From an uncultured Peptococcaceae bacterium (GTDB lineage: Bacteria; Bacillota; Dehalobacteriia; UBA4068): a stretch of DNA of 38,992 nucleotides. A program made the translations under genes and the position numbers. The notes beneath the pieces are model-generated. The model saw only the letters and a list, made by a program, of their open reading frames with translations, did not search any database and was not told where the DNA came from. This document shows, piece after piece, positions 1-38,992 of the stretch; the first letter of the stretch is position 1; every line of letters begins with the position of its first letter. The DNA is taken from positions 1 to 38,992 of the forward strand of contig CASEQE010000054.1 in NCBI GenBank assembly GCA_949289995.1. Direction: 5' to 3'.

Positions 1-591
1 GGAGAAGCCCGCGCTATGACCTGGAATCAGATTCATTTTAAAACGCAAACGCTGCAGGTTTGTCAATCCGTTAAAAAGACCAAGGATTCAACCAACAAAG
101 GCATCCAACTCGGATTGCCTAAGACGGAAGCAGGGGTACGAACGATACCCATGCCGCAAGCGTTAATCGATATCTTGTCTCCCATAGCCAAAAAAGGGTT
201 TGATTATGTGGTAGAAAGCCGCCCCGGACAACCGATTAGCGAACAACGATATAAAAACGCCTGGCAGAGTTTCTTCCGCAACATGCAAATCACCGCTGGC
301 GCCACTCTTTACCGGAATCGTATCATCGTAGCCGCGCAAGATATCGGCTCGGATTTAACCCCTTATTGCCTGCGCCATACCTACGCTACGCGGCTGGCGG
401 AAAAACGGGTAGATATTAAAGTCGCCATGAAATTCATGGGGCATACTTCGGCAAATATGCTTATGCAAGTTTATCAGCATGTATCGGAAAAATTAGAGGA
501 AGAAGCCCGGATGATTGTTCGTGATCTGTACGATTCTCCCGCGGAAAAACAACACCCGGCATGCCTACCAGATATTAAAAGCATACCCTAG
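1..591 (+). CDS. Tyrosine-family site-specific integrase, 3' part only
   Basis: This is the C-terminal catalytic domain of a phage or ICE-type tyrosine recombinase. The frame is already open at base 1 and reads GEARAMTW, which matches the end of the usual R-x-GE Arg-I box, so the N-terminal domains and the first catalytic Arg lie outside the window. Visible parts are the beta-hairpin PKTEAGVRTIPM, the box-II region PYCLRHTYATRL, then FMGHTS and the nucleophile Tyr in VYQHV. The first His of the common H-x-L-R-H-T motif is Tyr here, a substitution some phage integrases tolerate. The gene runs toward the 3' end of tRNA-Lys 137 bp away, the classical position for an integrase of an element inserted in that tRNA. 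It could serve a prophage or a conjugative element; the cargo is not visible. Confidence 0.9.
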   Translation, partial: GEARAMTWNQIHFKTQTLQVCQSVKKTKDSTNKGIQLGLPKTEAGVRTIPMPQALIDILSPIAKKGFDYVVESRPGQPISEQRYKNAWQSFFRNMQITAGATLYRNRIIVAAQDIGSDLTPYCLRHTYATRLAEKRVDIKVAMKFMGHTSANMLMQVYQHVSEKLEEEARMIVRDLYDSPAEKQHPACLPDIKSIP

Positions 592-601
592 AGCAAAAAA
601 A

Positions 602-626
602 ATTTGACAACGTTTTGACAACGTTT
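602..626. repeat. Tandem TTGACAACGT repeat beside attachment site
   Basis: Two direct copies of TTTGACAACGTTT-like sequence overlap with a period of 11 bp, directly after the integrase stop codon. Short direct repeats between an integrase gene and the att core are often arm-type binding sites for the integrase or its excisionase. That role is inferred from position; only the repeat itself is seen. Confidence 0.5.
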
Positions 627-679
627 AATCCCTAAAAATACCGCCAAAAACCGTCAATTTGAAAGATTCTTTTTTAAAT

Positions 680-727
680 AACCCCTACCAAACGCCACAT
701 AATCGCGACGTTTAGCAGGGGTTTTTC
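680..727 (+). terminator. Hairpin with T-run after the integrase gene
   Basis: The arms AACCCCT and AGGGGTT enclose a second inner pairing AAACG/CGTTT, and the right arm runs into TTTTT. It would end integrase transcription before it reads antisense into tRNA-Lys. Confidence 0.55.
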
Positions 728-728
728 A

Positions 729-804
729 TGGTGGGCCATCAGGGGCTCGAACCCGGGACACCCTGATTAAGAGTCAGGTGCTCTACCAACTGAGCTAATG
801 GCCC
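729..804 (-). tRNA. tRNA-Lys (anticodon CTT)
   Basis: A complete 76-nt cloverleaf can be folded by eye. The acceptor GGGCCAT pairs with ATGGCCC, the anticodon stem CCTGA/TCAGG holds the loop CTCTTAA with anticodon CTT, the T-arm carries GGTTCGAGCC, and the 3' CCA is encoded. It reads AAG codons. Its 3' end faces the integrase at 1-591, so it is the probable integration target. The tRNA is intact, so the inserted element must restore the 3' end sequence. Confidence 0.97.
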
Positions 805-814
805 GAACAGATTA

Positions 815-843
815 ATTATAAAAGAAAAAAAAACAAAAGTCAA
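815..843 (-). promoter_or_regulatory. Promoter of tRNA-Lys
   Basis: On the minus strand TTGACT and TATAAT are separated by 17 bp, and the -10 box ends about 10 nt before the first base of the tRNA. This is a near-consensus vegetative promoter. No hairpin terminator separates it from the upstream dnaB gene. Confidence 0.75.
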
Positions 844-884
844 ATCTTTTTTCAGCCTATAACAAGCAAAATTAATTCACACAA

Positions 885-2270
885 TTAGGAGGCTTCGTTG
901 CCTTGCCATTTCTGCACCAAATTCTGAAAAGATGTATAATCTTTTAAAAACAACATATCCACATCGCCGATCGGACCATTTCTATGTTTCGCAATCATAA
1001 CAGTTACCACTTCTCCAGCGTCTCCCATATCGATAGGCTCATTTTCTGTTTCGTTTTGGGTATTGCGTTTGTTCTTATGCAAAAGAATAACCACGTCGGC
1101 GTCTTGTTCCAAGGCGCCGCTTTCACGTAAATGACTGAGGGAAGGCGGTTCATTACTACGGTCAGCCAAGCGCGATAACTGCGACAAGGCCAACACAGGT
1201 AAATCTAACTCTTTGGCCATAGCTTTAAGACCGCGGGAAATTTCTGCCACTTCCAATTGGCGATTTTCTAGGCGATTGGCAGATCCGCCCTGCATCAACT
1301 GAATATAATCTACCACTACCAAATCCAAGCGTTTTTGTTCCGTTTTGAGTTTGCGCAATTTGCTACGCATTTCACCGACGGTAACGCTCATAGAATCGTC
1401 GATAAAGATTTGTGCATCCGCTATTTCCGTCATTGCTTTGCTTAACCTCTGCAAATCCTCCATAGAAGCCAAACCTTTGCGAACCAAACCCTGATTTACT
1501 TTTGCTTGTGTACATAACATTCTCTGCGCCAATTGTTCTTTTGGCATTTCCAAAGAAAAAACAGCAACAGTTAAACCATGTTTCACCGCAGCATTTTGCG
1601 CAATATTAATCGCCATCGACGTTTTACCCATCGCCGGCCGGGCAGCCAAAATAATCAAATCGCTTTTTTGCAGCCCGGAAAGATATTTATCCAAATCGCG
1701 AAAAGTCGGTACGCCGGTTACGCCGTCCGCCGCTTTTGTTTGTACCATCATTTCAAAAACGGAGGGCAATAAATCATGTAAAGATTGAAAATAACCGTGG
1801 CGACGACCTTGCGAAATATCGAAAATAGATTTTTCGGCAAGCTCCAATAACTCCGCCGAACTATGGGCGCCGGCATATCCTTCTTGGCTGATTAAAGAAG
1901 CCGTTTGAATCAAAGCTCGTGACAAAGCTTTCTCAGCAATAATCTTGGCATAGTGAACGGCAGCGCCAGCCGAAGGAACGGCGTCAGTTAAGGAAGATAC
2001 GTAAGCAATGCCGCCCACTTTATCCAGGTTTCCCGCTTTTTGCAAAACATCCACCAAAGTGACTAAATCACTGGGGATGCCTTGCTCGTTTAAATCAGAT
2101 AGACAGCGGAAAATAAGCCGATGGCTTTCGCTATAAAAATCCTCGGCTTTTATATACTCCTGAACCGCGCTAATCGCTTCGTTATGCAACAAACATGCCC
2201 CCAACAGCGCTCTTTCAGCTTCTAAACTCTGCGGCGGCAGTCGATGCGTATCTTCCCTTACCTCCACCAT
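885..2270 (-). CDS. dnaB: Replicative DNA helicase DnaB (Bacillus DnaC)
   Basis: This is the hexameric ATP-driven helicase that unwinds DNA at the replication fork and loads primase. At 461 aa it has normal length. The N-terminal primase-binding domain begins with LPPQSLEAERALLGA (residues 11-25). The RecA-like ATPase follows, with Walker A ARPAMGKT at 210-217 and Walker B DYIQLM at 321-326. The start ATG has an AAAGGA site just upstream, and the gene follows rplI by 22 bp. The order yybS-rplI-dnaB is conserved in Bacillota. No inteins or frame breaks are seen. Confidence 0.97.
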   Translation of the reverse strand: MVEVREDTHRLPPQSLEAERALLGACLLHNEAISAVQEYIKAEDFYSESHRLIFRCLSDLNEQGIPSDLVTLVDVLQKAGNLDKVGGIAYVSSLTDAVPSAGAAVHYAKIIAEKALSRALIQTASLISQEGYAGAHSSAELLELAEKSIFDISQGRRHGYFQSLHDLLPSVFEMMVQTKAADGVTGVPTFRDLDKYLSGLQKSDLIILAARPAMGKTSMAINIAQNAAVKHGLTVAVFSLEMPKEQLAQRMLCTQAKVNQGLVRKGLASMEDLQRLSKAMTEIADAQIFIDDSMSVTVGEMRSKLRKLKTEQKRLDLVVVDYIQLMQGGSANRLENRQLEVAEISRGLKAMAKELDLPVLALSQLSRLADRSNEPPSLSHLRESGALEQDADVVILLHKNKRNTQNETENEPIDMGDAGEVVTVMIAKHRNGPIGDVDMLFLKDYTSFQNLVQKWQGNEAS

Positions 2271-2292
2271 GTTTTCCTTTCCCTACATGCAT

Positions 2293-2736
2293 TTATTCAC
2301 CCTGAACGTCCAATTGGATCTTGACCGAAATGTGTGCATGTAACTTCAAGACAACCTCAAAACATCCTACGGATTTAATTGGCTCCGGAATTTCAATTTT
2401 GCGCTTATCCACATCATACCCCTGTTCATTTAAAACAGCCGCTATATCCGCAGTGGTTACCGAGCCAAACAGTTTTCCCGCCTCCCCTGCTTTAGCCGGG
2501 ATAATAAAGGTCTTTCCTTCTAATTTTTTTGCTAAGTGTTCCGCGTTATCAATTAATTGCGCCTCTTTACTCATACGCATTTTGATTTCATGATCCAATA
2601 TATTTAAATTTCCTTTACTGGCAGGTTGAGCAAAACCTTTAGTAAACAAGAAATTGCGCGCGTAACCATCCGCTACGTCCTTGACTTCTCCCCGTTTGCC
2701 TAAACTTTTTACGTCCTGCAATAAAATAACTTTCAT
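2293..2736 (-). CDS. rplI: 50S ribosomal protein L9
   Basis: The 147-aa protein binds 23S rRNA and bridges to neighbouring ribosomes. The diagnostic N-terminal signature is complete ([18 protein letters not shown], then GYARNFL), followed by the central helix and the C-terminal domain with KLFGSVT. The ATG overlaps the stop of the yybS homologue by four bases (ATGA), and AGGAGGAGG lies upstream inside that gene, so translation of the two is probably coupled. In many relatives gdpP lies between yybS and rplI; it is absent here. Confidence 0.97.
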
Positions 2737-3950
2737 TCTTTTTCCTCCTCCTGCTTATTTAAACGACTTCGAAAATCCAATATAGGATCGAAAGCGCCAA
2801 TAAATGCCAAAAGAATACAAATATAAGCAAAAAATTGTAAGCCAATAAAAATTAACAAAATTAAAACAAAAGTATGAATACGTAGCTTTTTCCATAGCCA
2901 AACTACGCAAGAAAAACCGCAAACCAGCAAAATAGGAAAGAAAATATACAAAATATTGACGCCGATGGTATTCAACCATGTCCACTGCAATTGAGTCCCT
3001 GCCCAAGAACATAGTAAGCCGACAATAACACCCCAAGTAAAACGCCAATCCATCCGCCACAAAGGGAAAGGCGGCAATTGAGGAATATTGTAGCGTAAAC
3101 GGCGTAAAACTTTGCTAAAAATAATATAACAAAGCATTGCCATAAACATAGAGGCAAGAATAAACATAGCCGGCAACAATTTTTGCATAAATCCAACGGT
3201 ATACTCTATATATTCTTCCACCGTCATACCACCGGCTGTTAGCATGGATTCAAAGCCTTGGCTTTGCAAAATCGCCACATATTCTTCTACCATCATGGAG
3301 ATTTGCCCGCTAATGGCTTCCCAGGGCATACCGGCCACATACAAAGAAAGCACTACGTTTACTAAGGCACCAAAAGCTGCAATCACCGTGGCGATCGCCA
3401 AAGAAAATAAGGGAGTTTTTTCATAACGAAAACAATATCCTAAAAACAATCCCAAGAGCCCGCCTTGAATCATTAAAACGACGCTTTGCGCTATTCCTAA
3501 AAGCATCAGCGTCAACATAAAAATAACGATTGTATCAATAACGCCAATTTTTACGCCTCTGCGCAATACCAATATTGTAATCGGCAATGGAAATAATATA
3601 ACGCCAACCACATTCAATATGGGTATATATGCGCCTACTACCGCCAAAACCACGGCGATAGCCGCCATCATCGCCGCTTCCGTCAACGCTTTTACACCAA
3701 TTCGTCCATCAGACTTAGGAATATTTCGCCACTCTACTTTTGGTTGACGATAATAGACTTTTTCTGTTTTTTCTGGCGGATGAAAAAGCGGCGCAGATTC
3801 CTTTTGTTCATATTTGGCGGAAAGAGGCAAAGAATAATCGTCATCTTGCGCTTGCTCTTTTTTATCGTCTATATTTTCCTGTTGTTCTTCTTCCGGAACA
3901 AGGCTATACGGATGCTCTCGTTCTTGAAACCGGTTATCGTCTTGCCCCAT
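2733..3950 (-). CDS. YybS-like DUF2232 multispanning membrane protein
   Basis: The 405-aa protein has an acidic, Gln/Glu-rich cytoplasmic N-terminus of about 85 residues, then a hydrophobic core of roughly eight membrane segments. The core starts near [19 protein letters not shown] and ends with a charged Lys/Glu tail. Position directly before rplI-dnaB and this topology identify the YybS/DUF2232 family, whose biochemical role is not established; the fold resembles ECF-transporter S components. The long acidic extension is larger than I expect for the family. It probably heads an operon with rplI and dnaB. Function remains unassigned. Confidence 0.85.
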
Positions 3951-3980
3951 TTCTTCTCCTTATCTCTATGCTTTTGAATT

Positions 3981-3986
3981 ATTATA
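3981..3986 (-). promoter_or_regulatory. Possible -10 box for yybS-rplI-dnaB
   Basis: A perfect TATAAT on the minus strand lies 30 bp before the yybS start codon. No good -35 hexamer sits 16-18 bp upstream (the best is near TGGAAT), so this is a weak assignment. Confidence 0.3.
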
Positions 3987-4112
3987 CACTATATTTTAAG
4001 CAAATTCCAGTACGAAAAATGGCGCGCAACGCATATCCAAACGCCACAAGCCAGCTTCCGCCCGGCAACCGCTCCTACCATACCCATATCCGGATTCCCG
4101 GATCCGGCTTTC

Positions 4113-5273
4113 CTAACCAATTCGGAAAATCATTTCCTCATGATCCCCCACAACAACCCTGCAATATCCCTGTAATAGATCGTCGACTTGCCGGCTGCCG
4201 CTATCTACCAGCAAACGTTTTTGATATAAGGATTGCAGTTTTTCTTTGCTAGCCACAATAATAATACTTTCTTTTCCTTGCGTCTCCAAGAGGCTTTGGA
4301 TAATCGCTGGTCCAATCTGTTGATTTCCCCGGCCAAAAACATAACCTTGACCGCCGATAGGCGTAACGATAATTTTACTTTGTTTTGCCTGCCGCATATG
4401 GGTCAAAATCCGATCTTCATCTACGTCGGAAGCGATAAGACGATGGTTTTTAACCAAATCCACGCCTAATAAAGTATTGGGCAAGGATAATCGCTTCATA
4501 ATCGCCGCAGTGGTACTTCCTGGGCCAATAATATATAAAACATCCTCTTGCATTTGCTCTACGATATAATCGGCAATTCCTGATAAGGATTGCCAATCAC
4601 CAGCTACATTCGGCATCTTTCCTCCCTGTAAACGGCTGGCGCTGGCAGGCAGACGCAAATATCCATATAAAGCGGGAGAAACCCGCCCATGACGGAAAGC
4701 TTCTTCATCAATATCCATCACTTCACCGGAAAGCAAGTCTTGGGTCTGGTCGGTAAGAAATTCTAACGCTAATAAACCGGCGTTTATTGGATTCGTTGCA
4801 TAAACGGCGGAATGGATCTTCACGCCGGCAGGAATACCAATTACCGGCAAGCTTTCTCCGATAGCACAACAAATATCTCGAGCCGTACCATCCCCTCCGG
4901 CAAAAAGTAACAAATCTACCGGAATGGCGGCCATTTTTTTTGCCGCCTCAATCGTATCCTGAGGACCGCTATCCAAAAGCTGCCAATCGCTATATTTTTT
5001 ATTCTGCCAATCGTCATGCAAATTGACAATTTGCGGTATGAAACCGTTCTCTGTTACGATTTTTTCCCCCATCATCCCTGGACAAGTATAAATCTGCAAA
5101 TGATCTGCAATGGGCCGTAACATGTTTAACGCAGCGGCCGCTCGTTCCCCGGCATGGGGACGCGCCCCCAAAGACAAAGCCAAACGGGCGGTTTCTTTTC
5201 CATCCGAACCTTTTAAACCAACTGCCCCACCTAAACCAGCTACTGGATTTATGATCAAAGCTAACTTTTTCAC
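4113..5273 (-). CDS. ATP-NAD kinase-like protein of the AcoX/COG3199 type
   Basis: The N-terminal half has the NAD kinase fold: ALIINPVAGLGG at the start and the nucleotide-binding FAGGDGTARDI about residue 125. The long C-terminal half (LYIIGPGSTTAAIMKRL, IVTPIGGQGYVFGRGNQQI) is typical of COG3199/AcoX proteins rather than the shorter NadK. The substrate of this group is not firmly known, so the kinase reaction is inferred from the fold. I chose the GTG at 5273 because a GGAG site lies 8 nt before it; another GTG at 5282 would add three residues. It lies alone between alr and yybS, with a 76-bp gap before the alr stop. Confidence 0.8.
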   Translation of the reverse strand: MKKLALIINPVAGLGGAVGLKGSDGKETARLALSLGARPHAGERAAAALNMLRPIADHLQIYTCPGMMGEKIVTENGFIPQIVNLHDDWQNKKYSDWQLLDSGPQDTIEAAKKMAAIPVDLLLFAGGDGTARDICCAIGESLPVIGIPAGVKIHSAVYATNPINAGLLALEFLTDQTQDLLSGEVMDIDEEAFRHGRVSPALYGYLRLPASASRLQGGKMPNVAGDWQSLSGIADYIVEQMQEDVLYIIGPGSTTAAIMKRLSLPNTLLGVDLVKNHRLIASDVDEDRILTHMRQAKQSKIIVTPIGGQGYVFGRGNQQIGPAIIQSLLETQGKESIIIVASKEKLQSLYQKRLLVDSGSRQVDDLLQGYCRVVVGDHEEMIFRIG

Positions 5274-5358
5274 CTGTTCCACTCCATGGCATGTTGTCGT
5301 TTATATATCGTTTATATTTTTATTATAAGAAAATAGCAACGTCGCTGTTGGCTACCGG

Positions 5359-6600
5359 TCAAAAGCCATAATAGGTAGATAGATTTTCCGCCAAAGATTG
5401 GGGAAAAGGCCGTCCAAAACTGGCTACGGAAATCTTTTGCCCTGGCGCCAGTTCCTGTCCATGTTGTAGATAAAAACGTGGGATCCGGGTATGCAACGGT
5501 GCAAACAATTCATGATGTATCGTACCAGCCAGATCTGCCAATTCCTCTACCGGTAAAAGCGCATCCCCCTGTTTGCCATAAAAAACGGCCTCATCGCCCC
5601 GGCAGACGCCATCAATATCCGTTACATCCACCACCATCTGATCCATACATATGGAGCCAACAACCGGCGCCCGTTTACCATGAATTAATACCACACCTTT
5701 GTTAGACAAGGCACGCAGATATCCATCGCCATAACCTACGCCTAAAGAGGCGAGAACCGACGGTCTTTTGGTGACGAAGGTACAGCCGTAACCCACTGGA
5801 TAACCAGCGGGCACTTGTTTGACAAACCCCACACGCCCTTTCCAGCTCATAGCAAAACGCAAATGGATCTTCTCTCGGCTCACATATTGGGATGGATAGG
5901 CGCCGCAAGGTAACGCAGCTCCACGGGTTAATGCATAATGACTTTCTGGCATCATCACCACCGCCGCCGAATTGGCAATATGCGGGCAGGGAATTTCTAG
6001 TCCCGCACGCCGCAAGTCTGTTAAAAAGTCATCAAAAACCGTCAATTGCCGATAAGCATAATCCAAATCCGGACCATCTGCCGTGGCAAAATGAGAATAG
6101 ATACCCTCAACATATAAATGAGGTAAGGCCATAATACGGCCGATAATTTTTATACTCTCTTGCGTGGCGGCAAAACCAACTCGACCAAGGCCTGTTTCCA
6201 GTTTAATATGGATCACCGCCGTTTTGCCTTGTCTGCCGGCTTCCTCTGATAAAGCAATGGCAGCTTGCTCATCATAAACCGATTGAATAATATCATGTTT
6301 CACTACGGTAGGGGCAAAAGCAGGCGGCAAATAGGCGAATACCAATATCGGCGCCGTAATGCCAGATGCCCGCAAATCCATAGCTTCACTCAACAATGCG
6401 GTAACCAAACGGCGGCAGCCGTTCTCCACGCAAACCTTGGCCAACATCCTTTGCCCCAATCCATAACCATTGCATTTAATAACCGGCATAAATTCCACCC
6501 CGGGTTTCAATATACGTTTAATTTCTTGCAAGTTATGGATAATATCCGTAGTTTCAATTTCAAGCCAAGAATTTCTTTCGGGAAATCCGTCATATATCAT
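5359..6600 (-). CDS. alr: Alanine racemase-like PLP enzyme
   Basis: It would interconvert L- and D-alanine for peptidoglycan. The 413-aa sequence has the fold-type III PLP signature PVIKCNGYGLG with the Schiff-base Lys at 42. It also has the catalytic Tyr region VGYGDGYLRA and the downstream GSICMDQMVVDVTD. It is divergent: the region that usually reads R-x-GI-x-LYG before the second domain is RGAALPCGAYPS, and there is a C-terminal tail of about 30 residues. A related racemase activity, such as serine racemization, is possible. The start is an ATG with GGTGAAG upstream. It is followed by the NAD kinase-like gene. Confidence 0.85.
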   Translation of the reverse strand: MIYDGFPERNSWLEIETTDIIHNLQEIKRILKPGVEFMPVIKCNGYGLGQRMLAKVCVENGCRRLVTALLSEAMDLRASGITAPILVFAYLPPAFAPTVVKHDIIQSVYDEQAAIALSEEAGRQGKTAVIHIKLETGLGRVGFAATQESIKIIGRIMALPHLYVEGIYSHFATADGPDLDYAYRQLTVFDDFLTDLRRAGLEIPCPHIANSAAVVMMPESHYALTRGAALPCGAYPSQYVSREKIHLRFAMSWKGRVGFVKQVPAGYPVGYGCTFVTKRPSVLASLGVGYGDGYLRALSNKGVVLIHGKRAPVVGSICMDQMVVDVTDIDGVCRGDEAVFYGKQGDALLPVEELADLAGTIHHELFAPLHTRIPRFYLQHGQELAPGQKISVASFGRPFPQSLAENLSTYYGF

Positions 6601-6774
6601 ATATCTTCACCATTCTTTTTTCATTTGTTCAGATTTCTATAGTGTTTGGGCGTTTTATAATTATGAGCCAATCTTTTAACCCATCTTACACATGGGAGTT
6701 AGCGAAAAGAAAAAATGTTTCACAAAAGTCCGCTACAACCCTCGGAGAAGATACGCTCCCACAAAGCGTCACCA

Positions 6775-7602
6775 TTATTTTAAGCCCAAATCATATATCG
6801 TTTTCACAGGCAAATCATACTGTTCGGCTAATATTTTGGCCGCTTGTTTACGGCCGATTCCCTGTTCCAGCAAAGCCTCCAAACGCAATTGTACGGCTTG
6901 CATATCGGGTGGCGGGACATGTTTGCCTTCGCTGCCAGCGACGATTAGCACATATTCGCCTCGGGGCTGCTGCTGCCGGTACGACTCCGCCGCTTCAGCT
7001 AGACTAAAACGGAGGTATTCCTCATGCAGCTTAGTTAACTCTCGCGCTAGAACCACTTTTCTATCTGCCCCCAACATATCCGCCATATCCTCCAAAGTCT
7101 CTCTTAAACGGTGCGGCGCTTCATAAAACACCAGTGTTCTCTGCTCATTCACTACACTTTGCAAACGCCGCTTTCTATCTCCTTTATTGCGGGGCAAAAA
7201 ACCTTCGAAAACAAATCTTTCCGTAGGCAAACCGCTGGCGATTAATGCCGAAACAAACGCGCAAGGGCCGGGAATCGCCGTAACTTGTATTCCTGCATCA
7301 ATGGCGCTACGAACCAAATCCGCCCCAGGATCGCTAATCGCCGGTGTACCGGCATCACTAATTAGGGCGATATGTTCCCCCTGCAACAATCGTTTTAGCA
7401 ATTCCTGTCCCCGAATATGCTTATTCTGTTCATAATAACTTATAAGCGGTTTTTTAATACCAAAATGATTCAGCAATCCTCCACTTACTCTCGTATCTTC
7501 TGCGGCAATACAATCCACTTCGCTTAAAATACGTAAAGCTCTGGCGCTTATATCCTCCAAATTGCCAATAGGCGTAGCCACCAAATATAAAATCCCCGCC
7601 AT
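6775..7602 (-). CDS. rsmI: 16S rRNA (cytidine1402-2'-O)-methyltransferase RsmI
   Basis: RsmI methylates the ribose of C1402 in the decoding centre of 16S rRNA using SAM. The 275-aa protein has the family signatures LYLVATPIGNLEDIS at the N-terminus, AAEDTR, ALISDAGTPAISDPG (about residues 78-92) and FYEAPHRL, and a C-terminal helical region ending in KTIYDLGL. An AGG site sits 6 nt before the ATG. It follows trmN6 by 3 bp, exactly as in the Bacillus yabB-yazA-yabC region except that the small GIY-YIG gene yazA is missing. Confidence 0.95.
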   Translation of the reverse strand: MAGILYLVATPIGNLEDISARALRILSEVDCIAAEDTRVSGGLLNHFGIKKPLISYYEQNKHIRGQELLKRLLQGEHIALISDAGTPAISDPGADLVRSAIDAGIQVTAIPGPCAFVSALIASGLPTERFVFEGFLPRNKGDRKRRLQSVVNEQRTLVFYEAPHRLRETLEDMADMLGADRKVVLARELTKLHEEYLRFSLAEAAESYRQQQPRGEYVLIVAGSEGKHVPPPDMQAVQLRLEALLEQGIGRKQAAKILAEQYDLPVKTIYDLGLK

Positions 7603-7605
7603 AGT

Positions 7606-8340
7606 CTACCTGCCTTTATAAACTTCACACATTTCTTGAGTATAAACCCCTGGCGCTTCATAAACTACCAACGGCGGTAGAATCCGCATTTGCCGAACGC
7701 CGCCTTTCATGGCGGCAATCAAAAACAAATTTGCTTCCGCGTTGGCAAAAGGTTGCACCTGTCGCAAAAGAAATGGTTCCAAAGCATTTGTTTGCAGGGC
7801 GATTATCGTTTCCGTAAAGCGCGCGCAGCGATGTATCATATAGAGACATCCCAAAGGTTTCAAAACAAAAGCGGCGGCGTGAATAAAATCTGCCAATGTT
7901 CCGTGTATTTCACAACGTGCGGCCGCCGTCAACGCATTCGTACTGATTTTTCCCCTGCCGGGCTGATAATAGGGCGGATTACAGGTAACGATATCCGCCG
8001 TAGATTTACCAGCCTTTTCCGAAATTCTCCGTATGTCTCCTTGAACGATATCAATATATTGCTCTAATCGATTCATAGCCACGCTTCTCCGCGCCATATC
8101 TACCATATCTGGCATCAATTCTATACCTTGAATATGGATATTTGGATTCTTGGCCCATAATAGCAAAGGAATAATACCAGTTCCGCATCCCAAATCGATA
8201 ATAATCGTATTATGACGTGGCGGCGTAAAGTCGGCCAACAAGACGGCATCCAAACTAAAACGAGGGGCTGTAGAATTTTGAATGATTCTCAGTCCCCCCC
8301 GACATAAGTCATCAATACGTTCCCCAGCCGGATTAAACAT
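7606..8340 (-). CDS. TrmN6-type SAM-dependent adenine-N6 methyltransferase (YabB)
   Basis: This 244-aa Rossmann-fold methyltransferase has SAM motif I IDLGCGTGIIPLLL and the adenine-N6 catalytic motif NPPYYQPGRG. The family modifies A37 of tRNA1(Val) in Escherichia coli; the exact tRNA target here is inferred. The ATG has AAAGG 8 nt upstream and overlaps the 3' end of yabA by 8 bp. The yaaT-yabA-trmN6-rsmI order matches Bacillus. Confidence 0.9.
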   Translation of the reverse strand: MFNPAGERIDDLCRGGLRIIQNSTAPRFSLDAVLLADFTPPRHNTIIIDLGCGTGIIPLLLWAKNPNIHIQGIELMPDMVDMARRSVAMNRLEQYIDIVQGDIRRISEKAGKSTADIVTCNPPYYQPGRGKISTNALTAAARCEIHGTLADFIHAAAFVLKPLGCLYMIHRCARFTETIIALQTNALEPFLLRQVQPFANAEANLFLIAAMKGGVRQMRILPPLVVYEAPGVYTQEMCEVYKGR

Positions 8341-8611
8341 CTTTTTTACCTTTATGCAATAAAAAATTTAAACAGAACAAACATTCCTCATCCCGCACAC
8401 GGCCAAAATTAGCCGGACAAATATGATACCCATCATCGTAAATTTTCGTCACAGCCTCAAAACCGTCGCTTTTATCTCCATTCACCAAACGTTCCTGCAG
8501 TAAAACGTTTTCTTTTTCCAAATCTGCTACACGTTCGTGCAACACATCGCCTTCTTCTAACACTTCATTTAATTTTTTGCGCCATTGTTCCAAATCATCC
8601 TTCAACGTCAT
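8333..8611 (-). CDS. yabA: Initiation-control protein YabA
   Basis: YabA restrains chromosome replication by binding DnaA and the sliding clamp DnaN. At 92 aa it is slightly short for the family. It has the expected N-terminal coiled coil (residues 1-45, rich in Leu and Glu) that makes the tetramer, and a C-terminal zinc module with the ligands in HICPANFG and ECLFCLNF. The start ATG lies 3 bp after the yaaT stop with GAGGAG upstream, and the end overlaps trmN6. Confidence 0.92.
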   Translation of the reverse strand: MTLKDDLEQWRKKLNEVLEEGDVLHERVADLEKENVLLQERLVNGDKSDGFEAVTKIYDDGYHICPANFGRVRDEECLFCLNFLLHKGKKDV

Positions 8612-8614
8612 GCT

Positions 8615-9328
8615 TTACTCCTCATCATCGATCAATACTTCATCATCTTCAGGCGGTATATCATATACCACTCGTTTATTTTGGCAAGGTAAATCATCAT
8701 AGTTTTCAAATTTCAAACAACACATTAATCTGCCGCATACGCCAGATATTTTACTGGGATTTAAAGAAAGGTTCTGCTTTTTCGCCATTTTAATGGAAAC
8801 CGGTTGAAAATCTCCCAGCACGCTGTGACAACATAAAACCCGTCCGCAGGTACCGATCCCACCAATGGCTTTAGCTTCATCCCGCACGCCGATTTGCCGC
8901 AATTCGATTCTCGTGCGGAAAACAGAGGCCAAATCCTTTACCAATTCGCGGAAATCTACTCGGCCTTCGGCAATAAAATAAAAAATAATTTTACTAACGT
9001 CAAAGGTATAGGATACTTCAATCAATTTAATCGGCAATTTATGTTGTTCTATTTTCTTAACGCATATTTTAAACGCTTCTTGTTCCGCTTTTTTATTGTC
9101 AGCATGTTTTTGATTATCCGCATCGGTGGCTAAACGCAAAACTTTTTTAAGTGGATTGGAAATATCTTTTTCCGACACTTCTTTAGGACCCAACACCACT
9201 TCGCCATATTCCACGCCGCGGGCAGTTTCCACGATTACATGATCATGTAGTTGTAAATTGACAACGTCAGGATCAAAATAATAAATTTTTCCGTTCTTTT
9301 TAAAACGAACGCCGACTATTTTAACCAT
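8615..9328 (-). CDS. ricT: PSP1-domain protein YaaT (RicT)
   Basis: YaaT belongs with RicA and RicF in the Y-complex that in Bacillus affects RNase Y, competence and sporulation and can carry Fe-S clusters. The PSP1 domain is recognisable from VKIVGVRF through GVEYGEVVLG to FRTRIELRQIG. The cysteines in GTCGRVLCCHS and GVCGRLMCCLKF are the likely cluster ligands. The ORF opens at a TTG at 9373, but I place the start at the ATG at 9328 (237 aa) because AGGGGG lies just before it and homologues begin there. RicA and RicF are not in this window. Confidence 0.93.
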   Translation of the reverse strand: MVKIVGVRFKKNGKIYYFDPDVVNLQLHDHVIVETARGVEYGEVVLGPKEVSEKDISNPLKKVLRLATDADNQKHADNKKAEQEAFKICVKKIEQHKLPIKLIEVSYTFDVSKIIFYFIAEGRVDFRELVKDLASVFRTRIELRQIGVRDEAKAIGGIGTCGRVLCCHSVLGDFQPVSIKMAKKQNLSLNPSKISGVCGRLMCCLKFENYDDLPCQNKRVVYDIPPEDDEVLIDDEE

Positions 9329-9493
9329 AATACCCCCTGTCGTTCCTATTGTCAATCTGTACAGCCAGCTCAATGCCTATCGCCAAATGCACTAAGCGGC
9401 CTGCAATGCATCGATTTGCCGACTATACCTCTATAGCATTTTTCTTCTCATACCACTGTTTTATTATATATTGAAAAGATTTTGATATCAACC

Positions 9494-10291
9494 TTACATT
9501 CTGCTATTTTGCCATAATCGCAGCAAAATCACATCCGTTAAAAGCTGTTGGCGCACTCTTTTGCGCAGATAGTCGATAGCATTTTCCATCATAATCGCCG
9601 AATCCAGCGCTTTTTTTGCTCCCATAGGCAAAATCGTTTTTCCAATAGCTGCTCGATGCAATACGTTCAGCAATGCGCTAAAAAATTCTTCTTGCGCCTC
9701 CACATCCTTTTCTCGTTCCTTAGCGATTAACAATACCTGCGATATAGGCATATTGGGCAGATCACGCAAAAAAGCCTCTGCGGCCGCAATCGCAGACATT
9801 GCCGTTTCCCCCCCATCGCTAGGGCCAAATGAAAAACGTTGGCAGCGAGAAACGATTGTCGGCAATAAAATATCCAAATTATTTGCCGTTAAAATAAATA
9901 CACAGCTTTCCGGCGGTTCTTCTAACAATTTCAGTAAACAATTGGCAGCAGGTTCACCCATTTGCTCTGCTTCCTGAAGTAAAAAAACTTCTAAGCTGGA
10001 TTCCACTGTAGATAAATAAGCCAATTTATGCAAATGGCGTATGGTTTCTATCTTATGACCGCCGCTGTCCGCCGTAATCCAATGAAAGTCGCTATGCGTT
10101 CCGGCCAAAAAACGCACACAGGAAGGGCAAATGCCGCAAGCAGCACCCTGAATAGGTTGTTGGCACAATAAAGCGGCGCTAAAGCTTAACGCCTGGTCTG
10201 TTGCGCCTGAACCACAAAACAAATATGCATGGCTGAGTTGAGAAGAACCGGTCAAAGTTTGTAACCGGCTGCTTAATTGAATCAATTCCAT
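9494..10291 (-). CDS. holB: DNA polymerase III delta' subunit
   Basis: This clamp-loader subunit helps open DnaN on primed DNA. The zinc module is present (CQQPIQGAACGICPSC), as are the LLKLLEEPP helix and the SRC motif in TIVSRCQRF. The P-loop region reads FCGSGATDQAL, without the GKT/GKK sequence, consistent with the non-catalytic role of delta'. At 265 aa it is shorter than the usual 310-330 aa, mainly in the C-terminal collar domain. It overlaps the 3' end of tmk by 10 bp; yaaQ and yaaR, which usually lie between the two in Bacillus, are missing. Confidence 0.92.
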   Translation of the reverse strand: MELIQLSSRLQTLTGSSQLSHAYLFCGSGATDQALSFSAALLCQQPIQGAACGICPSCVRFLAGTHSDFHWITADSGGHKIETIRHLHKLAYLSTVESSLEVFLLQEAEQMGEPAANCLLKLLEEPPESCVFILTANNLDILLPTIVSRCQRFSFGPSDGGETAMSAIAAAEAFLRDLPNMPISQVLLIAKEREKDVEAQEEFFSALLNVLHRAAIGKTILPMGAKKALDSAIMMENAIDYLRKRVRQQLLTDVILLRLWQNSRM

Positions 10292-10911
10292 GAAAAGAAC
10301 TCCATCAATTTTCGTTGTATCTGGGAAAAAACCTCTTCTACGTTGCGATTGGCATCAACGATCATAATTCTTTCGGAAAATTTTGCGGTTAGCTCATCAT
10401 ACTTGGCGGCAACTTGCGTAAAAAAATGCGGAGATTCTTTTTCCATACGATCTTTGTTTGCCGTAAGTCTAGCGTTCATTTGCCCAATATCCAAACGTAA
10501 ATAAAACGTTAGATTCGGAAACAAACCGCCTGTGGCAAAACGGTTGATTTGCCACAGTAAATCCATATCCATTCCCCGGCCGCCCCCCTGGTAAGCAATG
10601 GTAGAGTCCACATACCGGTCACATAATACAACCATACCTTGATCTAAGGCCGGTTTTATGACTTTATCAACATGCCTGGCTCGATCGGCCGCATAAAGCA
10701 ATGCTTCCGTGGCCATGTTCATCTCTCCCATCTGCGTATGTAGAAGCATTTGCCGGAAAGTACGGCCAAAATCGCTATCCCCTGGTTCCTTGGTTAACAA
10801 CACCCGCTTTCCCCGACTTTCCAACCACTGGCCGCACAAACGTTGCATCGTCGTTTTTCCGCAACCATCTATTCCTTCAAAACTGATAAACACGCCCTGA
10901 GCCATATTCAT
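10282..10911 (-). CDS. tmk: Thymidylate kinase
   Basis: It phosphorylates dTMP to dTDP. The 209-aa protein has the P-loop FEGIDGCGKTT (about 11-21), the TKEPG segment that binds the phosphates, and the DRYVDSTIAYQGGGRG active-site loop. Two in-frame ATGs lie behind GGAGG: the first (10911) leaves only 3 nt of spacing and the second (10905) leaves 9 nt, so the shorter 207-aa form may be the real one. It is the first gene of the tmk-holB-yaaT-yabA-trmN6-rsmI block. Confidence 0.95.
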   Translation of the reverse strand: MNMAQGVFISFEGIDGCGKTTMQRLCGQWLESRGKRVLLTKEPGDSDFGRTFRQMLLHTQMGEMNMATEALLYAADRARHVDKVIKPALDQGMVVLCDRYVDSTIAYQGGGRGMDMDLLWQINRFATGGLFPNLTFYLRLDIGQMNARLTANKDRMEKESPHFFTQVAAKYDELTAKFSERIMIVDANRNVEEVFSQIQRKLMEFFSWN

Positions 10912-11238
10912 TTACCTCCAACGATATCATATAGTTTCGCCATTTTTGTCCGTTTACCTTTAGCGGTTTGCCGATAAAATCCCAGTATTCATTAATCCCC
11001 CTTCGCGGCGTACCAGCCCCTCGTAGAATGCAAGCAACTCTAGGACGCTAGCGCAAAGATTGCCATAGCCAATATGCGCTAACCGGCTAGCAAAAACGAA
11101 CTATGCACAAAAAGTTAAACGAAAAAAGCCCGGCAAGCGTTTCAAAAACTCTTGCCAGGCTTCCTGCTAGCTTTTAACGATCCTCGCAGCGTCCCAACGA
11201 TTTCCTGGACTTTGACGCCATAGGCATGGGTGGCTCGT
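10912..11238. other. Intergenic region between tmk and lysA
   Basis: Apart from the lysA terminator at 11121-11163 I see only a 7-bp inverted repeat (TAGCGCA ... TGCGCTA) at about 11049-11080 and no convincing gene. Two tiny minus-strand reading frames of 10 and 11 codons lie before tmk; the second ends with a TGA overlapping the tmk ATG. I do not call them genes. Confidence 0.4.
11121..11163 (-). terminator. Rho-independent terminator of lysA
   Basis: On the minus strand AAGCCTGGCAAG pairs with CTTGCCGGGCTT and is followed by a T-run (TTTTTT). It lies 76 bp after the lysA stop. Confidence 0.9.
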
Positions 11239-12507
11239 CTATTTTTTTCTCTTGCCTAGTCCCGGATAATCCAAAGTGGCAAAATAATCCTCAAGTGTCT
11301 CGGCGCGACGGATCTGCTTCACTTCACCGCTTTCCATCAATAATAATTCCTTAGAACGCAGCTTACCATTATAATTGAAGCCCATAGCATACCCGTGTGC
11401 TCCCGTATCATGAATCACCAGCAAATCTCCCATATCAATTTTCGGCAAGCTACGATCAATAGCAAATTTATCATTATTTTCACATAGGGAACCCGTAACG
11501 TCATAAATATGATCGCAAGGCTGATTTTCTTTGCCCACAACTGTAATATGATGATAGGCGTTATATAGCGCCGGCCGCATTAAATCGGCCATACATGCAT
11601 CCAAGCCAATATATTGTTTATACGTATCTTTATAGTGAATGGCTTTAGCCACCAAGTAGCCATAAGGTCCAGTGATCATGCGACCGCTTTCCATGGCCAA
11701 CGCCACTTGCCCCAAACCGGCGGGCACAAGGATTCGGCAGTAGGCTTGTTCAATTTCCTGACCTAGCTTAGCCAAATCTACCCGCTCTTGCTCCGGTCTG
11801 TAAGGAATGCCTATACCGCCGCCCAGATTAATCAGTTCAACGCTAACCCCTAACCTTTCTTTTACACGAACTGCCAATTGGAACATCATCACGGCCGTCT
11901 CAATTAAATACTGAATATTTAATTCATTTGAGACAATCATTGTATGCAAACCAAAATGCTCAACGCCCCGATGTTGACAATCGACAACAGCTTGAAAAAT
12001 CTGAGCGTCGGTCATACCATATTTTGCCTGTTCCGGATAGCCAATAATCGTATTGCCTCCTTGGCGCAAAGGACCAGGATTATAGCGCATAGAGACAAAG
12101 GAAGGCAATCCCAATGCCTGATCTAAAGAATCGATGTGGGAAATATCGTCGAAATTAATAATTGCCCCTAAAGCTTTGGCTTTTTCATATTCCTTCATCG
12201 GCGTATCATTGGACGTAAAACAAATATCTTTATTCTTTAAACCCACGGCTTCCGCCAAATATAACTCTGCCATGGAACTACAATCGGCTCCCACGCCTTC
12301 TTCCGCCAAAATTTGCAATATATATGGATTGGGTAAAGCTTTAACCGCAAAATATTCTTTAAAAGCCGGCGCCCAGGCAAAAGCCTGCAAAAATTCTTTT
12401 ACGTTGGCACGAATCGCCCTTTCATCATACAGATGAAAAGGGGTGCCAAAACTGTCCGCTAAAGCCGTTATTTTTTCCCCAGAAATAGGTAATTTCTTTT
12501 CACTCAT
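11239..12507 (-). CDS. lysA: Diaminopimelate decarboxylase-like PLP enzyme
   Basis: The expected reaction is meso-diaminopimelate to L-lysine. The 422-aa protein is a group IV (alanine racemase-fold) decarboxylase. It has Lys56 in EYFAVKALPNP as the Schiff-base residue, ELINLGGGIGIPY for phosphate binding, and GSLCENNDKF supplying the second-subunit Cys. The motifs differ from the textbook form (LHTMIVSN in place of LHCHIGSQ), so another carboxylated amino-acid substrate is possible. The ORF extends upstream to 12588, but the ATG at 12507 has GGAGG 9 nt before it and matches homologues. It overlaps the protease gene stop by 8 bp and is the last gene of a four-gene run. Confidence 0.85.
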   Translation of the reverse strand: MSEKKLPISGEKITALADSFGTPFHLYDERAIRANVKEFLQAFAWAPAFKEYFAVKALPNPYILQILAEEGVGADCSSMAELYLAEAVGLKNKDICFTSNDTPMKEYEKAKALGAIINFDDISHIDSLDQALGLPSFVSMRYNPGPLRQGGNTIIGYPEQAKYGMTDAQIFQAVVDCQHRGVEHFGLHTMIVSNELNIQYLIETAVMMFQLAVRVKERLGVSVELINLGGGIGIPYRPEQERVDLAKLGQEIEQAYCRILVPAGLGQVALAMESGRMITGPYGYLVAKAIHYKDTYKQYIGLDACMADLMRPALYNAYHHITVVGKENQPCDHIYDVTGSLCENNDKFAIDRSLPKIDMGDLLVIHDTGAHGYAMGFNYNGKLRSKELLLMESGEVKQIRRAETLEDYFATLDYPGLGKRKK

Positions 12508-13375
12508 GAAAATTTTCCTCCAAAAAAGTATTAATATAGGAAATCGGCAAAGCCAGTCCCTTATCTGGATAATCGGTAAAGGAGGCAAAAATTACCGCCG
12601 TCACCTGCGCTTGTTCGTTAAAAACCGGGCTTCCGCTGGATCCGGGACGTATCGGCCCATCCAATACCAAAGCCGACGTTTCCTCATCTAAAGCATACAG
12701 GCCTTCTACCGTAGCTTGGGAGATCGTCCAGTCGAATCCCAAAGGATTGCCGATAAAAATCACCGAATCGCCAACCAAGGCATCCTCTTGGCTTAAACTT
12801 ACATAAGGCAAATCCGTTCCATCAATATCAATCAATGCCAAATCCACGTTAGGAATCGCCAACCATTCGTCGCTGACAAACGTGGTAGCTTGTCCATCAC
12901 CAAAAGTTATCATAAAGCTCAAACTATCTTCCACCACATGCCGATTGGTCACGATCAAGCCGTCGGCTTGAATATTAAAACCGGTACCGCTACCATTGGT
13001 ACCCTCAATCGACACCACGGCGCTACGCAAATTACGCAAAGATTCATCCTGCGCCAATTGAGCCGAATCAGCCAAAAAACCGATATCTCCTTTGCCCATA
13101 AACATATCGCCCCAAAGCCAGATAGCAAAGGCGAAAAGGAGGATAATAGCCGCCACCCCCTGCCATATACGCCGCCTGCTACGCCTTGTCACTTTGGCTG
13201 ATGACAGGAAATCTTCTCCTTCTTCTTGGCTGGCATTGGCAATCTCTATATCATCCATATCCAAATCTGCCGCCGCCTGTTGCGGAATATGACGCCAATA
13301 AGCATCCGCATCAAACTGGTTTTCAATTTCTGACAAAGTAGACTGGTCATGTTTTTTAATACGGTATTTTGCCAT
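12500..13375 (-). CDS. Membrane-anchored trypsin-like serine protease without PDZ domain
   Basis: The 291-aa protein has a charged cytoplasmic N-terminus of about 70 residues, one membrane segment (about 71-89, GVAAIILLFAFAIWLWG) and an extracellular chymotrypsin-fold domain. The triad is His146 (TNRHVVED), Asp178 (NVDLALID) and Ser247 (PGSSGSP). It resembles HtrA proteases but stops after the protease domain, so substrate recognition must differ from DegP. The start has AAAGG upstream and lies 3 bp after the HAD stop. It sits between a phosphatase and lysA in one transcription unit; the shared role is unclear. Confidence 0.85.
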   Translation of the reverse strand: MAKYRIKKHDQSTLSEIENQFDADAYWRHIPQQAAADLDMDDIEIANASQEEGEDFLSSAKVTRRSRRRIWQGVAAIILLFAFAIWLWGDMFMGKGDIGFLADSAQLAQDESLRNLRSAVVSIEGTNGSGTGFNIQADGLIVTNRHVVEDSLSFMITFGDGQATTFVSDEWLAIPNVDLALIDIDGTDLPYVSLSQEDALVGDSVIFIGNPLGFDWTISQATVEGLYALDEETSALVLDGPIRPGSSGSPVFNEQAQVTAVIFASFTDYPDKGLALPISYINTFLEENFHE

Positions 13376-13378
13376 ATA

Positions 13379-14038
13379 TTATTTGCCTTTCACCGTTAAT
13401 TTTAGAATGTCTGCCACGGCTTTTTCATCCCACTTATATAAAAACAATTGGGGTTGCCGAATCAAACGCCACCAATTTTCATAACGGCTACGATTATAAG
13501 CAATAAATCCAATCTGCGCCCGATAAGCAGCCTGGGCATCAATCAAAGCATCGCCAATCATCCAAATCCGCGCCGGCGACACGGCTGCAAACTGACTGGC
13601 AATAAAGCGTACCCCATCAGGCCGAGGTTTCAAAGCCGGTGCTTTTTCCCTGCCGCAAATCAAGGTAAAATAACGGCTAACGTGCAGATCGGCGAGACAT
13701 TGATGCACGGCGGCGTCCATATTATTGGACAATACCGCCAAATGAAAATGTTTCGATAAGCGAGGTAAAATTTGCTCTATCCCCGGTTCCAAAACAGCTT
13801 GCGCCAGCCCTTCTTCTTCAATCTCGCTGATTCTTTGCCAAATTCGCCTATTTAAGCCGTCGCTAAGCGCTCCTGAAGCAAATAAAGACGATAGATTATC
13901 CGAAACCGAATGTCCATCGTTAAAAACCAGCTGTTCCTCTGCCAACAATACGCGCACATCATGCTTCATAAGCGTAAAATCAATATGCGAATGAAGCAAA
14001 GTATTATCCATGTCGAAAATCAACAAACTATCCTTCAT
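13379..14038 (-). CDS. HAD-family phosphatase
   Basis: A 219-aa haloacid dehalogenase-type hydrolase of the phosphoglycolate-phosphatase style. Motif I is FDMDNTLLHS with the nucleophile and acid Asp residues. Motif II is the Ser in LSNNMDAA, motif III the Lys in LKPRPDG and motif IV is IGDALIDAQAA. A helical cap lies between motifs I and II. Substrate unknown. The start was set at the ATG at 14038, which has GGAGG 6 nt upstream, rather than ten codons earlier. It overlaps the end of the EamA gene by 11 bp. Confidence 0.85.
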   Translation of the reverse strand: MKDSLLIFDMDNTLLHSHIDFTLMKHDVRVLLAEEQLVFNDGHSVSDNLSSLFASGALSDGLNRRIWQRISEIEEEGLAQAVLEPGIEQILPRLSKHFHLAVLSNNMDAAVHQCLADLHVSRYFTLICGREKAPALKPRPDGVRFIASQFAAVSPARIWMIGDALIDAQAAYRAQIGFIAYNRSRYENWWRLIRQPQLFLYKWDEKAVADILKLTVKGK

Positions 14039-14966
14039 CGGCTTCCTCCAAGCTGCGTCCGGTTTCATAGTTTACCGGCAAAGCGGTTTTGTTGACCCCT
14101 TGCCAAACGCCAGCAACTACCAAAAGCGCGCCGGTAATTTGTATCCATGTCAAAGTTTCACCTAGCCATAATGCGGAAATAATAATGGAGCAAATCGGCA
14201 TAAAACTATTGATCATACCGCATACCGATGCGCCTAAAACATTGATGCCTTTGGCCCATAACAAAAAACAAACGCCGCCTGGCCCCAATCCTAAATACAA
14301 CAACCAAAGCCATTGTTTTACAGTTAACTGAGAGATGCAAGGCCAATAATATATCAATAAAGGCAAACTCATAACCAATGCGCTAGCAAAAATCCAAAAG
14401 AAACCTTGTGAATAGGAAAGAAAATGCCCATATCTGCGGCTAAGCAACGTATAAGAAGCCCAACAAACGGCGGCCAAAAACAAAATAAAATCTGGCCACC
14501 GCAGCGAAAAACCGGTATGAGCAAAAATCCCGCCGCCTGCCACCGCTAACACAATACCGCCAAGGGCTAAAACAACGCCCAGCCCTTTGCGCCAGCCAAA
14601 AGGCTCGTGCAATAAGATGGAAGAAAATATGACGATTAACAACGGGTTTAACCCCACGATTAAAGAGGATTTACCCGCCTCCGTATATTGTACGCCCAAA
14701 TTCATAAGAATAAAAAAGCCGAACGCTCCAGTAAATCCCATAGCCACAAAAGGCCAAAAATGCTTTTTGAAAGCAGGCACATTCCATTTCTGACCGCTTA
14801 ACGGAATCGTCACGCATGACATAATAAAAGTAGCAAAAACCCGCATAACGCTTATAAAATAAGGAGATAATCCATCCATCGTTAGATAACGCGTCGCCGG
14901 ATATACCGATCCCCAAGCTACAATCACAATACCTACCAAAGCAAAATAGAAATATTTACTATGCAT
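14028..14966 (-). CDS. EamA/DMT-family transporter
   Basis: The 312-aa inner-membrane protein has about ten hydrophobic segments arranged as two EamA repeats. The first begins VAWGSVYPATRYL and the second near WASYTLLSRRYG. Such drug/metabolite transporters export amino acids, purines or other small metabolites; the substrate cannot be predicted. The ATG at 14966 has only a weak AGG upstream. It is the first gene of the EamA-HAD-protease-lysA run and is divergent from the traX-like gene, sharing a 59-bp control region with it. Confidence 0.85.
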   Translation of the reverse strand: MHSKYFYFALVGIVIVAWGSVYPATRYLTMDGLSPYFISVMRVFATFIMSCVTIPLSGQKWNVPAFKKHFWPFVAMGFTGAFGFFILMNLGVQYTEAGKSSLIVGLNPLLIVIFSSILLHEPFGWRKGLGVVLALGGIVLAVAGGGIFAHTGFSLRWPDFILFLAAVCWASYTLLSRRYGHFLSYSQGFFWIFASALVMSLPLLIYYWPCISQLTVKQWLWLLYLGLGPGGVCFLLWAKGINVLGASVCGMINSFMPICSIIISALWLGETLTWIQITGALLVVAGVWQGVNKTALPVNYETGRSLEEADEG

Positions 14967-14990
14967 GCATGTTCACGACCTATTCGTCAG

Positions 14991-15019
14991 TTGTAAAAAA
15001 ACGTTCATTTAGCTATAAT
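14991..15019 (+). promoter_or_regulatory. Promoter of the traX-like gene
   Basis: TTGTAA and a perfect TATAAT are separated by 17 bp. The -10 ends 6 bp before the ATG at 15026, so the predicted start point falls on or next to the start codon. The message would be leaderless or nearly so. Confidence 0.6.
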
Positions 15020-15024
15020 AGCTA
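15010..15024. repeat. Palindrome over the -10 box of the divergent EamA/traX region
   Basis: TAGCTAT, one central A, then ATAGCTA: a perfect 7-bp inverted repeat. It covers the TATAAT of the traX-like gene, and its reverse contains TATTAT, which could serve as a -10 toward the EamA gene. A repressor bound here could control both directions; this is inferred. Confidence 0.5.
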
Positions 15025-15025
15025 T

Positions 15026-15709
15026 ATGAAAAGTAATATTACACATATCTGCGCGCAAGGCTTAAGCGCTAATGGATTAAAAGCGATTGCCTGCTTATTC
15101 ATGCTTATCGATCATTGGGGTATGCTGATCTGTCCGCAAATCATGTTCCTGCGATATATCGGCAGATTGGCGTTTCCCATTTTCGCATATATGATCGGCC
15201 AAGGTTATATCTACAGCCATAATCGCTTATATTATGCGCTGCGCTTATCTATATTTGCCATACTCTATCAATTTCCTTATCAAATATGCACATCCAGACA
15301 AGATATTAATATTTTTGGCGAACTATTTCTAGGTTTTTTGGCCATTGCTTTATTTCAGCAATTCATGAGCAAAAACATGTCGTTTTTGGCATGGATCGCC
15401 GTAATCAGTTTAGCTGTCGTAGGCGAAGCGGCTTCGTTTCAATACGGTTTTTACGGTGTGGCCTTAATCTTCAGCGGTTGGTTATATGCCGGCCAATTCA
15501 CCTATTTATGTTTCACTTGGTTAGCCATACATTCGATCTTGTTCTTAATCCTCGATCCCAGCTCATCCAGTCAAGCCCTTGCATTACTGGCTTTACCGCT
15601 ACTCTCTTTATATAACGGCCGCCGGGGACGAGGCGGAAAATGGTGGTTTTACATTTTTTTCTGCATACATCTACCGCTATTAAGACTACTTGCCGAATTT
15701 GTTTTTTAA
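15026..15709 (+). CDS. TraX-family multispanning membrane protein
   Basis: The 227-aa protein matches the TraX family, whose founder acetylates F-pilin but whose chromosomal members in Bacillota have no known role. Signatures are GLKAIACLFMLIDHWGML near the N-terminus, then FLRYIGRLAFPIFAYMIGQG and LYQFPYQICTS. About seven membrane segments are visible. I use the ATG at 15026 because homologues begin shortly before SANGLKAIA, and a promoter -10 lies inside the longer ORF that starts at 14969. No Shine-Dalgarno precedes either ATG. The stop overlaps the convergent yfbR-like gene by 4 bp. There are no other conjugation genes nearby. Confidence 0.85.
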   Translation: MKSNITHICAQGLSANGLKAIACLFMLIDHWGMLICPQIMFLRYIGRLAFPIFAYMIGQGYIYSHNRLYYALRLSIFAILYQFPYQICTSRQDINIFGELFLGFLAIALFQQFMSKNMSFLAWIAVISLAVVGEAASFQYGFYGVALIFSGWLYAGQFTYLCFTWLAIHSILFLILDPSSSSQALALLALPLLSLYNGRRGRGGKWWFYIFFCIHLPLLRLLAEFVF

Positions 15710-16284
15710 TCCAGCTCGTCCAAGGTTTTACTATAAGCATCTAAACAGTGATCCATAAACCATTGTACCGCTGGAATATCCTGATATTTAGCCAGTTCTT
15801 TAAAAACGCTTTGTTTTGCCTGTAAAAATTCGCCGTTACCGGCGGCGCATTCTTCCAAACATTTTACATACGCGGATAATTTATCGGCGGCCTTGACCAA
15901 ACGATATTCCGGCCTATGCCGATCGGCAAAAAATAAAGGCTGATACGTCTTTTGCAATTTCGTGGGCAAAAAGGATAACAGTTTATGCTTGGCTATGTCT
16001 TCTATTTCGCCATAAGCCTGCTTAATCTGTGGATTAAAATATTTAACAGGGGTAGGCAGATCGCCGATAATCACTTCGCCTACATCGTGATATAAAGCGA
16101 GAACGGCAGCATAATTTGCATCGTAACCACTTTCGAAATAGGCGTTGCCAATTTCTGCCAACGCATGGGCAAAAACCGCGGTTTCCATGCTATGTTCCTG
16201 AATATTTTCATTCTGGATATTGCGCATCAAACTCCAGCGGCGAATTAACTTCATGCGTGATAAATAAGCGAAAAAATTACTCAA
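15706..16284 (-). CDS. YfbR-like HD-domain 5'-deoxynucleotidase
   Basis: YfbR hydrolyses deoxynucleoside monophosphates to deoxynucleosides. The 192-aa protein has the metal ligands in QEHSMETA and LYHDVGEVIIGDLPTP, plus a late acidic residue in KAADKLSAY. I keep the TTG at 16284 as start because the residues after it (NFFAYLSRMKLIRRW) align with the E. coli N-terminus (HFFAHLSRLKLINRW); the first ATG, ten codons later, would cut this off. GGGGGA and AGGAT precede the TTG. It lies between serA and the convergent traX-like gene. Confidence 0.9.
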   Translation of the reverse strand: MSNFFAYLSRMKLIRRWSLMRNIQNENIQEHSMETAVFAHALAEIGNAYFESGYDANYAAVLALYHDVGEVIIGDLPTPVKYFNPQIKQAYGEIEDIAKHKLLSFLPTKLQKTYQPLFFADRHRPEYRLVKAADKLSAYVKCLEECAAGNGEFLQAKQSVFKELAKYQDIPAVQWFMDHCLDAYSKTLDELD

Positions 16285-16309
16285 GATCCTATCCCCCGGA
16301 TTAAATTGC

Positions 16310-16344
16310 CAAGATGGGCCGGCGAAAAACGCCGCCCCATCTTG
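16310..16344 (-). terminator. Strong hairpin after serA
   Basis: CAAGATGGG and CCCATCTTG form the outer stem, with an inner GCGGCG/CGCCGG pairing that has one mismatch and a five-base loop. On the minus strand the tail is only AT-rich (GCAATTTAA); on the plus strand it is T-rich. It probably ends serA transcription, but the poor T-tract lowers confidence. Confidence 0.6.
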
Positions 16345-16381
16345 TTTTGTTAACTATATGTTACACTTTAAACCAAAACTG

Positions 16382-17965
16382 CTAAAACTCTACAAATCTT
16401 ACTTTTAGCACATCGTCCAAAGCGGCAATATTGGCCAATTGTTCTTCATTTGGTTGACGGGACACGCCAAAGGTCATCATCGCCACTTCATTATCGCCGC
16501 CTGGGCAAACCTGCATAGCAGAAATATTAATGTTATTTTGCCCCATCACCGTACCGATTTTACCAATCATGCCGGGTTTATTCACATTTTCTACCAAAAT
16601 CATGTTGGGTTCCGGACGGAAGTCAAAACGATAGCCGTCGATTTCCACAATGCGCGGATCGTCCAAACCAAAAATCGTACCACAGTAGCGATACACCCGT
16701 TCGCCGGCATAAACTTTTACTCGAATCAAGCCGGGATAATGTCCCGCATCTTGTTCTTTACTCTCTATCACGCCTACGCCTCTGGATTCAGCTACTTTAA
16801 TGGCGTTTACATAGTTGATTTGCTCCTTAAGAATAGGTTCGAATAATCCCCGTAAAACCGCACGGGTAATCATTCCAGTATCCAACCGGGCAGCTTCGCC
16901 ACAATAATCTACGGCAACCTTGTAGACGGGCTTCTTCTGCAGCTGGTGATAAATTTTACCCAATAACTCCCCTAAACGCATATAGGGTTTAATGGTCAAC
17001 AGATCTTCATTTTTCAAAATCGGCATATTAACGGCATTCGCTACCAATTCACCTTGCAAAGCATTAACCACTTCTTCCGCAACGCAAATGCCCACGCTTT
17101 CCTGGGCTTCGGTAGTGGTGGCGCCAATATGCGGTGTAACCGTAAAGTTGGGAAAAGCATACAGCGGCGAATCCGTGCACGGCTCTTTTGCTAAAACATC
17201 GCAGGCCGCACCGGCAACTTTGCCGCTTTTCAGCGCTTCTGCCAAGGCTTCTTCATTGTATAAACCGCCGCGAGCACAATTGATCACGCGCACGCCGTCT
17301 TTCATTAAAGCAAACTGTTCCCGATCGATCATTCCCAAGGTTTCCGCAGTTTTTGGCGTATGAATGGTAATTACATCTGCCTCACGCAGCAAATCGTCTA
17401 ATTTTTCCTTTTTCTGCGCCCGGCCTCTGGCAAATTGTTCATCCGTAATATATGGATCATAAGCAATAATATTCATGTTAAAGGCGCTCATCCGATTGGC
17501 AACTAACGTGCCAATACGGCCTAAACCGATAATACCCAAGGTTTTACCGTTTAATTCCGATCCTTGGAAGCGGCTGCGTCCCCATTCCCCATGTTTCAAG
17601 CAATTGTTGGCTTCAGAAATATTGCGGCAAGCGGCAATAATTAAACCGATCGTCAATTCGCAAGCAGAAATACTATTGGAATCCGGGGTATTGACTACCA
17701 CCACGCCATGATCAGTAGCCGCTTCCATATCGATGTTGTCAACGCCGTTGCCGGCTCGTCCTACAACCCGTAATTTCGTCGCTTTTTCCAATAATTCCTT
17801 ATCGACAATAGGCAAACTACGTACGATTAACGCATCATATTCATGAATTGTGGCAAGCAATTCTTCACGGGATATGTTTTTGTTATAAACAATATCCATA
17901 CCGCTGGCATATAAAACGTCCAACCCTTTTTCATTCAGCTTTTCCGCTACCAGAATCTTTACCAT
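16382..17965 (-). CDS. serA: D-3-phosphoglycerate dehydrogenase
   Basis: This enzyme starts serine synthesis by oxidizing 3-phosphoglycerate with NAD. The 527-aa protein is the long form: substrate domain, NAD domain with GLGRIG at 147-152, the active-site residues Arg232, Glu261 and His279 (TPHIGATT), an intervening domain, and a C-terminal ACT domain (ILVENVNKPGMIGKIG) that normally senses serine. The ATG has GAGGTGA upstream. A fully consensus promoter lies before it and a hairpin after it, so it is likely transcribed alone. Confidence 0.97.
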   Translation of the reverse strand: MVKILVAEKLNEKGLDVLYASGMDIVYNKNISREELLATIHEYDALIVRSLPIVDKELLEKATKLRVVGRAGNGVDNIDMEAATDHGVVVVNTPDSNSISACELTIGLIIAACRNISEANNCLKHGEWGRSRFQGSELNGKTLGIIGLGRIGTLVANRMSAFNMNIIAYDPYITDEQFARGRAQKKEKLDDLLREADVITIHTPKTAETLGMIDREQFALMKDGVRVINCARGGLYNEEALAEALKSGKVAGAACDVLAKEPCTDSPLYAFPNFTVTPHIGATTTEAQESVGICVAEEVVNALQGELVANAVNMPILKNEDLLTIKPYMRLGELLGKIYHQLQKKPVYKVAVDYCGEAARLDTGMITRAVLRGLFEPILKEQINYVNAIKVAESRGVGVIESKEQDAGHYPGLIRVKVYAGERVYRYCGTIFGLDDPRIVEIDGYRFDFRPEPNMILVENVNKPGMIGKIGTVMGQNNINISAMQVCPGGDNEVAMMTFGVSRQPNEEQLANIAALDDVLKVRFVEF

Positions 17966-18015
17966 TTAAGTCACCTCTAACCTGTTATTGTACCTTCTGG
18001 AATACATACATAGAA

Positions 18016-18044
18016 ATTATATATGTTATTTAGAATTATGTCAA
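18016..18044 (-). promoter_or_regulatory. Consensus promoter of serA
   Basis: On the minus strand TTGACA and TATAAT match the vegetative consensus at all 12 positions with a 17-bp spacer. The predicted start is near 18009, giving a leader of about 44 nt, too short for a T-box or riboswitch. Confidence 0.88.
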
Positions 18045-18060
18045 TGAAAAGAAAAAGCCA

Positions 18061-18074
18061 TGCAATATATTGCA
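18061..18074. repeat. Perfect 14-bp palindrome upstream of the serA promoter
   Basis: TGCAATATATTGCA lies 16 bp upstream of the serA -35 box, between it and the stop of the HD-GYP-like gene. It is a candidate binding site for a dimeric regulator. Its core TGCAA-n-TTGCA resembles the core of the inverted repeat at the zur promoter (n=4 here, 5 there); the flanks differ. Confidence 0.5.
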
Positions 18075-18102
18075 TAATTGTAAATAAATATAACCGTCTG
18101 CT

Positions 18103-18912
18103 TTATATTCGGTGCGCTCTATAAGCATGGATAGAAACGGCTTTATCCGTACCTTTATACCCCATTTGCTGCTGCAACAGGTCTACGATATCTGGATCCA
18201 AAATTGTACCGGCATAGTAGGATAATTCGCCCAGCGATTCTTGACATGTTAATTTTTTTTCACCATGTTCCGGATGCGTAAAAGCATCATACGCCAAAGC
18301 GGTTTGCAAAATTCGGCATGGCAGCGGGATATCTTTGCCTTTGAGCCCCCATATACCGGAGCCATCATAATATTCTTTGTAATATCGCAACAGAGGAGCA
18401 GCCGGCGCCAATTGAGGCAAAGCGCTGACGATTTCCACAGTGGTTTGTAGATTGCGTTTCCACAATTGTCGCTGTTCCGCGTTGTCGTAGCCGCTGATAA
18501 AATTTTCTTGATCTACCGATATCATGCCCAAATCATATAATTGACACAGTAAATATAAACTATCTCTATCCTGAGGTTCCATCCGATAATAATCGGCAAT
18601 AGGCAATGCAATATTAATCAATCGTTGTTTCTTATTTTCGCTTTGCGTATATTTATTTAACGTATTAACCGAAGACAGCAAACCCATTGTAAAGACGTTA
18701 TCTGCGACCAAACGACGGGTAACATGGGCAAAACCGACGATTAATAAAACGGCCTCCACCAACAAGCGAAATAGCATACGGGCTGGCGATACGCCTGCCC
18801 ACAAGGCCGCTAGAAAATGAATATCCAAAATAAAAGTTAGCAACAGGCTATCCGCCAACCAAAACAGAATCATGGCCAGCAAATAGCCGCAAAGAATAGA
18901 CAGTACGCGCAT
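18103..18912 (-). CDS. Membrane protein with degenerate HD-GYP-like domain
   Basis: Two N-terminal membrane segments (about residues 6-29 and 46-64) are followed by a cytoplasmic domain with HD-GYP spacing and landmarks: LYDLGMIS at the HDxGK position, KEYYDGSGIWGLKGKDIPL at the HHE-x2-DGSGYP site, and AYDAFT. The metal-binding histidines are replaced: Tyr126 for His and Met130 for Lys in HDxGK, and Tyr177/Tyr178/Lys179 for the His pair. It is therefore unlikely to cleave cyclic dinucleotides and may be a sensor or scaffold. The start is the ATG at 18912 with AAAGGA 8 nt upstream; the longer ORF opens at a TTG. Confidence 0.75.
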   Translation of the reverse strand: MRVLSILCGYLLAMILFWLADSLLLTFILDIHFLAALWAGVSPARMLFRLLVEAVLLIVGFAHVTRRLVADNVFTMGLLSSVNTLNKYTQSENKKQRLINIALPIADYYRMEPQDRDSLYLLCQLYDLGMISVDQENFISGYDNAEQRQLWKRNLQTTVEIVSALPQLAPAAPLLRYYKEYYDGSGIWGLKGKDIPLPCRILQTALAYDAFTHPEHGEKKLTCQESLGELSYYAGTILDPDIVDLLQQQMGYKGTDKAVSIHAYRAHRI

Positions 18913-19011
18913 ATACGGCGTCCTTTCCAAGAAATCTTTTTTAAGGGCACAATATATTGTAGTATTCTGCCGTAAACAAAGCTTTCCTGCCTAATTATGG
19001 AAAATATTAAA

Positions 19012-19491
19012 TTATTTATGATAAGGCTCGGCGCGAATAATTTTTATGGCGCGATAAATTTGTTCTATCAAAATCAAACGCATGAGTTGATGCGGATAGG
19101 TAAAACGTCCAAAAGATAAAGATAAATCCGCCTGATTGATCACCTCCGCCGCCAAACCCCATGATCCGCCGATAATAAATGCAAAATGACTAACGCCTTG
19201 AAGCATTTGCTTTTCTATATATGCGGCAAACTCTTCGGACGTCGCCATTTTCCCCCGACTATCTAAAACGATTTTCCAGCTTCCCTCAGGGATTGCCGAC
19301 AGAATTTTTTTTCCTTCTCTTGCTTTGACTTGTTCAATTTCACTTTGACTAGGATAAGCGTTGGCGTTCTCTTCGCCAATCTCGACAATTTGCACTTTGG
19401 CGGTGCCAGTGAGTCTTTTGCAATATTCATGCAAACCATCTTTTAAATATTTCTCTTTTAGTTTGCCCACGGCAATAATAGTAATTTGCAT
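19012..19491 (-). CDS. rlmH: 23S rRNA (pseudouridine1915-N3)-methyltransferase RlmH
   Basis: RlmH methylates pseudouridine 1915 in helix 69 of 23S rRNA. The 159-aa SPOUT protein has the expected length. Diagnostic segments are MQITIIAVGKLKEKYL at the start, FIIGGSWGLAAEV for SAM binding, and the C-terminal EQIYRAIKIIRAEPYHK. It follows the HtrA-like protease gene by 9 bp and belongs to the yycJ-protease-rlmH group that is conserved in Bacillota. The upstream ribosome site is weak (TTTGGATT). Confidence 0.96.
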   Translation of the reverse strand: MQITIIAVGKLKEKYLKDGLHEYCKRLTGTAKVQIVEIGEENANAYPSQSEIEQVKAREGKKILSAIPEGSWKIVLDSRGKMATSEEFAAYIEKQMLQGVSHFAFIIGGSWGLAAEVINQADLSLSFGRFTYPHQLMRLILIEQIYRAIKIIRAEPYHK

Positions 19492-19500
19492 AATCCAAAC

Positions 19501-20280
19501 CTACCAAATAGTTGTCGTTACCGGTATAGCTAAATTTTCTATTACTTCAATGGCGGTATTAATCGGAACGGCAAACCCCATACCCTCAAAATAGGCATCG
19601 ACGATTTTAATACTGGTAATGCCGATTACCTCTCCATCCAAATTAACCAAAGGTCCGCCGCTATTTCCCGGATTAATCGCTGCATCCGTTTGAATCAAAT
19701 TCGTAATATCGCCATCCGGCAATTGTAAAGATCTATTCAATCCTGAAACTAAACCCATTGTCATGGAACGGGCAAATTGTGCGCCGCCTGGATTGCCAAT
19801 GGCAAAAACCAATTGTCCCACAGATAAAGAGGTGGAATCTCCTAAACGAGCCGCGGGCAAATCAGGCAAATCGATCTTTACCAGAGCTAAGTCCACAGAG
19901 CTATCGGCGCCCACCAATTCTCCGCCAGCCTGACGTCCGTCGGCCAAATATACCTCCAAAGAATCACACTCTGCTACAACATGGTTATTGGTAATAATAT
20001 AACCTTTGGGAGATATGATTACGCCGGAACCGCTACCAGATACGCCGTCTCCCACTATATTTTCAATATATACCACCGTAGGGCTGACCTGTTCAGCTAC
20101 ACGAATAATATCTTGGTCATATTTTCCTTTAGCTGAGCCAAAATCCCCTTCCCAGACAAAAGAAGCCAATATAAAAATCATAGCTGCCAAAATTATTTTT
20201 GTAAATGAGGACGTTTTCTTTTTCCCAATACCGTTTTGATTGCGAGAAACAAATGGAAAATGAATGGTAAAAAAGCGCAT
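19501..20280 (-). CDS. HtrA-type trypsin-like protease lacking the PDZ domain
   Basis: The 259-aa protein has a short cytoplasmic head, one membrane anchor (about 27-43) and an S1C protease domain with His100 (TNNHVV), Asp130 (SSVDLALV) and Ser207 (NPGNSGGPLV). HtrA/DegP proteins at this locus normally continue into a PDZ domain; here the protein ends right after GFAVPINTAIEVIENL, where the linker would begin. No PDZ-coding remnant lies before rlmH. The second ATG (20280) was chosen because AGGGGG stands just before it, inside the four codons after the first ATG. Role: surface protein quality control, inferred. Confidence 0.88.
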   Translation of the reverse strand: MRFFTIHFPFVSRNQNGIGKKKTSSFTKIILAAMIFILASFVWEGDFGSAKGKYDQDIIRVAEQVSPTVVYIENIVGDGVSGSGSGVIISPKGYIITNNHVVAECDSLEVYLADGRQAGGELVGADSSVDLALVKIDLPDLPAARLGDSTSLSVGQLVFAIGNPGGAQFARSMTMGLVSGLNRSLQLPDGDITNLIQTDAAINPGNSGGPLVNLDGEVIGITSIKIVDAYFEGMGFAVPINTAIEVIENLAIPVTTTIW

Positions 20281-20304
20281 AATCCCCCTCATTTCTTTAA
20301 TTAT

Positions 20305-21075
20305 TTATATTACCAGCAATGGATGAGGCTTCATTCGCGGCGCTACCGAAACCTGGCAAGGAATTTCCGGCAAATGCGCTAGCTCCGCCATAACTTCCCG
20401 GTAGGCAGTTTCCGGCGTATTATTATTTTGACTCAAATGCGTTAATACCACATACTTCGTGTTAGCACCAATCAGTTGGCGCAAAGCCACGCCAGCCTGT
20501 TGATTGGACAAATGCCCCCGATCACCTAAAATGCGTTTTTTTAAATAATACGGATAAGGCCCTTGCCAAAGCATCTGGCTATTATAATTTGCTTCGATCA
20601 AAATAGCATCGGCGCCGCTGACTTTTTTATATATCGACGGCGTAATCCGCCCCGTATCGGTAATAATCGCTAATTTTTGTTCCTTTTCTTTAACGATAAT
20701 ACCAACTGGTTGACAAGCATCATGAGATAAACGGAAAAAATCTAGGCTCAATTCTGCAAACGTCATTCCATACTCAAATATATGGCGTTCTTCCGGCAAA
20801 AAGTCCTCGCAGAACGGTAAATTTTCCCAGGTCATAGGACTAGCATATATAGGTATACCAAATTTTCGGCTGATGCGTACGGCGCCGCTAATATGGTCGC
20901 TATGCTCATGCGTAATTAAGATCGCGGAAATTTGATCAGGCGAGCAATGCATCATCGCCAAAGCCTTTTGTAAATATGTAGCAGAGCAGCCGGCATCGAT
21001 TAAAATATTGGTGCTAGCGCCGCCAATAAAAAAACAGTTGCCCGTGGAACCAGATAATAACGTTGTAAATTTCAT
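20305..21075 (-). CDS. YycJ-like metallo-beta-lactamase-fold hydrolase
   Basis: The 256-aa protein belongs to the YycJ/WalJ group, implicated in coordinating cell division with DNA replication and possibly a nuclease. It has LLSGSTGNCFFIG at the N-terminus, the metal motif THEHSDH, later His and Asp ligands in RLSHDA and ITDTG, and LTHLSQNNNTPE near the end. The ATG at 21075 was preferred to the TTG at 21150, which would add 25 residues not seen in homologues; its ribosome site is weak (GAGAAAG). In many Bacillota it follows walRKHI; those genes are not here. Confidence 0.9.
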   Translation of the reverse strand: MKFTTLLSGSTGNCFFIGGASTNILIDAGCSATYLQKALAMMHCSPDQISAILITHEHSDHISGAVRISRKFGIPIYASPMTWENLPFCEDFLPEERHIFEYGMTFAELSLDFFRLSHDACQPVGIIVKEKEQKLAIITDTGRITPSIYKKVSGADAILIEANYNSQMLWQGPYPYYLKKRILGDRGHLSNQQAGVALRQLIGANTKYVVLTHLSQNNNTPETAYREVMAELAHLPEIPCQVSVAPRMKPHPLLVI

Positions 21076-21292
21076 AACTTTTTCTTTCTCAGTATCGTTA
21101 TATTTTGCTTGTATTTTACCATATTTTTTCCTCGTATGAAAGCTTGTCAAATTTCTCTTTCTATGCTAAGCTTAAAGAAAATAGCGTTACCTTTTGCTTT
21201 GCCGCTTGCTCGGCAATATTTCAGGAAGCTAGCGCCAAAATCAATTATACGTCAGCCATGTACGCCAATAAGCGTGGGAAGGAGTTTTTATC

Positions 21293-21529
21293 ATGTGTGA
21301 ATTTTGCGGCTGCGGTGGCCACCCTCAAGATCCCGTCCATCTCATTTTACAAGTTAAAGGGATGCACTGCTCCCATTGTTCCGAACAAATTAACAAAACG
21401 CTTAACGCCTTGCCGGATATTACGGCGGAAGCCAATCACCAGAGCGGCGAAGTTGCCGTTACCATTGGCCCCAAAGGAGATTTACATTTGGTGAAAGAAA
21501 AAATATCGGATCTGGGTTTTGAATTATAA
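21293..21529 (+). CDS. Small heavy-metal-associated (HMA) protein with Cys/His-rich N-terminus
   Basis: The 78-aa protein has a CopZ-like ferredoxin fold with the metal motif GMHCSHC (Cys26, Cys29). A 20-residue N-terminal extension, MCEFCGCGGH, adds three cysteines and a histidine and recalls the N-terminal metal site of the hydrogenase factor HypB. It could ferry copper, nickel or zinc. No P-type ATPase or copper regulator is next to it. It has a good AAGGAG ribosome site and ends 9 bp before the arm of a bidirectional terminator, so it is a single-gene unit. Confidence 0.85.
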   Translation: MCEFCGCGGHPQDPVHLILQVKGMHCSHCSEQINKTLNALPDITAEANHQSGEVAVTIGPKGDLHLVKEKISDLGFEL

Positions 21530-21530
21530 T

Positions 21531-21575
21531 AAAAAAACCGGAATGACTATGATCTGTCATTCCGGTTTTTTATTT
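21531..21575. terminator. Bidirectional terminator between HMA gene and ferredoxin
   Basis: CCGGAATGAC pairs with GTCATTCCGG over an 8-nt loop, flanked by A-run and T-run on both sides, so it can end the HMA gene on the plus strand and the ferredoxin gene on the minus strand. Confidence 0.93.
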
Positions 21576-21710
21576 TGCCGCTATTTTTCCAAACAAACCA
21601 GTTACACATTGAATCTACCTCTAATAACCATAACGAAATCTGGCGTTTATGCGACTTACACCGATAAATAAGCTAAGCAGCCTTAGCTCCTATTAAGCGC
21701 GATCCCTTAG

Positions 21711-21881
21711 TTATACTTCTTCAGGCGCTCCTACTGGACAAACTTCCGCGCAAGTTCCACAGTTAATACATTTTTCTTCATCAATAATATAGTAGTTCTC
21801 CCCAGCATGAATACATTGTTCGGGACAATCTTGAGCGCAAGCGCCGCAATTTATGCACTCTTTGCTAATACGATAAACCAT
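21711..21881 (-). CDS. 2x[4Fe-4S] ferredoxin
   Basis: A 56-aa clostridial-type ferredoxin carrying electrons at low potential. Two CxxCxxCxxxCP motifs bind the clusters: Cys9, 12, 15 and 19 and Cys38, 41, 44 and 48; Cys23 is an extra residue. Ferredoxins of this kind are typical of anaerobes. Two ATGs are possible (21893 and 21881); I prefer the second because the first has AGG directly abutting it and homologues start M-x-Y-x-I. It is flanked by a terminator and is likely monocistronic. Confidence 0.95.
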   Translation of the reverse strand: MVYRISKECINCGACAQDCPEQCIHAGENYYIIDEEKCINCGTCAEVCPVGAPEEV

Positions 21882-21893
21882 TGTTTCTTCCAT

Positions 21894-22312
21894 CCTTTAC
21901 TATGCGTTTCTACGCCTTATCATATGTAAAACAATATAAAATATACGTTGATCATCATATTTTCCAAGTTGTCCGGCAATCGTTAAACTTGTTTAAAACA
22001 TATCCTTGGTTTATACCGCAAAAAGTTCCTTATGAGTGGCACAGTTAAGCGCGGAAGCAATAGTCTCCATAACAGATTCTCTTTCCCCACTTTAGGAAAA
22101 AAACAAATCCAAGGTTTTACGATAAATTTCTAGTCTTCTAAACGGCTTACACGAATGGGACGCCAAATCTTTTGCCATCGGGAAACTGCTTAATCATTGT
22201 TTGATCGCCAAACCAATTAGGAATCAAAAAACAAGAGGACGAATTAGCAATTCGTCCTCTTGTTTCCTTACAGCTATTCATTATGCATAGGCGCTTATTT
22301 TGTAAAATTCAC
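21894..22312. other. Intergenic region with a possible broken small reading frame
   Basis: Besides the M23 terminator (22229-22265) this stretch holds one minus-strand frame with a 28-codon part (starting MAKDLASHSCKPF) and a 26-codon part (containing METIASALNCATHKELFAV) separated by a single in-frame TAA. I recognise neither part and cannot say whether it is a decayed gene or chance. Confidence 0.25.
22229..22265 (-). terminator. Terminator of the M23 gene
   Basis: A perfect 16-bp stem (AACAAGAGGACGAATT with its complement) around a 3-nt loop, ending on the minus strand in TTTTTTGA. It lies 48 bp after the M23 stop. Confidence 0.93.
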
Positions 22313-23764
22313 TTATTCCAAATAATCTAACGGATTGTAAGCGGTACCATCAAAGCGAACTTCAAAGTGAACATGAGGACCGGTGCTATTGCCGGTGTTA
22401 CCCAAAGCGGCAATATGTTGGCCTCTTTCCACCTCTTCGCCTACCTCAACGTATATCGCCGACAAGTGTCCATAATAAGTTTCCATGCCGTTACCATGAT
22501 CTATTTTTACTAAATAGCCATAACCATAATACCAATCCGCATAGGTAACGGTACCGGCTTCCGCCGCCAAAATCGGTTCTCCCTCCGGACCAGCAATATC
22601 CAAACCGCTGTGCCAACCCCGGGAACGCCAACCGAAACGAGAAGTAATCGTACCAACATAAGGCCATCCAACCACGCCCGATCCGCCGCTGGCAAGATCT
22701 CTGGAGGCCAAAATCACTTTTGTACCTCTTTCGACAATTTCATCCACAGGCTCTAACAACGTGGTGGCGGAAATTTCCTCGGAACGAATCACTTCGCCAT
22801 TGCTAACAACCACTCGTAAAGTAACTTCTTCCAAACCATCAATACCTTCGGATATTACATTTTCTTGTCCACGATCCAAAGCATAGTTGTCTTGATGGAT
22901 AACGTTATAAGGTATCGCTTGGGTTTGCACCACTTCTTTTTCTACTAACACATTAATCATTGGATCCGGCTGCGAAAGCGCTACTGCCGTACCTAAAGTC
23001 AAAGTCTCGCTATCAGCGATAGAGGCGTTGATCGCTTTTAGCGCATCTTCGCTCATACCGTTATTCGCAGCAATCTCCGCAAACGTTTCACCTTCGGAAG
23101 CGACAAAATAATATTCCGTTTCCGCGCAACCGTACAACAGCATATTCTTTGCTTCTTCTACCGGCAATACTTGGTCGATATCAGCCAAAGAAGAAACGAC
23201 GGAGATTTGTTCTTCCACCGCCACCGACAAAACATCGTCGGTATCGGCATCAATGTAATATTGTTTGGCTAGTACAATCGCTTCACGCGCAGCCTCTTCA
23301 TCGGGTACGTATAACGACTTTTCGCCATCAATACAAATCGCTACCGCTTTCGCCATAATCTGCAAGTTGCCATCCAGAGCATCGGCCGCTTCCAAACTGC
23401 TGGATAAAATCACGCCCGAGGCGGAAACTTTATTGATTTCCAAATCGTCCGTATATACGATATCCATACCGTATTCGGCAGATTTGTTGTCTAGGAATTG
23501 GTCAATGGCGGCTTCCGCTTCCGACATGGAAGCTAAGGTAGCGATTTCCTTGCCGTCAACCACCAAAACATAGGCAGAAGAGTTGGCGGAGACTAAATTG
23601 ATGCCTCCCAAAGCCAAAAACGCTACGCAAAGCAAAACTACCGCGGAAGATACCATTCTCTGAACAGCTTTAGAACGATGCTTTTCTTTCCTTTTACGTT
23701 CGCTTGCCTTGATATATGTAGCTACCGACACATCTTGTTTGTGATTATTTTGCACTGTATTCAT
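22313..23764 (-). CDS. Membrane-anchored peptidoglycan hydrolase: LysM, G5 and M23 domains
   Basis: The 483-aa protein has a basic cytoplasmic head, one membrane segment (37-59) and a long extracytoplasmic region. In order these are an alpha/beta region (65-215), a LysM peptidoglycan-binding domain (about 218-264), a G5 domain (about 270-350) and an M23 zinc endopeptidase (about 367-480). The zinc ligands are His385 and Asp389 (WHSGLDIAG) and His466 in the GPHVHFE motif, where His464 is catalytic. It should cut stem-peptide crosslinks at the cell surface. The ORF is open upstream to 23977, but the ATG at 23764 follows the promoter at 23834-23862 and precedes a normal head plus anchor. The ribosome site is poor (AGG directly before ATG). 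Confidence 0.93.
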   Translation of the reverse strand: MNTVQNNHKQDVSVATYIKASERKRKEKHRSKAVQRMVSSAVVLLCVAFLALGGINLVSANSSAYVLVVDGKEIATLASMSEAEAAIDQFLDNKSAEYGMDIVYTDDLEINKVSASGVILSSSLEAADALDGNLQIMAKAVAICIDGEKSLYVPDEEAAREAIVLAKQYYIDADTDDVLSVAVEEQISVVSSLADIDQVLPVEEAKNMLLYGCAETEYYFVASEGETFAEIAANNGMSEDALKAINASIADSETLTLGTAVALSQPDPMINVLVEKEVVQTQAIPYNVIHQDNYALDRGQENVISEGIDGLEEVTLRVVVSNGEVIRSEEISATTLLEPVDEIVERGTKVILASRDLASGGSGVVGWPYVGTITSRFGWRSRGWHSGLDIAGPEGEPILAAEAGTVTYADWYYGYGYLVKIDHGNGMETYYGHLSAIYVEVGEEVERGQHIAALGNTGNSTGPHVHFEVRFDGTAYNPLDYLE

Positions 23765-23794
23765 CCTTTTATAAACATTTCCCCTATCTAGAAG

Positions 23795-23831
23795 CTTTGC
23801 AATAAAAGTAAATCTAGCGCGCCTTGCAAAG
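23795..23831. repeat. TTGCAAAG inverted repeat at the M23 transcription start
   Basis: CTTTGCAA at 23795-23802 and TTGCAAAG at 23824-23831 are perfect 8-bp inverted repeats 21 bp apart. The second lies 2 bp downstream of the -10 box, over the predicted start point, much like the TTTGCAA half-site at the zur promoter. The transcript could also form a leader hairpin. Confidence 0.4.
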
Positions 23832-23833
23832 TC

Positions 23834-23862
23834 ATTATACCACAAAAAGGGAAATCGCGCAA
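23834..23862 (-). promoter_or_regulatory. Extended -10 promoter of the M23 gene
   Basis: On the minus strand TGGTATAAT is an extended -10 with a perfect hexamer; the -35 position, 17 bp upstream, has TTGCGC. The predicted start is near 23827, leaving a leader of about 60 nt. Confidence 0.65.
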
Positions 23863-24025
23863 CCCTTAGGCAAAAGCAAAAAAATGATAGCAATAAAATC
23901 CCTGTACGAACAAAAGATGTGCTATAAAAAGCCAGAGCGCTTCTCTTGGGAGAAAAACGATAAGTTGTTGAAAGCATACCAGCTAAAAGAAGCTATCCCT
24001 TTCTGGAAGCTTTTTTTCAGCTATG

Positions 24026-24075
24026 CAAAAAAAAAAATGCGCGCAACCGTTTCATACACTTCTCGATTGCGCGCA
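24026..24075 (-). terminator. Terminator of the 5'-nucleotidase gene
   Basis: TGCGCGCAATCG and CGGTTGCGCGCA form a 12-bp stem with one G-T pair, followed on the minus strand by eleven T residues. It stands 58 bp after the gene's stop. The rest of 23863-24132 shows nothing I can name. Confidence 0.92.
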
Positions 24076-24132
24076 GCCAAAAAATCCGACTTTTCCGCCT
24101 ATTTCTTATGCGTAGGCAAAATGGATATTATG

Positions 24133-25800
24133 TTACAACACCGTAATCCGTCCTTGACTTTGGCGGTAATTTTCGCCAACCTCGCCATTTAGATCAAGCG
24201 TAAGATAATCGATTAATATTTGATAATCGGACATTCCTTCATCCACAAGCAAGGGATCGTTCATAAACATATTTAATCCGTCGCCCCCTTGCTTAATAAG
24301 AAAGCTATGAGAGGCTAGCGTGTAGGTTTGTTCCAAGTCGATAGGCGCATAACTACCGTCCTCTTGCAGAATCTGAACATCTTTCACCCGGCGATTCGAA
24401 CCGCAAGACACATACATGCCTTCCGCCGTGGTTTCCACTGTAGACTCTACAGAGGTATCGATCGTATATTTTAGTCCGGCTACCTGTAAGAAACCGCCGT
24501 TTTCCCCCACGGCATTCACGCCGTCGCTGCTATCTTTGGTTGTAAAGCGGCTGCCCATTTCCAATGCATCGACAATCTGCTGCCCCGTTGTCTCGACAAC
24601 GCATAAAGTGTTGCCGTAGGGATGAACGGCAATAATATCGCCATAAGTAATATCGCCGGCAGACAAATCGGCCCGAATTCCGCCGCCATTCACCAAAGCG
24701 ATATCTACATCGGCAACGGCACGATAGGCATCGGCGCAAAAATCGCCTAAGTTGGTTTCGCGATTGCGGATTAAACGTATACCGTCATCAGAAGCGGTGG
24801 TTAACTCCACATCGCTATAAGCGATTACCTGCTGAAGGTCCTCCTGGTAACGGCTTTGAATCTCTTGAATCAAAGCCTCCGTTTCTTCATCTCGATCAGG
24901 AAAATTGCCTATTAACCCCACCTGCAGATTGCCGGCGGCGGTAATCACCAGGCGCCCGATATACTGCAAGCTAGAGCCGGTGGAAGAAAGCAATACTTTT
25001 TCTCCCTGACAGTTTGCCACGACGTCGCAGGGAATCACGCTATGCGAATGCCCATCCAACACCGCGTCGATACCGCTGGTATTGGCTATCAAATCCGTAG
25101 AACGAAAAGGTGCGGAAACCTCGTCTATCCCCAAATGCGATAATACGATAACATAATCCGCTCCCTCGGCGCGGCAATCGTCTACCGTCTGTTGCACCTG
25201 CGCATAAAATGCCTCGCCAGTTTCACCGTAAAAATCATATATAAAATTTCCCGATTGATCCATAAAATAAGCGGGGCTAGATTTGACAATGCTTTCCGGA
25301 GTGGATACGCCAATAAAGCCCACCTGTACATCGCCATAGCTAACAATTTCATAAGGCTGAACCGCAGCCAATTGATTTTCGCCATCGCCGGTATAACAAA
25401 TATTACATCCCAAATAAACCGCGTCGGCTTGGGAGATTAGCTCGGCCAACCGCTCCATGCCGTAATTAAACTCATGATTGCCCAATACGGCAAAGTCGTA
25501 GCCCACAGCATTCATGATTTCCGTCAAATACGCCCCTTGCGACACCGTGCCGATCACGTCGCCCTGCACAGCATCGCCGCAATCTACTAAGGTTACATAA
25601 GGCGTTTGCTCCTCCATCCATTGTTTATATGCCGACAAACCGGCATATCCGATACCAGCGTCCACCGCGCAATGCACGTCGTTGGTATAAAGAACGACGA
25701 TATCATCGGCAGCTTGCTGCTGGCAGCCAGACAGCAATACAAGTATAAAAATACAAATGCACAACCAATGCAAGCCTTGCCATCTTCTCTTTATTTGCAT
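24133..25800 (-). CDS. Lipoprotein 5'-nucleotidase / UDP-sugar hydrolase family
   Basis: The 555-aa protein begins with a lipoprotein signal peptide ending in LLSGC, so it is probably anchored outside the membrane. The metallophosphatase domain shows YTNDVHC, DCGDAVQGD, GNHEFNYG, SHLGID and GHSHS, the five metal-binding blocks. The 5'-nucleotidase C-terminal domain follows, with NGGGIRADL and the substrate-binding HPYGNTL. It would release nucleosides and phosphate from extracellular nucleotides. The start is the ATG at 25800 with AGGTGA 5 nt upstream; a GTG at 25809 is an alternative. An 8-bp tandem repeat overlaps this ribosome site. Confidence 0.93.
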   Translation of the reverse strand: MQIKRRWQGLHWLCICIFILVLLSGCQQQAADDIVVLYTNDVHCAVDAGIGYAGLSAYKQWMEEQTPYVTLVDCGDAVQGDVIGTVSQGAYLTEIMNAVGYDFAVLGNHEFNYGMERLAELISQADAVYLGCNICYTGDGENQLAAVQPYEIVSYGDVQVGFIGVSTPESIVKSSPAYFMDQSGNFIYDFYGETGEAFYAQVQQTVDDCRAEGADYVIVLSHLGIDEVSAPFRSTDLIANTSGIDAVLDGHSHSVIPCDVVANCQGEKVLLSSTGSSLQYIGRLVITAAGNLQVGLIGNFPDRDEETEALIQEIQSRYQEDLQQVIAYSDVELTTASDDGIRLIRNRETNLGDFCADAYRAVADVDIALVNGGGIRADLSAGDITYGDIIAVHPYGNTLCVVETTGQQIVDALEMGSRFTTKDSSDGVNAVGENGGFLQVAGLKYTIDTSVESTVETTAEGMYVSCGSNRRVKDVQILQEDGSYAPIDLEQTYTLASHSFLIKQGGDGLNMFMNDPLLVDEGMSDYQILIDYLTLDLNGEVGENYRQSQGRITVL

Positions 25801-25801
25801 C

Positions 25802-25822
25802 CTACTCACCTACTCACCTACT
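25802..25822. repeat. Tandem octamer repeat at the 5'-nucleotidase ribosome site
   Basis: CTACTCAC is repeated twice and followed by a partial third copy (CTACT). On the minus strand this makes serial GTGAGTAG units that supply the AGGTGA ribosome site. A change in copy number would move or remove the site. Confidence 0.7.
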
Positions 25823-25913
25823 TTCCTTTTTGCTTGCTATTATCCATCTGCTTATAGCTTTTATCGCTAGACGCATAACGCCATGTTCCACATCAAAGCC
25901 TGCGGTTCCGCGT

Positions 25914-26480
25914 TTATCCATTTTCCCGCCCTAACTGCTCTATGGCTTGCTCCAGCAATCGTTCTCTTTGTGCCGGATCAATATCTAAACCTTCAATCGT
26001 ATACGATACACTTTCGGGGATACCGAGCATAGCGGCTAACTCCTTTACGTATTCAAATCCCAAATGCCGCTGGCCGACAAAACCGCCGCAAGTAGAAAAA
26101 TACAGCAACCGCTGCGCCTTACAACAGCCGACGCAACGGCCGTCTGCCGTATACGCGAACGTGAGACCATTGACGGATACCTGTTCTAAATAGATTTTCA
26201 GCAGTGAGGGAAACGATAAATCCCAAAATGGCGCCGCAATCAAAATGGTATCTGCATCGCGAAATTGCCGCGCCAAGCGGAACATATCATGCGAAAAATC
26301 TCCTTGGCTAGATAAAGCATCTCGCTGCTTTAACGTCTGGTAATTCAGAGGGGTAAGCGCCAGTTTGCTTAATTCCAGCACCTGTACGTCCTTTTCCCCT
26401 TGCAGCCGTAAATAGGCCTGATAGTATTTTCTGGTGGCGGAGTCGTCCCCGCGGATACAGCAATCTATCGCTAGCAGCAT
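25914..26480 (-). CDS. Flavodoxin-fold NAD(P)H-dependent FMN/quinone reductase
   Basis: The 188-aa protein fits the NAD(P)H quinone reductase/azoreductase group. A beta strand MLLAIDCCIRGDDSAT leads into the phosphate-binding loop, then ILIAAPFWDLSFPSLLKIYLEQV (split here as AAPFWDLSFPSLLK and IYLEQV) and YFSTCGGFVG, both typical of AzoR-like FMN sites. Cys7, Cys8 and the CVGCC group near residue 117 are unusual additions. Physiological substrate unknown. The ATG at 26480 has GGAGG 8 nt upstream and is preferred to the one at 26495. The gene stands alone between the 5'-nucleotidase and tRNA-Arg. Confidence 0.8.
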   Translation of the reverse strand: MLLAIDCCIRGDDSATRKYYQAYLRLQGEKDVQVLELSKLALTPLNYQTLKQRDALSSQGDFSHDMFRLARQFRDADTILIAAPFWDLSFPSLLKIYLEQVSVNGLTFAYTADGRCVGCCKAQRLLYFSTCGGFVGQRHLGFEYVKELAAMLGIPESVSYTIEGLDIDPAQRERLLEQAIEQLGRENG

Positions 26481-26543
26481 ATACGTTTCCTCCATTCCAT
26501 AGATATAATGTAACTATTTCTCCCATAGGACGTTTGGCTTTTC

Positions 26544-26585
26544 TTAAAAAACGATAAAGGCCACGGTATAATGATAACCGTGGCC
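26544..26585 (-). terminator. Terminator downstream of tRNA-Arg
   Basis: GGCCACGGT and ACCGTGGCC form a 9-bp perfect stem with a 9-nt loop, followed on the minus strand by TTTATCGTTTTTT. It lies 78 bp after the tRNA 3' end and before the reductase gene. Confidence 0.8.
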
Positions 26586-26663
26586 AAACCATAAGTAGCG
26601 GCCCGTCAAATTTTGGATTTGCTCAACCTGCACATCGCAAAACCGGCGTTACGCAAAAATGAA

Positions 26664-26740
26664 TGGCGCGCCCGAAGGAATTCGAATCCCCGACCTGCCG
26701 CTTAGGAGGCGGCCGCTCTATCCTACTGAGCTACGGGCGC
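26664..26740 (-). tRNA. tRNA-Arg (anticodon CCT)
   Basis: A 77-nt cloverleaf: the acceptor GCGCCCG pairs with CGGGCGC, the anticodon stem GCCGC/GCGGC holds the loop CTCCTAA with anticodon CCT, the T-loop is TTCGAAT and the CCA is encoded. It reads AGG codons. It is intact and no integrase is near it. The 237 bp from here to znuB contain a tandem GCCGATTGCC repeat and nothing else that I can name. Confidence 0.96.
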
Positions 26741-26977
26741 ATATTTTTTTTGCCTCTGCGCAGGATTAACATATCTGCCCAAACGCCGATTGCCGCCGAT
26801 TGCCTCCGCATAGGCTTTTCATAATTTGCTCATGCCGATGACCGTTTAACCGCAGTAAATTTATTTTACATCGATCTATGTACAGCGTCAAGTTTTTGTT
26901 TGATCGCCGCCGTTTATAACAGCTATAAGTAGACTTATGCACATAGAGAAAACAAATCTGCTGTCGTTTTTAAACGA

Positions 26978-27838
26978 TCATCCGCGATGAAAAGCCGGGA
27001 GCAAGCTTCCCAGAGCAAAACATAAGGCAAAAGCCAACACATCCACCGTGACAATGGTAGCGCCGACCGGCGTGCCGGCCAAAATAGCGATCACCAGGCC
27101 GATAGCGGCTGTACAAACAGAAAAACAAGCGGAAAAAATAATTACGCTGCGAAAACTTTTATACAAACGCATAGCGGATAAGGCAGGAAAGATGATCAAT
27201 GCAGAAATTAACAATGAACCCACTAAATTCATAGCCAACACGATCACTATAGCGATCACCGTTGCTATCAATACGTTATATCCGCCGGCATTGATACCGG
27301 TAGCCTGTGCAAAAGTTTCATCAAAAGTTACGGTGAAAATTTTATGGTAAAAGCATATAAACAATAGGATTACGATAAGCGACATAGTAAAACAAAGCCA
27401 AACGTCGGCGGCGCTTAAGGTCAAAATCGCCGTGGAGCCAAACAAAGTACTACATACGTCGCCACTCAAATTGGAAGAAGCAGAAAAAAGATGCAATAAT
27501 AGGTATCCCAATGCCAACGAAGCGACGGACACCATAGCAATCGCCGCATCGCCTTTTACTTTTGCGTTTTGGCCTGCGCGCAGCAATAGTATGGCGCTGG
27601 TAACGGTGACCGGTAGTACCACCAGCGTATTATTCTGTACGTTTACTACCGTTGCTACAGCCAAGGCGCCGAAAGCGACATGAGACAAGCCGTCGCCGAT
27701 AAAAGAAAAACGTTTTAAAACCAAAGTAACCCCCAATAGCGACGAACATAGCGCAATCAATATGCCAACAATAAAAGCATAGCGTACAAAAGGATATTGA
27801 AAATATAGCGATAAAGTCGACAAAGCGGTTGCCATCAT
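26978..27838 (-). CDS. znuB: Zinc ABC transporter permease ZnuB
   Basis: The 286-aa protein has about eight membrane segments and belongs to the ABC-3 metal permease family. Characteristic segments are LVLKRFSFIGDGLSHVAFGA near residue 40, the coupling region FDETFAQATGIN, and LVGSLLISALIIFPALSA in the second half. It forms the membrane channel for zinc delivered by ZnuA and powered by ZnuC. Its ATG overlaps the znuC stop by 4 bp, so the two are translationally coupled. It is the last gene of the operon; no strong terminator is visible after it. Confidence 0.92.
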   Translation of the reverse strand: MMATALSTLSLYFQYPFVRYAFIVGILIALCSSLLGVTLVLKRFSFIGDGLSHVAFGALAVATVVNVQNNTLVVLPVTVTSAILLLRAGQNAKVKGDAAIAMVSVASLALGYLLLHLFSASSNLSGDVCSTLFGSTAILTLSAADVWLCFTMSLIVILLFICFYHKIFTVTFDETFAQATGINAGGYNVLIATVIAIVIVLAMNLVGSLLISALIIFPALSAMRLYKSFRSVIIFSACFSVCTAAIGLVIAILAGTPVGATIVTVDVLAFALCFALGSLLPAFHRG

Positions 27839-28548
27839 TCATCCCCCTTCGCCCGGCACATATAGATCTTACCAATATCGCTTTGCTGATAGCCGGCTGC
27901 AGTACCAAAAAACAAAGGCTTATGACTCACATGCAAAACATGGCTGGCATATTGTATCGCGGCAGAAACGTCGTGCGTAACCATGATTACCGTCATGCCG
28001 TCTCGTTGGTTGAGATCCTTAATCAAAGTATACATTTCTTCGCCGGCTTGCGGATCCAAACCCGCTGCCGGTTCATCCAAAAGCAAAAGGCGCGTAGCGG
28101 CTCCTAAAGCCCTTGCCAGCAATACCCGCTGTTGTTGGCCGCCCGACAATTCGCGATAACATCTTTTCGCCAAATGCAATACGCCGGTTTTCAACATATT
28201 GTTTTGGGCCTGTTTTTTTTCTTCTTGCGTGTAGAACGGACGCCAACCGCTACGATTCAAGCACGCGGAACGTACGATTTCCTCCACCGTAGCCGGAAAA
28301 TCTCGCTGTACCAAACTTTGCTGAGGCAAATAACCAATATCGTTATGTTGTAACCCATCTCCATAACGTATTTCACCGGCAAATGGTTTTCGTAAATTTA
28401 ACAGTGTTTTAATCAACGTGCTTTTTCCGGAGCCGTTTTCGCCAACAATGCATAAATAATCGCCGCTATTGACGCAAAAGTTCAAATTCTCAACCACCGT
28501 ATGCCCTTCATAAGCCAGAATTACATCCTTGCATACCAACAATGCCAT
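27835..28548 (-). CDS. znuC: Zinc ABC transporter ATP-binding protein ZnuC
   Basis: The 237-aa ATPase has Walker A GENGSGKST (36-44), the Q-loop, the signature LSGGQQQRVLLARAL, Walker B LLLLDEPAAGLDP and the H-loop VTHDVS. It is of normal length and ends with CRAKGDE overlapping znuB. The second ATG (28548) was chosen because GGCGG stands 7 nt before it; the first lies two codons earlier. It follows znuA by 18 bp. Metal specificity is inferred from the adjoining Zur-like regulator and ZnuA. Confidence 0.92.
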   Translation of the reverse strand: MALLVCKDVILAYEGHTVVENLNFCVNSGDYLCIVGENGSGKSTLIKTLLNLRKPFAGEIRYGDGLQHNDIGYLPQQSLVQRDFPATVEEIVRSACLNRSGWRPFYTQEEKKQAQNNMLKTGVLHLAKRCYRELSGGQQQRVLLARALGAATRLLLLDEPAAGLDPQAGEEMYTLIKDLNQRDGMTVIMVTHDVSAAIQYASHVLHVSHKPLFFGTAAGYQQSDIGKIYMCRAKGDE

Positions 28549-28566
28549 ACGCATTCCGCCTTTCTT

Positions 28567-29535
28567 TTAATTTAAGGCTTGCCGCAAGGTCTGTAGATTC
28601 TCTTCCATGATGGAAAGATAGTCCTCTCCGGCATCAATTTCTTCCTGGGTGATAGATTGCATTGAGTTCAAAGTTAAAATTTCCACATTTTGCACGCTAC
28701 TGTTGTTGATAATGGTTTGCGCTATATCGGAATTGCTATTTTCAATTGTTAAAACCACAGGCAAAGCTAAGCTTTCTAGCCGGCCGGCCAAATACGTTAC
28801 GGTTTCAAAACTGGCCTCCGTTTCCGCAGAACAACCGGGAAAAGCCGCATCATAGGATAACTGATAATCGTTTACCAAATATAAAAAGGGGAAACGATCG
28901 CCAAACAATAGATGGGTTCGCGCCGCCGTATCCACCGTTTGCCGGTACGCTTCGTCTAAAGCCTGCAATTCCAACTGATAGGCTTGGTTATTTGCGGCGT
29001 ATTCTTGAGCGCCCTCAGGATCCAAAATCGTCAACTGTTCCGTTAGCGCATCGCAAACCAATTGCGCATTGCTTAAAGAAAGCCACACATGCTCGTCATA
29101 TACCACGCCTGTCTCTGCCGTTTCCTCATGTGCCATCCCCGGCGACAATTCTTCCTCCAACAATTCATCAGCCAACACGTCGAACAGATCGATTACGATT
29201 TGATTCTGATTTTGCGCGGCAGATGCCGCGTCCTTGATCCATGCATCCGATTGTCCGCCAACATACGCCAACATATCGCAGGAAGATATGGTCACGATAT
29301 CTTCTACCGAAGGCTGATAGTTATGCATATCCGTACCATTATGCAGTAGCAGCCGCAAATCAAACTCGTCGGCCCGCGCGCCTAAAAGCTGTCGCAACCA
29401 GTCGTATTCCGGAAAGATGGTACAAACGATCACCGGTTTACCGCCGTCTTCCGCCGTTATTTCCGTATTGGCAGCACAGGCGCAAGCACACAGCATAGCA
29501 AATACAATCCACAAATAGATAAATAAATTTTTCAC
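28567..29535 (-). CDS. znuA: Zinc ABC transporter substrate-binding lipoprotein ZnuA
   Basis: The 322-aa cluster A-I binding protein has a lipoprotein signal with the lipobox near MLCAC (the mature protein starts at one of the Cys residues in CACACAAN). Metal-binding features are the His in DMHNYQPSVED, the His in DEHVWLSL, and the FGDRFPFLYLVNDYQL segment typical of zinc-binding members in Clostridia. The short acidic His-containing loop MAHEETAETG lies just before the second ligand. No ATG is available: I take the GTG at 29535, 8 nt after GGAGG. It follows zur by 55 bp. Confidence 0.9.
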   Translation of the reverse strand: MKNLFIYLWIVFAMLCACACAANTEITAEDGGKPVIVCTIFPEYDWLRQLLGARADEFDLRLLLHNGTDMHNYQPSVEDIVTISSCDMLAYVGGQSDAWIKDAASAAQNQNQIVIDLFDVLADELLEEELSPGMAHEETAETGVVYDEHVWLSLSNAQLVCDALTEQLTILDPEGAQEYAANNQAYQLELQALDEAYRQTVDTAARTHLLFGDRFPFLYLVNDYQLSYDAAFPGCSAETEASFETVTYLAGRLESLALPVVLTIENSNSDIAQTIINNSSVQNVEILTLNSMQSITQEEIDAGEDYLSIMEENLQTLRQALN

Positions 29536-29590
29536 CAAAAACGCCTCCACATTTTGCTCAATCAACAATCTGTTTCATAACGGCTGGCGC

Positions 29591-29986
29591 TCATTTGCCA
29601 CAGCGTTTACAGGTACCCAGCAAAATTGTTTTTTGTTCATCCAAACGCAAACCATTATTCATCAATGTTGACTTTACTTGTTCTTCGTCGGCTTGATTTT
29701 CCATATGAAAAATACGACCACATTCCGAACATTGCAAATGCAGGCGACTGCGGCATTGGCTGCCCCCTACATACTGATAATAGAATTTGCGGCTATTTTC
29801 CCGAGCAGATTTATGTAAAAGTCCTTCTTGAAGCATTTTATCTACATTTCGGTAAATAACGCTACGCTCCACCGGATCTTCTGCGGATAAAGCGGCGACG
29901 ATTTCATCGATGGAAAATTGCTCATGGCAATGCAATTCAAAAAAAGCCAGCAATTGTTTTCTTTGAGCCGTAGCGTATTTCTTCAT
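29591..29986 (-). CDS. zur: Fur-family regulator, probably Zur
   Basis: The 131-aa protein has an N-terminal winged helix (SVIYRNVDKMLQEGLL is the DNA-recognition part) and a C-terminal metal domain with HLQCSECGRIFH and the terminal CKRCGK, giving the two CxxC pairs of the structural zinc site. Fur-family members sense iron, zinc, manganese or peroxide; zinc is inferred here because it leads the znuACB operon. The ATG has GGAGGC upstream. A long inverted repeat covers its own promoter, so it probably represses itself together with the transporter. Confidence 0.9.
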   Translation of the reverse strand: MKKYATAQRKQLLAFFELHCHEQFSIDEIVAALSAEDPVERSVIYRNVDKMLQEGLLHKSARENSRKFYYQYVGGSQCRSRLHLQCSECGRIFHMENQADEEQVKSTLMNNGLRLDEQKTILLGTCKRCGK

Positions 29987-29998
29987 GTTTATGCCTCC

Positions 29999-30025
29999 AA
30001 AATTTGCAACTTAATTGCAAATTTT
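29999..30025. promoter_or_regulatory. Candidate Zur operator
   Basis: AAAATTTGCAA, a 5-bp spacer CTTAA, then TTGCAAATTTT: perfect 11-bp arms. It lies directly downstream of the -10 box of the zur promoter and covers the predicted start point. The core differs from the Bacillus Zur box, which has TCGTAAT-type arms. Confidence 0.75.
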
Positions 30026-30053
30026 ATTATAACATATAAATACCCCCTGTCAA
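30026..30053 (-). promoter_or_regulatory. Promoter of zur-znuA-znuC-znuB
   Basis: On the minus strand TTGACA and TATAAT both match consensus, with a 16-bp spacer. The start point falls inside the inverted repeat, as expected for repression by promoter occlusion. Confidence 0.85.
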
Positions 30054-30060
30054 TCAACGA

Positions 30061-30107
30061 ATAAGATAAAAATGGTTCGATTTTTCTAAAAAGAAAAATC
30101 GAACCAT
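30061..30107 (-). terminator. Terminator of the CotF-like gene
   Basis: The 15-bp perfect arms 30072-30086 and 30093-30107 (ATGGTTCGATTTTTC and its complement) enclose a 6-nt loop, with TTTTTATCTTATT following on the minus strand. It separates the CotF-like gene from the zur promoter. Confidence 0.9.
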
Positions 30108-30184
30108 CGTCGTTTCATAAACAAATGTTATATAATCCTACTTTATTGACAAAAATGTTTTCATAATAAGCGTGTAAAGGCAAT

Positions 30185-30637
30185 TTATGAATACATAGCG
30201 TTGGTTTCCATATAGTCGTATATCATTTTGCCATGTCGTTGTTCTTCTTTTTGAATGTGATTTAAAGCGTTACGCAACCCTTCATTTTTAAATTCAAATA
30301 CAAAAGCATCATATAGATGGGAGGCATGTTTCTCGCTGAGCAAGGCGTCGCCGCATAAATAACTATCGTTCCGCTTATCTTGATTATCCATTAACGAATA
30401 ATAAGCGGTAAACGTGGGATTCGCTTGGGAACCGCCGCCGCTGGCAGGAATTTGCCCGGCGGCAATTTGTTCCAGGCTATGCAAATGCTGCATTTCCGTT
30501 TGCGCAATTTGCGAAAATAAATTTTTCAACTGGGAATCTGCAGCTTGCATCGCGTATTTATTATATTTATCCGCGCTCAAGCGTTCTTGCCACTGCAACT
30601 CTTTCAATAATTCATTTTCTTTTTGCGACAAAAGCAT
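30185..30637 (-). CDS. CotF-type spore coat / ferritin-like helical protein
   Basis: The 150-aa all-helical protein matches the coat F (COG5577) family: LLSQKENELLKELQWQE at the start, FSQIAQTEMQHLHSL in the first helical pair, DALLSEKHASHLYDAF and the C-terminal NHIQKEEQRHGKMIYDYM. Clostridia carry many such genes, most of them expressed during sporulation. The repeated E-x2-H patterns resemble a ferritin-like diiron site, though metal binding is not shown. I place the start at the ATG at 30637 with GAGGTG upstream. It is divergent from the YyaL-type gene, 130 bp apart. Confidence 0.85.
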   Translation of the reverse strand: MLLSQKENELLKELQWQERLSADKYNKYAMQAADSQLKNLFSQIAQTEMQHLHSLEQIAAGQIPASGGGSQANPTFTAYYSLMDNQDKRNDSYLCGDALLSEKHASHLYDAFVFEFKNEGLRNALNHIQKEEQRHGKMIYDYMETNAMYS

Positions 30638-30718
30638 ATTCATCACCTCTGCGTTAGTATAGACTAGAAATTCTTGACTATACGCTATTATAAATAAATA
30701 TTTTTTCATCAGATAGAT

Positions 30719-30740
30719 ATGCTATTATATATGCTATTAT
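30719..30740 (+). promoter_or_regulatory. Two tandem extended -10 elements before the YyaL-type gene
   Basis: ATGCTATTAT occurs twice, 12 bp apart, each fitting TG-n-TATTAT. A related copy (TACGCTATTATAA) lies at 30681-30693 and reads TATAAT on the minus strand toward the CotF-like gene. No good -35 boxes are seen. The repetition may reflect two alternative start points. Confidence 0.4.
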
Positions 30741-30767
30741 TATAAAAAGAAACGATAGGAGGTTCCT

Positions 30768-32729
30768 ATGTCGCCGAATCGTCTGGCTGCCGCCAGCAGC
30801 CCATATTTATTGCAACATGCCCAGGATCCGGTAGATTGGTTTCCATGGGGGCCGGAAGCGTTTGAAACGGCGCAACGGCAAGGAAAGGCGATTTTTCTTA
30901 GTATCGGCTACAGCGCTTGCCATTGGTGCCATGTGATGGCACGAGAAAGCTTTGCCGATCCGGAAGTTGCCGCTTTACTCAATCGCTATTTTATTTCCAT
31001 CAAAGTAGATAGAGAAGAACGACCGGATATTGATCATATATATATGGAAGCATGTCAATTGCTTAGCGGCAGCGGCGGCTGGCCTTTAACCATATTTATG
31101 ACCCCGGAACAAAAGCCGTTTTTTGCCGGCACCTATTTTCCCAAAGAACCATCTTATGGCCGCAACGGTTTTAAGCGCTTGGTACAAGCCCTTGGCGAAC
31201 AATGGCAGAACAACGCCGGTCAATTGACGCAAGCGGCAGAGCGTCTAACCGCCGCTTTAAGCGCCAATCCAACCCAAGAAAGCAGCGCCAAGGAAAAACA
31301 AGACTTGGTCCAAACAGCCTTTTGGCAATTGCAACAAAACTACGACTGGCAATATGGCGGTTTTGGCGAAGCGCCCAAATTTCCCACTCCGGCAAATATT
31401 CTCTTTTTGTTAACTTATTATCAAAAAAGGCAAGATAAAACCGCTTTAACCATGGCGGAGCATACCTTGCTGCAAATGTATCGCGGGGGTATATACGACC
31501 ATATCGGCTATGGATTTTGTCGCTATTCCACAGACCGCTATTTTCTTGTACCACATTTTGAAAAAATGCTACAAGATAACGCTTGGCTAACGTTATGTTA
31601 TAGCCAGGCATACGCCATTACGCACAATCGCTTATATCTGGATATTGCCACGCAAATCGCCGCCTATATACGCCGGGAGGCAACCCACCCGCAAGGGGGG
31701 ATTTATACGGCGCAAGATGCGGATAGCGACGGAGAAGAAGGCAAATACTATCTGCTTACGGCGGAGGAAACGATAGATCTGCTAGGATCGGAAATTGGAC
31801 AAGCCTTCAACGATTACTATAACGTCACAGCGCAAGGCAATTTTCAAGGCAAAAATATCGCCAATTTGCTTCCAAATAAAGAAATCCATAACAAATTTTC
31901 CCCTTACTTGCCGCAAATTTTAGCATACCGCCAGCGCCGTTATCCATTATTCCGCGATGATAAAATCCTTACCAGCGTAACCGCAGCCACCGCCGCCGCC
32001 TTTGCTTTTTTGGCCCGAGCCGCCCAAAGCGACGATCTGTTGACGGCAGCGAAACAAGCATGGCGTTTTATCCGCAAATATATGGAAGAACAAGGCACGC
32101 TGTCTATCAGCTACCGGCAAGGCCGCAAAGGCGTAAACGGGCTATGCAACGATTACGCAAACTGTATCTTTGCCGCTCTCTCCCTTTATCAAGCCACTTG
32201 GCAAGAAGAATATTTACGCCAAGCCCAGGTTTATTGCCGCAAAGCCGTAGACAATTTCTTCGATATGGAGCGCGGCGGTTTCTTTTTGTCTGGAAACGAC
32301 GGTCAAAAGCTCATTTACCGTCCTAAAGAGACCTTTGACGGCGCAGGCGTTAGCGGCAATTCCCTGATGACCTATGGATTGGTCTTATTAGAATATCTTT
32401 GTCCCGAGCAACGATGGTCGGATGTGCTACGCCGGCAAATGGCGTTTATGTACCGCCAAGCGCAAGTCTATCCAGCGGCCTATCCTATGTTTCTTACCGC
32501 TTGGCTCCATCAAGAGCAACCCGCGCCAAAACTGGTAGTCGTGCCGCAAAACGATGCCAATTTGCCGGCCATACAAAAAGCTTTACCCTTAGATGTTTGG
32601 ACGCTGCTGAGCGCCAACAACAGCCAATACCCTCCGGTCAACGGCCAAACCACTTTTTATCTTTGCCAAAACGGCTCTTGTCTACCGCCGCAAAATGAAA
32701 TTCCTGTTTTGCGCTCTCCTGACCGCTAA
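30768..32729 (+). CDS. YyaL/DUF255 thioredoxin-like protein with glycosidase-like helical domain
   Basis: The 653-aa protein is of normal family length. The N-terminal thioredoxin-fold DUF255 domain starts [20 protein letters not shown] and has the active-site pair Cys51-His-Trp-Cys54 in [10 protein letters not shown]. The rest is an alpha/alpha-toroid like N-acylglucosamine epimerases, with [29 protein letters not shown] and [14 protein letters not shown]. The human relative is SPATA20. The bacterial function is unsettled; a redox or sugar-related role is possible. Start: ATG with AGGAGG 5 nt upstream. No terminator is clear after the stop. Confidence 0.92.
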
Positions 32730-32782
32730 GTATATCCCGAGGTCTGCCAACAACACGGCATCTTTCCTTTTTGACCAAAAAC

Positions 32783-32791
32783 TGTTATACT
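32783..32791 (+). promoter_or_regulatory. Possible extended -10 promoter for the helicase gene
   Basis: TGTTATACT fits the extended -10 pattern with five of six hexamer bases. The predicted start leaves a leader of about 100 nt without a recognisable riboswitch. Confidence 0.4.
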
Positions 32792-32899
32792 ATATTAGAT
32801 ATGGGTAAAAAGCGTATAAGCGCCGCTTGTCCGTATGCCGTCGCCGCCGGTAAATAGGCAAAACCTACGCATATATAAAATAAGGAGCAACAGACCTAT

Positions 32900-35053
32900 A
32901 TGTTAGATGCTTTACAACAGCTCAATACGGAACAACTGGCGGCAACGACTACCACCGAAGGCTATGTGCGCGTCATTGCCGGCGCTGGCAGCGGCAAAAC
33001 CAAGGCTCTAACCTATCGATATGCTTATTTGGTTCATCAAATGGGCATTTTGCCGGAAAATATTCTCTGCTTAACTTTTAGCAACAAAGCAGCGAATGAA
33101 ATGCGCCAACGGATTCTCGGTATGCTGCCAGACTGCGGCGGCGGCTATATTGCTACTTTTCATAGTTTTTGCGTCTCCGTGTTACAAGAAGATATTTACG
33201 CTTTACAATATCCAGAACGTTTTATCGTTTTAGATAATCGAGATATCGATGACATTTTACAACTGATTTATGAAGAACGCAGCTTATCTTTGCAACATAT
33301 GTCCTTTGCTAAAGCCAGAGATATGATTGAAATAAAAAAACTCAAGGAAATCCCAGACTACTATCTGGATATCCTGGCTATGCCCTTGGACATACTGCGG
33401 CAAAAATACCTACAGGCATCCTCGGTCAAGGATATTATTTTTTACGGTTACCTGTATCAACAAAAGAAATGCTTCGGTTTAGACTACAACGATTTGCTAA
33501 AGTTTACCCTATATTTATTTGCCCAGCATCCAGATATTGGCCAAAAATGGCGGGAACGCTTAACCTATATCATGGTGGACGAGTTTCAAGATATAGATGA
33601 TTTGCAATATCAATTATTGCAGACGCTGGCTTCCTATCATAAAAACCTATTCGTAGTCGGCGACCCCGATCAAACAATATATACTTGGCGCGGCGCCAAC
33701 GGCAAATATTTACTGGACTTTGATAAAGATTTTCCGCAAACTGTAACGATTATGATGATGAAAAACTATCGCTCCACGCCGCAAATCGTCGCCGCCGCAA
33801 ATTCGCTCATCCAACACAATAAAAAACGAATTGCTAAAAATCTGCTTTCCATGCAAGATTCCGGCGACAAACCTCTGTATTTTCATGGCCTGTCCGCACA
33901 AGAAGAAGCGGAGTGGATTTGCAACAAAATCCTAGAATTGCAACAAAATCGCGTTCCCCTATCCTCTATCGCCATATTATACCGCGCCCACTATTTATCT
34001 CGCGTATTAGAAGAAGCTTTATTCAAAAAACAAATTCCATATTACGTCTATAACGGCACGCAATTTTTAGACCGCAGCGAAATCAAAGATGCGTTGGCTT
34101 ATTTGCGCTTAATCGCTTTGCAAGACGATTTATCATTTGCACGAACGGTCAACCGTCCAAAACGGAATATTGGCGAACAACGAATGGCGGCATTGCGCCG
34201 CTATAGTGAAGAGCACCATTGTTCTCTACTGCAAAGCTTGCGACAGAATATCGATGCCGAAGCTTTTAAAAATACTAGGGGCCGGCAATTTCTATCCCTA
34301 GTAGATGAATTTTCCGCCACCGCCGCAACTATGTCCATTTCCGAATTAGCAGGCGCCATTTTGGAAAAAAGCGGGTACGAGGCGGCGTTACGAACCGCAG
34401 GCGATCAAGCACGCCTGGACAATTTAGCTGAATTCAAACAATCCATATACGAGTATGAAACCACTTGCGGCGAAGAAGTGACGTTGGAAAATTATCTGCG
34501 TCACATCGCGTTATTCAATAGTAGCGATATCACCGGCGTAAAAGACGGAGTAAGGTTGGCTACCGTACATACTGCAAAGGGCCTAGAATTCCCCTATGTG
34601 TTTCTTTGCGGCCTCAACGAAGGGGTCTTCCCCAGCAAAAAAATATTAAACATAGAGGGGATGGAAGAAGAAAGACGGCTCGCATTTGTTGCCGTTACCC
34701 GTGCGGAAACCGGACTATATCTAAGCGATTCTCAAGGGCGTAATTTAGACGGCTCCATTCGTTTTCCTTCCCGTTTTTTGTTCAATATCGATCCATCTCT
34801 ATTGGACTTTGTGCGCCCTCCAGATGAAATCCTGGTTCAGCAAGCACAAGAGCGAATCCTTTGGCATGAAAAAGTATTGGCGCGAACCGACATGGAAGCC
34901 GTTTTCCGCCCCGGCGATACGATTGTTCACCCGCTGCTAGGAGAAGGAAAAATTCTTGATACGGATGAACAAAACCATGTCTATACCATTCAGTTTTGTC
35001 AAACCGCTACGCCGCGAAGAATTAGCTTTAAAGCACAGTTACAAAAAAGATAA
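32900..35053 (+). CDS. UvrD/Rep-family SF1A DNA helicase
   Basis: The 717-aa ATP-dependent 3'-5' helicase has all seven motifs: Q-motif LNTEQLAA, Walker A AGAGSGKTKAL (about 28-38), TFSNKAANEM, Walker B VDEFQD, GDPDQTIYTWRGA, KNYRSTPQIV, TVHTAKGLEFPYVFLCGLNE and RRLAFVAVTRAE. The C-terminal 45 residues (PGDTIVHPLLGEGKI) resemble the small Tudor-like end of PcrA. The N-terminal wording differs from true PcrA and there is no adjacent ligA, so it may be a second UvrD-like enzyme rather than the essential one. AAGGAG lies 12 nt before the ATG, a long spacing. Confidence 0.92.
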   Translation: MLDALQQLNTEQLAATTTTEGYVRVIAGAGSGKTKALTYRYAYLVHQMGILPENILCLTFSNKAANEMRQRILGMLPDCGGGYIATFHSFCVSVLQEDIYALQYPERFIVLDNRDIDDILQLIYEERSLSLQHMSFAKARDMIEIKKLKEIPDYYLDILAMPLDILRQKYLQASSVKDIIFYGYLYQQKKCFGLDYNDLLKFTLYLFAQHPDIGQKWRERLTYIMVDEFQDIDDLQYQLLQTLASYHKNLFVVGDPDQTIYTWRGANGKYLLDFDKDFPQTVTIMMMKNYRSTPQIVAAANSLIQHNKKRIAKNLLSMQDSGDKPLYFHGLSAQEEAEWICNKILELQQNRVPLSSIAILYRAHYLSRVLEEALFKKQIPYYVYNGTQFLDRSEIKDALAYLRLIALQDDLSFARTVNRPKRNIGEQRMAALRRYSEEHHCSLLQSLRQNIDAEAFKNTRGRQFLSLVDEFSATAATMSISELAGAILEKSGYEAALRTAGDQARLDNLAEFKQSIYEYETTCGEEVTLENYLRHIALFNSSDITGVKDGVRLATVHTAKGLEFPYVFLCGLNEGVFPSKKILNIEGMEEERRLAFVAVTRAETGLYLSDSQGRNLDGSIRFPSRFLFNIDPSLLDFVRPPDEILVQQAQERILWHEKVLARTDMEAVFRPGDTIVHPLLGEGKILDTDEQNHVYTIQFCQTATPRRISFKAQLQKR

Positions 35054-35246
35054 TCCTGTATGGAAATTCATATGTAGAAGCAATCGTAGATAATAAAAAT
35101 AGCACATTTCTGACGTTGGTCGAAAGTGCAAATTTTACAGAAGTTTTTCCTATTTTAGCATATAAATTTATTGCGCCTACCGCTTTTATTTGATATACTC
35201 ATGGGTATGGCACATACAAATATTCATTAGATTACATGAGGTATGG

Positions 35247-36578
35247 ATGATTATGAAAACAAACAACAATATGCCTGAAGCGGTTCACATAGCCGTCATA
35301 GGCTTAGGTACTGTTGGTAGCGGCGCCGTTACGGTATTATGCCAAAATCACGAAGTCATTGCCGCCCGCGCCCTTCCTATTCACGTGACGCGACTAATCG
35401 ACGTGGATATACAACGAGCTGCCGACTTATGCGCAAAATTAAACCTGCCTCAATCTATCGTTAGCAATCGTTGGCAAGATGCCGTGGACGATCCCAATAT
35501 TGATATCATCGTAGAAGTGATCGGCGGCGTCACAATAGCCAAAGAATTGATTTGCTCGGCTTTACGTGCGGGTAAAAGCGTGGTTACCGCTAACAAAGAT
35601 TTAATGGCGGCCCATGGCGGCGAATTATTGCAGCTAGCGGCGGAGCACCATGTAGACCTATTTTTTGAAGCCAGCGTCGCCGGAGGCATACCCGTAATCC
35701 AAGCGGTGAAAGAAAGCTTAGCGGGGAATCGTTTTAGCCAAATTATGGGCATACTAAACGGTACCACAAACTATATTCTCACCATGATGTGCGAACAAGG
35801 CGCAGACTTTGCCCAGGCTTTGTCCGAAGCCCAGGCTTTGGGTTTCGCCGAAGCCGATCCTACCAACGACGTAGAGGGATATGATGCAGCAAGAAAAATC
35901 GCTATTCTCGCTTCCATCGCCTATAATAGCCGGGTAAACGACACTATGGTCGCCACGGAAGGCATTAGCCAAATCAGCAGTTGGGATATCGCCTATGCCG
36001 ATGAATTTGGCTATGTAATCAAAAGTATTGGTCTTGCCCGTTTCGATGGGGAAATGATCGATGTACGAGTCCATCCAGCTATGATCAAAAAAGGACATCC
36101 GCTAGCCTCCGTTCGCGATTCCTATAACGCCGTCTTTATCACTGGCGACGCGGTAGAAAACGCTATGCTTTATGGCCGTGGCGCCGGTTCGCTTCCTACC
36201 GGCAGCGCCATTGCCGGCGACGTTGTCGCAGCCGCCCGTAATATTGCCCACCATTCCTGCAACCGTTGGGGCTGCACCTGCTACCAGCAACTGCCCATTC
36301 GTCCTTTGGCCGATACCATTAGCAAATATTATGTTCGTATACAGGTTTTCGACAGAGTAGGCGTCTTTGCCGCAATGGCTAAAGTGCTAGGCGATTGTCA
36401 AGTAAGTATGGATTCCGTTATGCAAAAAAGAAGAATTGATGCGGAACAAACCGAAATCGTAGTCATAACCCATAAAGTTCGTCATGAAAATTTGGTAAAA
36501 GCTTTAGAGGCTTTAACCGATTTGGATTGCATCGTAAAGGTCAACAACTATATACGAGTGGAGGATGAGGATATTTAA
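35247..36578 (+). CDS. hom: Homoserine dehydrogenase
   Basis: It reduces aspartate semialdehyde to homoserine. The 443-aa protein has the NAD(P)-binding GLGTVGSG (19-26), TANKDLMA, ASVAGGIPVIQ, and the signature NGTTNYILT with AQALGFAEADPTNDVEG, which holds the catalytic Asp/Lys region. A C-terminal ACT domain (about 355-440, VRIQVFDRVGVFAAMA) suggests threonine feedback. The ORF extends to a TTG at 35190, but the ATG at 35247 has GAGG 5 nt upstream; a second ATG lies two codons later. Its stop overlaps the thrB start by 1 bp. No T-box is seen in the 193-bp upstream gap. Confidence 0.95.
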   Translation: MIMKTNNNMPEAVHIAVIGLGTVGSGAVTVLCQNHEVIAARALPIHVTRLIDVDIQRAADLCAKLNLPQSIVSNRWQDAVDDPNIDIIVEVIGGVTIAKELICSALRAGKSVVTANKDLMAAHGGELLQLAAEHHVDLFFEASVAGGIPVIQAVKESLAGNRFSQIMGILNGTTNYILTMMCEQGADFAQALSEAQALGFAEADPTNDVEGYDAARKIAILASIAYNSRVNDTMVATEGISQISSWDIAYADEFGYVIKSIGLARFDGEMIDVRVHPAMIKKGHPLASVRDSYNAVFITGDAVENAMLYGRGAGSLPTGSAIAGDVVAAARNIAHHSCNRWGCTCYQQLPIRPLADTISKYYVRIQVFDRVGVFAAMAKVLGDCQVSMDSVMQKRRIDAEQTEIVVITHKVRHENLVKALEALTDLDCIVKVNNYIRVEDEDI

Positions 36579-37489
36579 TGGCTACTACAGGTTTCCGAAT
36601 TCAAATTCCCGCCACAACGGCAAATTGTGGTTGCGGCTATGACAGTTTCGGTATGGCGTTAGGTTACTATAATTATATTGAAATGCAGCCCAGCGAAGCT
36701 TTCTCGATTAAAATCGAAGGCGAAGGCGCCAATTCGTTAGCTGATACGGCGCAAAACTTAATCGTCCGCTCCGCTCAAGCCGCCTATGATCTGGCTGGCA
36801 TATCCATGCCCCCGCTTTCCATTCTCTGCCAAAATTATATTCCTTTGGCACGCGGCATGGGTAGTTCTTCGGCGGCAATCGTGGGCGGTATTTATGGCGC
36901 AAACTTACTGATGGGGAAAATTCTCGATTATCAAGCCATGCTGGAGCTAGCCAGTAAAATTGAAGGCCACCCCGACAACGTGGCCCCGGCCCTATATGGC
37001 GGCTTTACCGTTATTGCCAGCGAGGGCGGCAAACAATATGTAAAAAAAGTTTCCCTACCCGCTTCGCTGCATGCGGTTTTGGCTTCCCCCGATTTTCCCA
37101 TCTCCACCAAAAAAGCTAGGGCGATTATGCCCCGCAGCGTTTCGCTGGACGATGCGGTATATAATCTCAGTCATGCCGCTTACCTTGCCCTATCGATAGC
37201 AGAAGGCGATATGGCCGGCCTTCGAGCCATGTTGTTCGACCGTTTGCACCAACCGTATCGTTTCACCTTGATCAAAGGCGCGCAAGAAGTTGTGGAGGCC
37301 GCCATCGCAGCCGGGGCGATCGGCTGTGTGATCAGCGGGTCCGGACCTACCATGATTGCATTTACAGAAAACGATCCGGTTTTGATGGAAAATATAGGTG
37401 GCGCCATGCAGGAAGCTTTTGCTGCAGCAGACGTTACTGCACAAATCAGAACGGTGGCCATGGATAATCAAGGCGTAAGATTAGCATAG
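36578..37489 (+). CDS. thrB: Homoserine kinase
   Basis: A GHMP-family kinase converting homoserine to O-phosphohomoserine for threonine synthesis. The 303-aa protein has the N-terminal PATTANCGCGYDSFGMALG, where the usual ANLGPGFD is ANCGCGYD. It also has the ATP loop LARGMGSSSAAIVGG and the C-terminal AIGCVISGSGPTMIAF. Its ATG is joined to the hom stop (TAATG) with GAGG 7 nt upstream, so coupling is likely. It lies 39 bp before lysC. No thrC is in the window. Confidence 0.95.
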   Translation: MATTGFRIQIPATTANCGCGYDSFGMALGYYNYIEMQPSEAFSIKIEGEGANSLADTAQNLIVRSAQAAYDLAGISMPPLSILCQNYIPLARGMGSSSAAIVGGIYGANLLMGKILDYQAMLELASKIEGHPDNVAPALYGGFTVIASEGGKQYVKKVSLPASLHAVLASPDFPISTKKARAIMPRSVSLDDAVYNLSHAAYLALSIAEGDMAGLRAMLFDRLHQPYRFTLIKGAQEVVEAAIAAGAIGCVISGSGPTMIAFTENDPVLMENIGGAMQEAFAAADVTAQIRTVAMDNQGVRLA

Positions 37490-37528
37490 CTAGACTTATA
37501 TCGCGTATCTTAATTCTGGGAGGATAAA

Positions 37529-38755
37529 ATGGCAATTATCGTACAAAAATTTGGCGGCAGTTCCGTCGCCAACGCAGAAAGAATTCAAAGAGTAGCGCGA
37601 AGAGTAGCGGAAGCTGCATCGGAAGGCAATCAAGTGGCGGTAGTGGTTTCCGCAATGGGCGATACCACCGACGATTTAATCGCTTTAGCTAACCAACTCA
37701 ATCGCAAACCCCCGGTTCGTGAAATGGATATGCTGCTTTCGACCGGTGAACAACAATCCATCGCTTTATTGGCTATGGCATTGCACGCATTGGGACATAA
37801 AGCAATTTCTCTAACCGGTGCGCAAGCTGGTTATCATACCGACGGCATTTATTCTCGCGCAAAAATTTTGAATATAGATAGTAAACGAGTGCTTAATGAA
37901 TTGAATAAAGGTAATATTGTTGTCGTTGCCGGATTCCAAGGAATAGACGAACAAGGCGAAATTACTACCTTAGGGCGAGGCGGCTCCGATACCAGCGCCG
38001 TAGCGTTAGCCATCGCTTTAAACGCCGACTTGTGCGAAATTTATACCGACGTAGACGGCGTATATACCGCCGATCCCCGTATTATCAAAACCGCCTGGAA
38101 AATTCCAGAAATATCCTATGATGAAATGCTGGAAATGGCTGCCATGGGCGCCTTGGTTTTGCAGCCACGTAGCGTGGAGTTGGCCAAACAATACAATATA
38201 CCTTTGCACGTACGTTCAAGTTTTAACCATTCTCAAGGCACGATTGTTAAGGAGGTTGCCCATATGCAAAAAGATTTGGAGCAGGAATTGATCGTCTGCG
38301 GCGTCGCCCATGATTTGCACGTTTTGAAAACGACTATTTTTGGCGTACCTGATCAGCCCGGCGTTTCGGCGCTTATCTTCGGTCTACTGGCAGCAGAAGG
38401 AATCAATGTGGATATGATTATCCAAAGTGGCACCAGAGAAGATAAACAGGATATCTCTTTTACCTGCGGCAGAGACGATAAAGACAACGTAGAAAGACTT
38501 GCCCAGCAAATGGTTAAAGAATTAAATGCGCAAAGCTATTTGCTAGAAGATAATATTGCCAAGATTTCTATCGTCGGCGCAGGTATGATGACCCATCCGG
38601 GCGTTGCGGCTACCATGTTTAAAACCCTGGCCGATATTGATTGCAATATCTTGATGATTGCCACCTCTGAAATTAAAATTTCTTGCATTATCGACGAAAC
38701 CAAAATCAATGAAGCCGCCATCGCGCTGCACACAGCCTTCCATCTAGATAGGTAA
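37529..38755 (+). CDS. lysC: Aspartate kinase (alpha subunit frame)
   Basis: It phosphorylates aspartate, the first step to lysine, threonine and methionine. The 408-aa monofunctional enzyme has the kinase signature MAIIVQKFGGSSVA, TLGRGGSDTSAVALA and YTDVDGVYTADPRI, then two ACT domains from about residue 262 (GVPDQPGVSALIFGLL). AGGAGG-like GGGAGG stands 5 nt before the ATG. The length equals that of Bacillus aspartokinase II, and an internal ribosome site at codon 246 allows a separate beta subunit. It completes the hom-thrB-lysC run. Confidence 0.97.
   Translation: MAIIVQKFGGSSVANAERIQRVARRVAEAASEGNQVAVVVSAMGDTTDDLIALANQLNRKPPVREMDMLLSTGEQQSIALLAMALHALGHKAISLTGAQAGYHTDGIYSRAKILNIDSKRVLNELNKGNIVVVAGFQGIDEQGEITTLGRGGSDTSAVALAIALNADLCEIYTDVDGVYTADPRIIKTAWKIPEISYDEMLEMAAMGALVLQPRSVELAKQYNIPLHVRSSFNHSQGTIVKEVAHMQKDLEQELIVCGVAHDLHVLKTTIFGVPDQPGVSALIFGLLAAEGINVDMIIQSGTREDKQDISFTCGRDDKDNVERLAQQMVKELNAQSYLLEDNIAKISIVGAGMMTHPGVAATMFKTLADIDCNILMIATSEIKISCIIDETKINEAAIALHTAFHLDR
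38264..38755 (+). CDS. lysC: Aspartate kinase beta subunit from an internal in-frame start
   Basis: Inside lysC the ATG of codon 246 is preceded by AAGGAGG with an 8-nt spacer, better than many gene starts here. Translation from it gives a 163-aa protein made only of the regulatory ACT domains. Bacillus subtilis lysC makes exactly this kind of beta subunit from an internal start, so the assignment follows known biology plus the visible ribosome site. It would pair with the alpha chain and bind the feedback inhibitor. Confidence 0.75.
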   Translation: MQKDLEQELIVCGVAHDLHVLKTTIFGVPDQPGVSALIFGLLAAEGINVDMIIQSGTREDKQDISFTCGRDDKDNVERLAQQMVKELNAQSYLLEDNIAKISIVGAGMMTHPGVAATMFKTLADIDCNILMIATSEIKISCIIDETKINEAAIALHTAFHLDR

Positions 38756-38780
38756 ATTTTTTAAAAACCCCAAGAAAATA

Positions 38781-38809
38781 TTGACAAATCTTAATAAAAT
38801 ATATATAAT
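38781..38809 (+). promoter_or_regulatory. Consensus promoter of tRNA-Pro
   Basis: TTGACA and TATAAT match consensus fully with a 17-bp spacer, and the -10 ends 28 bp before the mature tRNA. Confidence 0.9.
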
Positions 38810-38837
38810 AGTTTTTGCCGTCCGATGGGCGGCATAA

Positions 38838-38915
38838 CGGGGCGTAGCTCAGTTTGGCTAGAGCGCTACCTTGGGGTGGTAGAGGTCGCACGTTCAAGTC
38901 GTGTCGCTCCGACCA
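38838..38915 (+). tRNA. tRNA-Pro (anticodon GGG)
   Basis: A 78-nt cloverleaf: the acceptor CGGGGCG pairs with CGCTCCG (one G-T pair), the anticodon stem CTACC/GGTAG holds the loop TTGGGGT with anticodon GGG, the T-loop is TTCAAGT and the CCA is encoded. It reads CCC and CCT codons. Confidence 0.96.
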
Positions 38916-38925
38916 GCTTTGAAAT

Positions 38926-38973
38926 AAAAGCAAGCAGTGATTAGACATTCGTTCTGATACTGGTTGCTTTTTT
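38926..38973 (+). terminator. Terminator of tRNA-Pro
   Basis: AAAAGCAAGCAGT pairs with ACTGGTTGCTTTT (one mismatch) across a long loop, ending in TTTTTT. It shows that the tRNA is probably a single-gene unit. Confidence 0.75.
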
Positions 38974-38992
38974 CAATGCCGGATCTTTTTTA

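Follow-up and report, generated by a model that had tools for sequence, protein, structure and literature searches.

The left end of a 38,992-nucleotide stretch of DNA from an uncultured Peptococcaceae bacterium, referred to below as the window, is very probably the attL of a phage-like element integrated in tRNA-Lys(CTT); this junction would span bases 1 to about 770, with strand exchange in the anticodon loop at 767-773. The genome assembly comprises 84 contigs (1.83 Mb, 91.9% complete), of which the window is C54; its base 1 coincides with the contig end. An integrase frame (1-591) is followed in order by two 11-bp repeats, a hairpin, and tRNA-Lys(CTT), the 3' end of which points toward the integrase. 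A previous sequence-only reading had placed the boundary of an integrated element at this tRNA gene, and on the visible side the proposal is supported by three observations detailed below, i.e., a related contig that reads as attP (L024; the strongest of the newly added evidence), a same-genus site without an integrase (genome G001), and a prophage in another genome of the family (G015).

The frame at 1-591 (plus strand) has neither a start nor an upstream stop and is open to the contig end, so that 196 residues from the C terminus of a tyrosine integrase are present. It matched the Pfam model Phage_integrase (PF00589) with an E value of 7e-18, in agreement with the earlier recognition of the end of an integrase gene. 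A scan of genome contigs returned a sole relative, L024 (CALVMB010000044.1), a contig 5,280 bp in length that belongs to a metagenome bin and in which the full-length integrase of 387 amino acids is encoded at 288-1451. This enzyme is 94% identical to the window integrase over residues 1-184, the last 111 bases being the least similar part of the gene (84 of 111 identical). The nearest solved structure was the Int protein of PDB 6emy, which we take to be Tn1549 Int, with residues 122-357 aligned at an E value of 3e-10; like the window integrase it is a tyrosine recombinase, but it is distant in sequence and presumably comes from a conjugative transposon that is not tRNA-targeted. Searches of IMG/VR returned no relatives of the integrase or of the repeat DNA, the integrase matches among GenBank phages were all below 60% identity, and none of the contigs of the window's genome encodes the N-terminal half of the window integrase.

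The 11-bp direct repeat that had been noticed next to the integrase gene is present, with TTTGACAACGT found twice in tandem on the plus strand at 603-613 and 614-624. Within the spacer (592-728), exact repeats reach at most 13 nt, a length matched by 10 of 2,000 dinucleotide shuffles, i.e., more than chance would usually give. The repeats and the spacer identical to that of L024 fit arm-type integrase sites, and a role of the repeats in arm binding is probable. By alignment with L024, the 84 bp at 603-686 (no strand assigned) would constitute the attP arm of the element itself.

A hairpin with 18-nt arms at 677-694 and 709-726 separates the repeats from the tRNA. On the minus strand, the direction of the tRNA, it folds with -33.7 kcal/mol (z of -8.9), compared to -15.1 kcal/mol (z of -2.3) on the plus strand in the direction of the integrase. 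Because the minus-strand fold is far more stable, we consider this hairpin (677-726, minus strand) to be chiefly the tRNA's own terminator, and the terminator previously described between repeats and tRNA stands. When the terminator helix was aligned, 97% of cells were paired; the covariation score was reached by 41 of 500 shuffles, hence not clearly beyond them, and the single pair changed on both sides was reached by 413 of 500. Since shuffles reach these scores too, no covariation is claimed for the helix. A promoter/terminator consensus scan gave a site count not above that of shuffles and missed the 677-726 hairpin.

Beyond the hairpin, both ARAGORN and Rfam (RF00005, 64.9 bits) called an intact minus-strand tRNA-Lys(CTT) (729-804), its 3' end facing the integrase as had been reported. 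The host flank includes a gene at 885-2270 (minus strand) that adjoins the same tRNA in the same-genus genome G001 and that we take, by its sequence, to be dnaB, encoding the replicative DNA helicase. Near the other end of the window, ARAGORN also called a tRNA-Pro(GGG) at 38838-38915, which falls below the gathering score of the Rfam tRNA model.

In L024, the order is integrase, repeats, spacer, hairpin, and the 3' part of tRNA-Lys(TTT), then directly a long gene. The repeats are identical to those of the window and the hairpin is very similar. Compared to L024, the window is identical at 74 of 74 positions over 603-676 and remains so until the first mismatch at 687, giving 84 identical bases (603-686); the terminators agree at 43 of 50 positions and the tRNA segment 735-773 at 33 of 39, while 774-800 agrees at 12 of 27 and is unrelated. 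The match between the tRNA block of L024 and the tRNA-Lys(TTT) of G001 covers exactly 45 nt, its limits being the first anticodon-loop base and CCA, and 0 nt match beyond the other side of the block; ARAGORN called no tRNA within these 45 nt. An attP has the form of unbroken element sequence that holds both an integrase gene and the 3' fragment of a tRNA (PMC4383910), and L024 accordingly reads as an uninterrupted attP. The window's own genome has a contig, C63, with 100% identity to L024 across 498 bp and the same tRNA-Lys(TTT) fragment at its end; the two assemblies may be non-independent, shared reads being possible. L024 has been assigned to a MAG labeled "uncultured Clostridia bacterium," and that bin gave no dnaB match to the host flank of the window; L024 may have been misbinned.

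From its similarity by descent to the 45-nt tRNA block in L024, the 3' part of the tRNA at 729-773 (45 bp, minus strand) is predicted to have been supplied by the element, at whose far end it should be present again. As the L024 block begins at the first loop base, the anticodon loop CTCTTAA (767-773, minus strand) is the predicted 7-bp strand-exchange region. In the proposed mechanism, the integrase would exchange strands within this 7-base loop, although the exact crossover in this copy is a prediction, and the element would bring its own copy of the remaining tRNA (729-773) together with a tRNA terminator (677-726), so that the tRNA gene would be whole again. The tRNA-Lys(CTT) would remain functional after integration, and the original tRNA 3' end of the host would be displaced to the presumed far end of the element.

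The window and L024 start to differ within the terminator (from 687) rather than in the tRNA, and the anticodon loop is therefore the likely rather than the proven switch point. An alternative holds that the junction is real but that the exchange, or a later homologous exchange, occurred at or just left of the terminator, in which case the terminator and tRNA-Lys(CTT) would be the host's and element DNA would extend to approximately 686. This agrees with the 84 bases of identity to L024 and the first differences lying inside the hairpin, as well as with a tRNA 3' half of CTT type throughout in the window versus the TTT type in the sister attP. Nevertheless, such a crossover would not need the tRNA block of L024 to start exactly at the anticodon loop, and the window terminator is nearer to that of L024 (score of 81) than to the CTT terminator of G001 (score of 40), and we regard this alternative as quite unlikely. 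A chimeric assembly, in which a phage contig was joined to the tRNA-Lys region via common terminator sequence, is highly improbable: the assembly is fragmented (84 contigs), with breaks in related phage sequence at these very repeats, but the two terminators differ at 7 of 50 positions, the same architecture is present in related prophages, and in our judgment the sequence in common is not long enough to be merged by an assembler.

The earlier reading had proposed a comparison with relatives free of the insert. In the one other same-genus genome compared, G001, contig C10 carries dnaB, tRNA-Lys(CTT), and a hairpin terminator in the order of the window, followed by other genes, and no integrase match was found on that contig. 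The host DNA that follows the site in G001 has its ortholog at the right end of C7, a contig of the window's genome, and the element is therefore expected to lie between base 1 and C7. In G001, an Abi_2 abortive-infection-like gene (Pfam E value of 9e-51) is located directly after the tRNA-Lys(TTT) terminator, at 581-1444 of L013 (contig C25), which suggests that this tRNA-Lys(TTT) site is a foreign-gene hotspot.

A second copy of the tRNA 3' end had been predicted at the far side of the element. The tRNA core has two matches in the assembled genome of the window, i.e., this site and the tRNA-Lys(TTT) fragment on C63, with no second CTT 3' end among the contigs; this does not refute integration because base 1 is the contig end. 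Since the end of C7 carries no tRNA fragment and the core occurs only twice in the genome, attR is missing from the assembly. Two contigs were rejected as its location, C7 for its end without a tRNA fragment and C63 for a fragment of TTT type. In place of the repeat originally named for this search, 729-770, the stretch to be sought is 729-773 (45 bp) or longer. A search for an intact tRNA-Lys(TTT) locus in the window's own genome found none, and a candidate match on contig C80 was rejected as tRNA-Gln(CTG).

The element in tRNA-Lys(CTT) would still be a whole phage. It could instead be a decayed remnant, with an integrase end and an att half-site as all that is left of the element beside the tRNA, a reading in keeping with the failure to find attR in the assembled contigs and with the integrase copy on contig C65, which is 5'-truncated and lies behind an HTH/DUF2442 pair. 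The visible frame, however, is open to its stop with 94% amino acid identity to the full-length sister, and because the contig stops at base 1 the remainder may lie beyond it; we judge decay to be unlikely, if deserving of consideration. The locus on C65 of the window's genome (L018 in G000; 1-327 and 324-826) holds this second integrase copy, which is 92% identical. The HTH and DUF2442 genes directly ahead of it resemble a toxin-antitoxin type pair, and the break joins sequence lying upstream of the intact integrase in L024.

The integrated element is probably a phage. When the genes of C63 were compared with PHROG, only weak matches were obtained, and one gene gave a 54-amino-acid match to the gene after the portal and head genes in MT835607.1; on such weak matches, the neighbor genes of the sister element look phage-like. 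No relative of the 1,432-amino-acid protein of C63 was found in IMG/VR, neither this protein nor the 174-amino-acid protein matched GenBank phages, and the predicted structure of the latter was unusable (mean pLDDT of 39).

Integrase matches in 20 genomes of the bacterial family numbered 45, comprising 4 in the window's own genome, 7 strong matches elsewhere (E value below 1e-9), and 34 weak matches. Of the 7 strong matches, 4 have a tRNA gene within about 205 nt (tRNA-Gly twice, tRNA-Met, and tRNA-Thr), and the remaining 3, including the closest one (39% identity, G016), have no tRNA in the locus. Among the weak matches, a tRNA was present anywhere in the locus for 1 of the 21 examined, which are mostly Xer-like, with 13 further ones having no locus; strong and weak matches differed in this regard with a Fisher P value of 0.008. 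In G015, a related integrase (24% identity) at the edge of a tailed prophage adjoins tRNA-Gly(CCC) (75462-75535); the last 49 nt of this tRNA, together with 13 more bases (62 bp), recur at 37861, 37.6 kb away. Between the two copies are genes for terminase, portal, major head, major tail, and tape-measure proteins, as called from 10 proteins scanned of 31 listed frames of at least 150 amino acids. No second tRNA copy was found in three other contigs checked, each 8 to 26 kb long. The layout of G015 shows that integrases of this kind are able, in this bacterial family, to make the predicted structure.

Insertion into a tRNA gene with repair of that gene is a frequent and well-understood route by which such elements enter bacterial chromosomes. 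As defined by Islander (PMC4383910), islands and prophages in tRNA genes have a tyrosine integrase and an attP with a tRNA-gene fragment, and the target is restored at one end. Likewise, the window has a tyrosine integrase gene beside the tRNA, albeit cut by the contig end, and a restored intact tRNA at one end, and L024 has the tRNA-gene fragment in attP, here of tRNA-Lys(TTT); unlike that class, the displaced tRNA fragment of the far end is not among the assembled contigs, base 1 being a contig end. The junction is an ordinary member of this known class of tRNA-integrated elements.

A close parallel is mycobacteriophage Boilgate (PMC10865867), which integrates at attB-4, a tRNA-Lys-TTT, in the manner proposed here, i.e., with exchange in the loop, the 3' part of the tRNA supplied, and the tRNA functional. 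It belongs to another bacterial group, however, and the window involves the CTT isoacceptor with a near-identical sister carrying the TTT half; in addition, the window and L024, compared to Boilgate as described there, have a hairpin terminator inside the shared block. The same source describes tRNA-dependent lysogeny, in which the tRNA is not rebuilt at integration and the replacement tRNA is phage encoded; this was rejected for the window, where the tRNA is intact at the junction. With mycobacteriophage Ms6 (PMC1762012), one and the same integrase can be retargeted to a sister tRNA gene when a 7-bp core in the tRNA loop is slightly altered. That case concerns the T-loop, tRNA-Ala genes, and an engineered change, whereas two natural sister modules are found here. 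Literature searches on tRNA terminators carried by phages and on isoacceptor switching led to these precedents.

The unusual point is that near-identical integrase/arm modules appear with the halves of two lysine isoacceptors (CTT and TTT), each accompanied by a tRNA terminator. In G001, the terminators of the two genes (L012 and L013) align with a score of 60, compared to scores of 10 to 17 in 7 other family genomes, with loci cut by contig ends or with a single isoacceptor left out. We tentatively consider it possible that one phage lineage has a portable cassette of the 3'-terminal 45 nt of a lysine tRNA and the terminator, that it moves between CTT and TTT by cassette swap, and that the terminator has spread to both host loci in this genus; this reading is drawn from one genus.

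Altogether, one end of a mobile element has been fixed in a bacterium known here from a fragmented genome alone, its sister attP has been identified in a public contig, and the target repeat has been corrected to 729-773. If the isoacceptor switch is true, the modules of the window and L024 would represent a natural experiment on change of integrase target, suggesting that exchange of the tRNA half would suffice while the integrase stays nearly unchanged.
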